A stretch of DNA of 52,149 bases, taken from the NCBI RefSeq assembly GCF_963082495.1, contig NZ_CAUJAN010000005.1, positions 107,501 through 159,649 on the forward strand, in the 5' to 3' direction. The translations under genes and the position numbers were made by a program. The notes beneath the pieces were generated by a model. The model searched no databases. It saw only the letters and a list, made by a program, of their open reading frames with translations, and was not told the origin of the DNA. Positions 1 through 52,149 of this stretch are shown one piece after another. Numbering within the stretch: position 1 is the first letter of the stretch; each line of letters opens with the position of its first letter. The DNA is from Methanobrevibacter sp. V74. GTDB lineage: Archaea; Methanobacteriota; Methanobacteria; Methanobacteriales; Methanobacteriaceae.

Positions 1-1030
1 ATTTTTTCCTTATAACTGATATAATTCTTGTTAAACTTCTATGCATTTTAATCCTATACTCCTCAACGATTTCAAAACCAACCTCATCTATCATTGGTTT
101 TAAGTCAATGTAATGTGGAGATGCCATACATAAATAAGCGTCGTCTTTCATATTATCATAAATTGCATGGAAAAATTCTTTAAAAATTTCTTCACCATCG
201 ACATCGCCTGTGGAAGTAGAAATTCCATAAGGAGGGTCAGTAACTACACTATCTACCTTTTCATACATTTTAAGTTCACGAACATCTAAATGAAAGGTCC
301 TATAATCAGCAATCCCATAATAATCTAAATTAACAGCAGTCCCATTTTGCATTTTCCAGTAAACATCGGATCCTACCAGTTTACATCCGATTAATCCTGC
401 TTCAATTAATATCCCTCCAGTTCCACAGAATGGATCTAATAATAATTGACCTGGTTTAATTCTAGATAGATTAACCATACACCTAGCTAATTTCGGATTC
501 ATTGAACCTGGATAGAAAAATGGTCTTTTATGAGGTTTACTATTTTCAAAATGTTTTTTATTTAATTTCATTCTCTCAATAGCAATATATAAATCATCGC
601 CATGGGCAACTACTCTTATAAGTGTTTTAGGTTTGGATAATGATACTTTAATATTTTCACAATTATCTAAAATCAATGTTCCAAGTTCCCTTTCACAACC
701 TACAGTGTCTACTTCGGAACGAATTCTTTTAACACGCACTGCAAATGTTTCGTCAATATATTCAGACCAATCAATACTTTCAACGTCACTGCCTAAAGTA
801 GCTGCATGAGATTTAATAATCATTTCATGGATTTCATGAGTATAACCTAATCTTCTTGTTAAGATTTCATAGTAGCCATATAGCTTTTCGCAAGGAATAT
901 TTCTTAAGATTACTATTCCTTCAGTTACATCATCAACTTTAGCTTCAATATTTTCACATTCCATTACCGCTTTTAATTCAGCCAATGGCAATTCAGGATG
1001 TTCTTGTGATTGTATACATAATAATTCCAT
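1..1030 (-). CDS. trm-G10: tRNA (guanine(10)-N2)-methyltransferase, archaeal Trm-G10 type, 3' end cut by window edge
   Basis: The minus-strand frame opens at ATG 1028-1030 (MELLCIQSQEHPELPLAELK) and runs 343 codons to the window edge without a stop. The N-terminal part looks like a THUMP RNA-binding domain. The C-terminal half is a class I SAM-dependent methyltransferase, with a motif I of the form DPFCGTGGILIE starting near residue 199 and the N2-guanine catalytic motif DPPYG near residue 265. This arrangement is typical of archaeal Trm-G10 enzymes, which methylate the N2 of G10 in tRNA using SAM. Family members are about 330-350 residues, so only a few codons are probably missing. The flavoprotein gene ends 6 bases upstream on the same strand, suggesting cotranscription. 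Frame and motifs are seen directly; the substrate is inferred from the family. Confidence 0.85.
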   Translation of the reverse strand, partial: MELLCIQSQEHPELPLAELKAVMECENIEAKVDDVTEGIVILRNIPCEKLYGYYEILTRRLGYTHEIHEMIIKSHAATLGSDVESIDWSEYIDETFAVRVKRIRSEVDTVGCERELGTLILDNCENIKVSLSKPKTLIRVVAHGDDLYIAIERMKLNKKHFENSKPHKRPFFYPGSMNPKLARCMVNLSRIKPGQLLLDPFCGTGGILIEAGLIGCKLVGSDVYWKMQNGTAVNLDYYGIADYRTFHLDVRELKMYEKVDSVVTDPPYGISTSTGDVDGEEIFKEFFHAIYDNMKDDAYLCMASPHYIDLKPMIDEVGFEIVEEYRIKMHRSLTRIISVIRKK

Positions 1031-1036
1031 TAAAAT

Positions 1037-2233
1037 TCACCTAAATCCAAATATATTCACTACTTTTTTAAAAAGAAATTTTGGAATAATCTTAAATATT
1101 AAACCTCTTTTAATAAATTCCCGAACAAGCACAGACTGATTGTCCATATCCCCATATTCAGATATTATTCTTTCACAATCATTTTTTTTTAGTTTATCAA
1201 AAAAGTAGTCAATGTCCTTAACATCTAATAAATTAAGTGTCTTTTGCACTTTAAACTGATAGTTAAATTCTTTTGAGTATTTTTTTCTAAATTCATCTTC
1301 ATATCCTTTTAATATACTAAGGTCATCTTTTAAAATTGCATCGACAATATATTTGCTGGCTATTTTGCAGCTGTCAAATGCCATCAGTAATCCTCCGCCG
1401 GAGGTGGGTTTTATCTGAGATGCTGCATCACCTATTAAAAGTGATCTAGATTTAACTAATCGATTTTTATGATCATATATTGGAATAAAACCTTTATATT
1501 TTTCAATTATTTCAAATTCTTCAAAATTTTCATTTAAAAACTCATATAGAATTTCATCCTGCCTCTTGTGAGATTGACTGAAAAATAAACCTACACGATA
1601 GAGATTATTCTTTAGCGGAATAATCCATAAAAATCCCGGCAGAATATTTTCCAGCAAATAAGTATCTACATAATCATTTATCTTTTTATCTGATTTTCTG
1701 AAATTATTCATATTTTCATCGTCTATTCTAACAAGCATCTGTGATGCGGGATAGCTTTCTTGTTTATTTCCTATAATTTCAGATATTTTGGAGTCATATC
1801 CATCGCAACCAATGATGATTTTTGAAGTTATGCAATCTTTTTTTGAAAAATATACTATTCCATTTTCAATATCTCCATCAACCACTTTTCGAGTGACTAA
1901 TTTTGCACCATTTTCTATAGCTCTTTTTAATAAAAATTGGTCATAAGCAATCCTGTCAATTATATATGCAACATTTTCATCTTTTTTAACATTTAAAATA
2001 TGATTTTGAGAGTGAAGAAATGCTCCCTTAACTGTGTTTAATATTACTTCATCAGGTAATTCATTATACTCAAAAATATGCATGCTTAAGATTCCTGCAC
2101 ATTGTAGAGGATAACCAATTTGTTTTTTCTTATCTAAAATAGCTACATTTAATCCGTTTTTAGCTAGGCAATATGCTATTGTTGAACCTACAGACCCTGC
2201 TCCAACTACCACTACATCAAAATCGAAATTCAT
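1037..2233 (-). CDS. Geranylgeranyl reductase family FAD-dependent oxidoreductase
   Basis: This is a 398-residue protein with an N-terminal dinucleotide-binding fold (VVVVGAGSVGS, GxGxxG at residues 11-16), an acidic ribose-binding end of strand 2 (AILDKKK) and a downstream FAD-binding motif LLIGDAASQIKPTSGGG near residue 270. That combination and length fit the geranylgeranyl reductase family. In archaea these enzymes saturate the isoprenoid chains of membrane lipids or isoprenoid quinones, and methanogens often carry several paralogues of unassigned substrate. No transmembrane segment is evident. The gene follows the PH-domain protein gene on the same strand (9-base gap) and precedes trm-G10. 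The family call is firm; a specific role as digeranylgeranylglycerophospholipid reductase is only a possibility. Confidence 0.8.
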   Translation of the reverse strand: MNFDFDVVVVGAGSVGSTIAYCLAKNGLNVAILDKKKQIGYPLQCAGILSMHIFEYNELPDEVILNTVKGAFLHSQNHILNVKKDENVAYIIDRIAYDQFLLKRAIENGAKLVTRKVVDGDIENGIVYFSKKDCITSKIIIGCDGYDSKISEIIGNKQESYPASQMLVRIDDENMNNFRKSDKKINDYVDTYLLENILPGFLWIIPLKNNLYRVGLFFSQSHKRQDEILYEFLNENFEEFEIIEKYKGFIPIYDHKNRLVKSRSLLIGDAASQIKPTSGGGLLMAFDSCKIASKYIVDAILKDDLSILKGYEDEFRKKYSKEFNYQFKVQKTLNLLDVKDIDYFFDKLKKNDCERIISEYGDMDNQSVLVREFIKRGLIFKIIPKFLFKKVVNIFGFR

Positions 2234-2242
2234 TATAATACC

Positions 2243-3172
2243 TTATTTCTTAAATTTATCAAAATGTCTTCGGATGACTTTTTCGGAAGAGTCTGCATCT
2301 TCTGCATCATTTGTAGCAGGTTCTTCAACAACTTCGTCATAATGAATTTCGTTTTCATTGTTTTGGTAGTAATCTTGACTACTATAAGAATAATCATCTC
2401 TTATTTGATTATAATAATCATCTTGTTGAGAAGTGTTTAGAGGTTTGCCATATCCTGTATCATAAGGTTCATATTCATACCTATGCGGCAAAGGCTCATT
2501 GTTTTGAAAATCTTCTGGGTAATAGTCATATTCCCTTCTAGGAGAAACATTTCTCTCATGAGTTATCGGAGTAATCGGTTCGTATTCATCATAATAATAG
2601 TCTTCATAATGTTCCTGTTGAGGAAATCTTTGTGGTGGAGCTTGGAAATTTCTTGCCTCATTGATTTGGGAAAATATTATATCTTCAACTTCTGAAGGGT
2701 TTGAGATATTTTTTAACTCCAATAAGTTGTTATCATAAGCACTGAATACCTTTATTGATCCAATATTGAAAATTTTTGCAAAAATGCTTTGAGAAGTATT
2801 TAAGTCCTGAATGGTTCCATAAGGCATGTAATTTTTTTTAGTGGACAATACTCCAGATTTAATAATGATTTTGCTATCGGTTAAAATATATTCCTTTGAG
2901 TACCATCCAACTAATTGCCAAATAATATAAATAACATCAATAAGAATAAGAAGAAAAAATGCAATGGCTGCATATCTAGTTAAGGAAAGCTTAACATAGG
3001 ATATTAAATATACTTGCATTCCCCCTATAAACTCAATAACTGCCGGTGAAATGATTAAAATTAAAACTAGTATGATAATCCCATAAATAGCTTTTTTACA
3101 ACCTAAAATCATATTAGGTTTAGTTTTATAAAGGACCCTATCACCAGATTGTCCATCATTATTAAATAACAT
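2243..3172 (-). CDS. Membrane protein with bacterial-type PH domain (YdbT/DUF304-like) and acidic Tyr-rich tail
   Basis: A 309-residue protein. Two hydrophobic segments (about residues 28-50 and 66-88) are followed by a domain of the bPH2/DUF304 kind, recognisable from YILTDSKIIIKSGVLSTKKN and a following YGTIQDLNTSQS segment. After residue about 175 the protein becomes a low-complexity tail rich in Asp, Glu, Tyr, Pro and Gln, probably disordered and cytoplasmic, ending in a basic patch (RRHFDKFKK). The function of such proteins is unknown; the domain is thought to bind membranes or partners. No strong ribosome binding site precedes the ATG, so the transcript may be leaderless. It heads a probable three-gene unit with the reductase and trm-G10. 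Confidence 0.7.
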   Translation of the reverse strand: MLFNNDGQSGDRVLYKTKPNMILGCKKAIYGIIILVLILIISPAVIEFIGGMQVYLISYVKLSLTRYAAIAFFLLILIDVIYIIWQLVGWYSKEYILTDSKIIIKSGVLSTKKNYMPYGTIQDLNTSQSIFAKIFNIGSIKVFSAYDNNLLELKNISNPSEVEDIIFSQINEARNFQAPPQRFPQQEHYEDYYYDEYEPITPITHERNVSPRREYDYYPEDFQNNEPLPHRYEYEPYDTGYGKPLNTSQQDDYYNQIRDDYSYSSQDYYQNNENEIHYDEVVEEPATNDAEDADSSEKVIRRHFDKFKK

Positions 3173-3355
3173 AATTATAGATTATAATTTATTTTAAATA
3201 AATGTTTAGGGTCTGTCAAAATTTAATTGCAGAATAATGTTTATTGAGCAATTTAGCATGAAAAGATTTAATATTCCTTTAATGCTCAAAAAATTGGAAA
3301 AATATTATGCTGAAATTCAGAATACCTAATACCGCTAGTGAAAAAAAGATTTTAA

Positions 3356-3421
3356 AATAAGCCTCAGCTCGCCCATCATTCATCACATATCAGAGCTCAT
3401 AGGGTTCATCATAGGCCTATT
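3356..3421 (-). ncRNA. C/D box guide sRNA (2'-O-methylation guide)
   Basis: Read on the minus strand this 66-base stretch has every element of an archaeal C/D box sRNA in order. The C box AUGAUGA is at 3112-3106 of the thousand (positions 3406-3412), followed by a 12-nt guide, D' box CUGA (3390-3393), a 3-nt spacer, C' box GUGAUGA (3380-3386), a second 12-nt guide and the D box CUGA (3364-3367). The flanks AATAGGCC and GGCTTATT can form an 8-bp closing stem with one G-U pair. Both guides are exactly 12 nt, the spacing typical of archaea. By the D+5 rule, guide ACCCUAUGAGCU would direct methylation of the fifth base (C) in AGCUCAUAGGGU, and guide AUGAUGGGCGAG the fifth base (C) in CUCGCCCAUCAU. 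It starts 14 bases after the PAN stop codon and may be processed from that transcript. The rest of this intergenic region (3173-3355) shows nothing clear. Confidence 0.88.
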
Positions 3422-3435
3422 ATTTTTAATTAAAG

Positions 3436-4692
3436 TTATCCGAACATTACGCCAGCTTCTGTTTTGAACAATTCGTCTTCTTTAGTTTTACTCATGACCT
3501 TATCGATAGCATCCATAAAATCATCTATAGTAACTTTATCACGTTTTTCACGAATTGCAAACATACCTGCTTCAGTACATACTGCCTTTAAATCTGCACC
3601 AGATAATTCATCAGTTAACTCAGCAAGCAAGTCAATTTCTGCTTCATCATCTAACGACATGTTTTTAGTATGAATTTTAAGAATTTCACGTCTTCCATCA
3701 ATATTTGGAAGGGGAACTTCAATGAATCTGTCAAAACGGCCAGGACGTAATAATGCAGGGTCCAGGATATCCGGTCTGTTGGTTGCACCAATAATTCCGA
3801 TATCTCCTCTGGATTCAAATCCGTCAAGTTCTGCTAAAAGTTGCATTAGAGTTCTTTGAACTTCTCTGTCTCCACTAGTGGAACTTTTAAGTCTTTTAGC
3901 TGCAACAGCATCTAATTCATCTATGAATATGATTGCAGGAGCTTTTTCTTTTGCAAGTTCAAAGACTTCACGAACAAGTCTTGCCCCTTCTCCAATGTAT
4001 TTTTTGACAAATTCGGAAGCTACAATCTTAATAAAAGTAGCATTGGTTTCATTGGCTACTGCTTTTGCAAGCAAAGTCTTACCTGTTCCAGGAGGTCCAT
4101 ATAATAAAATTCCTTTAGGCGGTTCAATACCGATTTTTTCAAATAGTTCAGGTTCTGTTAAAGGAAGTTCAACAGTCTCTTTTACTTCAATAATCTGTTC
4201 CTCTAAACCACCGATTTTTTCATAAGTTATATCCGGTTTAGTTTCAATTTCCATTCCAGAAACATTTGCATCTTTTTCAGACGGTAAAACTTCAACAATA
4301 CCGAAAGTTTGTTGATTTAATGCTACTCTAGAACCCGGTACTAATAATTTTTCATCTAAGAATTTTGAGTAGTTAACAAGAAAACTAGGCCCAGTACTGC
4401 TTTTTACAGTCATTCTATTATCATCTAAAACTTCAGTTATAGTAGCCAGTACTAAAGGGGGAGATCTAAATCTATCTACTTCAGAACGTAATGATTTAGT
4501 TTCTCGTTCTAGTCTAATTTTTTCATTTTCAATTAGGACTTTATCCTTTTCTAATTTCCTAACTTTCCACATTAAGTTACTTTTAGCTTTGGATTTATCT
4601 TCTCTTAAAGAAACTATCTCCTCTTGTAGAGATTCTACTTTTTCGATTAATTGTTCTTTTGACGAATTTTCCAAATCATTAAAATCATCCAT
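3436..4692 (-). CDS. pan: Proteasome-activating nucleotidase (PAN), AAA ATPase
   Basis: This encodes the ATPase ring that unfolds proteins and feeds them into the archaeal 20S proteasome. Domains in order: an N-terminal coiled coil (about residues 8-78, heptad-like and charged), an OB-type domain (about 80-140), and one AAA module with Walker A GPPGTGKT near residue 200, Walker [10 protein letters not shown], a second-region-of-homology segment [20 protein letters not shown], and a C-terminal helical domain. Length is 418 residues from the chosen start at 4692, normal for PAN. An ATG 9 bases upstream overlaps the GGAG ribosome binding site, so the inner ATG is preferred. The C terminus ends in MFG, a variant of the HbYX gate-opening motif with Phe in place of Tyr. 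It is transcribed divergently from the aMBF1 gene. Confidence 0.96.
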
Positions 4693-4701
4693 GTGAATCA
4701 T

Positions 4702-4853
4702 CTCCAGTTAGTTTAATTTTTATACAACATGTTACTTTAATAACAATTAGTAACTTTAAAGTATTTAAAGGTATTCATTTTTACTGATACTAACAATCAT
4801 TATATAAGACAATTAATATATAATTAATTAAAAAATATGAGGAACTGATTAAG
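4702..4853. promoter_or_regulatory. Divergent promoter region between PAN and aMBF1
   Basis: This 152-base AT-rich spacer separates two divergent core genes. On the plus side the TATA-like ATTATATAAG around 4799-4808 lies about 45 bases before the aMBF1 ATG, leaving a short leader with a GAGG sequence. On the minus side TTTAAATACTTTAAAG-like sequence around 4752-4770 is a candidate TATA/BRE for PAN. These are inspection-based candidates with no mapped start sites. Confidence 0.4.
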
Positions 4854-5345
4854 ATGGAATGTGAAATCTGTGGCAAACCTGTACCTGAAAACAATCCGAT
4901 AAAAGCAAAAATTGAAGGATCAGTTATGATTGTTTGTAAAGAGTGTGCGAAACTTGGTAAAATCCAAAAAACACCTCCTAAACCAAAATTTGCAAAACAA
5001 AATAAAGCAAAAAGACCTGCAAAAAATAGAAATAAATCATATGCTAAAAGTGAAGAATCCACTGAAGAGTTAATTGAAGACTTTAGTATTGAAATTAGAA
5101 AGGCCAGAGAATCAAAAAATTGGTCTCGTGAGGATTTAGGTAAAAAAATCAATGAAAGAGTTTCTGTTATTTCAAGAATTGAAACCGGCAAAATGACTCC
5201 TGATAATAAACTAACTAAAAAACTAGAAAAAACATTGGATATAAAATTACTTGAAAAAATAGACAATATCGATTTAAATCAATTTATTAACAGTTCATCT
5301 GGAGAAAGAAGTTTAGGAAATATTATGAAAATTAAAAGAAAATAG
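4854..5345 (+). CDS. Archaeal multiprotein bridging factor aMBF1 (zinc ribbon plus HTH)
   Basis: A 163-residue protein that opens with a zinc ribbon (CEICGKPV at residues 2-9 and CKEC near 31), followed by a flexible basic linker rich in Lys, Asn and Ala, and then a Cro/C1-type helix-turn-helix from about residue 75 (ARESKNWSREDLGKKINERV, VISRIETGKMTPDNKLTKKL). This is the layout of the archaeal MBF1 homologue, a conserved DNA- or ribosome-associated factor thought to link TBP to regulators or to act on translating ribosomes. The gene is monocistronic: divergent from PAN and convergent with the next gene, with their stop codons directly abutting at 5345/5346. Confidence 0.9.
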   Translation: MECEICGKPVPENNPIKAKIEGSVMIVCKECAKLGKIQKTPPKPKFAKQNKAKRPAKNRNKSYAKSEESTEELIEDFSIEIRKARESKNWSREDLGKKINERVSVISRIETGKMTPDNKLTKKLEKTLDIKLLEKIDNIDLNQFINSSSGERSLGNIMKIKRK

Positions 5346-5361
5346 CTATTTATAGCTATTT
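5340..5361. terminator. Palindromic hairpin spanning two convergent stop codons
   Basis: A perfect inverted repeat, AAATAGCTA then loop TTTA then TAGCTATTT, lies exactly at the junction of the two convergent genes. The TAG stop of aMBF1 (5343-5345) is in the left arm, and the TAG stop of the opposing gene (5346-5348 on the minus strand) is in the same arm. T-rich sequence follows in each direction, so it could end both transcripts. Confidence 0.5.
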
Positions 5362-5774
5362 AATTTATCATTTTTAATGTGCCTTTCTTTTTTATTTACT
5401 TTATAATCAATCATCCCATCATTAACGGCTTTGTGTGAATGATATCCCTGGAAATCTTGAGCATTATTCAAAACATATTCCAATTTAGAATAAGCACCAT
5501 ATTCATGACTTACAACTACGACATGAGCGGGAGGATGGATTTTTTTAACTTGTATAATGCTTAAAGTAGTATCTTCTTTTACAAAAAATGCAGCGGCAAC
5601 ATTAGAGGTTGTTTTAAGTTTTGAATTTAAAATTCCTTCTACTAATGAATCTGCAAAAGCAGCATCAACTACTTTAGGCTTTGATGTTAAATTCAAATTA
5701 CCATGACGTTCTATATCTGCAATTGCATTAAGTAATTTAGAATTATTTTCACCACGAATCAATATTAACGCCAT
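5346..5774 (-). CDS. Conserved methanogen protein of unknown function (DUF356-like)
   Basis: A 142-residue protein when started at ATG 5774 (MALILIRGENNSKLLNAIAD), which sits five bases after a GGTGAT ribosome binding site. A start nine bases further upstream would overlap that site. I believe it belongs to the methanogen-specific DUF356 family because of its opening and the segment QVKKIHPPAHVVVVSHEYGA, but this is from memory. It is cytosolic, with mixed alpha/beta character and a basic, Asn-rich C-terminal tail. It is last in a minus-strand string below the two membrane-anchored proteins and the Mur ligase, with its ribosome binding site overlapping the upstream stop codon, so it is probably cotranscribed with the pseudomurein genes. 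Confidence 0.6.
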   Translation of the reverse strand: MALILIRGENNSKLLNAIADIERHGNLNLTSKPKVVDAAFADSLVEGILNSKLKTTSNVAAAFFVKEDTTLSIIQVKKIHPPAHVVVVSHEYGAYSKLEYVLNNAQDFQGYHSHKAVNDGMIDYKVNKKERHIKNDKLNSYK

Positions 5775-5779
5775 AATAA

Positions 5780-7045
5780 TCACCTATTTTGGAAAGATTT
5801 CAACAACCTTGATCTGAATACCACTAACAATATTAAAATAATACCTACTGCAGTTTGAATGCTTCCAAGAATATTTAATATATTACCATCAATTGGCAGG
5901 TCCCAAACCGGAGCAGACCGGTCTCCTGGAAGTGCAGTATAGTAAACACCAACTGCTTTAGATCCTTGTTTTACATTAATATCTTTAGGTTCCACATGAT
6001 CAACGCCCATTAAAAGACCATTATTAATACCTCTATTAATAGATCCTGCAATAGCAGATGCATCATAACCATATTTTGCAACAGATGCTTCTACAATTTC
6101 AGTAGTAGTAGATGCTAATCCCGGCTTATCACTTCCATAAACTGACACACTAACTGAATTTTGACTTACGGTTAAGGCAGAACCTAGTGCTTCATATGCA
6201 TAAACAGTTCTTAATTCTCCACCACAAACCGGACACTTATCATAAGCTTCCGCTGCAGGAAAACCCATAGCCCATCCACAGTCATCACAAACCTTGGAGT
6301 ATTTTTCATCCATCGGATAACCTGATGTGTTCAAATCTTTAGGAGTGAACATGTCTGAAGTCGAAATTCCAGATACTAAGTTTACTCCACCACCACCATA
6401 TTTTTCACCAGAATCTTTAGCTACTTCCCCCATAGCTTCAGAGAGAATTGTAGTGGCAGGATATCCATCTCGAATCATCTTTCCAATATTCATTGCAGTT
6501 TCTTTTCTAACGCTATCTGCAGTACCGTATAATGGGTTTCCTGCAGTATTCCTTAAGTGAATAATAGCTCCTTTTTCACCAGGCTGTAGTGTAGCTACAC
6601 CACTAGTATAAGGAGTTACTTTAATTTCATTACTTGAATCATCTACTGTGATAACGTATGCATTAAATGATCCGCCAATAGCCGCCCCCATACTTGGACC
6701 GCCAACTAACAAACGAGCACCTTTGTATTGAGATGCTAATGAAGCTGCTGAAGCTGCAGATGCATTGTTTTCTAAACTTGCTACAGCATCCACAATAGAG
6801 TCCAACCTTGTATCAGAACTACCAGTACCTCCAGAAAGTACTGCAAAATGATTATTTTTAGACATTAAAAATGTTGACTGAAACATGTTGTCTGCAAAAG
6901 ACATACTTCCTGCAGCAGCACCATTTGGATCTTCACCTGAAGGGTCAGTGATAACAATAATGTTACAAGTAGCCGCGACACTACTCATAGTCATTAATGC
7001 AATAATTAAAAAAACAATCGATACATGAAATGCCTTATAATTCAT
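5780..7045 (-). CDS. Membrane-anchored protein with internal zinc ribbon, unknown function
   Basis: A 421-residue protein. Residues 1-25 form a signal peptide or N-terminal anchor (VSIVFLIIALMTMSSVAA), and a strongly hydrophobic stretch near 393-411 (IQTAVGIILILLVVFRS) ends in a basic tail, so most of the chain is probably outside the membrane with a C-terminal anchor. A Gly-rich segment (LLVGGPSMGAAIGGSF) resembles nothing I can name. Near residue 253-276 is a four-cysteine zinc ribbon (CDDCGW, CPVCGG), unusual for a predicted exported domain. Its ATG overlaps the stop of the preceding gene (ATGA), indicating translational coupling. Its position beneath the Mur ligase and MraY-like genes suggests an envelope role, which is inference only. 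Confidence 0.6.
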   Translation of the reverse strand: MNYKAFHVSIVFLIIALMTMSSVAATCNIIVITDPSGEDPNGAAAGSMSFADNMFQSTFLMSKNNHFAVLSGGTGSSDTRLDSIVDAVASLENNASAASAASLASQYKGARLLVGGPSMGAAIGGSFNAYVITVDDSSNEIKVTPYTSGVATLQPGEKGAIIHLRNTAGNPLYGTADSVRKETAMNIGKMIRDGYPATTILSEAMGEVAKDSGEKYGGGGVNLVSGISTSDMFTPKDLNTSGYPMDEKYSKVCDDCGWAMGFPAAEAYDKCPVCGGELRTVYAYEALGSALTVSQNSVSVSVYGSDKPGLASTTTEIVEASVAKYGYDASAIAGSINRGINNGLLMGVDHVEPKDINVKQGSKAVGVYYTALPGDRSAPVWDLPIDGNILNILGSIQTAVGIILILLVVFRSRLLKSFQNR

Positions 7046-7488
7046 CCACTCACCCCAGTTGTTTTATTTTCTAATTCAACAGAAGAAAAGTCTTCTATAA
7101 CTGTTACTGTAACAACACCCGTATTTTTATCTACTTGAACATCTGCAGCAGTAATTGGTTGTACAGATGTTCCGGGCACTGTTGACCGTGTTGCAAATTC
7201 CTGCGCCGTTTGTATCGCATCCTGCAGCGAAACTTCTCTTTTAGAAGTTTTTAAAATATCACCATAAATTACACTACCATCCCTAAAACCAGCTTGCATA
7301 ACATTATATCTAATCGTATCTACAGGTACAATATCATTACCTTTGATAATTACACCAGAAATAGGAATTCCGTCATTAATATCCTCAGATGATGCGAATG
7401 CAACATATGTGATTAAACGACCACAAAGAATCAAAATAAACGCCAATAATAAAATTATTAATGTGTCTCTCCTAATCTTTATAAACAT
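7042..7488 (-). CDS. Single-pass membrane protein with a possible POTRA-like domain
   Basis: Started at ATG 7488 (MFIKIRRDTLIILLLAFILI), eight bases after a GAGGAAA ribosome binding site, the product is 148 residues. A start 30 bases upstream is possible but has no such site. Residues 1-30 are a basic-flanked membrane anchor. The following segment ISGVIIKGNDIVPVDTIRYN, ending soon after in an ILK turn, resembles the opening of POTRA domains (hydrophobic-x-GN-x-hydrophobic, then a helix), as found in bacterial FtsQ and BamA. The rest alternates short strands and a helix. It is coupled by ATGA overlap to the 421-residue zinc-ribbon protein and lies directly downstream of the Mur ligase. No functional assignment is possible; the POTRA similarity is by eye. 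Confidence 0.55.
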   Translation of the reverse strand: MFIKIRRDTLIILLLAFILILCGRLITYVAFASSEDINDGIPISGVIIKGNDIVPVDTIRYNVMQAGFRDGSVIYGDILKTSKREVSLQDAIQTAQEFATRSTVPGTSVQPITAADVQVDKNTGVVTVTVIEDFSSVELENKTTGVSG

Positions 7489-7568
7489 GATTATTTCCTC
7501 TTGTATCAATATTCTCAATAAAAGAATAAATTATACATTTATTATATTAATTGATATGATATTTAAAT

Positions 7569-9314
7569 TTATATTATATTGTCTAAAAGTGACTTAGCCG
7601 GGTCCATTCCTTGAGCGCCAATTAATAAAATAATATCTTTTTTATCTGCTTTTTTATAAACTTCCAATAAACAATCATTTAAATTATCAAAATGAGTAAA
7701 TTCAATGTTATTTTTATTTAAAGTATTGAAAAAAACTTCTCTCTCTTTTGGTTTGACAAAATTCGATTCATTTACTACATCATTACTGGAAGACAAGTAC
7801 ACATTGATATTTCCAGTCATTGACTCGACTAATGCATCGGCATTTAACTGATTGATTTCAACTCCTCTTGAACCTCTTATTGCACAAACTAATTGTAGTT
7901 TTTGGTTTTGAGGCAGTAATTTAAGAGTTTCTGAAATTGTTGCCTTAATCCCATCAGGATTATGTGCAAAATCATCATAAATCAATGGTGCATCATTTAA
8001 TTTAGCAAAACGTCTGTTTAATGCCTTATAAGTTTTAACTCCCTCAACAATATCATCCATATCAATATTTAAAGATATGCAGGCACCAATAGCTGATAAA
8101 ATATTTTGTATGAAATGATTGCCTTTGAATGGCAATTCATCTATGGATAAAATTGAATTATTCCTGTAAACTATATCTTCACCATCAAAGTAAACTGCAT
8201 TCTCATCATCAATTTTAGACATTGAAGTATAAAATGGATTTTGAACCTCTAAACTTCTAACAAGTTCATCATCATGATTTAAAATAGTAATTCCATCCCC
8301 AATAGCTTTCGGAACTGCTTTAATTTCTTCAAAAACATCATCAATTGAGTTTACAAGACCGATATGATCCATTGCAACATTAGTTATCACACCTACCTGA
8401 GGGCTAATGGCTTCACTCATTAATGCAGCATGACTTTTCATTAAATTATTTAACCAACCCTGAACTTCAGACACCTCAATAACTAGATAATCCAAATCAC
8501 CATTTTTAGATACTTCATCATATACCAATTTAGATACCATTGGATCAATTAGAGTATTGAATTCCGATTCACTATCAGTATTAGTGAGTACATGATAACC
8601 AGCATTATTTAAAATATGATAAATTAAATGTGAAGTTGTTGATTTTCCATTGGTTCCGGTTATTATAATATTTGTGGAACCCGGAGAATATTTTCCAATA
8701 GTATGTGCAAGTGCATAAGCATTTGCAAGTTCTATTTTATCAGTAATGATTAATGGGAAATTAAGTCGTTCTGCCAATTCAATAGCACCGTCCTTTGGAG
8801 TTTGTGTAATGAGACATGCAATATTTTTATTAAATGCCATTTCAACACCAACTGCATTAATCCAATGGCGTATGACAATGTCTCCAGTATGTGCTTCATT
8901 TAAGAAAGTAAATTTACCGGTAAAACCATCTATAGAAAAGAATTCATTATTGCCTATGATTTTACCATCAACATAATCCGCTAAATCTTTAATATATTTT
9001 AACTCTTCACTTCTTGTAATCTTCAGTACAAAGTTTTTAGCGACTTCCATATCTTTTATAACAATTAATGGGAAATTTAATCTTTCAGCAACTTCAATAG
9101 CTCCATTTCTAGGTTCAGGAGTTACAAGGCAGGCAATATTTCTATCGAATGCCATTTCAACACCAACCTGATCGATCCATTCCCTTATGACAATGTCACC
9201 AGTATGTGCCTCATGTAAAAAAGTAAATTTGCCTGTAAATCCATCAATTGAAAAAAACGCATCATTTCCATAAAGTTTTCCATTTATAGAATTGGTCAAA
9301 TCTTGAATATTCAT
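7569..9314 (-). CDS. Pseudomurein Mur ligase (MurE/MurC-like) with duplicated N-terminal domain
   Basis: A 581-residue Mur-ligase-family protein from ATG 9314. The central ATPase domain has ITGTNGKSTTSHLIYH (P-loop) near residue 220, a GVITNVAMDHIGLV segment, and a C-terminal ligase domain with LIYDDFAHNPDGIKATIS and GSRGVEINQ. Mur ligases add amino acids to a UDP-linked precursor; in Methanobacteriales such homologues are associated with pseudomurein peptide synthesis, and neighbouring MraY-like and ATP-grasp genes support this. The N-terminal substrate domain occurs twice in tandem: residues about 1-105 and 106-205 share SIDGFTGKFTFL, EAHTGDIVIR, VGVEMAF and RLNFPLI. This adds about 100 residues to the usual length. 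Two ribosome-binding sequences in tandem precede the start. Confidence 0.85.
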   Translation of the reverse strand: MNIQDLTNSINGKLYGNDAFFSIDGFTGKFTFLHEAHTGDIVIREWIDQVGVEMAFDRNIACLVTPEPRNGAIEVAERLNFPLIVIKDMEVAKNFVLKITRSEELKYIKDLADYVDGKIIGNNEFFSIDGFTGKFTFLNEAHTGDIVIRHWINAVGVEMAFNKNIACLITQTPKDGAIELAERLNFPLIITDKIELANAYALAHTIGKYSPGSTNIIITGTNGKSTTSHLIYHILNNAGYHVLTNTDSESEFNTLIDPMVSKLVYDEVSKNGDLDYLVIEVSEVQGWLNNLMKSHAALMSEAISPQVGVITNVAMDHIGLVNSIDDVFEEIKAVPKAIGDGITILNHDDELVRSLEVQNPFYTSMSKIDDENAVYFDGEDIVYRNNSILSIDELPFKGNHFIQNILSAIGACISLNIDMDDIVEGVKTYKALNRRFAKLNDAPLIYDDFAHNPDGIKATISETLKLLPQNQKLQLVCAIRGSRGVEINQLNADALVESMTGNINVYLSSSNDVVNESNFVKPKEREVFFNTLNKNNIEFTHFDNLNDCLLEVYKKADKKDIILLIGAQGMDPAKSLLDNII

Positions 9315-9344
9315 AAAAATCACCTATAAAAATCACCTAAATAA
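9315..9344 (-). promoter_or_regulatory. Tandemly duplicated ribosome binding site before the Mur ligase
   Basis: On the minus strand the sequence AGGTGATTTTTAT occurs twice back to back immediately before ATG 9314. The copy nearest the ATG has the normal five-base spacing. The outer copy contains no usable ATG and is probably a slipped-strand duplication. Confidence 0.6.
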
Positions 9345-9345
9345 A

Positions 9346-10416
9346 TTAGAATAAGTACATCTTTAAAAGAATACCTAAGATACATAATAATACTGTAAAA
9401 CCTAAATAACTTGATACAATTTTTACCTCAGACATACCGTAATGGTTTAAAGTATGATGAAGAGGCTCAACTGGTAATTTAATAATATGTGCTCTGTGCA
9501 GCAAACTAACTACAACTGAAATAACCGGCACGCCTAATGCAAGAACACCGAAGTACGGTATATCACATACTAAAACAGCCGCGGCATAGCCAGTACCTAA
9601 CACAAATGATCCAACATCCCCCATGAATATTGATGCAGGATGTTTGTTAAATACTAAAAATCCTAAACATAACCCTGCAATTATTAAAAACAGAGGTATG
9701 ATTGTAGCCGGTCCAAATAAATAACCATAAACACAACATGCAATTGATGCAATTCCAACAATACCTGCGGCAAGACCGTCCATACCATCAATCAGATTAA
9801 CAGAATTGATAGATCCTAAAACTGCAATAACCACGACAGGAATAGCAAATATACCTAATTCAAAACCACCCAATGTAGTTACGACACCAGTTAGTCCTAA
9901 AAATAATCCTAAAACAATTTGACAGAGGATTTTTTCTGATTCTTCAGGTTCTGTTTTAATTGGAACTTCACCAATTACCTCAACTTTACCTGATTTAAGC
10001 AAATCATCAACTTCGGCTTTTGCTTTAGGAGTTGCAACACGAACTTCTTCATTAGGTTCGACATCCAATCTTCCTAAAGTTATAACCTCATTAGACGTAT
10101 TGACAACAATCTTTTGAATTTCTTTAACTTTTAAACCTATTAAGTCATCGACTAAACCAACAATTCCTCCAGCGAGCATGATGAATGATACTATTAATAT
10201 TGGTGTATTTTGATAATAAAGTGCAATTATTAGAGAAATTGTGAATAAAAATGCTATACCTCCCATTGTAGGAGTACCACTTTTATGTCTATGTTCACTA
10301 ACTATAGGATTATCTGCTATCCTTGCTTTCAACAATATCCTTTTAACATACCAAGTAAAGAATATTGTGGCACACAAAGTTATTAAAAAAAGAATTAACA
10401 TATCTGTATTATTCAT
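9346..10416 (-). CDS. MraY-like glycosyl/phospho-sugar transferase (GT4 family), probable pseudomurein lipid-carrier step
   Basis: A 356-residue polytopic membrane protein with about ten hydrophobic segments. It carries polyprenyl-phosphate transferase signatures: KARIADNPIVSEHRHKSGTP then TMGGIAFL near residue 50, GLVDDLIGLK near 88, SVNLIDGMDGLAAGIVGIAS near 205, FMGDVGSFVLG near 265 and a terminal LHRAHIIKLPVEPLHH. MraY enzymes load a phospho-sugar-peptide onto a polyprenyl phosphate at the membrane, and the neighbourhood suggests the equivalent pseudomurein step. A hydrophilic insert of about 65 residues (roughly 96-160, rich in Glu, Val and Lys) sits in a loop after the GLVDDLIGLK motif. 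The gene lies between the ATP-grasp ligase (81 bases upstream) and the Mur ligase (31 bases downstream), all on one strand. Confidence 0.85.
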   Translation of the reverse strand: MNNTDMLILFLITLCATIFFTWYVKRILLKARIADNPIVSEHRHKSGTPTMGGIAFLFTISLIIALYYQNTPILIVSFIMLAGGIVGLVDDLIGLKVKEIQKIVVNTSNEVITLGRLDVEPNEEVRVATPKAKAEVDDLLKSGKVEVIGEVPIKTEPEESEKILCQIVLGLFLGLTGVVTTLGGFELGIFAIPVVVIAVLGSINSVNLIDGMDGLAAGIVGIASIACCVYGYLFGPATIIPLFLIIAGLCLGFLVFNKHPASIFMGDVGSFVLGTGYAAAVLVCDIPYFGVLALGVPVISVVVSLLHRAHIIKLPVEPLHHTLNHYGMSEVKIVSSYLGFTVLLCILGILLKMYLF

Positions 10417-10497
10417 TATTATACCACATTCTACATATTTTTACATTATTAAAATATATATCCATAATAGTATATAATTATAACTTATAACACAGAT

Positions 10498-11592
10498 TTA
10501 AGTCAATTTATCAACTAATTCATCAAGTTCTTCTTTTGAATTAGCTCTTGCAGTAACTCTCTGATATCCTTCCGGACCATGTACAACAAAATCATTATGT
10601 TCAAAAGATTTTATAGGTTCATTAGGTTTGGGACCCTGATAATTACCTACCGGAATTTCAGCTGAATAATAATATTGGAGTTTATTCGAAATATTAGCCA
10701 AGCTAAACTCACCAATAGCCATATTTACAAGTTCGCACAATGAGTTTACGCCACAAGTAGCTGTTGTTAAATATCTAGTTCCATTTGGACGAGTATTTAC
10801 TTCAATGGCATACAATTGATTATTTTTCCTTGAATACATGAAATCCATTTCAAATATCCCATCTGAATCTAAATTTCTAGCTATTTTATAAGCCGTATGT
10901 TGAACTAGATTATTATCCAATCCTTCCACCATGCAAGGGCCAGATTTAATTTTATTTAATGGATGAGTTCCTTCTAATGTAGTTTCACCTTTATAAATTG
11001 GCGGCAAAGCTACAAATTCACCATTGAACCCCAATACTTCAACAGATATTTCCGCTCCTTCAATGAATTCTTCGCATAAAGCTTCATCAAATTCGTTGAA
11101 ATATCCCTCCACCTCATCGATGTATTTAGCTACTTTAATATCTTTTCCACCCTGTCCTTCACCCTGTTTTAAAACGACTGGAAATTCAAGGGCCAATTCA
11201 TCAGGACTGTGCAATATTTGATAATTTGGAGTTGCAACATCAATTTCTTCATAGAATCTTTTTGTTTTGATTTTATCAGAAGTTAACTCGACTGCACGCA
11301 CACCCGCTGCAACAACCGGTATTCCATATTCCGCTTCAACTTCTTCTTTCATATGAGCAATATCAATTAAAGGAGGATCTATTCCAATTAATGGCACAAT
11401 AGCATCTACTTTGTGCATTAATGCAACTTGTTTTGGACCATCCATCCCCCGAGGAACAATAAACACCTGATTAGGCAAATCAAGGTTGATAGCTTCCTCA
11501 TTTGATTCTGTTAATATACTTTCAATATCCTTAGACTTAACATACCAATCTAAATCGTCATATAATCTTGAACCAATAAATAATACTTTCAT
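10498..11592 (-). CDS. CarB-like ATP-grasp ligase of the pseudomurein cluster
   Basis: A 364-residue ATP-grasp protein related to the carbamoyl-phosphate synthase large subunit and D-Ala-D-Ala ligase fold. Visible parts are a Rossmann-like N-terminal domain (MKVLFIGSRLYDDLDWYV), the ATP-binding strand FPVVLKQGEGQGGKDIKV near residue 150, EEFIEGAEISVEVLGF near 190, and the metal-binding IFEMDFMYS with AIEVNTRPNGTRY near 270. ATP-grasp enzymes form acyl-phosphate intermediates and ligate amines. A CarB-like member is a recurrent partner of MraY and Mur ligases in Methanobacteriales, so a peptide-bond or amino-acid activation role is likely, but the substrate is unknown. Its ATG overlaps the HycI stop codon (ATGA). 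Confidence 0.75.
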   Translation of the reverse strand: MKVLFIGSRLYDDLDWYVKSKDIESILTESNEEAINLDLPNQVFIVPRGMDGPKQVALMHKVDAIVPLIGIDPPLIDIAHMKEEVEAEYGIPVVAAGVRAVELTSDKIKTKRFYEEIDVATPNYQILHSPDELALEFPVVLKQGEGQGGKDIKVAKYIDEVEGYFNEFDEALCEEFIEGAEISVEVLGFNGEFVALPPIYKGETTLEGTHPLNKIKSGPCMVEGLDNNLVQHTAYKIARNLDSDGIFEMDFMYSRKNNQLYAIEVNTRPNGTRYLTTATCGVNSLCELVNMAIGEFSLANISNKLQYYYSAEIPVGNYQGPKPNEPIKSFEHNDFVVHGPEGYQRVTARANSKEELDELVDKLT

Positions 11593-12071
11593 AATATAAT
11601 CCCTTTTAATATTTCTATAAACTCTTCTGCTGCTTTTCTAACTTCAAATGTTGGATTTTCACCCCAATCCATTGTTTCAGGTTCAATTCCAACGAAAATT
11701 ATTTTAAATTCAGTGTCTCTCTCAAGATATCTTACAAAAAATGATAAAGACATTGAATGAGTTGAAATACCGATGCTTGCAAAGTTATCTTTATCAACAA
11801 TTTGCATATCTCCAGGATGAGAATCCATCAAACATGCATCAACTATTATTAAATGAGTGGGATTTTCTTTTCTGATCTTGCCTGTGAAGTTTTCAGGTAC
11901 GGTTTCGCCATCAATGAAAAACAGGTTTTCATTTTCGATGTTTTCTTCTTTAAGCTTCCTTATAATAAATGGGCCTATGCCGTCGTCACTTTTAAGCTCA
12001 TTACCTACACCTAACACAATTAATTTTCCACAATCAGATAAAAAATTATCTAATTGAGATTCAAAGCTCAT
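11589..12071 (-). CDS. hycI: Hydrogenase maturation protease HycI
   Basis: A 160-residue member of the HycI/HyaD peptidase family, which clips the C-terminal extension of [NiFe]-hydrogenase large subunits after nickel insertion. The opening strand and nickel-sensing loop VLGVGNELKSDDGIGPF (Asp within) is at residues 19-35, a second acidic site VDACLMDSHPGD is near 80, and the conserved histidine is in GISTHSMSLSFF near 100. FVGIEPETMDWGENPT near 130 is also typical. Length matches the family. It stands between a methyltransferase gene (8-base gap) and the ATP-grasp gene (ATGA overlap). With NikR two genes upstream this gives a nickel/hydrogenase theme at the head of the operon. Confidence 0.9.
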   Translation of the reverse strand: MSFESQLDNFLSDCGKLIVLGVGNELKSDDGIGPFIIRKLKEENIENENLFFIDGETVPENFTGKIRKENPTHLIIVDACLMDSHPGDMQIVDKDNFASIGISTHSMSLSFFVRYLERDTEFKIIFVGIEPETMDWGENPTFEVRKAAEEFIEILKGIIL

Positions 12072-12079
12072 TATTCCAC

Positions 12080-12847
12080 CTACAAATATTTAGTTTCAAT
12101 AGTCTTAATCCCTTTTCCCATAATATATTTTAGTTCAACATGTATAAAGTCATTTACTTTTACTTTATGTTTTTCTAAAGGGATTAATAACGGCGGGTTG
12201 AGCATTGGTAAGGGTCCTGCAATAAGATTATCATTAAGTTTTGTGTAGGTGGTAATTTTCAATCCATTTGCCAAACCTGATCTATTTGCTTTTAAGGTTA
12301 GTTCTTTTATAAATTTAGGGTTAATCTCATCTGAGAAGTTAAATTGAGAGTAAACAATTTCATCGGAAAGTTCTTCATAGTTTGCACATTCATCCCAGTG
12401 AATATACTCTCTCTCAAGATTAACTAATTGTACAGTATTGATTATTCCTTGAGGAATTATTCTTCCATCTTTTTTAAGGAATTTTTTAGCATGATTTAAA
12501 ACTGGGATTTCTTCTTCATCAATTAATGCTGTATCTAACATTTCACAAACTATTAAATCTGCTTTTTTTGTAAAATCATAATCCAAAACATTACTATTGA
12601 CTACCTGAATATTTTCAAAATCCTCTAAATTTTCTTTTGCACAATTATACGTTTTCTGTTCTATTTCAAGTGATATTATTTCACTAAATTTTGAACTTAA
12701 AAAATAAGATAAAACACCACTTCCGCAACCTAAATCATATGCTAAATCAGTGCCTGAATCATATTCGTTTATAGCTTGGAAAAAAACCGCTAAACGATTA
12801 TGATCTTTAAGCAGATCATGATGATACGGGGTGGTTTTAAATTTCAT
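12080..12847 (-). CDS. SAM-dependent methyltransferase, PRMT-like
   Basis: A 255-residue class I methyltransferase with motif I YDLGCGSGVLSYFLS near residue 37, an acidic end of strand 2 (ISLEIEQ) and motif III-IV LIVCEMLDTALIDEEE near 105. The CEMLDT...EE arrangement followed by FLKKDGRIIPQG resembles the double-Glu loop region of protein arginine methyltransferases and related archaeal enzymes, so a protein or RNA side chain may be the target. No C-terminal PRMT barrel can be confirmed by eye. The gene follows nikR (24-base gap) and precedes hycI (8 bases). Substrate unknown; a link to hydrogenase or nickel metabolism is only suggested by position. Confidence 0.65.
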   Translation of the reverse strand: MKFKTTPYHHDLLKDHNRLAVFFQAINEYDSGTDLAYDLGCGSGVLSYFLSSKFSEIISLEIEQKTYNCAKENLEDFENIQVVNSNVLDYDFTKKADLIVCEMLDTALIDEEEIPVLNHAKKFLKKDGRIIPQGIINTVQLVNLEREYIHWDECANYEELSDEIVYSQFNFSDEINPKFIKELTLKANRSGLANGLKITTYTKLNDNLIAGPLPMLNPPLLIPLEKHKVKVNDFIHVELKYIMGKGIKTIETKYL

Positions 12848-12871
12848 GAAAAAAAATAATAAAAAAAAGAT

Positions 12872-13321
12872 TTAATGATTGTGAGTATGATTGTGTGAAT
12901 ATCCTGGCTCTTTAAAATCTTCTCCATTAGCAGTGCTTGTAAGTTTTACGTGTTCCACACCTTTAAGTCTCATTATCCTTTCAGTCAAATCACGTATATC
13001 AACAATATCTCCATTTACAACTACAATCTCCATACAATATTTATCAGTCATATGAATATGCATACTAGTAGTGATTTCATTTCTAAAATTATGCTGGATG
13101 TCTGCCAAGCTTTCCATAACACCAGTATAGTGGTGATCGTAGATAATAGTTATAATCCCTATTCTTTCTCCTTCCATGGAATTCATCCATTGATATCTTA
13201 CAATATAATCTTGAAGTGCATCACGGATTCCTTTTGAACGAGATTGATAACCTCTCTCTTTTAATACTTCATCGAAATCAGCTAATAATTTCTTAGGTAG
13301 TGACATACTTATTCTCATCAT
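12872..13321 (-). CDS. nikR: Nickel-responsive transcriptional regulator NikR
   Basis: A 149-residue ribbon-helix-helix repressor with an ACT-like nickel-binding domain. The RHH part is RISMSLPKKLLADFDEVLKE with GYQSRSKGIRDALQDYI. The metal site shows DHHYTG, then MHIHMT followed by YCMEIVVVNG, matching the His/His/His/Cys ligand pattern of NikR. The C-terminal tail HNHTHNH is an additional histidine cluster that could bind metal. The usual MMRISMS start at 13321 is preferred over an upstream ATG that adds MMCFF. NikR with nickel represses nickel uptake genes. Here it heads a string including the [NiFe]-hydrogenase protease, fitting a nickel-dependent hydrogenotroph. Confidence 0.92.
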   Translation of the reverse strand: MMRISMSLPKKLLADFDEVLKERGYQSRSKGIRDALQDYIVRYQWMNSMEGERIGIITIIYDHHYTGVMESLADIQHNFRNEITTSMHIHMTDKYCMEIVVVNGDIVDIRDLTERIMRLKGVEHVKLTSTANGEDFKEPGYSHNHTHNH

Positions 13322-13438
13322 AAAAAAACACATCAAAAATTCAATTATTATACTATATATTACATTTTAACTTATATAAATATTATGATGAAAATGTAAA
13401 ATAATAATACTTAAATAATAAAAATTGTGTAAAAAATA

Positions 13439-13906
13439 TTATTCGACAAGCAAATAATATTCTCCATCATCCCTATTAATAGTTTTTAAAAGCCCTTTAT
13501 TCTGAAAAGACAATATAATATGGTACATTCTAAAATTAGTGAGTTGTAAATCTCCATATAATAAATGACCCTCTAAAGTATATTTGGAAATAAGATTTTT
13601 TTCATTAACCAAATGTTTAATTAATTTATATGAATCTTTCTCTTTTTGGTTTAATTCCAATTCTTCTAAGTCTTTTTTAGAATTAACAGTGTTGATTTGC
13701 TTTTCACTCTCAGATAAACTAGCCTTATTATTTTTAAAAATAATTAAATCCTTATCCTGGAGTTCTTCGAGAATCTGAACTAAATCATATTCATGAAATC
13801 CCAATTCCGATTTAAGTAGTTTAAGTGGAATTCCATCAGGATATTCAATATTGAAAATTTTTATCTGATTTAAAACAACTTCTTCATTACGAGTAATATT
13901 AATCAT
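13439..13906 (-). CDS. Uncharacterised protein with probable tandem winged-helix folds
   Basis: A 155-residue protein I do not recognise. Two segments look like winged-helix units: NEEVVLNQIKIFNIEYPDGI to EELQDKDLIIFKNNKASLSE (residues about 5-65) and a second from about 90 to 153 (SYKLIKHLVNEKNLISKYTL, RMYHIILSFQNKGLLKTINR). The ends of both units read as beta-wing hairpins after a recognition-like helix. A DNA-binding regulator is plausible but there is no cysteine or ligand domain to suggest a signal. It lies alone between nikR and the next minus-strand gene, with 102 and 41 bases of spacer. Confidence 0.5.
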   Translation of the reverse strand: MINITRNEEVVLNQIKIFNIEYPDGIPLKLLKSELGFHEYDLVQILEELQDKDLIIFKNNKASLSESEKQINTVNSKKDLEELELNQKEKDSYKLIKHLVNEKNLISKYTLEGHLLYGDLQLTNFRMYHIILSFQNKGLLKTINRDDGEYYLLVE

Positions 13907-13947
13907 ATAATCAACAATTAATTATAGTAACACATATTATTTAATAT

Positions 13948-14592
13948 TTATGACAATTGCATCTCTTTTTCTAATGCTTCAGCTTCTTGTTTGTTTTTCT
14001 CAGCAATTTCTTCTGGAGTTAAATTAGAAGGTCTTGTAAAAAATAAATCAATATCATCAACAACCTGACAAATTGACATATGAACAAGTTCTTTTAAGGC
14101 CAAACTCTTTTGAACTCTGTTTAATGATTCATCAGCATAAATCTTATCATGGTCATCTTGATAATCGCTGAGGATTTTATCCTGGTCTAAATTAAGTTCA
14201 AGGAAATCTTTAGAGTAATCCTCTGTAAGGAGTAAAAAGTTAATCAGCTCTTCTTTTTCTTTAGTGAAATCTTTATCATTATTTTCAATTACCTCATAAA
14301 AATAGCTGCTTACAGATTGGAAAACATCCCTTGAAGCATTGCCTGTTATAATGTTCTCCATAAATAAATCGAAAGTGTCTGTAATATAATATTTGGCATT
14401 TTTCTCCCGCGTATTGAAAACTAGCTCATTTTCAACATTATCCACATATTGAATTATGATGATGTCTTGAGCCTTTTCAAATGTTTTGACATTAAACTTA
14501 GAATTTTTTAATTTATAACCGCTATTTACTTTTAAAGCATTTTCAACATTTTCAATATCTTCTTTTGAAATTTCAATAAAACCGCCAATCAT
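13948..14592 (-). CDS. Uncharacterised acidic protein
   Basis: A 214-residue acidic protein without membrane segments, signal peptide or motif that I recognise. The N-terminal 100 residues alternate strands and helices (GGFIEISKEDIENVENALKV; ELVFNTREKNAKYYITDTFD) and the C-terminal half is helical and charged, ending in EEIAEKNKQEAEALEKEMQL, a likely short coiled coil. It is divergent from the DUF2115 gene with 79 AT-rich bases between them, and runs in the same direction as the winged-helix gene below it. Confidence 0.5.
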   Translation of the reverse strand: MIGGFIEISKEDIENVENALKVNSGYKLKNSKFNVKTFEKAQDIIIIQYVDNVENELVFNTREKNAKYYITDTFDLFMENIITGNASRDVFQSVSSYFYEVIENNDKDFTKEKEELINFLLLTEDYSKDFLELNLDQDKILSDYQDDHDKIYADESLNRVQKSLALKELVHMSICQVVDDIDLFFTRPSNLTPEEIAEKNKQEAEALEKEMQLS

Positions 14593-14671
14593 TTTTAAAC
14601 TCCTACCTATTAGTATATGTTTAAGTAATTAATAGTTTTTATTAAATATAATAAATTTTATAAATAATCAT

Positions 14672-15223
14672 ATGAAAGCTGAAAGCATATTGATTGAACT
14701 TAAAGAATTATCTAAAAATGATAAAGTTAAAAAATCAGAATTAATGACAATTCTTAAAAAATACGCCCGTATTATCTCAGTTCAAGATTTAATGATGGCT
14801 ACAGCACATATGAGAAAAGATGGTGAATATGTTCAGGCAAATTACCGTGAAAAATATCTGAAAGTATACATAAAATATTTTATCATGCGTATGAAAGAAG
14901 TCAAAGAAAAAGAAGATTACACCGATTCAACAATTGATAAAAAATCTTTTGATGATTCCTTTCCAATGCTTAAAAAAACTTTTGAAAAAGAAAGATTGTC
15001 AAATAACAAAAAAGATAAATTTCCATTAATTTATGTCATTACAGCATTGTACACAACTTTTATTTTAGAAGAGCCGATACATCCAGTTGGAAGTGAATTT
15101 CCCGGAAGTTTATTTGTTGAAAAAAAAGGGGGGAAATTTCTATGTCCCGTTAAAGATAATCAGAAAGACAATACCAATGCGATTTGTCATTTATGCCTTG
15201 CAGAACAAACACCTGAAAATTAA
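14672..15223 (+). CDS. DUF2115 (UPF0305) family protein
   Basis: A 183-residue protein recognised as DUF2115/UPF0305, a family largely confined to methanogens and of unknown function. The characteristic segments are ISVQDLMMATAHMRKDGEYV, YREKYLKVYIKYFIMRMKEV and a C-terminal region with cysteines at FLCPVK and AICHLCLAEQ that may form a metal site. The transcript is probably leaderless, since a TATA-like TTTTATAAAT stands only about 10-25 bases before the ATG and no ribosome binding site is visible. It precedes the LOG-family gene by 9 bases, so the two are likely cotranscribed. Confidence 0.75.
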   Translation: MKAESILIELKELSKNDKVKKSELMTILKKYARIISVQDLMMATAHMRKDGEYVQANYREKYLKVYIKYFIMRMKEVKEKEDYTDSTIDKKSFDDSFPMLKKTFEKERLSNNKKDKFPLIYVITALYTTFILEEPIHPVGSEFPGSLFVEKKGGKFLCPVKDNQKDNTNAICHLCLAEQTPEN

Positions 15224-15232
15224 AGTGATTAG

Positions 15233-15757
15233 ATGAATATTTGCTTATATGGATCTGGAAGTAGAATTATAGATACGGTTTACACCAATGAAAATTACAA
15301 ATTAGGTTGTCAATTGGCTAAAAAAGGACATACTCTTGTTTTTGGTGGTGGAGACACAGGAGTGATGGGAGCATGTGTGAAAGGAGTTCATGACAATAAT
15401 GGAAAATCGATTGGAATTGCTCCAACATGGATTTGGGAGTTTGAACCGTTATGTGAAAAATGCAGTGAACTCCTTTATGTTGACACAATGGAAGAGAGAA
15501 AACAAAAGTTTTTAGAACATTCTGATGCATTTATCATATCTCCTGGAGGAATTGGTACATTAGATGAATTTTTTGAAATAATAACCCTTCGTAAATTAAA
15601 ACAACACAACAAAGAGATAATTGTATTCAATATTAATCATTTCTATGATAAAATGCTTGAAATGCTTGATGAACTGAGTGAAAAAGGATTTTTATACAAA
15701 CAGGAAGAGATATTCAAAGTAGCTAATACCATTGAAGAAATATTCGATATATTATGA
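15233..15757 (+). CDS. LOG-family protein (TIGR00730-like, Rossmann fold)
   Basis: A 174-residue protein with the LOG family layout: N-terminal MNICLYGSGS, LAKKGHTLVFGGGDTGVMGA near residue 30-47, an Arg in MEERKQKFLEHSDAFI, and the signature PGGIGTLDEFFE near 103-114 (PGGxGTxxE). LOG proteins of plants and some bacteria are cytokinin riboside 5'-monophosphate phosphoribohydrolases, and most prokaryotic members probably act on nucleotides with unclear physiology. It is complete and of normal length. Its stop overlaps the start of a tiny downstream reading frame (ATGA), and DUF2115 lies 9 bases upstream. Confidence 0.85.
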   Translation: MNICLYGSGSRIIDTVYTNENYKLGCQLAKKGHTLVFGGGDTGVMGACVKGVHDNNGKSIGIAPTWIWEFEPLCEKCSELLYVDTMEERKQKFLEHSDAFIISPGGIGTLDEFFEIITLRKLKQHNKEIIVFNINHFYDKMLEMLDELSEKGFLYKQEEIFKVANTIEEIFDIL

Positions 15758-15891
15758 CTGATAAGATGATAAATGTTGCCGATACTCATTTAGAAGAAAG
15801 TTTACCTGCATTAAGGTTAACAGGTTTTCTTGGATTTGAAGCTGATGTATTGAATACAGCAATGCCTAGAAAATTTAAAAAAGGGTGCTAA
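15754..15891 (+). CDS. Candidate 45-residue small protein coupled to the LOG gene
   Basis: The frame starts at ATG 15754, overlapping the LOG stop codon (ATGA), and ends at TAA 15891, two bases before the next gene's ATG. It encodes 45 residues beginning MTDKMINVADTHLEESLPAL and ending in a basic KFKKGC tail. The perfect head-to-tail packing suggests a translated member of a four-gene operon. I see no known family. It could also be the remnant of a longer protein. Confidence 0.45.
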   Translation: MTDKMINVADTHLEESLPALRLTGFLGFEADVLNTAMPRKFKKGC

Positions 15892-15893
15892 CA

Positions 15894-16541
15894 ATGATAA
15901 GTGATGAAGAAACTTTAAAATTAACTAGAAAGTTAGAAAATGCCAATAATATTGATATTAAAAAAACAATAGAAAAAGCTATAACGGCAGGTTATCTCGG
16001 TGAAGAACACTTTTACTGCACTGTCATTGAAGAAGGCGGCTTGACACATACCATTCCTGAAGTTTTAGGAAACAGATATAAATCACAACCCTTGGATAAC
16101 CTATATTTTGACATTATATCTAAAGCCCTTGATCTTGATGGAATTTATATTTCCTTAGGTTACTGTGCATCCAATTTAATTGTCCCAGATGAAGATTGTG
16201 CTGAAATAATAGAATATGATGATTATGACCTTGATGAAGATGAATATGAATATTTAATAGAATATGCTTTGATAACCGCAGATGGCGTTAAAAAGTTCAA
16301 GGTTTATGGAGAAGAAGGTATTGCTGGGCATGACCGCCTTGAAGATGTTGGACTTATAATAAACATTATTGATGGTGATTATAAAGCTTATTTTGCACTC
16401 AGGTCAACTGATCAATGCATGTCTAGTTTTAGAATCATGCCATTTAGAGAGGAATATCAAAAAGAACATCCGTTATCACTTAAAAATCCAATTAACAAAA
16501 TTTTAATTGAAATGATTGATGAATCTGTTGTTTTAAAATAG
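15894..16541 (+). CDS. Uncharacterised acidic protein
   Basis: A 215-residue protein from ATG 15894 (MISDEETLKLTRKLENANNI), two bases after the preceding small frame. An in-frame GTG nine bases upstream is a less likely start. There is no membrane segment or recognisable motif. A highly acidic segment (IIEYDDYDLDEDEYEYLIEY) sits near residue 105-125, and the remainder alternates helices and strands. It is the last gene of a plus-strand run starting with DUF2115 and converges with the acyl-CoA synthetase gene 13 bases further on. Confidence 0.55.
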   Translation: MISDEETLKLTRKLENANNIDIKKTIEKAITAGYLGEEHFYCTVIEEGGLTHTIPEVLGNRYKSQPLDNLYFDIISKALDLDGIYISLGYCASNLIVPDEDCAEIIEYDDYDLDEDEYEYLIEYALITADGVKKFKVYGEEGIAGHDRLEDVGLIINIIDGDYKAYFALRSTDQCMSSFRIMPFREEYQKEHPLSLKNPINKILIEMIDESVVLK

Positions 16542-16554
16542 ATTTGAATAATAA

Positions 16555-18024
16555 TTACTCTTTAAATATTTTTCTTAATTCTCTTCTAAGTAATTTCCAC
16601 CCATTCACTCTTGGAAGTTCGTCAAGTGCAAATATTTTTCTTGGAACTTTATATCGGGATAAGTTTTCACGAGCAAAATTAATTAAACCTTCATCATCAG
16701 CTTCCCCCTCCCATACAACAGCGGCTACTGGGAGTTCTCCTCTGTGACAATCATTTATGCTAAAAATAGCTATTTCTTTAACTTCAGGATATTTAATTAA
16801 TACTTCTTCAACTTCCGTTGGATAAATTTTCCATCCGCTCATTACAATCATATCTTTTTTACGATCGGTAATGAATAAACGATTATCTTCATCAAGGTAT
16901 CCAATATCTCCAGTTAAAAACCATCCATCTTCTAAAAATGAGGATTTAGTTTTTTCTTCATTTCCCCAGTATCCTTTTGCAATTGCAGGACCTCTAAGTG
17001 CAATTTCCCCTTGTTCATATTGTGGAAGGATTTTATCACTATTGTGTTCATCTACAATTTTAACTTCTGAAAAACAAACCGGATGACCTACACTTTCAAA
17101 TCTATCTGCTTCACGATAATCTTCAGGCCTAATGACAGTTCCTGTTCCTATTACTATTGTTTCAGATAATCCATAAGCATTTATAATTGGTACTGCATAA
17201 GTTTCATGGAAATCTTTCCAGATCTTTTTATGTAATGGCCCTCCACCTGAGATGATTTCACGAACAGTTTTTAACTCTTCACGTTTGTCCATTGTAGTTA
17301 AAGAGTGTATTACAGGAGGCATTCCAGTCAAAACTGTTACTTTTTCTTTTTTGCATAAATCAAGGTATTCGTCAATGTTAAATTGTTCCATTAAAATGTA
17401 ATATGCTGCGGCTCTTAAAGCGGCTATTGACCATGAAAGACCAACATGCGCCATCGGATAAATTCCCAAATAAACATCATCTTGTTTTAATGTTAATACG
17501 TCACATTCATTGTGAATTGCAGTAAAATAATTTCCATGAGTTAACATTGCACCTTTAGGTTGACCAGTAGTGCCTGAAGTGTATTGCAATTGGCATAAAT
17601 CATCCCAATCAGTATTTTCCGCTTCAAGCACATCACATTTTTTAAAATCACTTATGTTTTCCGGAACATATGTTGTTATATTAATCATATCCTTTGCTTT
17701 TTCATCAGTAATCATTAATTTGGCTTTAGAGTCACTTACAATATAGTTAAGTTCAGAAGTGGTGAAAATACGATTTGTTGGAATGGCAATAGCTCCAATT
17801 CTCCATATTGCAAATAATGAAAACAAGTATTTTTCTGAGTTATTTAAGTAAATTAAAACACGATCCCCTTTTTCGATTCCTGATTCTTTTAAATTCCTTC
17901 CAATTTCAGAAATTATTGATAATATTTCTCCTGAAGTGTATTTTTCACCACTTGTGGGGTTGTACAATACATTTTTATCCAGTCTTTTTGAGTTTGCATC
18001 CAAAAAAGTAGTAATGTTCAACAT
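16555..18024 (-). CDS. AMP-forming acyl-CoA synthetase/ligase
   Basis: A 489-residue adenylate-forming enzyme of the ANL superfamily. The P-loop motif LQYTSGTTGQPKGAML is near residue 148, the aromatic-region motif NAYGLSE near 283, GYWGNEEKTKSSF and WFLTGDIGYLDEDNRLFITD (with the hinge RKKDMI) near 350-390, and the catalytic Lys probably in RVNGWKLLRREL near 475. Such enzymes convert a carboxylic acid, ATP and CoA to acyl-CoA, AMP and pyrophosphate; the chain length cannot be read from sequence. Its ATG shares one base with the stop of the dehydrogenase gene (TAATG), so the two are translationally coupled. Confidence 0.85.
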   Translation of the reverse strand: MLNITTFLDANSKRLDKNVLYNPTSGEKYTSGEILSIISEIGRNLKESGIEKGDRVLIYLNNSEKYLFSLFAIWRIGAIAIPTNRIFTTSELNYIVSDSKAKLMITDEKAKDMINITTYVPENISDFKKCDVLEAENTDWDDLCQLQYTSGTTGQPKGAMLTHGNYFTAIHNECDVLTLKQDDVYLGIYPMAHVGLSWSIAALRAAAYYILMEQFNIDEYLDLCKKEKVTVLTGMPPVIHSLTTMDKREELKTVREIISGGGPLHKKIWKDFHETYAVPIINAYGLSETIVIGTGTVIRPEDYREADRFESVGHPVCFSEVKIVDEHNSDKILPQYEQGEIALRGPAIAKGYWGNEEKTKSSFLEDGWFLTGDIGYLDEDNRLFITDRKKDMIVMSGWKIYPTEVEEVLIKYPEVKEIAIFSINDCHRGELPVAAVVWEGEADDEGLINFARENLSRYKVPRKIFALDELPRVNGWKLLRRELRKIFKE

Positions 18025-19013
18025 TATGTCAGCTCCTTAACAATTGCTTTTGTTACATCCATTGTAGAAGAATCTCCACCTAAATCAGGAGTTCTAATTT
18101 TACAGTCTGACATTACTTTTTCAACGGCATGTTTTATGTTATTTGATATGTCCCATTCTCCTAAGTAATCAAGCATCATGGAAGCAGACAGTATCATTGA
18201 ACATGGATTTGCTATATTTTTTCCTGCAATATCTGGTGCGGAACCATGTACTGGTTCAAATAATCCATTATGATCTCCAATATTTCCAGAAGGTGCTAGA
18301 CCTAGTCCTCCAACAAGTCCTGCACCTTCATCAGACAATATATCTCCAAATAAGTTACTTGAAACAATTACGTCAAAATTTTGAGGTTGAGTTACCAAAT
18401 ACATCGCCATTGCATCAACATAGCAGTCTTCAGTTTTGATTTGCGGATACTCTTCAGCTATTTTATAGAAGGATTCCTTAAAAACGCCATCTGTTTTTTT
18501 AAGCACATTGCTTTTGTGAACACAGGTAACCTTTTTCTCTTCCCTTTTGATACATAAGTTAAATGCTACTTTTGAGATTCTCTCAGAAGCGTGTCTTGTA
18601 ATATGGCGTTCAGCAATCATTTTATTCTCATCACCGTATTCCACTTGTGAATATAATCCTTCTGTGTTTTCTCTTACAATAACAAAATCAATATCGTCGC
18701 ATATGCAATTAACACCCTTGTATGATTTTATAGGTCTTATATTTGCATATACGTTTAATGCTTTTCTCAAGTTTATAATAGGGCTCGGTTGTCCGGGTGT
18801 TGATGTTGATGCTCCAAATAGTACCGCATCACTTTTATTTGCTATTTTTATTGTTTCTTTAGGCAATGTTGTTCCTATTTTGTTAAAACACTCAAAACCT
18901 GCTTTTCCATATTTGAAACTGAATTCCAAATCTAATTTGTCAAGCAAGTATTCACATGAGCTCATAACTTCTTGACCTATTCCATCTCCACCAATTACTG
19001 CTATGTTATACAT
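18024..19013 (-). CDS. 3-isopropylmalate / homoisocitrate dehydrogenase family
   Basis: A 329-residue beta-decarboxylating dehydrogenase. It shows the N-terminal IGGDGIGQEV, the substrate-loop region VYANIRPIKSYKGV, FVIVRENTEGLYSQVEYGD near residue 110, the catalytic Lys in THE segment VTCVHKSNVLKKTDG, the metal-binding SSNLFGDILSDEGAG near 225 and the NAD motif LFEPVHGSAPDIAGKNIANP. Methanogens use such enzymes for leucine synthesis (LeuB) or for 2-oxosuberate in coenzyme B synthesis (AksF). The sequence looks somewhat closer to LeuB in my recollection, but the two cannot be separated here. It is coupled to the acyl-CoA synthetase gene downstream. Confidence 0.82.
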   Translation of the reverse strand: MYNIAVIGGDGIGQEVMSSCEYLLDKLDLEFSFKYGKAGFECFNKIGTTLPKETIKIANKSDAVLFGASTSTPGQPSPIINLRKALNVYANIRPIKSYKGVNCICDDIDFVIVRENTEGLYSQVEYGDENKMIAERHITRHASERISKVAFNLCIKREEKKVTCVHKSNVLKKTDGVFKESFYKIAEEYPQIKTEDCYVDAMAMYLVTQPQNFDVIVSSNLFGDILSDEGAGLVGGLGLAPSGNIGDHNGLFEPVHGSAPDIAGKNIANPCSMILSASMMLDYLGEWDISNNIKHAVEKVMSDCKIRTPDLGGDSSTMDVTKAIVKELT

Positions 19014-19182
19014 TTAACTCCCTTAAAATTTTTTGTATATTAATAATTTATATTTATAGTATTTATGCATTTATAAATTTTGTTCGTATAATATCGAAAT
19101 ACTTTTATACTATATGGAATATAAAGGATATTAATTACATGTAAAAAGTAGTTAAATATCTTATTGAAAAAGAGGGATAAAA

Positions 19183-19647
19183 ATGGAAAGAAGTATTGAC
19201 GATTTAATTCAATTATTAAATGATGATGACGAATTTGTTATTGAAGATGCAATGGGAGAATTAGAATTAAGAGCTGATGAAGCAGTTGACCCATTAATTG
19301 ATGCATTATCCAGTAGAAAAAAACAAATTAGATTAAATGCAGCAATATTGCTTGGTGCAATTAATAATTCTAAAGCAATTCCTGCTTTAATTGAAACTTT
19401 AAACGATAACAATAAATTGGTTAGAAGAGAAGCATCAACTTCACTTTCAAGAATGGGCGAACCGGCTGTTGATCCGTTAATTGAAATATTAAATGATGAA
19501 AATTGGAGAATAAGAGGAGCAGCTGCTTGGGCACTTGGAAACTTAGGCAATGAAAAAGCTATTCCTGCACTTGAAAAATTACTTGCTGATGAAAGTGGTT
19601 TTGTAAGGAAAGGAGCACAAAGTGCGATTGAATCAATAAATAAATAA
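19183..19647 (+). CDS. HEAT-repeat protein (PBS-lyase-like HEAT repeats)
   Basis: A 154-residue, entirely alpha-helical repeat protein. About five HEAT units of roughly 30 residues can be lined up by ADEAVDPLIDAL, NSKAIPALIETL, GEPAVDPLIEIL and NEKAIPALEKLL, each followed by a second helix with VRREAS or IRGAAAWALG. Such modules serve as protein-binding scaffolds, and some bacterial relatives act as bilin lyases, which is unlikely here. A GAGGGAT ribosome binding site lies seven bases before the ATG and a TATA-like TTTTATACTA is about 70 bases upstream. It is a single-gene unit, divergent from the dehydrogenase gene. Confidence 0.85.
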   Translation: MERSIDDLIQLLNDDDEFVIEDAMGELELRADEAVDPLIDALSSRKKQIRLNAAILLGAINNSKAIPALIETLNDNNKLVRREASTSLSRMGEPAVDPLIEILNDENWRIRGAAAWALGNLGNEKAIPALEKLLADESGFVRKGAQSAIESINK

Positions 19648-19668
19648 ATTTTTTATTTATTTTTTACT
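19634..19668 (+). terminator. AT-only hairpin with T-tract after the HEAT gene
   Basis: The end of the HEAT gene runs into AATAAATAAA, a T6 run, ATTTATTT and further Ts. The repeat is self-complementary and T-rich, consistent with archaeal oligo-T termination. The following spacer to 19854 shows no gene. Confidence 0.35.
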
Positions 19669-19854
19669 TTTCACTTGCATTTAATGGTTAATTTACAATT
19701 ATTTATTGAACATTGCCCTATTTATTTTTTTAATTTGAAAGGGATAACTAGATTAATTTATATTTCACCCATTTTGAACATTAAATGAACCGTTTATAAA
19801 TTAAAGACATCCCATATTCTATTAAAGCTCAAAAAATGAAAAAAAAAGAGAATG

Positions 19855-20421
19855 CTAAAAGAATAAATATCTTGGTGTTCTATCAAGATATTCTTTATAT
19901 TCTTCACCGTATTTTTCCAAACAAAAATGCTCCTCTTCAACAATAGTCCAATGCTGTATTACGCATCCGATTATTTTAAGTATTATTATTAAATATGAAG
20001 AACACATAATACCAACACCTATCCATATGAAAAAATCACTAATATACTGAGGATTTCTTGATATTTTATAAACTCCTTTTTGAACAGGTTTGCCCACAGG
20101 AGTGCTTGCATAATTAAATAAAGAAATTTCATAGATTATCATATTTAATATGAAAATAAATGCACCTAAATAAAACAATGAGGATTCATAATCCACAGGG
20201 ACAAAAAATGAATAAATTATTATCCCCCACCATGATAAGGTTATTATTGAAAATTTGAGGGAATTAATAACCTTATTATTATCTTTTGTATAATCTGATT
20301 TTGATCCTCCAAAAAAGCGTTTCCAGGACTCTTTAGGAAATTTTAAGTAGATTGCAAACATTCCTAAGAGATATATGGTGCTAAAGTACCATGCAGTATA
20401 AAAAATCATTCTTCCTCCCAA
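19855..20421 (-). CDS. Membrane methyltransferase, isoprenylcysteine carboxyl methyltransferase (ICMT/PEMT)-like
   Basis: A 188-residue protein with about five hydrophobic segments. The C-terminal third carries the family signature: GVYKISRNPQYISDFFIWIG near residue 120-140 and, after a last membrane span, EEEHFCLEKYGEEYKEYLDR then TPRYLFF. ICMT-like enzymes methylate membrane-embedded substrates with SAM; in prokaryotes the substrates are mostly unknown and may be lipids. The start overlaps the end of the ECF-type gene by 41 bases in another frame, which is a lot. A start further in is possible, but the hydrophobic first helix favours this one. Confidence 0.7.
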   Translation of the reverse strand: MGGRMIFYTAWYFSTIYLLGMFAIYLKFPKESWKRFFGGSKSDYTKDNNKVINSLKFSIITLSWWGIIIYSFFVPVDYESSLFYLGAFIFILNMIIYEISLFNYASTPVGKPVQKGVYKISRNPQYISDFFIWIGVGIMCSSYLIIILKIIGCVIQHWTIVEEEHFCLEKYGEEYKEYLDRTPRYLFF

Positions 20422-20959
20422 TTTTATGAAGTACTCCTGTTTTTAAAATTTTATCACTTAAAAATTTAGCAAGAGCTCCTCCCCAAATTGAACCACAGAC
20501 AAAAGAAATGGTGAAATAGTATATGAGAAGAGGAATCGATACAACTCCCAGACCGATTACAAAATAACGATTAATAGATCCTAAAATACCTACTATTCCC
20601 CCAATTAACATAATATACCATAATTTTAGATTATTGTATTTTTTTATGATAAACATTATTTCAATAGGTAAACCTAGCAATAATGCAAAATAAAGCATTA
20701 AAACTCCATATGGCGTGAATGGTATTTGGATTAAAAATATTATGACTGCTGCAAAAAGTGCAGATCCTTTTTTTCTAATTAAATATCCCACCATAACTAT
20801 GGGAAAATAATATGTTCCAGTTAAATATATGTCTAAAAATGGAAAATTCGTTGACCATCCTGCAAAATAAGTTAATGGAATGTATAAAACACCCAATGCA
20901 ATAGATAACATTGCTGTTATCATTATATCATGTGTTGACCACTTTTTATTTTTATTCAT
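20381..20959 (-). CDS. Probable ECF transporter S component (substrate-binding membrane subunit)
   Basis: Started at ATG 20959, five bases after GGTGAT, the product is 192 residues with five to six membrane segments (SIALGVLYIPLTYFAGWSTN; YYFPIVMVGYLIRKKGSALF; VLMLYFALLLGLPIEIMFII; GGIVGILGSINRYFVIGLGV). Size, Gly-rich helix starts and topology fit S components such as YkoE/ThiW-like vitamin-binding subunits of energy-coupling-factor transporters. No A or T component is in this window, so it would need a shared module elsewhere. It sits between the TetR regulator and the ICMT-like gene on one strand. The family call is moderate and the substrate is unknown. Confidence 0.6.
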   Translation of the reverse strand: MNKNKKWSTHDIMITAMLSIALGVLYIPLTYFAGWSTNFPFLDIYLTGTYYFPIVMVGYLIRKKGSALFAAVIIFLIQIPFTPYGVLMLYFALLLGLPIEIMFIIKKYNNLKLWYIMLIGGIVGILGSINRYFVIGLGVVSIPLLIYYFTISFVCGSIWGGALAKFLSDKILKTGVLHKIGRKNDFLYCMVL

Positions 20960-20973
20960 AAAATCACCAAGTA

Positions 20974-20985
20974 GACGATATCGTC
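20974..20985. promoter_or_regulatory. Perfect 12-bp palindrome upstream of the ECF-S gene
   Basis: GACGATATCGTC is a perfect palindrome lying 15 bases before the ATG of the ECF-type gene and just beyond its ribosome binding site. Its G+C content stands out in this AT-rich spacer. It could be an operator for the TetR protein encoded immediately upstream, or another regulator's site. Confidence 0.4.
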
Positions 20986-21038
20986 GGTTAATACTTATTA
21001 TGAATAATTTATTATTATAGTATTTAAATATTGGCATT

Positions 21039-21638
21039 TTAATAAAATTCTGAAAGAATACTTAATTGAAAAAATTCTTGAAGTAATTTATTGTTCTCTT
21101 CAAAAGACTCATTTTTATTAAAAATTGTTGAATATAACTTTATTGAATGAAAAATATCAGATAAAAAGCTGATTTTTTTCTTAAGGATTGCTTTGTCAAC
21201 CTCAAATAATGACAAATACAACTTATCAACTATAATGTCCAAATATTTTTTTTGAGTTTTTGAAGAAAATTCTTTAAATTTAGGATTGGACATAGCCTCT
21301 AGTAAAAACATTGGATATATCTTATTTTTTTCTTGAACATTATTAATAATCTCTAAAACGTTAAATACAAATGAATCTAAAATTTCCTTATTCGATCCTT
21401 TTAAATTTAAATTATTAATAAAATCAATGTTATTTTTAGTATCCTCTTCAAGAATCATTAAAAAAATATCTTCTTTATTATTAAAATAATAATAAAATCC
21501 TCCTTTAGAAAGAGAAGTTTCATTAATAATATCCTCCATTGTAGTGTTTGAATATCCTTTTTTTAAAAAAACTTTAAGAGCTGCATCCAATATCTCTTTA
21601 ATTCTTTCTTCAGAGGTTTTTCTAATAAAATCTGTCAA
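21039..21638 (-). CDS. TetR/AcrR-family transcriptional regulator
   Basis: A 199-residue TetR-family repressor. The N-terminal DNA-binding domain is textbook: SEERIKEILDAALKVFLKKG, then YSNTTMEDIINETSLSKGGF and YYYFNNKEDIF (residues about 8-57). The remainder is an all-helical ligand-binding and dimerisation domain with no recognisable ligand signature. It is first in a minus-strand set with the ECF-S-like and ICMT-like membrane proteins, which it probably controls. An inverted repeat 11 bases before its start is a candidate autoregulatory site. Confidence 0.88.
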   Translation of the reverse strand: MTDFIRKTSEERIKEILDAALKVFLKKGYSNTTMEDIINETSLSKGGFYYYFNNKEDIFLMILEEDTKNNIDFINNLNLKGSNKEILDSFVFNVLEIINNVQEKNKIYPMFLLEAMSNPKFKEFSSKTQKKYLDIIVDKLYLSLFEVDKAILKKKISFLSDIFHSIKLYSTIFNKNESFEENNKLLQEFFQLSILSEFY

Positions 21639-21648
21639 AAAACCACCA

Positions 21649-21668
21649 ATGATTATTTAGTTAATCAT
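21649..21668. promoter_or_regulatory. Inverted repeat upstream of tetR, candidate operator
   Basis: ATGATTA, a six-base spacer, then TAATCAT forms a 20-base inverted repeat 11 bases upstream of the TetR start codon. TetR proteins commonly bind such repeats next to their own gene. It is AT-rich, so chance is possible. Confidence 0.4.
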
Positions 21669-21697
21669 ATTATATCTTATTAAATATATTTAATAAA

Positions 21698-22688
21698 AAC
21701 CTTGTAGAAACCATATCAAAATTTATGGTAATATCGAATTTATTTAGTTGTTTTGTCTAAATAAGTCATATAAATTCTTTATTTTTAATTTTAACATGTT
21801 TTTCATTCATTATTATTTTTCACTTGAACATGTACTTAGCAAAAAAATTTTTCAAAAAATACTTAGATTTTGATTTTAGGCGATTTAATTACTTTAATTT
21901 TTTTTACACTTGAAATATAACTTACTATTATCCAAATAATGCGATAAATAACTATATATAGTAAAATGGAGAATATATATTAATATGTACAGAAAAATAA
22001 AATATTCTCCATATTATTATTTGAATTCAAGACAGTTAAACCTTTCGAATTTTGGACTTAAAATTAACAATGAAACTCAAGAAGAAAAACTATTTTCCAT
22101 TGCTAAACATGAAAAATATGCTGTTAAATTTTGTTGAATTGACCTATAACTATTCCAAATGGATTTTTCCAAAGTATTTCCTGTGATTACAGGCAATCAT
22201 TATGTAGAGGCAAATCACTAAAAAAGCTACATTAAAAACCAATATTGCAATCAATGTTGACACACGAATGATCCTAAATTACGCAGCAAATAAAAGTCCA
22301 AAACACGATACACAATTAACATTACCTTCAATTAGACAATTAATACCATACAAACCCCCATTACATACTAGCAGACAAAGCATATGATTCAGAAGAAATA
22401 AGAAAAATGCATAAAATGAAGAAGTAGGAACATTCGACCAAATACCATTAAAAAAAGGTGCGACAACAGGACATTATAGATTAAATAGCGCTACAATCTT
22501 CTGGCATGATGTCTATGCACGAAGAATGAATGTTGAAAGCGTAATTTCCGTGATAAAAAGAAGGATTTAATGGCGTTAATTTTAGTAGAAATACAAGACT
22601 ACAGAATAAAGAAACAAAACTCAAAGATGTATTATATAACATTTACAGAGCCATACAAGTTTTTTAGAAGAGGGGTTTCTACAAGGTT
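21698..22688. mobile_element. Decayed 991-bp insertion sequence with intact terminal inverted repeats
   Basis: A perfect 15-bp inverted repeat bounds this segment: AACCTTGTAGAAACC at 21698-21712 and its complement at 22674-22688. Between them is a fragmented transposase on the plus strand. The element occupies most of the 1.2-kb gap between tetR and argB. No target duplication can be fixed by eye. The rest of the gap (22689-22863) shows no gene. Confidence 0.8.
21985..22670 (+). pseudogene. IS4/IS5-type (DDE) transposase remnant
   Basis: An initial frame from ATG 21985 encodes 50 residues (MYRKIKYSPYYYLNSRQLNL) before a TGA at 22137. Further downstream, separated frames encode recognisable DDE transposase pieces: ILADKAYDSEEIRKM around 22360-22400 (the second catalytic Asp region), GHYRLNSATIFWHDVY around 22470-22515, and RRMNVESVISVIKRR around 22523-22568 (the conserved Glu region), then LKDVLYNIYRAIQ near the end. 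Stops and frame changes between them, plus missing sequence in the middle, show the gene is dead. The family is IS4/IS5-like by these motifs. Confidence 0.8.
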
Positions 22689-22844
22689 AAATTTTTAGTG
22701 CATATTGGGCAATATCCTTATTATATGGGAATTTTCATAATTTATAGGTTTAGAGAATTAATATTTTCAGTACTTTCATGAAGCAAGTAATGAATTTCAA
22801 TTTTAAATATCAATTAGTTTAAAACTCTTTAAAATTGATTTTCG

Positions 22845-22877
22845 CCATGATTTTAGTGGACAACTAAAAAATCATGG
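22845..22877 (-). terminator. Hairpin overlapping the argB stop codon
   Basis: CCATGATTTTAGT and ACTAAAAAATCATGG form an imperfect stem (two-base bulge) around a short loop. The last codons and TAG of argB lie in the right arm. It may act as a 3'-end or stabilising structure for the argB transcript. Confidence 0.3.
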
Positions 22878-23724
22878 TTCCTATACCATTTGTCGTGAAT
22901 ATTTCTAAAAGTAAAGAGTGTTTTTTTCGTCCATCAATAATATGGCAAGATTTGACGCCATTTTCAATAGCTTTTACACAAGTTTCTACTTTTGGAATCA
23001 TCCCACCACTAATAACTCCCTTTTCAATTAAATCCGGAACTTCTGAAATTTTAATTTTTCTAATTAATGAAGATGGGTCATTAGGATCTCTTAAAACCCC
23101 TGGAACATCAGTTAAAATAATCAACTTTTCAGCATTAACTGCACTTGCGACTTCGCCTGCTGCAGTATCTGCATTTAAATTAAGGCTTGTTCCATCTTTT
23201 GCAATGCCCACAGGAGAAATTACAGGAATATAATCATTATCTAAAAACATTTCAAGCAATTTAGAGTTAACTTCATCTACTTCCCCAACAAGACCTAAAT
23301 CAATAATTTCTTCATCTATTTTACTGGCTCCTTTCTTATGAGCATATATTAAACTTGAATCTTTTCCAGATAAACTAATTGCATCACCATCATGTTTAAT
23401 AAGTTCAGATACAATTTCTGTTGAAATTTTTCCAACTAACACCATTTCAATAATTTCCATGGTTTCTTCATCAGTTATTCTTAATCCTTTGATGAATTTT
23501 GGTTCTTTTCCTAATTTATCCATGGATCTTGAGATTTCTGGACCTCCGCCATGCACAATTAATGGTTTCATTCCAACATATTTAAGTAAAACAGTATCGC
23601 GAGCTGTGGAGGACTTTGCTTCATCATCTACCATTGCATGTCCGCCATATTTGATTAAAATTTTTTTATCATGAAATTTTTTAATATAAGGTAAAGCTTC
23701 GATTAAAACATCAATGTCCTTCAT
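22864..23724 (-). CDS. argB: Acetylglutamate kinase
   Basis: A 286-residue amino-acid kinase family enzyme that phosphorylates N-acetylglutamate in arginine synthesis. It shows the nucleotide-binding [14 protein letters not shown], the substrate loop [20 protein letters not shown] near residue 52-72, [20 protein letters not shown] near 175 and [19 protein letters not shown] near 198. Length is standard and the gene is intact. It is divergent from the iron-sulfur protein gene with a shared TATA region 62 bases long. Another arginine gene, argJ, is 9 kb away on the same strand. Confidence 0.96.
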
Positions 23725-23786
23725 TTTATCACTACATTAACTATTTAATTTAAAGGTTTATATATTTTTAAATTATATTCAGTATT
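23725..23786. promoter_or_regulatory. Shared divergent promoter for argB and the iron-sulfur protein gene
   Basis: The 62-base gap contains one TATA-like block, TTTATATATTTTTAAAT at 23757-23773, usable in both directions. For the plus gene it lies about 25 bases before the ATG, implying a leaderless mRNA. For argB it predicts a leader of about 10 bases containing GTGAT. Confidence 0.45.
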
Positions 23787-24464
23787 ATGTCTGAGCCCAA
23801 TAATATTCAAGAATATCTTATCCAATTAGGTGCAAGCAAAGTTGGTTTTGCTGATGTTAATGGATTAGCTAGCGAATTTATTGATTTGCCTAATGGAATA
23901 AGTATTGTTTTAAAATTGCCTAAAAAAACAATTGAATCAATTGAAGATGAAAATTATGAAAAATATTGGAAGTGTTTTCATAGCCAAATTGACAAATTAA
24001 CTGAAATTGCTCTTAAAGGGGAAGAATATATTAAAAATATTGGATATGATGCTTTTGCTCTAACAATGACACGCAACGAATGTGATATGAAAAAATTACT
24101 AAGTATCTTACCTTATAAAACCATTGCTACTAAATCTGGTCTTGGATGGATTGGAAGATCTGCACTTTTTGTAACTCCAGAATATGGTTCGGCAGTTGCT
24201 CTTGGAGCTATCTTAACTGATATGCCTTTAGAATTTGGAAAGGCAATTACTGACTCAGAATGTGATGATTGCACAAATTGTCAGGAAGCTTGCCCCGTCG
24301 GAGCAATAAATCCTCAAAAATGGAATGACAGATTAAGTCGCGACGATATAATTGATATTGAAAAATGCAGCAAGTATATTATGAATCAATTTAAGGCAGG
24401 TTCAGGCTGTACAAAATGTATGAGCGAATGTAAACTCACAAAAGAATATTTGAAAAAAGAATAG
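23787..24464 (+). CDS. Double-[4Fe-4S] protein, epoxyqueuosine reductase (QueG)-like
   Basis: A 225-residue protein whose C-terminal part has two cluster motifs: CDDCTNCQEACPVGAINPQK near residue 170-189 and CSKYI with GCTKCMSECK near 210. The central segment TIATKSGLGWIGRSALFVTP followed by YGSAVALGAILTDMPL matches QueG-like reductases. QueG needs cobalamin to reduce epoxyqueuosine in tRNA. Archaea generally make archaeosine instead, and methanogen relatives of this short length are of unknown function, so I assign only the fold. The stop codon lies within a hairpin facing the convergent 82-residue gene. Confidence 0.7.
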   Translation: MSEPNNIQEYLIQLGASKVGFADVNGLASEFIDLPNGISIVLKLPKKTIESIEDENYEKYWKCFHSQIDKLTEIALKGEEYIKNIGYDAFALTMTRNECDMKKLLSILPYKTIATKSGLGWIGRSALFVTPEYGSAVALGAILTDMPLEFGKAITDSECDDCTNCQEACPVGAINPQKWNDRLSRDDIIDIEKCSKYIMNQFKAGSGCTKCMSECKLTKEYLKKE

Positions 24465-24481
24465 AGGAAAAATACCTCTAT
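24461..24481. terminator. Bidirectional hairpin between convergent genes
   Basis: ATAGAGG (24461-24467) and CCTCTAT (24475-24481) pair around a seven-base A-rich loop. The stem spans the stop codons of both convergent genes, as at 5340-5361. Confidence 0.45.
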
Positions 24482-24726
24482 AATCCGCATTTGAATTTGA
24501 ATCTGTACTCTTGGTTTACAATTTCCATTCCTTCAAATGTCCCATTTAGTATATCAGCGACTTTTTGTAAGTCTTCTGCTGTAATTTGACTACCATTTGA
24601 GATAGGTGAGAAAAATGTAACCATATCATCAATTATAAGGTAGTTTAAAAGTCTTGTTTCGTCTTTTTGGTATTTTTCAACAATTGCCAAAATTTCTTCT
24701 TCAACAGATTTATCTAAATTAACCAT
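24478..24726 (-). CDS. Uncharacterised 82-residue protein
   Basis: A small soluble protein (MVNLDKSVEEEILAIVEKYQ, then RLLNYLIIDDMVTFFS, ending YRFKFKCGL) predicted as helix-helix-strand-helix-strand. The start follows TGATAAA-type sequence with a GGTGAT-like site. I do not recognise the family. It stands alone between the iron-sulfur gene and a 147-base spacer containing a slightly G+C-richer stretch (GGATGCGGCAC). Confidence 0.5.
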   Translation of the reverse strand: MVNLDKSVEEEILAIVEKYQKDETRLLNYLIIDDMVTFFSPISNGSQITAEDLQKVADILNGTFEGMEIVNQEYRFKFKCGL

Positions 24727-24873
24727 TTTATCACCTTAATTGTAAATTTATTTATAAAGTATTTAAATTTTTATAATTCTAAGGGAGTATAGTCAAAATA
24801 AGGATGCGGCACAAAATTTTAAAAATAACTTTAAATAAACTGATTATACCCTATTAAATTATCAACTCATAAT

Positions 24874-25461
24874 TTAATTTCTGAGAAGATAAATTCCAGC
24901 CGTGAAACTCCAAATTATTAATGTATAAACTGAAAGTCTCTCATAAACTGGCATGTAAATACTATTCATGCTGAAAAACATTATCCAAAAAACAATTAAA
25001 CCAATGATTCCCAAACATATAGTTATTTTTTGAAAAACACCAAAATCATCCATAGATCTGGAAATTAAAACAAGCAACATATTTCCACCTAAAATTGCCA
25101 TCACAGCTCCAAATGTGTGATAACCTGACGTTAAGGGATTGCCTCCATGGATTAATCCAACAATAATGACTCCGATAGATGTGATTAATGTAAAAATATA
25201 AAAAATAGTTTTATTTTTAATAATGAAATCTTTAAACTTATAAAAATTACCAGACAATAATGTCAAACCAATTAAAATAAAAGCCGAATCCATTAACCAA
25301 AATAAAGGTGAATTTGCATTTGGGATTCCAAGTTCTGAAATAGTATGGAAAATATAAGCATTAATAAAAGAAGCATTGAAAAAAGTTGCAGAAACAACTT
25401 CAACAATAATATAGTACAAACTTCCTATTAAAAATACAATTCCAGCAACTTTAGCTTTCAT
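24874..25461 (-). CDS. DUF998-type integral membrane protein
   Basis: A 195-residue protein with six hydrophobic segments beginning MKAKVAGIVFLIGSLYYIIV. The order of segments, with the loop FHTISELGIPNANSPLFWLM and later GNMLLVLISRSMDDFG, fits DUF998, whose function is unknown. It is followed by an AT-rich spacer and preceded two bases away by the SAP-domain gene on the same strand, so the two are cotranscribed if the upstream gene is expressed. Confidence 0.7.
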   Translation of the reverse strand: MKAKVAGIVFLIGSLYYIIVEVVSATFFNASFINAYIFHTISELGIPNANSPLFWLMDSAFILIGLTLLSGNFYKFKDFIIKNKTIFYIFTLITSIGVIIVGLIHGGNPLTSGYHTFGAVMAILGGNMLLVLISRSMDDFGVFQKITICLGIIGLIVFWIMFFSMNSIYMPVYERLSVYTLIIWSFTAGIYLLRN

Positions 25462-25463
25462 TT

Positions 25464-26368
25464 TTAAATTCCATAATTATTATTAATAAATCTTTCATTT
25501 AATTTAAGGTTAAGCTCCTCAATATCTGCACCATCAAGTGCCTTTTTCAATGTTTTAAATGCAGATTTTTTAGGCACATTAACATGTTTAATATGGGATT
25601 TATCCCATATCCTATCAAATCTTTTCTTTAAACTGCCAATTTCAAGTTTTTCTAAAACCAATCTTAAATTAGCAATGCTTGTTTCATTAATAAACTCATA
25701 ATCTTCAAAAGTTATTTCATCCATAACCATTGGGTTTAAACCTAATATAAAACGTTGCAAATAATAATAAATGAAGGACTCGTAATCACCATCATATGCA
25801 TAAACATGGGCTTTAGCATATAATGTATCGATAAATACTGTAAATTGATTGTGCACCAATGCTCTTGATATAATTTCATCACAGAATTTTAAAGCGGTTT
25901 CGACATTTCCCCAGGATGATTGGTTAACATAATTTTCATAATCTTCAAGCGGAAACATACAAGGGCAAACATGTATAAATCAATCCATCCATTTTCTTTT
26001 AAAAACTCCCTGGCTTTATTTGTGAACTTTAAATTAAACATTACAGGTTCATCTTTACCAGTATTTAAAACCGGCAAAGCCCTCTCTACTAATTCTTGTT
26101 TTTTACCTGAAACTTTCAAATCATTTTCTCTTAAAATATCCTTTAACTCGGCAACAGTGTATTTTTTAGATACCTCATCGGAAGTTACTTCTTCCCCTCC
26201 ATCAGCAGACCTTTCTTTTTCAAAATAACCCTCATCAATTAAATAATGAACACATTCTTCGGCTGATGAAAAGGTTCCAAATTGACCTTCGCTTAAAATA
26301 TCTCCAAGTTCATAACCCTTATTTAAAAAATTTAAAACATTAAATATCTCTAATTTTTGTTCATTCAC
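25464..26368 (-). pseudogene. SAP-domain protein split by one frameshift
   Basis: Two overlapping minus-strand frames (26368-25889 and 25958-25464) read as one protein. The first, 159 residues, has an N-terminal part and a SAP-type DNA/RNA-binding helix pair (YTVAELKDILRENDLKVSGK) near residue 70-100. Just after GWIDLYMFALV it changes frame, and the second continues in sequence with FPLEDYENYVNQSS and a helical domain to the end. Adding one T to the TTT around 25956 would restore a single frame of about 300 residues. The change may be a real mutation or a sequencing error. If real, the C-terminal part could start at ATG 25958. No function beyond probable nucleic-acid binding can be given. Confidence 0.65.
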
Positions 26369-26388
26369 ATGAACACCTTTCTTATTTT

Positions 26389-26404
26389 GCTAGTGATTAC
26401 TAGC
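26389..26404. repeat. Short inverted repeat upstream of the SAP gene
   Basis: GCTAGT, GATT, ACTAGC forms a six-base-arm inverted repeat about 20 bases before the SAP-domain start codon. It may be an operator or the end of a transcript; it is short enough to be chance. Confidence 0.3.
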
Positions 26405-26496
26405 TATAGAAATCAGCTTCCAATTATGGAAGCATATCCTAAAAAACATTATCAATTAAATATATTGCTTTTAATTAATTTAATATTTTGCTTATA

Positions 26497-26527
26497 AAAT
26501 CCTACAATCTATCAAGATGTAGGATTT
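26497..26527 (-). terminator. Hairpin terminator after the STAS-like gene
   Basis: AAATCCTACA (26497-26506) and TGTAGGATTT (26518-26527) are perfect 10-base complements around an 11-base loop. The stop of the STAS-like gene is at the base of the stem and T-rich sequence follows in the direction of transcription. Confidence 0.6.
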
Positions 26528-26783
26528 ATGGATTGCATGCTTCATCAGCAGCTCCCATAACAACACTTACTTCATCAGATAAATTGATTTCAGATATTTT
26601 TTTAGGAGATTCTAGTTTACCGCCATAATATGCCTGTGCAAAATTCATAGTAACGAATAAAACATCTTTAAAATCAATTATAAAATCATCATCATCAATT
26701 TTATTTAAAATATTGATTAATTCCATTGCAATTTCACTTGATTCCAAATGTGTGCCAAACTCGGCACCTAAATTAATAAGCAT
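26526..26783 (-). CDS. STAS-like protein (DUF4325-type)
   Basis: From ATG 26783 (MLINLGAEFGTHLESSEIAM) the product is 85 residues; the GGGTG in front serves as ribosome binding site, so an ATG 12 bases upstream is less likely. The core FIIDFKDVLFVTMNFAQAYYGG resembles the strand-loop-helix of STAS-like DUF4325 proteins, which in bacteria accompany ATPases or act in uncharacterised signalling or defence loci. Here there is no ATPase neighbour. The 108-residue gene upstream on the same strand may be its partner, with a 54-residue zinc ribbon on the opposite strand between them. Confidence 0.55.
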   Translation of the reverse strand: MLINLGAEFGTHLESSEIAMELINILNKIDDDDFIIDFKDVLFVTMNFAQAYYGGKLESPKKISEINLSDEVSVVMGAADEACNP

Positions 26784-26832
26784 TATAACACCCATAATTA
26801 TATTTAAAATTTATAATTAATAAAATAAGTAT

Positions 26833-26997
26833 ATGATACGATGCCCAAAATGTGAAAGACAACTGAAAAAAGTATTTCATGACAGCTCAGATGACCTAGC
26901 TATTGAATCGATGAAAGGCGAAATAATAATTGGAAACTGCTGTGAAAGCGAATATAATTATTATTGTGAATATTGTGATGAATTTTTCCAGTTATAA
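26833..26997 (+). CDS. Small zinc-ribbon protein (54 residues)
   Basis: An ORF of 54 residues starts MIRCPKCERQLKKVF and ends CEYCDEFFQL. It has two CxxC pairs (CPKC near residue 4 and CEYC near 45) plus a CC pair (IIIGNCCESE) in the middle, an arrangement typical of small zinc ribbons. It converges with the 108-residue gene, overlapping its end by six bases. No ribosome binding site is seen, and an AT-rich TATA-like stretch is close to the ATG, which suits a leaderless transcript. Function unknown. Confidence 0.65.
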   Translation: MIRCPKCERQLKKVFHDSSDDLAIESMKGEIIIGNCCESEYNYYCEYCDEFFQL

Positions 26998-27318
26998 TCC
27001 TAAAATCTCTTTATCCGGATTAGAATTTTTATGTAAATTTATTTTTGTATCACTCTCCCATGTGGATTTTAAAAGACCTGCATGTATTGTTTTTAAATCT
27101 TCATCTGAAAAACCTTCAAGATAATAAATCTTACATTTTTCACCTACATTTACTAAAAATCTAAATAAATGTCTATACACCAATATAGAATGAGGATTAT
27201 AGACTATAATGTCATCGGAGATGTATTCTACAAGCATTTCAAGTTCTAAAAAATCAGGTTGAATAACCTCTACATTACAATTGGGAAACTTTTCACTAAT
27301 TATTGATTCATAATCCAA
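26992..27318 (-). CDS. Uncharacterised 108-residue protein
   Basis: A soluble protein (MDYESIISEKFPNCNVEVIQ) with alternating strands and helices. The segment SDDIIVYNPHSILVYRHLFR suggests a Rossmann-like or STAS-like partner fold, but I do not recognise it. A GGTGG ribosome binding site lies shortly before the ATG. It precedes the STAS-like gene on the same strand by about 200 bases. Confidence 0.5.
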   Translation of the reverse strand: MDYESIISEKFPNCNVEVIQPDFLELEMLVEYISDDIIVYNPHSILVYRHLFRFLVNVGEKCKIYYLEGFSDEDLKTIHAGLLKSTWESDTKINLHKNSNPDKEILGL

Positions 27319-28184
27319 ATTACCACCTTGTTAATTTTTATTTAAAGGAATATTAAAACTTAATCATCATTATATCCACCAAAATATCAGTCGAATATAT
27401 TTTTTCTCTCTCAACATTTCTATACCATATTTTAGTTGGTTGGTTAATTAAATTTATGGCTAAAGATCTGATATTTCAGTAGGTTTATTATTTGTTTTAT
27501 ATAATAAAGATAATTTTGAAATGATTATTATGGGAATTGATGATTACATTAAAACCAGATTATTGAATAACCGTGTGGAACAGTATAACACCAAGTGCAG
27601 TTATTGGGTAGAATCTAAAAGACAACCCAGAACTGATGGGATCAACACTGGACCTTGACTTGCCAGATACACTTCCACCAGCAATCAATAAGACAATAGC
27701 TAATGCACGTTATGCTGTCAATAGAATTTTGAAACGACAGACATATGAATTCTGACAGTGCGCAAGGGATAATTGTCCAATAGGTATTGCCAGCATTTGA
27801 GCAGTTTATGTTTTACACGGAGATATTCGCATTTCAGGTTGTCGGATTCATCTTTTTATGCCTCTTCAAGTAACTCTTGAAGGTTCATAGCATAGAATTC
27901 ATAATATTTCTCCATTACTGACATATTCACCTTTCATGTTGTGCGAATAGTTGTTTGTTATAAAAATATTTTCTAGTAGCTCGTCATTCCTACTTAACAC
28001 TTTAATTTTTTGATTTAATAAAATGTTAAGCGAGAGCAAATGATAAGTAATTGATATCTTCTAGGGCGTCATCATTATTAATATTGATTTAACCTTGTAA
28101 AATTGCTTCAATTCATAACTTACAAATTTATAAAAGATTAAAACCAAAATAGAAAATACAAATTCAAATTTAAGAAGGTTAAAA
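27319..28184. other. 866-bp spacer with decayed coding fragments
   Basis: No intact gene is present. On the plus strand around 27540-27760 short frames encode plausible protein pieces (DDYIKTRLLNNRVEQYNT; then LDLDLPDTLPPAINKTIANA and RYAVNRILKRQTYEF) separated by stops and frame changes. On the minus strand around 27940-27740 and at 28077-28025 there are further pieces (MSVMEKYYEFYAMNLQELLE; NNDDALEDINYLSFALA). These look like remnants of two or more genes of unknown family. The remainder is AT-rich and featureless. Confidence 0.45.
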
Positions 28185-28709
28185 ATGAATAAGAAAGATT
28201 TTATTTTAAGAACAAAAATAATCAAAGAATCGTTTAAAGACGAAAGGCCTATTAAATGCCCAACCCCTTGTGAGATAAAAAAACTTGATGATAATGTCCA
28301 TCCTGGAGGAGACATCTTTACAACAGAAGACGGGGATTTTATTGATTTTGAATTTCAGTTAAACGACTTTGACGAAGAAGAACTAGCAAAATATGTAGGA
28401 TTTGCTGAAAGTTTATATGAAAAACACCACAAACATGTTGCAATTTACTTATTATGTCACCATGACATTGAGGTAAGTGTTAAAGAGATTGAGATAACTT
28501 CAGAAGCTGAATTTACAATCAAACTTGCATGTTCCAAATTCGATCCATGCCATATCATCCTTGAAACCGTTAAGGATAAACTTAAAAACAATATTCCTCT
28601 TGAAAGCGACGATATTGATGTTGTTCGGATACTTCCAGTGATGTGTAAAAAAAATGAAAGGAATTATTTTAGACTGGAAACATTGAAAATACTTAATCAA
28701 ATCCAATGA
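28185..28709 (+). CDS. Probable PD-(D/E)XK nuclease-fold protein (Rpn-like)
   Basis: A 174-residue protein. The segment GGDIFTTEDGDFIDFEFQ near residue 40-58 fits the core of PD-(D/E)XK nucleases of the Rpn/transposase-associated type, where an Asp precedes a beta-hairpin and an ExQ-like strand. It is followed by YVGFAESLYEKHHKHVAIYL, the expected helix-strand. The C-terminal third is helical. Such proteins are often linked to recombination-promoting nucleases and vary rapidly. A GAAGG site precedes the ATG. It converges with tarJ with one base between the stop codons. The fold call is by pattern only. Confidence 0.5.
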   Translation: MNKKDFILRTKIIKESFKDERPIKCPTPCEIKKLDDNVHPGGDIFTTEDGDFIDFEFQLNDFDEEELAKYVGFAESLYEKHHKHVAIYLLCHHDIEVSVKEIEITSEAEFTIKLACSKFDPCHIILETVKDKLKNNIPLESDDIDVVRILPVMCKKNERNYFRLETLKILNQIQ

Positions 28710-28710
28710 A

Positions 28711-29727
28711 TTATTTATTCCATTTTAAAATAGTTTTACCAAAGCGTGAAATATAATCTTTGTTAAATGCATCTTTTAAGTCATCTAACGTGTTTATTTC
28801 GCAAATATTAGTTATCAGCTTTTCTAGATATTCAAATAGTTGAGAATTTTGTTCGAAAGTTTTAACAACTCCAACAAAGTCTTCCCTATCAGATCTACTG
28901 TTTCCCTGAATAGTCAATCCTTTTTCTAAAACCATTCTTGTATTAATTGGTACTGGATATTCACTAACGCCAAATAAGTTTATAGTTCCTTGAGGATTGA
29001 TTAAGTCAATGATTTGATCAATAGCTGATTGAGAAGCACTTGAACCAACACATTCAAAGGCATGATCAATTACTAAACCCTGAGGAACATTATGTATCTG
29101 GTAAATTGCATCTGCAAAGGAGAATGAATTTAAGTTTTCCAAATGCTTTCCAAAAACCATTATTTTAGATTCTGGAAATTTCTCTTTTAAAAATAATGCT
29201 GTAATAAAACCCAAATTGCCATCGCCCCAAACTCCTAAAACCTCTTTTGGAGTAATTGCAATTTCTGAAAACTTAGTTATTCCTTGATAAGCTACACTCA
29301 TCAATTCAATGAATGCAGAAACATGCATATTAAAATCATCGGGCAATTTAACAAGACGATCAGGTTCTAATTTAACTAAATCTGATGTGAATCCATCAAA
29401 ACCACTCCCTCTAAATTTGGATTTATATGAATAATTAGCCCTGCAAACATCTTCACCCTGAGGTGTGTTTGGAATCATTACAACCTTATCTCCAACATTG
29501 AAATTGCTTGAACAGTCAAATACTACCTCACCAATTCCTTCATGAATTAGAGCCATTGGCAATTTTTTTTCTAAAACCTCAATAGGCCTTAAACCTTGAT
29601 AGTATCTTTGGTCTGCTTGACAAATTGATAGATATGTTGGCCTTACTATTACACCATCAAGTTCCATTTCATCAATATCCTCTTCAAAGAATTTTGGAGA
29701 TTTCAATCTATAACTAACATTAATCAT
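28711..29727 (-). CDS. tarJ: Ribitol-5-phosphate dehydrogenase (TarJ-like, zinc alcohol dehydrogenase family)
   Basis: From ATG 29727 (MINVSYRLKSPKFFEEDIDE), six bases after GAGG, the product is 338 residues. It aligns in memory closely with TarJ of Gram-positive bacteria: VRPTYLSICQADQRYYQG, LPMALIHEGIGEVVFD, DKVVMIPNTPQ, a nucleotide-binding GVWGDGNLGFITALFLKEKF, LVIDHAFECVG, and FGVSEYPVPINTRMVLEKGL. TarJ reduces ribulose-5-phosphate to ribitol-5-phosphate with NADPH. The adjoining cytidylyltransferase overlaps it by eight bases, making a TarI-TarJ pair that would yield CDP-ribitol. In an archaeon this suggests ribitol-phosphate in a cell-surface polymer or glycoconjugate. Confidence 0.88.
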   Translation of the reverse strand: MINVSYRLKSPKFFEEDIDEMELDGVIVRPTYLSICQADQRYYQGLRPIEVLEKKLPMALIHEGIGEVVFDCSSNFNVGDKVVMIPNTPQGEDVCRANYSYKSKFRGSGFDGFTSDLVKLEPDRLVKLPDDFNMHVSAFIELMSVAYQGITKFSEIAITPKEVLGVWGDGNLGFITALFLKEKFPESKIMVFGKHLENLNSFSFADAIYQIHNVPQGLVIDHAFECVGSSASQSAIDQIIDLINPQGTINLFGVSEYPVPINTRMVLEKGLTIQGNSRSDREDFVGVVKTFEQNSQLFEYLEKLITNICEINTLDDLKDAFNKDYISRFGKTILKWNK

Positions 29728-30430
29728 TTCCATCCTCAAGTATTGTATTTGCTAATTTTAAATCATAGGGATATGTAATTTTAATATTTGTCTGTTCACC
29801 CTTAACTAGATGTACATCTTCTTCCTTAAGTGTGAATATTTTACATGCATCAGTGAGAATATTAGTTTCAGCTTCTGTTAAACTATTAATCAAGTTAAAA
29901 AGTTTCTTTATATTGAAGCTCTGTGGAGTTTGGCCTTGGTAATAATAATCCCTCACAGGAATGCTTTCAATAGTTTCACCATTTACACTTTCAACGATAG
30001 TGTCGGTTGCCGGAACAACAGTATCGCAAGCACCATATTTTCTAGCAGCATCAATATTATCATTAATAATCCTATGGGTTACAAAAGGACGTACTGAATC
30101 ATGAGTAATGATAATGGATTCATCATCAATACCGAAATTTTCCTCAATATATTTAATGCTATTCATTATGGTATCATTTCTTGTTTCCCCACCTTTAATA
30201 ACTATAATATCCTCATTTTCACCAATATACTCTTTAATCAAATCATTTGTGTGATTTATAAATTTTTTCGGTATTAGCACAATGGTTTTATCAATATTCT
30301 TATTTATTACAAATTTTTCAATGGTATGAATAATAACCGGTTTATTTCCTAATGTCAAGAATTGTTTAGGAGTATCCATACCTCCCATTCTTGAACCTAT
30401 CCCACCTGCCAAAATTGCTGCAAAAATCAT
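29720..30430 (-). CDS. tarI: Ribitol-5-phosphate cytidylyltransferase (TarI/IspD family)
   Basis: A 236-residue nucleotidyltransferase with the signature AAILAGGIGSRMGGMDTPKQ at the N-terminus, KGGETRNDTIMNSIKYIEEN, IITHDSVRPFVTHRII near residue 105 and RDYYYQGQTPQSFNIKKLFN near 160. IspD of the isoprenoid pathway has the same fold, but archaea use the mevalonate route. The overlapping tarJ argues for TarI, which makes CDP-ribitol from CTP and ribitol-5-phosphate. The methyltransferase gene ends six bases upstream, suggesting a common transcript. Confidence 0.88.
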   Translation of the reverse strand: MIFAAILAGGIGSRMGGMDTPKQFLTLGNKPVIIHTIEKFVINKNIDKTIVLIPKKFINHTNDLIKEYIGENEDIIVIKGGETRNDTIMNSIKYIEENFGIDDESIIITHDSVRPFVTHRIINDNIDAARKYGACDTVVPATDTIVESVNGETIESIPVRDYYYQGQTPQSFNIKKLFNLINSLTEAETNILTDACKIFTLKEEDVHLVKGEQTNIKITYPYDLKLANTILEDGND

Positions 30431-30436
30431 GAAATT

Positions 30437-31009
30437 CTACTCCTTTTCAAATATTATTAGATAATGAGAGTTTTCATTACCTATATTTTCGTTTAAATGA
30501 CTCCTTTTAAGACCATGATTTAAAAATAAGTTTTCTAACTCTTCAGGAGAACTTCTAATTTCAACTGGAGGACCCATAGACATTTCAATAGCTTTGAAAT
30601 CAACAATAACAATCCTTCCTCCAGATTTGATAAGTTTTTTTAGAATTTCAATAACCTCGTCCATCTCACCAGATGCTTTAAATCCATGGAATACATTAAC
30701 CATTAAAACAACATCAATAGACTCCTCATCGATATCTGAAACATTAATAATGTCAGATTCTATGCTGATTATATTTTTAATATCATATTCTTGAATATAA
30801 TCCTCTAAACTCATAATTGATCCAACATGAGAATCAACTGCATAAACAACTCCTTTTGAAAGATATTCCCTTGCTGCTTTTATAGAAATATAACCTTCAC
30901 CACAACCAACATCTAAAAAAATATCATTATCTTTGAGTTCTAATTCATCTAAAATATCATTAGCATTGAAAAATTTTGCACTTGATTTACCATGATGTAT
31001 ATGTTGCAT
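30437..31009 (-). CDS. SAM-dependent methyltransferase, first of a tandem pair
   Basis: A 190-residue class I methyltransferase: motif I DIFLDVGCGEGYISIKAARE near residue 29, VYAVDSHVGSIMSLEDYI, then IDVVLMVNVFHGFKASGEMD and GGRIVIVDFKAIEMSMGPPV. It is a paralogue of the next gene upstream, sharing HGFKAS, GPP and a RSSPEELENLFLNHGLK C-terminal segment. The family resembles UbiE/arsenite-type methyltransferases of unknown substrate. It lies six bases before tarI, so it may modify a product of the same pathway. Confidence 0.8.
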   Translation of the reverse strand: MQHIHHGKSSAKFFNANDILDELELKDNDIFLDVGCGEGYISIKAAREYLSKGVVYAVDSHVGSIMSLEDYIQEYDIKNIISIESDIINVSDIDEESIDVVLMVNVFHGFKASGEMDEVIEILKKLIKSGGRIVIVDFKAIEMSMGPPVEIRSSPEELENLFLNHGLKRSHLNENIGNENSHYLIIFEKE

Positions 31010-31078
31010 AATTACACCTAACTAATAATCTTTAAAAAATAGTATTTAATGATTTTCAATAAATAAAAAAAGTTTTAA

Positions 31079-31095
31079 GAGAGTTTCAAACTCTC
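31079..31095 (-). terminator. Hairpin terminator between the tandem methyltransferase genes
   Basis: GAGAGTTT, one base, AAACTCTC is a perfect eight-base inverted repeat directly after the stop of the upstream methyltransferase, followed on the minus strand by a T-rich run. It would partly insulate the two paralogues. Confidence 0.6.
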
Positions 31096-31106
31096 AATTA
31101 AAAAAA

Positions 31107-31709
31107 TCATTCCTTTTCAAACATGATTAAAAAGTGAGATTTGCCTTCAGGAATGTCCTCACCAATTTCTTCGTTTAAATAACTCTTTTTAAGCCCGTGA
31201 TTTAAGAACAATTTTTCCAGATCCTCAGGTGAAGATCTGAATTTTGTAGGAGGGCCATTTGGAACATCCCATGCTTTATAATCCATGATTGCAATCTTGC
31301 CGTCATTTTTAATTATTCTATTTAATTCAAAAACCACTTCATCAAGTTTTTTTGAAGCTTTAAATCCATGGAATACATTAACCATTAAAACAACATCAAT
31401 TGATCCGTCTTCAACTCCTGGAATGCCTTCAGTGATATCCGCTTCAATATTGATTAAATTTTCAACATTATTCTCTTTTTTATATGTTTCCATATCCTCA
31501 ATTGAAGCATCATAAATATCTACTGCATAAACAGTTCCTTTATGATTATAATCTTCAATTATCTTAATTGCATTATGACCATCACCACAACCGGCATCCA
31601 TGAATACTTCGTCACCAGTTAAATTTAATTCCCTGATAATTTCATCGGAATCTAAAAAATTAGCACTTGAAAATCCATGAGCCCTATGTCCATTTTCTAG
31701 CATCATCAT
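31107..31709 (-). CDS. SAM-dependent methyltransferase, second of a tandem pair
   Basis: A 200-residue protein with motif I EVFMDAGCGDGHNAIKIIED, VYAVDIYDASIEDMETYK, IDVVLMVNVFHGFKASKKLD and KIAIMDYKAWDVPNGPPTKF. It shares the same layout and many identical stretches with the 190-residue paralogue downstream, so the pair arose by tandem duplication and has diverged. GGTGAT precedes the first of three consecutive ATG codons, and the true start is within those three. The substrate is unknown. Confidence 0.8.
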   Translation of the reverse strand: MMMLENGHRAHGFSSANFLDSDEIIRELNLTGDEVFMDAGCGDGHNAIKIIEDYNHKGTVYAVDIYDASIEDMETYKKENNVENLINIEADITEGIPGVEDGSIDVVLMVNVFHGFKASKKLDEVVFELNRIIKNDGKIAIMDYKAWDVPNGPPTKFRSSPEDLEKLFLNHGLKKSYLNEEIGEDIPEGKSHFLIMFEKE

Positions 31710-31823
31710 TTATCACCTAGAATAATAGATTTGAAAAAAATAGTATATAATTATTGTCAATATGAAATAATATAAATAACACTTAAAAATAGTTAATAAT
31801 AAGAAAAAAAAGTTATAAGAGGA

Positions 31824-31928
31824 TTATTTTTTCCAAGTTTGTTTAACTCCTCTCCCTCTTTTACTACCAGGTTTAGTATAACTTCTTTTTTGTCTGGTTC
31901 TTTTGTTAGTTCCTTTAATTTTTGCCAT
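31824..31928 (-). CDS. Highly basic 34-residue peptide
   Basis: A 35-codon frame opens at ATG 31928, four bases after a very strong GGAGGGG ribosome binding site, and ends at TAA 31824. The product starts MAKIKGTNKRTRQKRSYTKP and ends GVKQTWKK, with about half of the residues Lys or Arg and no acidic residue. Composition and size recall tiny ribosome-associated proteins such as bacterial bTHX or eukaryal L41e, but I recognise no family. It is monocistronic, between argJ upstream in the window order and the methyltransferase pair, with AT-rich spacers of about 100 bases on both sides. Confidence 0.7.
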   Translation of the reverse strand: MAKIKGTNKRTRQKRSYTKPGSKRGRGVKQTWKK

Positions 31929-32021
31929 ATTTTCCCCTCCTTAAAAATTTATTAATTACAGTATTAGAATTAAATCTATAACAAAAAAATATTTAGTTTT
32001 AAATATATTTAAATCTTTTCT

Positions 32022-33245
32022 TTAAGTGGTATATTCTGCATTAATTTTAACATAATCATATGTTAAGTCACAGCCCCAGGCAGTAGCTTCACCATTGCCC
32101 AAATACATCTCAATATTAACCCTGATATTTTTTGACTGCATTATCTTTTCAGCCCTTTTGAGATAAGGAGTATCTTCAAAAGCTAATATTTCGCCTTTTT
32201 TAACTAAGTTAACCTCATCTTCCCCATCAGCAATGGCTATTGTTACAATATCCGGGTTTAAATCACATCCAGAATATCCAATTGCAGAAACAATTCTCCC
32301 CCAATTAGGATCTCCACCAAATACTGCAGATTTAAATAAATTCGAAGAAATAATTGATTTTGCTGCCAGACGTGCATCTTCATCATCTCTAGCGCCCACT
32401 ACATTAGCTTCAATAAATTTAGTAGCTCCTTCTCCATCACGAGCCATTTTACGAGCCAAATCAATGCATAAATAATTTAAAGCTTCCTGGAAATTTGAAT
32501 CGATTTCGCCATCGCGAACAATATCAACACCTGATTGGCCGTTAGCCATCATTAAACAAGTATCATTAGTGCTTTCATCCCCATCAACAACAATCATGTT
32601 AAAACTGATATCAGCTGAGGTTTTTAAAGCTTTTTTAATATCTTCTGAAGCAATTACTCCATCAGTTACAATAAAAGACAACATGGTGCCCATATTAGGG
32701 GCAATCATTCCGCTTCCTTTAGTGATTCCGGCGATTTTAACTTTTTCACCTGTTTTTAAAGTAACTTCAACGGCACATTCTTTAGGAAAAGTATCAGTTG
32801 TCATTATAGCTTTTGCAGCGGCTAGAGAATTTTCAGGATTGCTTCCTAATTTAGATAAGGATTCATAAGCAACTTTAGAAATTATATCAATTGGCATTTC
32901 ACGGCCAATAACTCCAGTTGATGAAATAGCTATTTCATCTTTAGGCAATTTCAAATCTTTCGCCACCAATTCAACTAATGTTTCACAATCTTTAAAACCC
33001 TGTTTTCCTGTAAAACAATTAGCATTGCCACTATTAACAAAAACAGCAGAAACGATACCTTTTTTTAAAACATTTCTAGTATAATCAACAGGAGCCGCAA
33101 CTACTTTATTTGAAGTAAAAATCGCTGAAGCAGTACTGTTTGGACAAAAAATAATACTGACGCCATATTTACCTTCACGAGCCCCGGATACCTTTAGATT
33201 TTCAATTACTGAAAATCCGCCATCTAGCTCTTTAATAAAATTCAT
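32022..33245 (-). CDS. argJ: Glutamate N-acetyltransferase / ornithine acetyltransferase
   Basis: A 407-residue enzyme that transfers acetyl groups between N-acetylornithine and glutamate in the cyclic arginine pathway. ATG 33245 (MNFIKELDGGFSVIENLKVS) after GTGAT is preferred to a GTG nine bases upstream. The autoproteolysis site is clear: GSGMIAPNMGTMLSFIVTDG with the nucleophilic Thr after MG. Other landmarks are SSTGVIGREMPIDIIS, IVVDGDESTNDTCLMMANGQ and FGGDPNWGRIVSAIGYSG. Length is standard. Together with argB in this window it supports arginine synthesis. It is last in the NAC-led minus-strand string. Confidence 0.96.
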   Translation of the reverse strand: MNFIKELDGGFSVIENLKVSGAREGKYGVSIIFCPNSTASAIFTSNKVVAAPVDYTRNVLKKGIVSAVFVNSGNANCFTGKQGFKDCETLVELVAKDLKLPKDEIAISSTGVIGREMPIDIISKVAYESLSKLGSNPENSLAAAKAIMTTDTFPKECAVEVTLKTGEKVKIAGITKGSGMIAPNMGTMLSFIVTDGVIASEDIKKALKTSADISFNMIVVDGDESTNDTCLMMANGQSGVDIVRDGEIDSNFQEALNYLCIDLARKMARDGEGATKFIEANVVGARDDEDARLAAKSIISSNLFKSAVFGGDPNWGRIVSAIGYSGCDLNPDIVTIAIADGEDEVNLVKKGEILAFEDTPYLKRAEKIMQSKNIRVNIEMYLGNGEATAWGCDLTYDYVKINAEYTT

Positions 33246-33260
33246 AAATATCACAAAAAG

Positions 33261-33668
33261 TTAGTTCTCACTAGTTTGATACTGATTAATCATTGGGGAG
33301 GTGTTATTTTCGTTGAAATCAACACTATCCAATGTTTTATCATAATAAACCTCATCAGTATCATTTAAATTATTTGTCATTTCTTTAGTAACATTTTTAA
33401 AATGAGGTCCATCCGCATCACCATTATCATCAAAACTTAAGGAGACACCCATTCCAGCACCGATAACAAATGCAATCAATGCAATAATCATGATTAAAAC
33501 AAGAGACATGTTAGTTTTTCTTTTATGTCTATTTCCCCTATCACTATGTTGTCTAACCGGAGCAAATTGACGAGTATTACTTTTATTCCTTCTTAGTTTT
33601 CCTCCAGAAGTTTGCTGGCGACCATTGCCTGATCGCAATACCCTTTTATTCTCTTTTTTTCGTCTCAT
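33261..33668 (-). CDS. Small single-pass membrane protein with basic N-terminal tail
   Basis: A 135-residue protein. Residues 1-52 are extremely basic (KENKRVLRSGNGRQQTSGGK, RHKRKTN), followed by one membrane segment (MSLVLIMIIALIAFVIGAGM) and an acidic, Asn-rich C-terminal domain that would be outside. The positive-inside rule places the basic part in the cytoplasm, where it could contact nucleic acid. I know no family. It lies between argJ (15 bases) and the cyclase-like gene (22 bases) on the same strand. Confidence 0.55.
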   Translation of the reverse strand: MRRKKENKRVLRSGNGRQQTSGGKLRRNKSNTRQFAPVRQHSDRGNRHKRKTNMSLVLIMIIALIAFVIGAGMGVSLSFDDNGDADGPHFKNVTKEMTNNLNDTDEVYYDKTLDSVDFNENNTSPMINQYQTSEN

Positions 33669-33690
33669 ATTATCTCATATTAAATTTAAT

Positions 33691-34893
33691 TTAAGCTACA
33701 AAAGCATATAACAATACTAGAATAATACCAATAAAACTAAACATTCCTAATCCTAAAATTGACAATAAGTAAGCAAATATAAACACAAATAGAAATACAC
33801 CAATTAATTTTGGTTTTTCATTTTCAACTAAATTGATTAAAGTTCTTGTAAATTCAGATGGAATATTATAAGCATATAATCCATTAGCTAACTCAAAAAC
33901 AACTAATGATAATGGAGAAGTTGATTCTAAATCATCAACCAGTTGAGCTCTTTCACCAGCTTCACGTCTACTTCTTCCTATCCCTGCTCTAATTTTAGCA
34001 CCATTATCTAATGCAAACCAAGCTGCATCAAGTCCCGCACGGATTGCTAAATCTTTTGATGGGAATCTTGCAATAAAATCATCCCCACCTTCACGATAAC
34101 CCTCTACTTCCCCATCACATTCTGTTTCAATGAAATTTTTAATGCCAGTCATCAGCTCAACCAATCGGTTCCTACCATTTTTACTGATGAATTTAGTAGA
34201 ATCAATTAAATCGATGAATAAGTAATTTTCCAAATCTACTGGCCGGGATTCTTTAAGTAAGAAAGGCGAATCAAATACCAATGCATATTCCCCACCTAAT
34301 TTTGTAAACGCAATACCTGGAAAACTTCCAACATTTTGAGTATAGTGAATTGCACGTTCTATTGAAGCAGCACCAGTCATTCCAACAGCGGATATTACCT
34401 GAATTCCTTCTGATAATCCAATGCCGATTAATTCAATAGCTACACGTATTGCATCATTTTTACTTAACATTCTTGCAACAAGTTCCGTTGCTGTTTTTTC
34501 CACAATTTCACCCTTCTCATTTTCAATAATCTTAACAAAAATGTCAATTAAACGGGAAGGATGTGGAAGTTCAATGTAAAAGTAGCGATCACTTCCCATG
34601 ATAATGTTGCTCACTAATGCATATTCTTCGATTTTATTTTCTGCAGGTTTTAATTCATGAAATGTATAATTGTCTGGAAGATTTTCAGCACCGACATCAC
34701 GAACAAGATTTTGTAAAATAGTATCTGAGGTAATTTCTGCTTTTTCAAGTTCAAAAAGAATGGTTTGAGTATAATTAAATAACTCCACATATTCTGTTTC
34801 TAAAGAATTTGTTGGGAAAAACTTAGTTCCAATAGCAATTGGAGTGAGTTTAGCAGCGGATTTGATAATTGATTTGGTTAATAAATTAACCAT
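33691..34893 (-). CDS. Membrane-anchored protein with class III nucleotide cyclase-like domain
   Basis: A 400-residue protein. Residues 1-205 form a mixed alpha/beta region I do not recognise. From about 225 comes a segment with cyclase-like metal sites: YLFIDLIDSTKFISKNGR, a helix, then GEVEGYREGGDDFIARF and a helix FPSKDLAIRAGLDAAW, then ALDNGAKIRAGIGRSRRE. The first Asp pair and the GGDD hairpin match the two metal-binding positions of class III adenylyl cyclase and GGDEF folds. Two hydrophobic segments (about 355-399) anchor the C-terminus. Its start overlaps the stop of the nuclease-like gene by eight bases. Catalytic activity is inferred, not shown. Confidence 0.55.
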   Translation of the reverse strand: MVNLLTKSIIKSAAKLTPIAIGTKFFPTNSLETEYVELFNYTQTILFELEKAEITSDTILQNLVRDVGAENLPDNYTFHELKPAENKIEEYALVSNIIMGSDRYFYIELPHPSRLIDIFVKIIENEKGEIVEKTATELVARMLSKNDAIRVAIELIGIGLSEGIQVISAVGMTGAASIERAIHYTQNVGSFPGIAFTKLGGEYALVFDSPFLLKESRPVDLENYLFIDLIDSTKFISKNGRNRLVELMTGIKNFIETECDGEVEGYREGGDDFIARFPSKDLAIRAGLDAAWFALDNGAKIRAGIGRSRREAGERAQLVDDLESTSPLSLVVFELANGLYAYNIPSEFTRTLINLVENEKPKLIGVFLFVFIFAYLLSILGLGMFSFIGIILVLLYAFVA

Positions 34894-35911
34894 CTAAATT
34901 ACCTCCTTTTTCCAGCTCAATTTCAAAATCCCCCGGTTTTTCTAAAAGCATATCTGGTTTTACAGAAACAAAAGGGAATTTCCAAGATCCAAGTCTTCCG
35001 GCAATAGTGCTTGCAATATTTCTTGAATTTCTTTTAATGAAAACTTCATCATTTTCACTTACGCGAATCAATATGTTATATGGAGCGGTTTCTGTAACCT
35101 CATCTGCTAATAAAATATTCAATTCAAAAGTGCCGGGTTTTGTAAATAAATCATTACGCACAGCGATTAAAGGTTTTTTCTCAAGCCCTAATCTATCTGC
35201 AACAGTAACAGAAATGTTTCCTGCATTTTTAACAGCGATTTTATAATCTTTAGGATGAACCAATACAAAAATCACATATGGAGCTGCTATTTCAACATCA
35301 TCAACCATTTCTACAATTTTATTAAACATTGGTATTTTTGCAAAAATATTCTCCAGCCTAGATTCTGTATTATTTTCATTATCAATACGTATAATTGATT
35401 GTTTAGCAATATTTAATGGAGAAATCTCCAAACCTTCTTTACCAGTGTAAATTTCCCATTTTTTGAAGTTTAATTCTTTAATGATTTCATCACAAATATG
35501 TTGTAATATGTTCCTATCCTTTTTAGGTTTTTTTGGTTTTCCAAAGGTGAGTCTGCCGTTATCAATAGTGAAAGGTATTCTAATTGATGAAATATTCCTA
35601 AATTCAGCAGCATAATCTCTGAATTTATCATTTGACAATACTTTTGCTTTTTCACGAGTAGCAATTTCTAATATGAAATGGTCTGCATCATTTCCAGAGG
35701 GAACCTCTTCCACATTTTCACTTTCCAATAACTTTAAGAATTTTTCTTTATCATCAATATCATGACGTAATGATGCATCGGCAATAATTACAAATTCATC
35801 TTCACTTTCTTCTAATGCTTTTACTACAGCAAGAATATTAGCCATTTGAGGTTGTCCGTTTTCATTTTTAACATTATGAGCTACATTAGAAGCATCAACG
35901 ACCACTTTCAT
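34886..35911 (-). CDS. PIN/NYN-like (Zc3h12a-type) ribonuclease domain protein with C-terminal repeats
   Basis: A 341-residue protein. Residues 1-125 look like a NYN/PIN ribonuclease: MKVVVDASNVAHNVKNENGQ (first Asp at 6), EFVIIADASLRHDIDDKEKF, VPSGNDADHFILEIATREKA and KVLSNDKFRDYAAEF. These carry the acidic residues expected for metal binding. After a basic linker (KPKKPKKDRN) the C-terminal 190 residues contain two similar units of about 65 residues (APYVIFVLVHPKDYKIAVKN and APYNILIRVSENDEVFIKRN, each ending GDFEIEL or GTFELNI). Their role is unknown. It is cotranslated with the cyclase-like gene and lies 67 bases after the phosphoesterase gene. Confidence 0.65.
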   Translation of the reverse strand: MKVVVDASNVAHNVKNENGQPQMANILAVVKALEESEDEFVIIADASLRHDIDDKEKFLKLLESENVEEVPSGNDADHFILEIATREKAKVLSNDKFRDYAAEFRNISSIRIPFTIDNGRLTFGKPKKPKKDRNILQHICDEIIKELNFKKWEIYTGKEGLEISPLNIAKQSIIRIDNENNTESRLENIFAKIPMFNKIVEMVDDVEIAAPYVIFVLVHPKDYKIAVKNAGNISVTVADRLGLEKKPLIAVRNDLFTKPGTFELNILLADEVTETAPYNILIRVSENDEVFIKRNSRNIASTIAGRLGSWKFPFVSVKPDMLLEKPGDFEIELEKGGNLDG

Positions 35912-35978
35912 AATATCACCTAAACAATTAATTTAATTCAGTTTGTTATATTTATTTTATTCAATATTTAAATTTAAT

Positions 35979-36722
35979 TTATATTGCATTTCTTGGATAC
36001 TTTCCAAATAATAATTTTTCACCACTAACTTCATTAAGGAAAATTTCGATTTCGTCTTCTGTAATATTGTAAACATTGTATGAATTTTTATTTTTACCTC
36101 TGAGTTTAGTAGAACATAGTGAACCTGCATTTACAATCACAGTATTGTTTATCTTCCAAACATTAGGCACATGTTTGTGACCGGATAAAACTAAATCTAC
36201 CTCATGAGTTGTTAAAGTTTTTAATATATCCCCTGCATCGGATAAAACATTACGTTCACGGCCGGTTTTAGGAATCGAGACAACATGATGATGTAATGCC
36301 ACTATAGAAAATTTCTCATTAATTACGCATTCATCTAATTGATGTTCCAACCACATATGCTGAGGCGTTCCAATATGACCACTATTCTCATCAGGAGAAC
36401 TGCTGTCAATGCCCATTACAGTAAAATCATCATCCATAGTTAATTTCCAACTTTTCTCACCGATTAGCTCTTCAAAAGTCTGATAACCTAAATTACGGGC
36501 ATCATGGTTTCCTGGAACTGCAAATAATGGAGCATCAAACATTGCCAAATATTTAGTTGCTTGCTGATACTCCTTATAATAACCATTATCTGTAATATCT
36601 CCAGTTAAAATAATCATGTCTGGCCGTAGATGATTGATTTCAGTTACAGCATCCATAAATACTTTTTCGTCAAATGAATCCTTGGATATATGCAAATCAG
36701 AAATATGGGCAATTACTATCAT
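35979..36722 (-). CDS. Calcineurin-like metallophosphoesterase (CpdA/class III PDE-like)
   Basis: A 247-residue metallophosphoesterase with all metal motifs in order: AHISDLHIS at 5-13 (DxH), LTGDITDNG near 40 (GDxxD), FAVPGNHDARN near 70 (GNHD), IVALHHHVVSIP near 145 and LVLSGHKHVPNVW near 185 (GHxH). This subgroup includes cyclic-nucleotide phosphodiesterases (CpdA) as well as other phosphodiesterases, so the substrate is not certain. It follows NAC by five bases and precedes the nuclease-like and cyclase-like genes, which makes a cyclic nucleotide substrate worth testing. Confidence 0.82.
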   Translation of the reverse strand: MIVIAHISDLHISKDSFDEKVFMDAVTEINHLRPDMIILTGDITDNGYYKEYQQATKYLAMFDAPLFAVPGNHDARNLGYQTFEELIGEKSWKLTMDDDFTVMGIDSSSPDENSGHIGTPQHMWLEHQLDECVINEKFSIVALHHHVVSIPKTGRERNVLSDAGDILKTLTTHEVDLVLSGHKHVPNVWKINNTVIVNAGSLCSTKLRGKNKNSYNVYNITEDEIEIFLNEVSGEKLLFGKYPRNAI

Positions 36723-36727
36723 ATTAT

Positions 36728-37078
36728 CTATTGGTTTAATTTCATAATAGCTTCAGCCAAGTCCCCTTTGCATTCTTCAAGAGCCTCTCTTGCTTCATCT
36801 TGGGACACATTAGCACTATTGGCTACCATCTCAATATCTTCATCAGGAATTTCAATTTTATATTCTAATTCAACTTCACGAGCTTTACCATCAATCTGAT
36901 AAGTTTCTTGTCCCATTACATTCATTAAACTTACATTAGGATTGTCAATAATTAATTCCTTATCTTCAAAACGGATAATGACCTCAATAGCACCTGGAAG
37001 ATCCTCCATTTTCATACCCATTTTTCTCATTTGTCTTTCCATTTGTTTCATTTGTTTTTTGTTCATACCTGGTATCAT
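36728..37078 (-). CDS. nac: Nascent polypeptide-associated complex protein (archaeal NAC)
   Basis: A 116-residue protein matching archaeal alpha-NAC: a Met/Lys/Arg-rich N-terminal ribosome-binding stretch (NKKQMKQMERQMRKMGMKME), a NAC domain with AIEVIIRFEDKELIIDNPNV and GQETYQIDGKAREVELE, and a C-terminal UBA-like domain (MVANSANVSQDEAREALEEC). It binds nascent chains at the ribosome exit. Length is standard. It is the first gene of the string that continues with the phosphoesterase. The IS4-type element begins 71 bases upstream of its start, so its promoter lies in that short gap. Confidence 0.94.
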   Translation of the reverse strand: MIPGMNKKQMKQMERQMRKMGMKMEDLPGAIEVIIRFEDKELIIDNPNVSLMNVMGQETYQIDGKAREVELEYKIEIPDEDIEMVANSANVSQDEAREALEECKGDLAEAIMKLNQ

Positions 37079-37148
37079 ATTTAATCCTCAAATAAAATAA
37101 CTATTTATAATTATATTAGTGATTATTATTAAAATTAACTTAATTTTG

Positions 37149-38911
37149 GCATTCCTAGAAACTTAAGATTTTTTATTTTTTTTATCATTGTTTATTCATT
37201 GAAAATTGCTAATTTTTGATTTATTTTGCTTTAATCCGTTATTATTTATTTTAATACTTTATTAATTAATATTAATTTATTTATATCTAATTTTAATAAT
37301 TATTAATAGTTTATTTTAAATATTATTAATTATATATATTTATATAAGTAATTAAAGTTTTTTAATCATGAATTTATTTGATTGGGGGTTGGATTGATGT
37401 ATTCTTATGATAGATTTGTCAAAGATTTTTTCAGTTTATTTGATGTTTTTATATCTGAAAAATATGTAACTGAAGATAATAAGTTTATTAGAGATAGAAA
37501 AATGACTCAAAAAGAGTATACAACATTTATTCTTTCTCAAAGAAGCTGTACATCTTATATTGAAACGATTAGATTTTTCACAATAGGATTGAATAAGAAG
37601 TTTAAAACAATTTCTAGCCAAGGAATTGGAAAACAAAGAATGTTCATTGACCCAAAAGTTTTTATTGATATGAATGAATCTTTTATTGACCAATTATATG
37701 GCAAATATTCTGGATTTTTTCAAAATTTAAAGGATATATTGTTAGTGCTTGTGATGGAAGTATTATTGATCTTCCCAATGTTACTTTAACACGTGAAGAA
37801 TTCCCTGTTGGTGATGAAAACCTGTTAAAAGAAAAAAGAATTCGTGCAAGAGTTTCATGTCTTTTAGACATTCATTCTAAACATATTTTAACAGCAAAAA
37901 TTGTTGAAACAACAATAAATGAAGTAGATTTAGCAATTGAACATTTAGAGAACTTAAAACAAAGATTAAACATTACAAAATTAATTACCATTTACGATCG
38001 AGGATATCCATCAATCGAACTCATGGCAAAAACAATTGATTTAAACTCTAAATTTTTAATAAGACTACCAAAAAATGTATTTAGACATTTAATCAAACAA
38101 ATGAAGACTAATGATGAAATTATAAAAATAAATTTAACAAATAATAGATTAAGTCATTTTGATGATGAAAATTTAAAAGAAAAAGCAAGAAAGATGGGGC
38201 GATTAGAAATTCGCATAGCATTAGTAGATATTGGTAAGAACGAACCTGAAATACTTGCAACAAATTTAACATCTGAAGAATTCTCAACAGAAGATTTAAA
38301 AGAATTATATGGTAAAAGATGGTCAGTTGAAACTGGATTTGACAGATTAAAAAATTTAATCGAAATCGAAGATTTCAGCGGAATTCGAAGAACAATAATC
38401 GAACAAGATTTTCACGCCCACATATTCGTTTATAACCTAGCAATGACAATTAAAAATCATGCAGAAAACAATATAACAAGAATACCCAGAAATAAAGATG
38501 AAAAAATAATTTATCAGTCGAATTTCGCAAAAATAACGGGAAACATCTATTTATTCTTATTTGACCTAATATTTGAAACGCAAACGAAAAGAGAGCAAAT
38601 AATCGATTTTATAGTAAAAGAAGCATCTAAAGAACTAATACAATATAAAGAAAATCAATACAATAATAAAGAACGAAAAACCCCCGGATGTTTATAATAA
38701 ACATCCAGGAAACAAGAAAAAAACACACACTAATCAAATAATTTCACCAAAAAGTAGTGAGTTTTCACATCTTGTTTAATAGTTCTGTTCACAAATCATA
38801 TAAAAAACTTACGAAAATCAAATCCTAATCCCAAAATAATATAACAACGTTATCAAATAAACAGAATTAATAAAAAATTTCACATGAAAAATCTTAAGTT
38901 TCTAGGAATGC
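37149..38911. mobile_element. IS4-type insertion sequence, 1763 bp with 25-bp perfect inverted ends
   Basis: A perfect 25-bp inverted repeat starting GCATTCCTAGAAACTTAAG occurs at 37149-37173 and, complemented, at 38887-38911. It encloses one transposase gene with a single frameshift. About 220 bases between the left end and the gene (37174-37396) are extremely AT-rich and hold a likely TATA (TATATATATTTATATAAG). About 190 bases after the gene, to the right end, hold nothing else. The perfect ends suggest recent arrival. Confidence 0.88.
37397..38697 (+). pseudogene. IS4-family transposase with one frameshift
   Basis: Two consecutive frames make one transposase of about 434 residues. The first starts at ATG 37397 (MYSYDRFVKDFFSLFDVFIS). 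At a T6 run near 37716-37721 the reading must shift: one more T gives SGFFSKFKGYIVSACDGSII in a single frame. The rest is intact and carries the catalytic set: Asp in SACDGSIIDLP, Asp in TIYDRGYPSIELM, and Glu in YGKRWSVETGFDRLK. The shift lies in a homopolymer, so a sequencing slip or a programmed frameshift is possible as well as a real mutation. The last residues (YNNKERKTPGCL) are complete. Confidence 0.82.
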
Positions 38912-39037
38912 TTTTAATCTTCCATGAATTTCATAGTATTCAAGCCATTCTTTAATTTTATATTCGCTTATGTTTGTCTTTTCCATCAGTTGCCTTATTT
39001 GTTTTGAATAATTCAACTGAAAACATTCAGTATTAAC
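38912..39037 (-). pseudogene. Minus-strand gene fragment cut by the IS4-type element
   Basis: Read on the minus strand, 39037 to 38916 gives an open stretch: NTECFQLNYSKQIRQLMEKT then NISEYKIKEWLEYYEIHGRL. It looks like a helix-turn-helix-type region. It is truncated at one side by the right end of the IS4-type element and at the other by unrelated sequence, so it is the remains of an older gene. The first 37 bases are the direct repeat described separately. Confidence 0.4.
39001..39037. repeat. 37-bp direct repeat, copy 1 (second copy 42629-42665)
   Basis: The 37-base sequence beginning GTTTTGAATAATTCAACTG and ending CAGTATTAAC occurs exactly at 39001-39037 and 42629-42665 in the same orientation. 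The two copies bracket the ISM1-like remnant and the adhesin-like gene. Confidence 0.9.
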
Positions 39038-40107
39038 TTAATTGGAGAACATTATGTTTAGAAGAAGGATTTCCAATTAGAGTAAAAATTAAACGATATT
39101 TTTGCCACGATTGCGGAAAAAATCTCAAGCAGAGTTTACAGGATTCTATGATAAATTCTGTAATTTATCCAATGATTTCAAAAATAAAATAATTAATGCC
39201 CGTGAAAACAGTTGGATATCTCTAAGAAATATATTAAAAGACTCATTAAAGACTGGTTTGGAATTAAAGTGTCTCATGAAACCATAAGAAAAGCTTTATT
39301 GGTCGAAGGTGAATTTTATTATTTCAACGATGAGTTGAAATTGTCTGGATATTACGGATATGACGAACAGTGGGAGAGAGTTAACGGAAACTGGGTTTAC
39401 TACCTTGTACTCTTTGATTTAGTCAATAACGTACCTGTGGCATCGATGCTAACTGAAATATTAAATGAGAATGTAATTGAAAATTTTATTTATATGAGTA
39501 TTCCTTTTAAAGACCGTGCTGCAATTGTTACGGATTTAAAAACGGAATATGATAAAATAATGAGCAAATTAGGATTTATTCACCAACATTGTACTTTTCA
39601 CTTGGAAAAAAACATTAAAAGTAACATGGAAAAGAAAATAAACAAAAATATGACTAATTATCACTTTAAATTAAAAAATACTCATCCTAAATACTCTGAT
39701 GACAATCTTGATGAAATTATAAAAAAGAAAAAAGAAAGAAGTAAAAAAAGAAATATGGAAATATATTGCTGAATTTATGAAATTATTTAAACAACCAACC
39801 TTTGATGAAACAATTGAGTATATAAAATTTTTAAAAGATGAAATAAAATATTATCCAGAACATTTGGCCAAGTATCTAAAAAAGAATTTTTTCCCAGAAT
39901 ACAGAAAATTCCTAATATTCCTTGAAGATGATTATAAAAGACATTTAGAACCAACAAATAATAAATTAGAAAATTTCAATGGCAATACAATGCCAAAATA
40001 CGAAAAAAGAAGTTATAGGACTATGCAAGGATTATAGAGTGCATTAATGCATAAAAACGATGGTTGGACAAAAAGAAGAAATGAAGACCTAACAAATTGA
40101 CAGTCCC
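39038..40107 (+). pseudogene. ISM1-like (ISNCY-type) DDE transposase remnant
   Basis: Successive plus-strand frames encode one degraded transposase: RVKIKRYFCHDCGKK (a zinc-finger-like start, 39079-39125), IKRLIKDWFGIKVSHETIRK (39235-39300), YGYDEQWERVNGNWVYYLVL and AIVTDLKTEYDKIMSKLGFI with HQHCTFHLEKNIKSNMEK (39350-39640), then RHLEPTNNKLENFNGNTMPK with RSYRTMQGL before a stop (39940-40036). At least four frame changes or stops separate them. The order of motifs resembles the ISM1 transposase of Methanobrevibacter smithii from memory. TTGACAGTCCCG near 40097-40108 may be its right end; the left end is not found. Confidence 0.7.
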
Positions 40108-40233
40108 GGATTGATTCAGAACAGTTAATTATTTATAGATGATTGTATAGAATCATTATTAATTATTTAAATATTATATTGATTCAATTTCATTTAATTA
40201 TGAAAATATTAAGATCCGGAGGATTGATATAAA

Positions 40234-42579
40234 ATGGATTAAGAATTTAAATAAAGTTATAATAGTGTTTTTATTTTTAATATTTTTATCTATTTCAGCT
40301 GTTTCAGCACAAGACAATGCAACATCTGAAATAGATTTAAGTGAAAATACTACAATTTTAGAAGTTGAAGATAATGATAAATTAAATGTTGAAATGAACA
40401 AAAGCGATTTAAAAGGATCTACTTCAACATTTACTGATTTGCAAAACATAATCAACAAAGCACCTATTGGTGGTACAATAACTCTAACTAAAGACTATAC
40501 ATATGTATTTGGAGATAATGCGATAATAATTAATAAACCTTTAACTATTGATGGTAAAAACCATGTACTTAACGGAAGATTAGCTACACGAATATTCTGG
40601 ATAGGTGACAATCAAGTCACATTAAAAAATATAAGATTCATAAATGCTAATAATACTCAAACAGATTGGGGTGGTGCCATTGACTGGTTTGGAGATAATG
40701 TTAATTTAGAAAATTGTTACTTTGAAAATAACCACGCACGTAAACTTGGTGGTGCTATTTACTTACATGGAACACACGGCAATATAAAAAACTGCACTTT
40801 TAACAATAACCATGCAGAAAAGGGTGGTGCTGTTTATTGGAATGGTAATAATGGTAAATTAAGTGCTTGTTCTTTTAATAATAATCATGCAGATGGGTAT
40901 GGTGGTGCTGTTGATTGGTATGGTGATAATGGTTTTTTAAGTGCTTGTTCTTTTGTTAATAACCATGCTAAATGGGATGGTGGTGCTGTTTCTTGGTATG
41001 GGGTTAATGATAAGGTAATGAATTGTTCTTTTGTTAATAACCATGCAGAGTATGGTGGTGGTGCTGTTTATTGGCATGGTGCTAATGGTTTTTTAAGTGC
41101 TTGTTCTTTTGTTAATAATCATGCATATAATAGGGGTGGTGCTGTTTATTGGTGGGGTGCTAATGGTACTTTAAAGGATTGTTCTTTTATTAATAACCAT
41201 GCAGATGCTGGTGGTGCTGTTTGTTGGGATATTGGAGCTAATGGTTTTTTAAGTGCTTGTTCTTTTGTTAATAACCATGCAGATGTTGGTGGTGCTGTTT
41301 GGTGGACTGGTGCTAATGGTTTTTTAAGTGCTTGTTCTTTTGTTAATAATCATGCAGATGCTGATGGTGGTGCTGTTGATTGGTATGGTGATAATGGTTT
41401 TTTAAGTGCTTGTTCTTTTGTTAATAATCATGCAGATGTTGGTGGTGCTGTTGATTGGGCTGGTGATAATGGTAAATTAAGTGGTTGTTCTTTTGTTAAT
41501 AACCATGCTAAAAAATTTAAAGGTAATGCTATTTACTGGTATAATCCAGGTGATATATTTGCTTGTACTTTTAGTGTATTTCGTCCTAAAAATACAAACA
41601 CTGTTACTGTTAATAACTTAATTTACTACAAAAATAATAATTACAATGTTAATTACTATGAAAATGGTAATAAAATCCTTAATAGTGGGATAAATAAGAA
41701 TATTACTTTTTTTAATTTAAACAGTGGAAAACACACTATTAAAATTTGATTTATAAAAAAGACGGTAATGATTTGACTAATGATTTAATTATTACTGGTG
41801 ATTCTTATTTAAATTCTAATAATGTGTATATGTTTTATAATGATGGGACAAAATATAAGGTAAAATTAACAGACTACCAAGGAAAACCTTTAATTTATAA
41901 AAATCTTCAAATCACAATCAAAAATAAAAAATACAACCTAAAAACAGACAAATATGGCTATGCTACTATACTTCTCAAACAAAAACCTGGACAATACTCA
42001 ATAATAGCTAAATTCAATGGAGATAAAGATTATGGTCCAAGCACATTTAAATCCATGGTAAAAATCTTAAAATCCCCAATAACAAAAAATAAAAACATGA
42101 ATATTTATTTCATGGGTGGAACATTTAAAGTACAAATAATACATGCAAATGGTAAAAATGTAGGCGCTGGAAAAACAGTAAAATTCACAATATCAGGAAA
42201 AACATACAGTAAAAAAACAGACAAAAATGGATATGCAAGCCTAAAAATCACACAAAAACCAAAAACACACACTATAACCACAAAATACACCAAATTCATC
42301 ACAAAAAATAAAATCACAATCCAACCACTACTAACAGCAAAAAACATCATAAAGAAAAAAACAAAAACAACAAAATTCCAGGCCAAACTAGTAAACACAA
42401 AAGGAAAACCACAAGCAAAAAAGAAAATAACATTTAAATTCAAAGGAAAAAAATACAAAAAATTAACAAACAAAAAAGGAATAGCCACACTAAAAATCAA
42501 AAACCTAAAAAAAGGCAAATACAACATCTACACACAATACACCAAATCAAAAATAAAAAACACAATAACAATCAAATAA
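40234..42579 (+). pseudogene. Adhesin-like surface protein, beta-helix repeats plus Ig-like domains, frame broken
   Basis: The gene has a signal peptide (VIIVFLFLIFLSISAVSAQD), a parallel beta-helix region of 11 tandem units, and a C-terminal part with three Ig-like domains of the type found in Methanobrevibacter adhesin-like proteins (YKVKLTDYQGKPLIYKNLQI; NKKGIATLKIKNLKKGKYNI). Two lesions are visible. The best start, ATG 40234 after GGAGG, is followed by a stop unless one base is removed; otherwise a GTG at 40265 must serve and shortens the signal. At 41747 a TGA ends the first frame, and the second continues after a one-base change in TTT. Intact, it would be about 780 residues, exported and perhaps held to the pseudomurein wall. 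Confidence 0.75.
40673..41535 (+). repeat. Eleven tandem ~75-bp coding repeats (beta-helix units)
   Basis: Eleven units of 24-26 codons follow the pattern GGAVYW-x-G-x-NG-x-LSACSFVNNHA. Several middle units are nearly identical in DNA (GGTTTTTTAAGTGCTTGTTC repeated), suggesting recent slippage or gene conversion, while the first three are more diverged. The pattern matches polymorphic-outer-membrane-type parallel beta-helix repeats. Confidence 0.88.
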
Positions 42580-42628
42580 AAAAAAAGATAAGGAACCACC
42601 AATACTTCCTTATTTTAACCTTTTTTTA

Positions 42629-42665
42629 GTTTTGAATAATTCAACTGAAAACATTCAGTATTAAC
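42629..42665. repeat. 37-bp direct repeat, copy 2
   Basis: Identical to 39001-39037. Its right edge is the exact point where the helicase coding sequence begins (CAG at 42665 starts QKEIVTYGGNKF), so it marks a recombination junction that removed the helicase 5' end. Confidence 0.88.
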
Positions 42666-45600
42666 AGAAAGAGATTGTTACTTATGGGGGAAATAAGTTT
42701 TTAAGCATAGAAGCGGGGTCGGGTGTAGGCAAAACCCGTGTTTTAATTGAAAAAGTTAATTATATGGTAAATGAGTTAGGGGGTGGATCCTAAATCATTG
42801 CTAATTGTCACTTTTTCAACTAAAGCTGCAGATGAACTTCGAGAGAGATTGTCTGAAGGTGATTTGTTAAAAAGTGATGTTCAAAAGATGCATATATCAA
42901 CTATTCACTCTTTTTGCGAAAAGATACTTGAAGAAAATGGTCATGTTGGTTTAAATATCATTTCAGACGATGCCGGTGAGAAAAACTTGTTGTTCATTGG
43001 AAAGCATATGGAAGAGCTTGGATTTGTTAAAGAATGTTACATGTCAAGTAGCAACATCAAATATATTGCCAATAAATATAAATGAATATTGCTCTTTCAG
43101 TGTTGACACAGATAAGTTAATTGATTATATCACAGAAAATAGGCCAGTCAGCGAGGGATATGTCCACTTTTGTCCGTGAGCGAATGGAATTAAATGATGG
43201 AGAATATCCTCATGATGAAGTTCGAAAAAATGATGAGTTTAAAGAGTCCAAGTATAATGCACAATACATCTGCAAATCGCCAAATCCTATCCGATTTATG
43301 AAAAATATCTTAAAGCGCGAAAAAGCAATTGACTTTGCACATCTACAAAAGGATGCATTAGAAATTGTCAAAAAAGATGGATTTAAAACACAGTTCACCA
43401 ACATACTAATTGATGAGTTTCAAGATACAGATCCTATGCAGATGGAATTGTTTGAGTATCTGATGAAACAAGCAAAATCATTTACAGTAGTAGGTGACAT
43501 TAATCAAAGCATATATGGATTTAGAGGTTCAAACATTAATCCATTTACATATTTAGCTAAATATCATAAAGATAAATTCGAGTTTAAAAGCCTGACCACT
43601 AATTATCGCTCCACTCATGAAATCATCGATGTGTCTGAAGATTTCATTAAACATCAAAGACCAGTTGAATCCGCACTTGGAAAGGCTCAATGTGGTCGTG
43701 ATGTAAAATAATCATGTTTATTATTCTTTAAATAACTATGATGCTAAAAATAAATCGACTAAAGAATCATCAATTGATAGTGAAGCTGAAAACATTGTAA
43801 ATATCATTAAATATTTGATTGAAAATGAAAAAATCAATAGATTGTCCGATATTGGCATTCTATTTCGTTCTCTTTCAAAAAGTACCTCACGATGTATCGG
43901 ACCATTGCTTGAAAAATTAGAAGCGGAAAATATTAAATTTCAGGTCAATAACAATGATTTAATCAGTCAGGATGAAATTAAGTCAATTTTAACACTCTTT
44001 CACCATCTGGTTTCAGATGATGATCCTCACAGTCACAGGTTTAATAGATGGGAAAAAGACTGGCTGAATTTAAAGGCATATGCCAATCAGATCTTGTTCA
44101 ATTTATCTGATGAGACAAAAGAGATACTGATTAGCTTGCAGAATAAATTTGAAGAGGATGTTGTCAGGGCTGAAAATTATTTTTGGCTAAAAGACCATAA
44201 TAAAGGAGGTAAAAAATCCTTCAAAACAGTATTTGCCCGTGATGAGGAAATGCTCATTTAAAATATTTAATAGTGTTACAAGGCCGGTTTTAACAAACGA
44301 TAACCTAATTGAATATGGTATTGAAAATGAAGATGATTTGGAATTCTTTAGAAAATTAAATGAATTTAAAGACTCATTGTACTCTGAGGATGTTAAATTC
44401 TACGACAGGTCAACAGTTTCTGAGGTTTATTTAAAACTATTAACTGATGTTACCGGTTATTTGTCTGAAGATTTAATCTTAAGTGATGAAGGAGATATTA
44501 TAATTAACAACCTCTCAAAAATTACAGGTTCTCTTCAAACATTTGTTGACGTTAAGTTCAACCGGGACATTAGAGGTGCATTTTGGTTTGTATATAGAAC
44601 CATTGAAGAATGGTCTGTTTTACAAACCCCTGCCGAATCTACCGCATTTTGGTTTGTATATAGAACCATTGAAGGACATTCGGCTTATTCTGATGAAAGT
44701 GATGCCATTCAAATAATGACTGTCCATCAGTCAAAAGGATTAGAATTCCCGGTTGTTATTATTCCCTCTCTTGAAAAAAGACAATTTCCCAATGAAATAT
44801 ATCGATCCAAATCCAGATAATGGATGGATTTTTGGCCAGCCCGTTTATTACACTCCTGATGACTGTTTAAATTATCCCAAATTTGATAAGGAATTCGGGC
44901 CTGAACTGTCTCATAATATGGAAGAGGAAAGAGTTATTTATGTTGCAATGACTCGTGCAGAGGATACATTAATATTGTCTTCATTAGTGGAGGATATGAA
45001 CCAGTCAAATCAAATCGCAATTGAACAAAGTGAATTTGAAAGACTTCCAAAAGGTCCGGACTGCATAGAAAAATGCAATTAATGAAAACTTAAATAAATG
45101 CAAATTAATTGACCCTGAAGATATGGACATCAATGTGGTGTATTGCAGGAAGGATGAAGAGGATGATGAATACTGTGTTGATTTAAGCTTCACTGCTTTG
45201 GAAAATTATAATAATTGTCCATTTAGATATAAAACTAGCTAACGGAGTTAATTTCACCATATCATTGAAAAACAGGAGATTGATGATGGGATTTTTGCCC
45301 ACTATACACTTGAAGTTATCAACAAAAAAATAATTAATAATGGCAATGTCTTTATTGGTGAGGATGAGGTTGTTAAAACAATAGAGGAATTATTTGAAAA
45401 TTCAAATGATGAGTTAAAAGAAGAGGATCCTGTTGGGTATGAAAAACAACTTAACGAAATAATCGGCAACATTTATTCATTATTATAAAAATTACGGTAA
45501 AAATATAAAAATACTTGATAGTGAATATCCCTTCTATTTAAAAGACAGAAACTATGCCCTTAATGGAGTCATTGATTTAATCTATGAAATTGATGGTAAA

Positions 45601-45783
45601 TTGGGCATTATTGATTATAAGAATACTCGCTTAGAGGCCAAATACAAAGATAAATTTAAAAAGCAACTTCATTTATATGTATTGGCATTAAGGGACCAAA
45701 ATCATGAATATGAAGGTAAGGAAATTAGCGAACTTAAAGTTTACACTATTATAATTACTAACCAAACTTTGTTATTATTATAG
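42665..45783 (+). pseudogene. AddA/UvrD-like helicase with RecB-type nuclease domain, heavily frameshifted, 5' truncated
   Basis: All SF1A helicase motifs remain, in changing frames: EAGSGVGKTRVLIEKV (Walker A, 42707), LLIVTFSTKAADELRERL, NILIDEFQDTDPMQ (motif II, 43405), VVGDINQSIYGFRGSNINPF, LTTNYRSTHEIIDVSEDF, IQIMTVHQSKGLEFPVVIIP (44707) and EEERVIYVAMTRAEDTLILS (44922). A C-terminal PD-(D/E)XK nuclease domain follows (YALNGVIDLIYEID, LGIIDYKN, KQLHLYVLAL to 45700). The original was about 1000 residues, a dual helicase-nuclease for break repair or foreign-DNA processing. At least six frame changes, one an extra G in GGGGG near 42780, and loss of the start show it is dead. The 3' end is cut by the IS630-type element. 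Confidence 0.85.
44578..44709 (+). repeat. In-frame 66-bp partial tandem duplication inside the helicase pseudogene
   Basis: A block of about 30 bases encoding AFWFVYRTIE begins at 44578 and again at 44644, period 66 bases (22 codons). Only the first 30-odd bases of each unit match; the intervening part is unique. Confidence 0.7.
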
Positions 45784-47128
45784 ATGACTGACAAATTATA
45801 AAATATGTCTGGAAAATCTAAAATTGATGTTTTTAATAAAATGACTAAAACCGCATTAGATGAGGAAATCAGCAATTATGTGGCTTATCATAGGTATTAT
45901 CAAAGATTGATTGCTGTTAAAATTGTTAGTGAAGGCAATACAATAACTGATGCTGCGAATATTCTAGGAAAATCATATCAAACAGTTCACAGATGGATTA
46001 AAACATGTGAATCTGAAGGATTGGAAGGTTTAAAACCTTCTTTTGGTGGTGGAAGGCCATCAAAATTAACTTATGATCAACTAATTGAATTAGACAAAAT
46101 CATTGAAAAAACACCAAATATGTCAATGAAAGATGTACATCTTCTTGTTAATGAAAAATTTAATGTAGATTACAGTTTAAAACAAATAGGAAAAATTGTA
46201 AAGAAATTAGGATACAATTACAGCAAAGCATATCCTAAATTTTCAAAATCCCCTGAAGATGCTGAAGAACAGTTAAAAAAAACTTTTAGAAGAACATAAC
46301 GTAACAACACGATATTATAGTCTTATTTGATGAAGCATCATTCCAAAATGAACCCTACACTCAAAAATCACTATATAAAAAAGGAACCAAACACACACAA
46401 ACTGTAAATCCATACAAATTCAAAATCAACGCCATTGGATCACTAACAATAAATGGAAATTCGACCATCACAATCACAAATTCATCAACAGCACCAGAAA
46501 TTGCAATAGCACTTCTAGAATTAAGAATAGCAAATACAAACAACAAAAATACAGTAAAAATATTAAATAAAATAATATTCGATGTTAATCTAACTGATGA
46601 AGATATAGATAAAATATTAATGAAAAACAACAAAGATAATGAAGTTTTCGCAGCAAAAATTTTAAAAACATTAGAAAAATATAAGGACAATACCACCTCA
46701 ACAATCGCTAGAATCATTGGAAAACACTGCAATAGAGAATCACTCAACAATGTGAAAAAAAGAAGAGAAATAAGACGAAAAATAAACTTTAAATCTGTTA
46801 CAAAAAGAAGACATTAATAACAAAAATGCAAACCGAACAAAGAATATGTTTAATTCTAGATAATTATAGCGTCCACAAGTCTGCATTCATCAAAAAATAG
46901 CATTACATCTTATTGAATTAATATACCTCCCACCATACTCTCCTCACTTAAATCCAATTGAACAAATATGGAGACAAATAAAAAGAAAAATAAAACATTA
47001 TTATCTTGAATCAAAAGAATTTCTGCGAGATTTAACAATAGAAACGTATAATGAATCGATTTCTGAAACAAAAGTTCATGACAAATGGCTCGAAACATTT
47101 ATACCAAAAATTTGGTAATTAACTATAA
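45749..47128. mobile_element. IS630-type insertion sequence (approximate ends)
   Basis: Imperfect inverted ends can be drawn: ATTACTAACCAAACTTTG around 45754-45771 and, complemented, GTTAATTACCAAATTTTT around 47107-47124. The left end lies where the helicase coding sequence breaks off after SELKVYTI, next to a TA, the usual IS630 target. The boundaries are good to within about ten bases. A broken transposase fills the element. Confidence 0.65.
45805..47118 (+). pseudogene. IS630-family transposase, frameshifted, with internal insertion
   Basis: The first frame from ATG 45805 (MSGKSKIDVFNKMTKTALDE) gives the helix-turn-helix region (SYQTVHRWIKTCESEGLEGL). After RRT at 46299 the frame changes and LFDEASFQNEPYTQKSLYKK (first Asp) begins. 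It runs to TAA 46817, and a third frame gives VLILDNYSVHKSAF (second Asp, 46846), then YSPHLNPIEQIWRQIKRKIK (catalytic Glu, 46932-46995) to TAA 47118. Between the first and second Asp there is an extra helical stretch of about 90 residues (DVNLTDEDIDKILMKNNKDN) not present in typical IS630 enzymes. At least three lesions make it inactive. Confidence 0.78.
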
Positions 47129-47491
47129 TGTGAAAAATCTAATCGATTTAATATGATCATGTTACATCTTCTTTGAGAAAGAATATAATCCATATAATCT
47201 TTCTAAGTCATTTTTCTTTCCCTAATGAATCTATTGGCTTCGGCAATATATTTTTTTGACACAAAACAATCAAAAACTTACTTTAAAAAGTTCCATGATG
47301 AATCTATAAAAAGTACATCACCTCACCTCAAATTAACTTAAAAACCTTAATCATAATATTAATATTTGTAGCTAATAAACTATGATTGATTATTAAAATT
47401 AACTATAAGTTAATTAAAACTATTTAATAAAGTATCAGAATAAGTAAATGTGGAATCAATTAAAATTAAGAACAAAAAAAGAAGAAAAAAC

Positions 47492-47509
47492 CTTAAGTTT
47501 CTAGGAATG
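47492..47509. repeat. Solitary copy of the IS4-type terminal repeat
   Basis: CTTAAGTTTCTAGGAATG matches 18 bases of the right terminal repeat of the element at 37149-38911. No partner end or transposase is next to it, so it is a relic of a deleted or one-ended copy. Confidence 0.75.
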
Positions 47510-47520
47510 TAATTTTGGTT

Positions 47521-47686
47521 CTTTCAAAAACTTGTGTGATTTAAATATCTTCAAGTTTTTTATTAAAAACTTTTTCTTAATATTTGGAGTTATTTTTATA
47601 ATTTAAAGCTAATTAATCCGTTATTTTGAAAAATTTAAATGAATAGATTAATCGAAAAAATTAATTATCATACAAGTTTTTGAAAG
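47521..47686. mobile_element. Candidate 166-bp MITE
   Basis: CTTTCAAAAACTTGTGTG at 47521-47538 and the complement of CTTTCAAAAACTTGTATG at 47669-47686 are 18-base inverted repeats with one mismatch. The interior is non-coding and AT-rich, with AATCCGTTATT also found inside the left part of the IS4-type element (near 37235). Size and structure suit a miniature transposable element. Confidence 0.5.
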
Positions 47687-47696
47687 TGCCTTAATT

Positions 47697-48832
47697 TTAA
47701 AAACCATATCCTTCAGTTTCAAATGTCTTTGCAACATCTTTTAAAACTTCAGGGATGTCGATTTGTTGTGGGCATTCTTCAACACACATTTCGCACTCAA
47801 CACAATCAGAAGCTATTCCAACATCAGGAAGTTTTGAATAATTTAAATAAGCATTACCTGCTTGTGACCAACCTTCATTGCCCAGGAGTTTATCTTTATT
47901 GTACAAATCAAAAATTTTTGCAATATCAATCTCTTCGGGGCATGCATCAATGCAATATCTGCATTTTGTACAGTCAACAGTAATGTTGCTGTTAATTATT
48001 TCAGAAACTTCTTTAAGAATTTCAAGTTCCTCATCATTTAAGGGGTCTGCATTTTTGATTTCTGAAATATTATTCTCAAGTTGTTCCAAATTACTTGTAC
48101 CCGTGAATATGACCTTAATATCTTCAAGATTAGCTACAAATCTCATGGCCCATGAAATTACTGATTTATCAGGATTATAATCCTTCATTATTATTTTGGC
48201 TTCTTTAGGAACATCTGCTAAAAATCCGCTTTATATGGTTCCATAATCATGATTTCTTTATTATATTTTCTTGCAACTTCCCAACATTTTTTTGATTCAA
48301 TTGCTTCATCTTCCCAGTCGATATAGTTGATTTGAAGCAATACAAATTCAATTTCAGGATGTTCGACTAAAATGCCTTCCAAAAATTCAGCATCCCCATG
48401 GGTGGACAATCCAATATGTTTAATGTATCCCTCTTCTTTTTTCCTTTGAATGAATGAATATAAATCAACATTTTTCCAAGCGGTTTCTGTATAACCACTT
48501 ACATTATGAAGCAGATAATAGTCAAAATAATCAACACCGCAATTTTTAAGCTGCTCTACAAATAATGGTTCTAATTGAGATTCCTTTGTAATTACAAATA
48601 AGGGCAATTTAGTTGATAACATAAAGGAATCACGAGGATATCTCTCAACTACTGATTTTCTAAAAGCTTCTTCCCCAACGCCTTCATGATAAACATATGC
48701 AGTATCAAAAAAGTTGAATCCGCTTTCCATGTAAGAATCTACCATTTTATTTACTTGCTCATAATCAATACTTTTAAAGTCATTTTCATCTAAAAGGGGA
48801 AGTCTCATCATCCCCAAACCTAATTCTACCAT
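47697..48832 (-). pseudogene. Ferredoxin-type aldo/keto reductase split by one frameshift
   Basis: The upstream frame (48832-48218, 204 residues) holds the reductase barrel: MVELGLGMMRLPLLDENDFK, FNFFDTAYVYHEGVGEE (Asp and Tyr of the tetrad), LSTKLPLF (Lys), YYLLHNVSG (His). It ends at EPYKADF, whereas relatives read GGFLADVPKEAK. That sequence is present in the next frame and runs on into the second part (from about 48236 to 47697), with helices and two 4Fe-4S motifs, CTKCRYCIDACPEEIDI and CVECEMCVEECPQQIDI. One missing G near 48233 explains the break. Restored, it is a normal oxidoreductase of about 375 residues. Mutation or sequencing error is undecided. Confidence 0.82.
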
Positions 48833-49408
48833 AATTTACTCTCCATCCCCTATCTTATAATTTATTTTAAACCACTGCCCATTTTTAAAATTGGAATATT
48901 AGTAACCAACTACCTCCAACAATCATTGCAGAAGATAACGGGAAACATATAAATAGATTTTTATAAATCCAAAATATAAATACCCATTGAAATATAATGT
49001 GAGAAATAAATTACAAAACTAAATGAAATTGACATTGCAATATTTTCCAATAGGTTGCTCTTTCAGGTTTAAATGTCATGAAATCATTTTTACATCTTCA
49101 TATTTAAATTCATGATTTTGAATATACACTCCCTAAAAAGCCCGAACTGGAGAGAAATTAAATATCCATCTAAAATAAAATTTTATTTTTTCAGTAGCAA
49201 AAAATCAACTGCATATAAAAAATATAAACAAATTGCAACAACAAAAGATATTTTGAACCAAAAATCGCAATATTCCTGAATAAAACTGTTTTAATACCGA
49301 ATTAATAAATAAACACCCAACAATGACCGGATAATTCTGACAAATCCTATAACCAAATATTATTTCAAAACAATAGTTTAAAATTCAATGAAAAAAAGAT
49401 AATGTGAA
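48833..49408. other. 576-bp spacer without recognisable gene
   Basis: The region between the reductase and modC is AT-rich, with stops in every frame. GATAACGGGAAACATATAAA near 48934 faintly resembles the 3' part of the IS4-type transposase gene (ATAACGGGAAACATCTATTT near 38535), so it may hold an IS scar. Nothing else is evident. Confidence 0.4.
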
Positions 49409-50443
49409 TTAATCTTCTAATAAGATTATATTATTAGGATCTACTTTTAAATACTTAGGAATTTCAAATTCATGATCATGAATCTGTTTATCACATTTCC
49501 ACCACAGACCATTAGTTAAAATTATTTCCCATTCAAAAGGCATTTCTAATTTTTTCGCATTTTTGGTATCAAACACATTAACATCATCTTTCTCAGCAGG
49601 AGAAAAATCATGTGCCCTTATTCCAATATGAGTAATATTAGGTGAAATCTTTTCAGATACTTCAAATACCACTCCCCAATCTAAAGTTTCGAGATGATAC
49701 TCATCAATAACTTCAATTTTAGAAATATTTTTACAGCCGGTTAGTCTAGCAACCTGAACTTTTCCCGGATTTTCAAATAATTCATGAGTATCTCCTTTCG
49801 CTATAATTTTGCCTTTATCCAATATTAAAAGTTCATCACAAAACTGGAACACCTCATCACGATCATGAGTAACCAGAATAGAAAATCCATCAAAGTCCCT
49901 TAGTAAATTAACAAGTTCAATACGTAATTGTTCCTTTAAGAAAGTATCCATAGCACTGAATGGTTCATCAAGCAATATAACATCAGGATTATAAGCCAAT
50001 ATGCGAGCTAAAGCTACTCTTTGCTGTTGACCTCCGGACAATTGTCGAGGATATCTTTTTTCTAATCCTTCTAAATGAAAACGCTTAATCATTTCAGATA
50101 CAATGTTGATATCATCATCCTTAGATAAACCGGCAGCCACGTTTTCTTCAACAGTCATATTTGGAAATAAAGCATAATTCTGAAAGAGATAACCTACATT
50201 TCTTTTTTGAGGTTTTAAATTAATTTTTTTATTAGAATCAAAATAAACAGTTTCTTCATTGGAATCTAAACTTACAACACCATTATCCGGATTAAAGATG
50301 CCTGCAATAAATTTAAGTGTCATACTTTTACCACAACCAGAAGGACCTAGAATACCTAAACACCCCTGTTTCAATTCAAAATCAACATCCAAATCAAATT
50401 CTTTAAGTTTTTTTTGAATATTCACTTTTAATTTATTGCCCAT
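49409..50443 (-). CDS. modC: Molybdate/tungstate ABC transporter ATP-binding protein
   Basis: A 344-residue ABC ATPase: Walker A LGPSGCGKSMTLKFIAGIF near residue 32, Q-loop GYLFQNYALFPNMTVEENVA, signature QLSGGQQQRVALARILAYNP near 135, Walker B VILLDEPFSAMDTFL and H-loop ILVTHDRDEVFQFCDELL. The C-terminal extension of about 110 residues (ISKIEVIDEYHLETLDWGVV, GIRAHDFSPAEK) is the regulatory/oxyanion-binding region found in ModC-type proteins. It powers uptake of molybdate or tungstate, needed for the formylmethanofuran dehydrogenase of methanogenesis. It is last in the order modA, modB, modC on the minus strand. Confidence 0.88.
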   Translation of the reverse strand: MGNKLKVNIQKKLKEFDLDVDFELKQGCLGILGPSGCGKSMTLKFIAGIFNPDNGVVSLDSNEETVYFDSNKKINLKPQKRNVGYLFQNYALFPNMTVEENVAAGLSKDDDINIVSEMIKRFHLEGLEKRYPRQLSGGQQQRVALARILAYNPDVILLDEPFSAMDTFLKEQLRIELVNLLRDFDGFSILVTHDRDEVFQFCDELLILDKGKIIAKGDTHELFENPGKVQVARLTGCKNISKIEVIDEYHLETLDWGVVFEVSEKISPNITHIGIRAHDFSPAEKDDVNVFDTKNAKKLEMPFEWEIILTNGLWWKCDKQIHDHEFEIPKYLKVDPNNIILLED

Positions 50444-50498
50444 AATCCTTCACCAGTAATACTCTAAAATATATTTTTAATTGTCTCTAATTAATAAA

Positions 50499-51173
50499 TT
50501 ACTTCCATCGTTTTTCCTTACGTATAGAAATAAAATCCATAATAAAAATAGCTATAAATGATATAATAACAATGAATATTACGTAATTAAAAGCATCTCC
50601 CATATTACCTGCAGCTACTTCAGAATAAACTGCCATAGGTAGAGTTCTAGTTTGTCCAGCAATATTACCTGCAAGCATAGCTGTAGCACCGAATTCACCT
50701 AAACCCCTAGCATAAGAAAGAATTCCACCACTAATAATTCCAGGAAATGCATTTGCAAATAAAATTTTCCAGAAAATTTTCCACTCCGACATGCCTAATG
50801 TACGGCCAGCATCTAATAAGTTGGAATCCACCTGTTCAAATGCGCCACGAGCAGAACGATACATTAAAGGAAAAGACATGACTACTGCGGCAATAACAGT
50901 TGCAGGCCATGAAAAAGCTATTTTGACAGCGAAAAAATCTATAAAAAACATGCCTATAGGTCCCCTAACCCCAAAAATATACAATAAAAAGAACCCTACT
51001 ACAGTAGGAGGCAACACGATTGGAAGTGTGAAAATACCATCAAGTACAATTTTTATTGTGTCATTTTTAATTTTAACAATGCCCCAAGCAACAATCAAAC
51101 CTATGAAAAAGGTTATCAAAATTGATAAACTTGCGGTTTTCATTGAAATAAAGATAGGGGACCAATCAGTCAT
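50499..51173 (-). CDS. modB: Molybdate/tungstate ABC transporter permease
   Basis: A 224-residue permease with five to six membrane segments and the permease loop ARTLGMSEWKIFWKILFANA followed by FPGIISGGILSYARGLGEFG near residue 125-170, diagnostic of the ModB/CysT family. IVLPPTVVGFFLLYIFGVRG is also typical. It forms the channel with modC and receives oxyanion from modA. Spacing is 55 bases to modC and 58 bases from modA, consistent with one operon. Gene and length look normal. Confidence 0.9.
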   Translation of the reverse strand: MTDWSPIFISMKTASLSILITFFIGLIVAWGIVKIKNDTIKIVLDGIFTLPIVLPPTVVGFFLLYIFGVRGPIGMFFIDFFAVKIAFSWPATVIAAVVMSFPLMYRSARGAFEQVDSNLLDAGRTLGMSEWKIFWKILFANAFPGIISGGILSYARGLGEFGATAMLAGNIAGQTRTLPMAVYSEVAAGNMGDAFNYVIFIVIISFIAIFIMDFISIRKEKRWK

Positions 51174-51231
51174 GCCATTATCACCTTTAATATTCTTAAT
51201 TATTCAAAAAAAGAATAATCAATGTTTGAGT

Positions 51232-52050
51232 TTATTCATGAATTGTGAATCCATATTTAACAAATACATCTTTAGCTTCTTTAGTTTGTAAGAACTCGAC
51301 AAATTTGTTTGCGGCATCTGCATTTTTTGAATCTTTAAGTACTGCTACAGGATAAATAACAGAAGTGTTTAAAGAATTTTCAGGAGCTTCACAAACTACT
51401 TCAACATCATCAGTGGATTTGGCATCAGTAGAATATACGATACCGCATTCTGCAGATCCTTGGGCTACCTGATTTAACACAGCAGTTACATCAGTGCCTA
51501 AAGATAATTTAGATTCAACATTATCCCATAGTCCAAGGTTGGTTAATGCCTCTTTAGCATATTGTCCCGCAGGTACTGATTCAGGATCGCCAATAGCAAT
51601 AGTGCCATTAATATCTTTTAAATCATCAAATGAGGAAATATTAGCATTTGAGTCTTTAGGTACAATTAAAACAACTTTATTTTCTAAAAATTGAACATTA
51701 GTATCATTATCAATTAATCCTTCATCAACTAAAGCATCCATCTGTTTATTAGCAGCAGACATGAATACATCTGCTTCTAAACCATTTTCAATTTGAGATT
51801 GCAAATCCCCACTTGAAGCATAAGTTGGAGTGATTTTTACACCAGGATATTTCTCTTCAAACATAGGAATTAAATCTTTATCATATGCATTTTTTAAACT
51901 AGCAGCTGCAGCCAAATTAACTTCCTGTCCATTTAGTTCAGTGCTAGCCGCATCACTACTTCCAAACCAGCCCGCAGCATAGGCACCTACACCAATGACT
52001 ACCACCAAAGCTATAATAACAATAATTAACCATTTATTCATAGATTTCAT
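51232..52050 (-). CDS. modA: Molybdate/tungstate-binding lipoprotein-like protein ModA
   Basis: A 272-residue extracytoplasmic binding protein. Residues 1-30 are an anchor/signal (KWLIIVIIALVVVIGVGAYA) without an obvious lipobox cysteine, so it is probably held by the N-terminal helix. The mature part reads VNLAAAASLKNAYDKDLIPM, ITPTYASSGDLQSQIENGLE, ADVFMSAANKQMDALVDEGL, AIGDPESVPAGQYAKEALTN, SAECGIVYSTDA and VIYPVAVLKDSKNADAANKF, the full ModA pattern of oxyanion-binding loops. GAGGAGAA stands seven bases before the ATG. As first gene it sets the start of the modABC operon. Confidence 0.92.
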   Translation of the reverse strand: MKSMNKWLIIVIIALVVVIGVGAYAAGWFGSSDAASTELNGQEVNLAAAASLKNAYDKDLIPMFEEKYPGVKITPTYASSGDLQSQIENGLEADVFMSAANKQMDALVDEGLIDNDTNVQFLENKVVLIVPKDSNANISSFDDLKDINGTIAIGDPESVPAGQYAKEALTNLGLWDNVESKLSLGTDVTAVLNQVAQGSAECGIVYSTDAKSTDDVEVVCEAPENSLNTSVIYPVAVLKDSKNADAANKFVEFLQTKEAKDVFVKYGFTIHE

Positions 52051-52126
52051 GTTATTCTCCTCTTCAAATAATTTATACTCTCAGTATCAAATACATAATC
52101 AAAGATTAATGAAAAGACAGTGAAAA

Positions 52127-52144
52127 ATGAATAATTTTATTCAT
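52127..52144. promoter_or_regulatory. Palindrome upstream of modA, candidate oxyanion-regulator site
   Basis: ATGAATAA, two bases, TTATTCAT forms an 18-base inverted repeat about 80 bases upstream of the modA ATG. Molybdate/tungstate operons are commonly controlled by ModE-type regulators binding palindromes near the promoter. It is AT-only, which weakens the case. Confidence 0.35.
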
Positions 52145-52149
52145 CCATA

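Follow-up and report, generated by a model that had tools for sequence, protein, structure and literature searches.

In the window, the 52,149-nucleotide stretch of Methanobrevibacter sp. V74 DNA analyzed here, the minus strand from 3421 to 3356 is a canonical double-guide C/D box sRNA. It is highly probable, judging from the sequence comparisons below, that the D′ guide of this sRNA would act on C34 of the elongator pre-tRNA-Met before splicing; less certainly, its D guide would be aimed at C2558 of the 23S rRNA. The anatomy of the element, its conservation, the covariation of its stem and the complementarity of guide 1 are direct observations. The sRNA appears ordinary in kind and unusual in its rigidity, its linkage to the gene of the proteasome-activating nucleotidase (PAN), its near-solitude and its probable pairing with one tRNA and one rRNA.

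From stem to stem, the gene occupies 66 nt (3356–3421, minus strand). On the minus strand, it begins with the 5′ half of an 8-bp terminal stem, AATAGGCC (3414–3421), followed by a single T and the C box ATGATGA (3406–3412). Guide 1, the D′ guide, has 12 nt and reads ACCCTATGAGCT (3394–3405), leading to the D′ box CTGA (3390–3393). A 3-nt spacer, TAT (3387–3389), which varies from 3 to 7 nt among the copies of relatives, separates the D′ box from the C′ box GTGATGA (3380–3386). Guide 2, the D guide, also of 12 nt, reads ATGATGGGCGAG (3368–3379) and precedes the D box CTGA (3364–3367). The 3′ half of the stem, GGCTTATT (3356–3363), closes the element, with one G-U among the eight pairs. The boxes were read directly and recur in the relatives. 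RUGAUGA at C and C′ and CUGA at D and D′, arranged in this order together with a terminal stem, are the features that define an archaeal C/D box sRNA; a guide of 10–12 nt to a stable RNA, with the target at D+5, is provided by guide 1 (C34 of pre-tRNA-eMet).

All of these parts (the four boxes, the two 12-nt guides, the 3-nt spacer and the 8-bp stem on the minus strand) had been named in an initial annotation made from the letters alone, and its reading of a C/D box guide sRNA is supported by the boxes, the conservation and the match of guide 1 to a stable RNA. It had also placed the element outside any reading frame, and we found no ORF of at least 60 aa overlapping 3356–3421. Its description as a G+C-richer island holds locally: the G+C content is 0.44 in 3361–3426 and 0.24–0.36 in four adjoining or overlapping windows. 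The rise is confined to this neighborhood, as parts of PAN reach 0.52.

The C and D boxes are short, and relaxed searches for them yield false positives (PMC7994747), as would suit a chance look-alike without function. The counts oppose such an origin. The window contains one instance of the half-pattern TGATGA-N8..14-CTGA-N2..16-TGANGA, where 100 dinucleotide shuffles average 0.01, and the full C/D pattern occurs in 0/200 mononucleotide shuffles of the window. In the searched part of the own genome, the full pattern is found once and its reversed control not at all. Among 18 genomes, the strict pattern matches once, at the PAN-linked gene, in 17, and the reversed pattern in none. Together with the conservation and the stem covariation described below, these counts make a chance resemblance negligible as an explanation. 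A search with Rfam at the gathering threshold gave no match in the window. The best matches below the threshold belong to archaeal C/D families, namely sR1 (38.4 bits, cut-off 45), sR2 (37.5 bits, cut-off 42) and snoPyro_CD (27.9 bits, cut-off 45), which supports the general class only. Folded alone, the sRNA is weakly structured (z −1.60), with 13/200 shuffles folding at least as well.

A 90-base query found matches in 64 of the 67 genomes of the genus, including all 37 that were classed as good. We built a covariance model, R1, from the window copy and 37 relatives (38 sequences, which match it by construction). The model matches the window copy at G000:C5:110856-110921, itself part of the model, and finds the element in 139 of the 151 genomes of the class and in 90 of its 91 good ones, covering all four families and 19/20 genera. 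No R1 match was seen in the other 12 genomes, one of them good (G101). At the phylum level, 94/95 genomes match, and all 95 belong to the class already searched. The deepest relative, G093, is a single contig of 1,243,342 bases. A lack of box conservation in relatives would have counted against the initial annotation; instead, boxes and guides are kept.

Scanning individual loci, we observed the element in 159/161 sources, many of which represent the same contig twice; the two without it are PAN loci that are cut. These sources contain 64 distinct full-length copies. Intact boxes and 12-nt guides in them are partly a matter of construction, because the scan required both, and the letters of the guides were free. 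Both guides are invariant at nucleotides 2–11, counted back from the D′ and D boxes, in all 64 distinct copies, and the same invariance holds for the 44 distinct copies taken from PAN loci alone. The variation lies at the edges. In guide 2, nt 1 is unconstrained (T 32, G 19, A 13), nt 12 varies (A 54, T 6, C 4), and in guide 1 these two positions rarely vary (3/64 and 2/64).

The terminal stem varies in a compensatory way, with changes on both sides at 7/8 pairs in the 38 sequences. In these, 86.8% of cells are paired, compared with 70.1% in shuffles (reached by 0/500), and 56 cells carry double changes, compared with 24.5 (0/500). The covariation score is 0.469 in the stem, 0.197 in shuffles (0/500 as high) and 0.06–0.14 when the stem is slid. 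Two of the five measures are weak: there are 7 double-change pairs where shuffles give 5.8, a count that 66/500 of them reach, and 13 further pair types where shuffles give 10.9 (46/500). Our findings indicate that the element is real, widely conserved and, as the sequences suggest, very probably a functional guide RNA.

The upstream neighbor on the same strand is the PAN ORF (3436–4701, minus strand), which carries the Pfam AAA, proteasomal ATPase OB and AAA lid domains. The distance from the PAN stop to the stem is 14 nt in the window. Searching for PAN by protein, independently of the RNA, we collected 80 PAN loci, including loci of Methanobrevibacter, Methanosphaera, Candidatus Methanovirga and Methanoflexus, and 78 of the 80 carry the C/D pattern on the 3′ side of PAN. 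The two remaining loci are contigs ending 78 and 6 bases past the PAN match, the first of them inside the D box of guide 2 of an otherwise matching RNA. The initial annotation had placed the element immediately downstream of PAN and proposed comparing the PAN 3′ flank in relatives, and its placement agrees with these loci. In 20/20 loci of other genera taken by hand (11 from other families; two also among the PAN loci), the element is again downstream of PAN on the same strand. The gap between the PAN stop and the stem is 3–189 nt, with a median of 13, in 42 of the 43 loci measured out of the 80.

Eight nucleotides past the stem, a T7 tract (3341–3347, minus strand) marks the probable end of transcription. 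Within the 40 nt that follow the RNA, at least six consecutive T are present in 63 of the 75 PAN loci with enough sequence, compared with 83/1054 control windows. The arrangement suggests that the sRNA is likely co-transcribed with PAN, ending at the T tract. This is in line with a review according to which the majority of archaeal C/D genes can do without a dedicated promoter, their RNAs maturing through RNP protection (PMC7994747). A bacterial promoter and terminator scan is uninformative in an archaeon. The transcript would then be bound by L7Ae, Nop5 and fibrillarin.

The tight PAN linkage and the T tract would also suit an L7Ae-binding kink-turn in the PAN 3′ untranslated region, which regulates or ends the PAN mRNA and does not serve as a trans-acting guide; L7Ae recognizes kink-turns in many RNAs (PMC5539422). 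However, a regulatory kink-turn would need neither two guides frozen at nt 2–11 nor a guide with a complement that, outside the sRNA gene, this genome has only in a tRNA gene. We regard the kink-turn as very improbable and return to the trans-acting guide RNA, whose two guides are considered in turn.

Guide 1 pairs by all 12 bases, including one G-U, with the elongator tRNA-Met gene, one of the 32 tRNA genes found in the own genome (150/204 candidates scored). This gene has 110 nt (G000:C4:270555-270664; L018:1501-1610) and reads GGCTCATA followed by GGGT at the junction of exon and intron. Its identity follows from the sequence and from a 36-nt intron after position 37, according to our reading of the anticodon stem. 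The D′+5 position falls on C34, as in guides of the sR49 / sR-tMet type. As is also typical of these guides, intron bases take part in the duplex, providing 3/10 core pairs and 4/12 overall, when the anticodon stem is used to locate the splice site. We propose that nt 2–11 of the D′ guide would pair with the unspliced elongator pre-tRNA-Met, namely seven 5′-exon bases, GCUCAUA, and the first three intron bases, GGG. The wobble C34 would thus be placed at D′+5 for a putative 2′-O-methylation preceding splicing, and the intron bases would set the elongator apart from two other CAU tRNAs that share the exon bases. The initial annotation had derived a target for guide 1 by the D+5 rule. The match to a stable RNA stands, in the form of the intron-containing elongator tRNA-Met; the exact 12-mer does not, as one pair is G-U. 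The gene was missed by ARAGORN and found by the Rfam tRNA model.

The complement of the guide 1 core, GCTCATAGGG, occurs exactly twice in the searched own genome, in the elongator tRNA-Met gene and as the complement in the sRNA gene. Across 24 genomes, it occurs twice in 11 and 3–10 times in the others (6–10 times in family f3). The extra copies that were read are not tRNA genes, save for tRNA-eMet genes, a half gene of G094 at a contig end and a second eMet-like gene of G107. Among these 24 genomes, 19 have an intron-bearing tRNA-eMet with the core site; G094 has its 5′ half at the contig end, only some hits were read in G173 and G174, and no tRNA-eMet was found in G163 and G167. In a search of 34 genomes, the same target 12-mer is present in 30/30 intron-bearing elongator genes, and no full-length elongator tRNA-Met gene was found in the other four. 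Five genomes, all with the sRNA, gave no elongator tRNA-Met (G069, G080, G083, G163 and G167), which may reflect assembly gaps. These five also failed to yield an intronless tRNA-eMet, which had been sought as a negative control, and we read the CAT tRNAs of G069 and G083 as the initiator and tRNA-Ile2. The tRNA-eMet of G093 has a different intron, of 21 nt, that still begins with GGG. The conserved start of the intron is probably constrained by the splicing structure as well.

Two further CAU tRNAs of the own genome, the initiator and a tRNA-Ile2-like tRNA, carry GGCTCATA too and then continue with AACC. The predicted energy of the isolated 12-mer duplex is −20.3 kcal/mol with the pre-tRNA and −10.4 kcal/mol with the spliced elongator, the initiator or tRNA-Ile2. 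Because of these energies and the AACC continuation, guide 1 should depend on the intron bases, acting on the tRNA before it is spliced and favoring the elongator. Cm34 has been explained as a modification that holds C34 to pairing with G3 of the codon and thereby keeps AUA from being misread, and the CAU of tRNA-Ile carries agmatidine (three archaea, PMC7668247). The sRNA suggests a simple way in which Methanobacteria could single out the elongator tRNA-Met for marking among the CAU tRNAs, with part of the address written in the intron. Cm34 is not generally restricted to the elongator, since the same source reports that the initiator tRNA-Met carries it in two other archaea, as does one tRNA-Trp (PMC7668247). 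We notice that a CAU gene labeled tRNA-Met in one locus (L003) is tRNA-Ile2 by our reading. In G107 (L285, L286; C99:10233-14731), two elongator tRNA-Met-like genes with the same intron lie about 4 kb apart, and one of them has an altered acceptor stem.

For guide 2, no full-core site was found in the own 16S rRNA, and even with one unpaired base allowed, the 16S rRNA and the tRNA genes found (32, with 150/204 candidates scored) contain no site. The exact 12-mer target given for it in the initial annotation, CUCGCCCAUCAU, failed to appear in the 16S rRNA and the 32 tRNAs. The best rRNA site differs from it and reads UUCGCCCAUUAA, in 23S helix 92 of two relatives. The search with the archaeal LSU rRNA model matched in 0/1, 0/14 and 2/18 genomes, the own genome coming first. 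A block-aligned run of 5000 N stands beside the own 16S gene, where the 23S gene is expected (L032:5002-10001; G000:C4:75001-80000), and LSU rRNA was not found in 30/32 other genomes.

In the two relatives with a 23S match, G144 and G147, the best 23S site of guide 2 is ggctgTTCGCCCATTAAagg in the A-loop hairpin, helix 92. Letter for letter, G144 and Methanosphaera sp. rholeuAM130 have the same sRNA. Nucleotides 2–11 of guide 2 form nine Watson-Crick pairs and one G-U with helix 92. This is the only full 10-pair site in the 2589-nt 23S piece of G144, which leaves out the first ~400 model positions, and the next-best site there has nine pairs, eight of them Watson-Crick. The A-loop hairpin is a known methylation hotspot, for which U2552 and C2556 are the sites named; the main text of the same paper does not contain '2558' (PMC4644070). 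Taking the loop UGUUC as U2552–C2556 after that paper, we place D+5 on C2558 (E. coli numbering).

It is quite possible that guide 1 acts as proposed and that guide 2 is an orphan, or is aimed at another stable RNA or another part of the 23S rRNA. The helix 92 match contains a G-U, and among 2000 permuted guide 2 cores, 12 find an equally good site, 79 a nearly as good one with at least eight Watson-Crick pairs, and 725 some 10-pair site once G-U is permitted. Yet ten consecutive bases of guide 2 are invariant in copies that include other families, an invariance that an orphan guide would not be expected to show, and the only full-length site found for it lies in the A-loop hairpin, the hotspot noted above (PMC4644070). 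On the basis of the site in the two relatives, we consider C2558 in helix 92 a rather likely target of guide 2, and the D guide would then direct its methylation.

Guide 1 is of a known kind, a Cm34 guide of the intron-containing tRNA-Met. Free-standing C/D sRNAs for this modification were reported in 2008, with 18 candidates in archaea; they pair with intron bases of tRNA-Met and hence act before splicing (PMC2584109). A member from Methanobacteria may already be among those 18. The sRNA resembles sR49 of Pyrococcus and its Haloferax counterpart sR-tMet, which are separate, non-intronic C/D sRNAs pairing with the intron-containing pre-tRNA-Met, intron bases included (PMC2584109, PMC4033218). 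It differs from them in that both guides are frozen across the class, the gene follows PAN on its 3′ side and a plausible rRNA target exists for the second guide, features described here for the Methanobacteria gene only. With the Rfam model of sR49 (RF01303), the sRNA scores 14.5 bits, below the cut-off of 50. The intronic C/D guide of pre-tRNA-Trp, sR50, similarly directs Cm34 (and Um39) before splicing, and its duplex with the pre-tRNA includes intron bases (PMC2584109, PMC7994747). There, however, the guide is the intron itself, whereas the sRNA described here is a free-standing gene.

The archaeal dual-guide rRNA C/D sRNAs (Dennis et al., 2015, PMC4644070) are alike in box order, in guides of about 10–12 nt and in being antisense to the 23S rRNA near the A-loop. 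In contrast, the targets here would be one tRNA and one rRNA. A review, citing work on Pyrobaculum, describes tRNA-targeting sRNAs as having one guide without a target (PMC7994747); the frozen guide 2 argues for an exception. The same review describes accelerated evolution of archaeal guide sequences (PMC7994747), whereas both guides here are unchanged across the class. In a limited literature search, we found no report of class-wide freezing, PAN linkage, a probable tRNA-plus-rRNA pairing or a sole strict C/D match per genome, and no paper joining the proteasome-activating nucleotidase with a box sRNA.

Since the strict pattern misses degenerate sRNAs, the single match per genome identifies the PAN-linked gene as the only canonical one. 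In G093 (C1:83651-1179824), we counted 17 strict C/D matches, some of them overlapping and seven within about 20 kb, against one each in the 17 other genomes. Published counts of C/D sRNAs, seven in the mesophile Methanococcus maripaludis and 26–128 in six thermophiles (PMC4644070, PMC7994747), point in the same direction as the near-solitude observed here. As a tentative and rather doubtful idea, mesophilic and moderately thermophilic Methanobacteria might keep the C/D system essentially for the PAN-locked sRNA, which would methylate the wobble base of pre-tRNA-Met and helix 92 and so serve AUG decoding and the ribosomal A site by one molecule; the deep-branching relative would keep many sRNAs. 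Should most of these methanogens have no other canonical C/D sRNA, the loss of a single gene could reveal what a mesophile keeps the fibrillarin system for.

Two further genes lie near PAN in the window. A helix-turn-helix protein (HTH_3) is encoded divergently from PAN at 4854–5345 on the plus strand, and its zinc-finger-like start suggests a possible MBF1-type factor. Next but one to PAN, a DUF356 protein is encoded at 5346–5783 on the minus strand.
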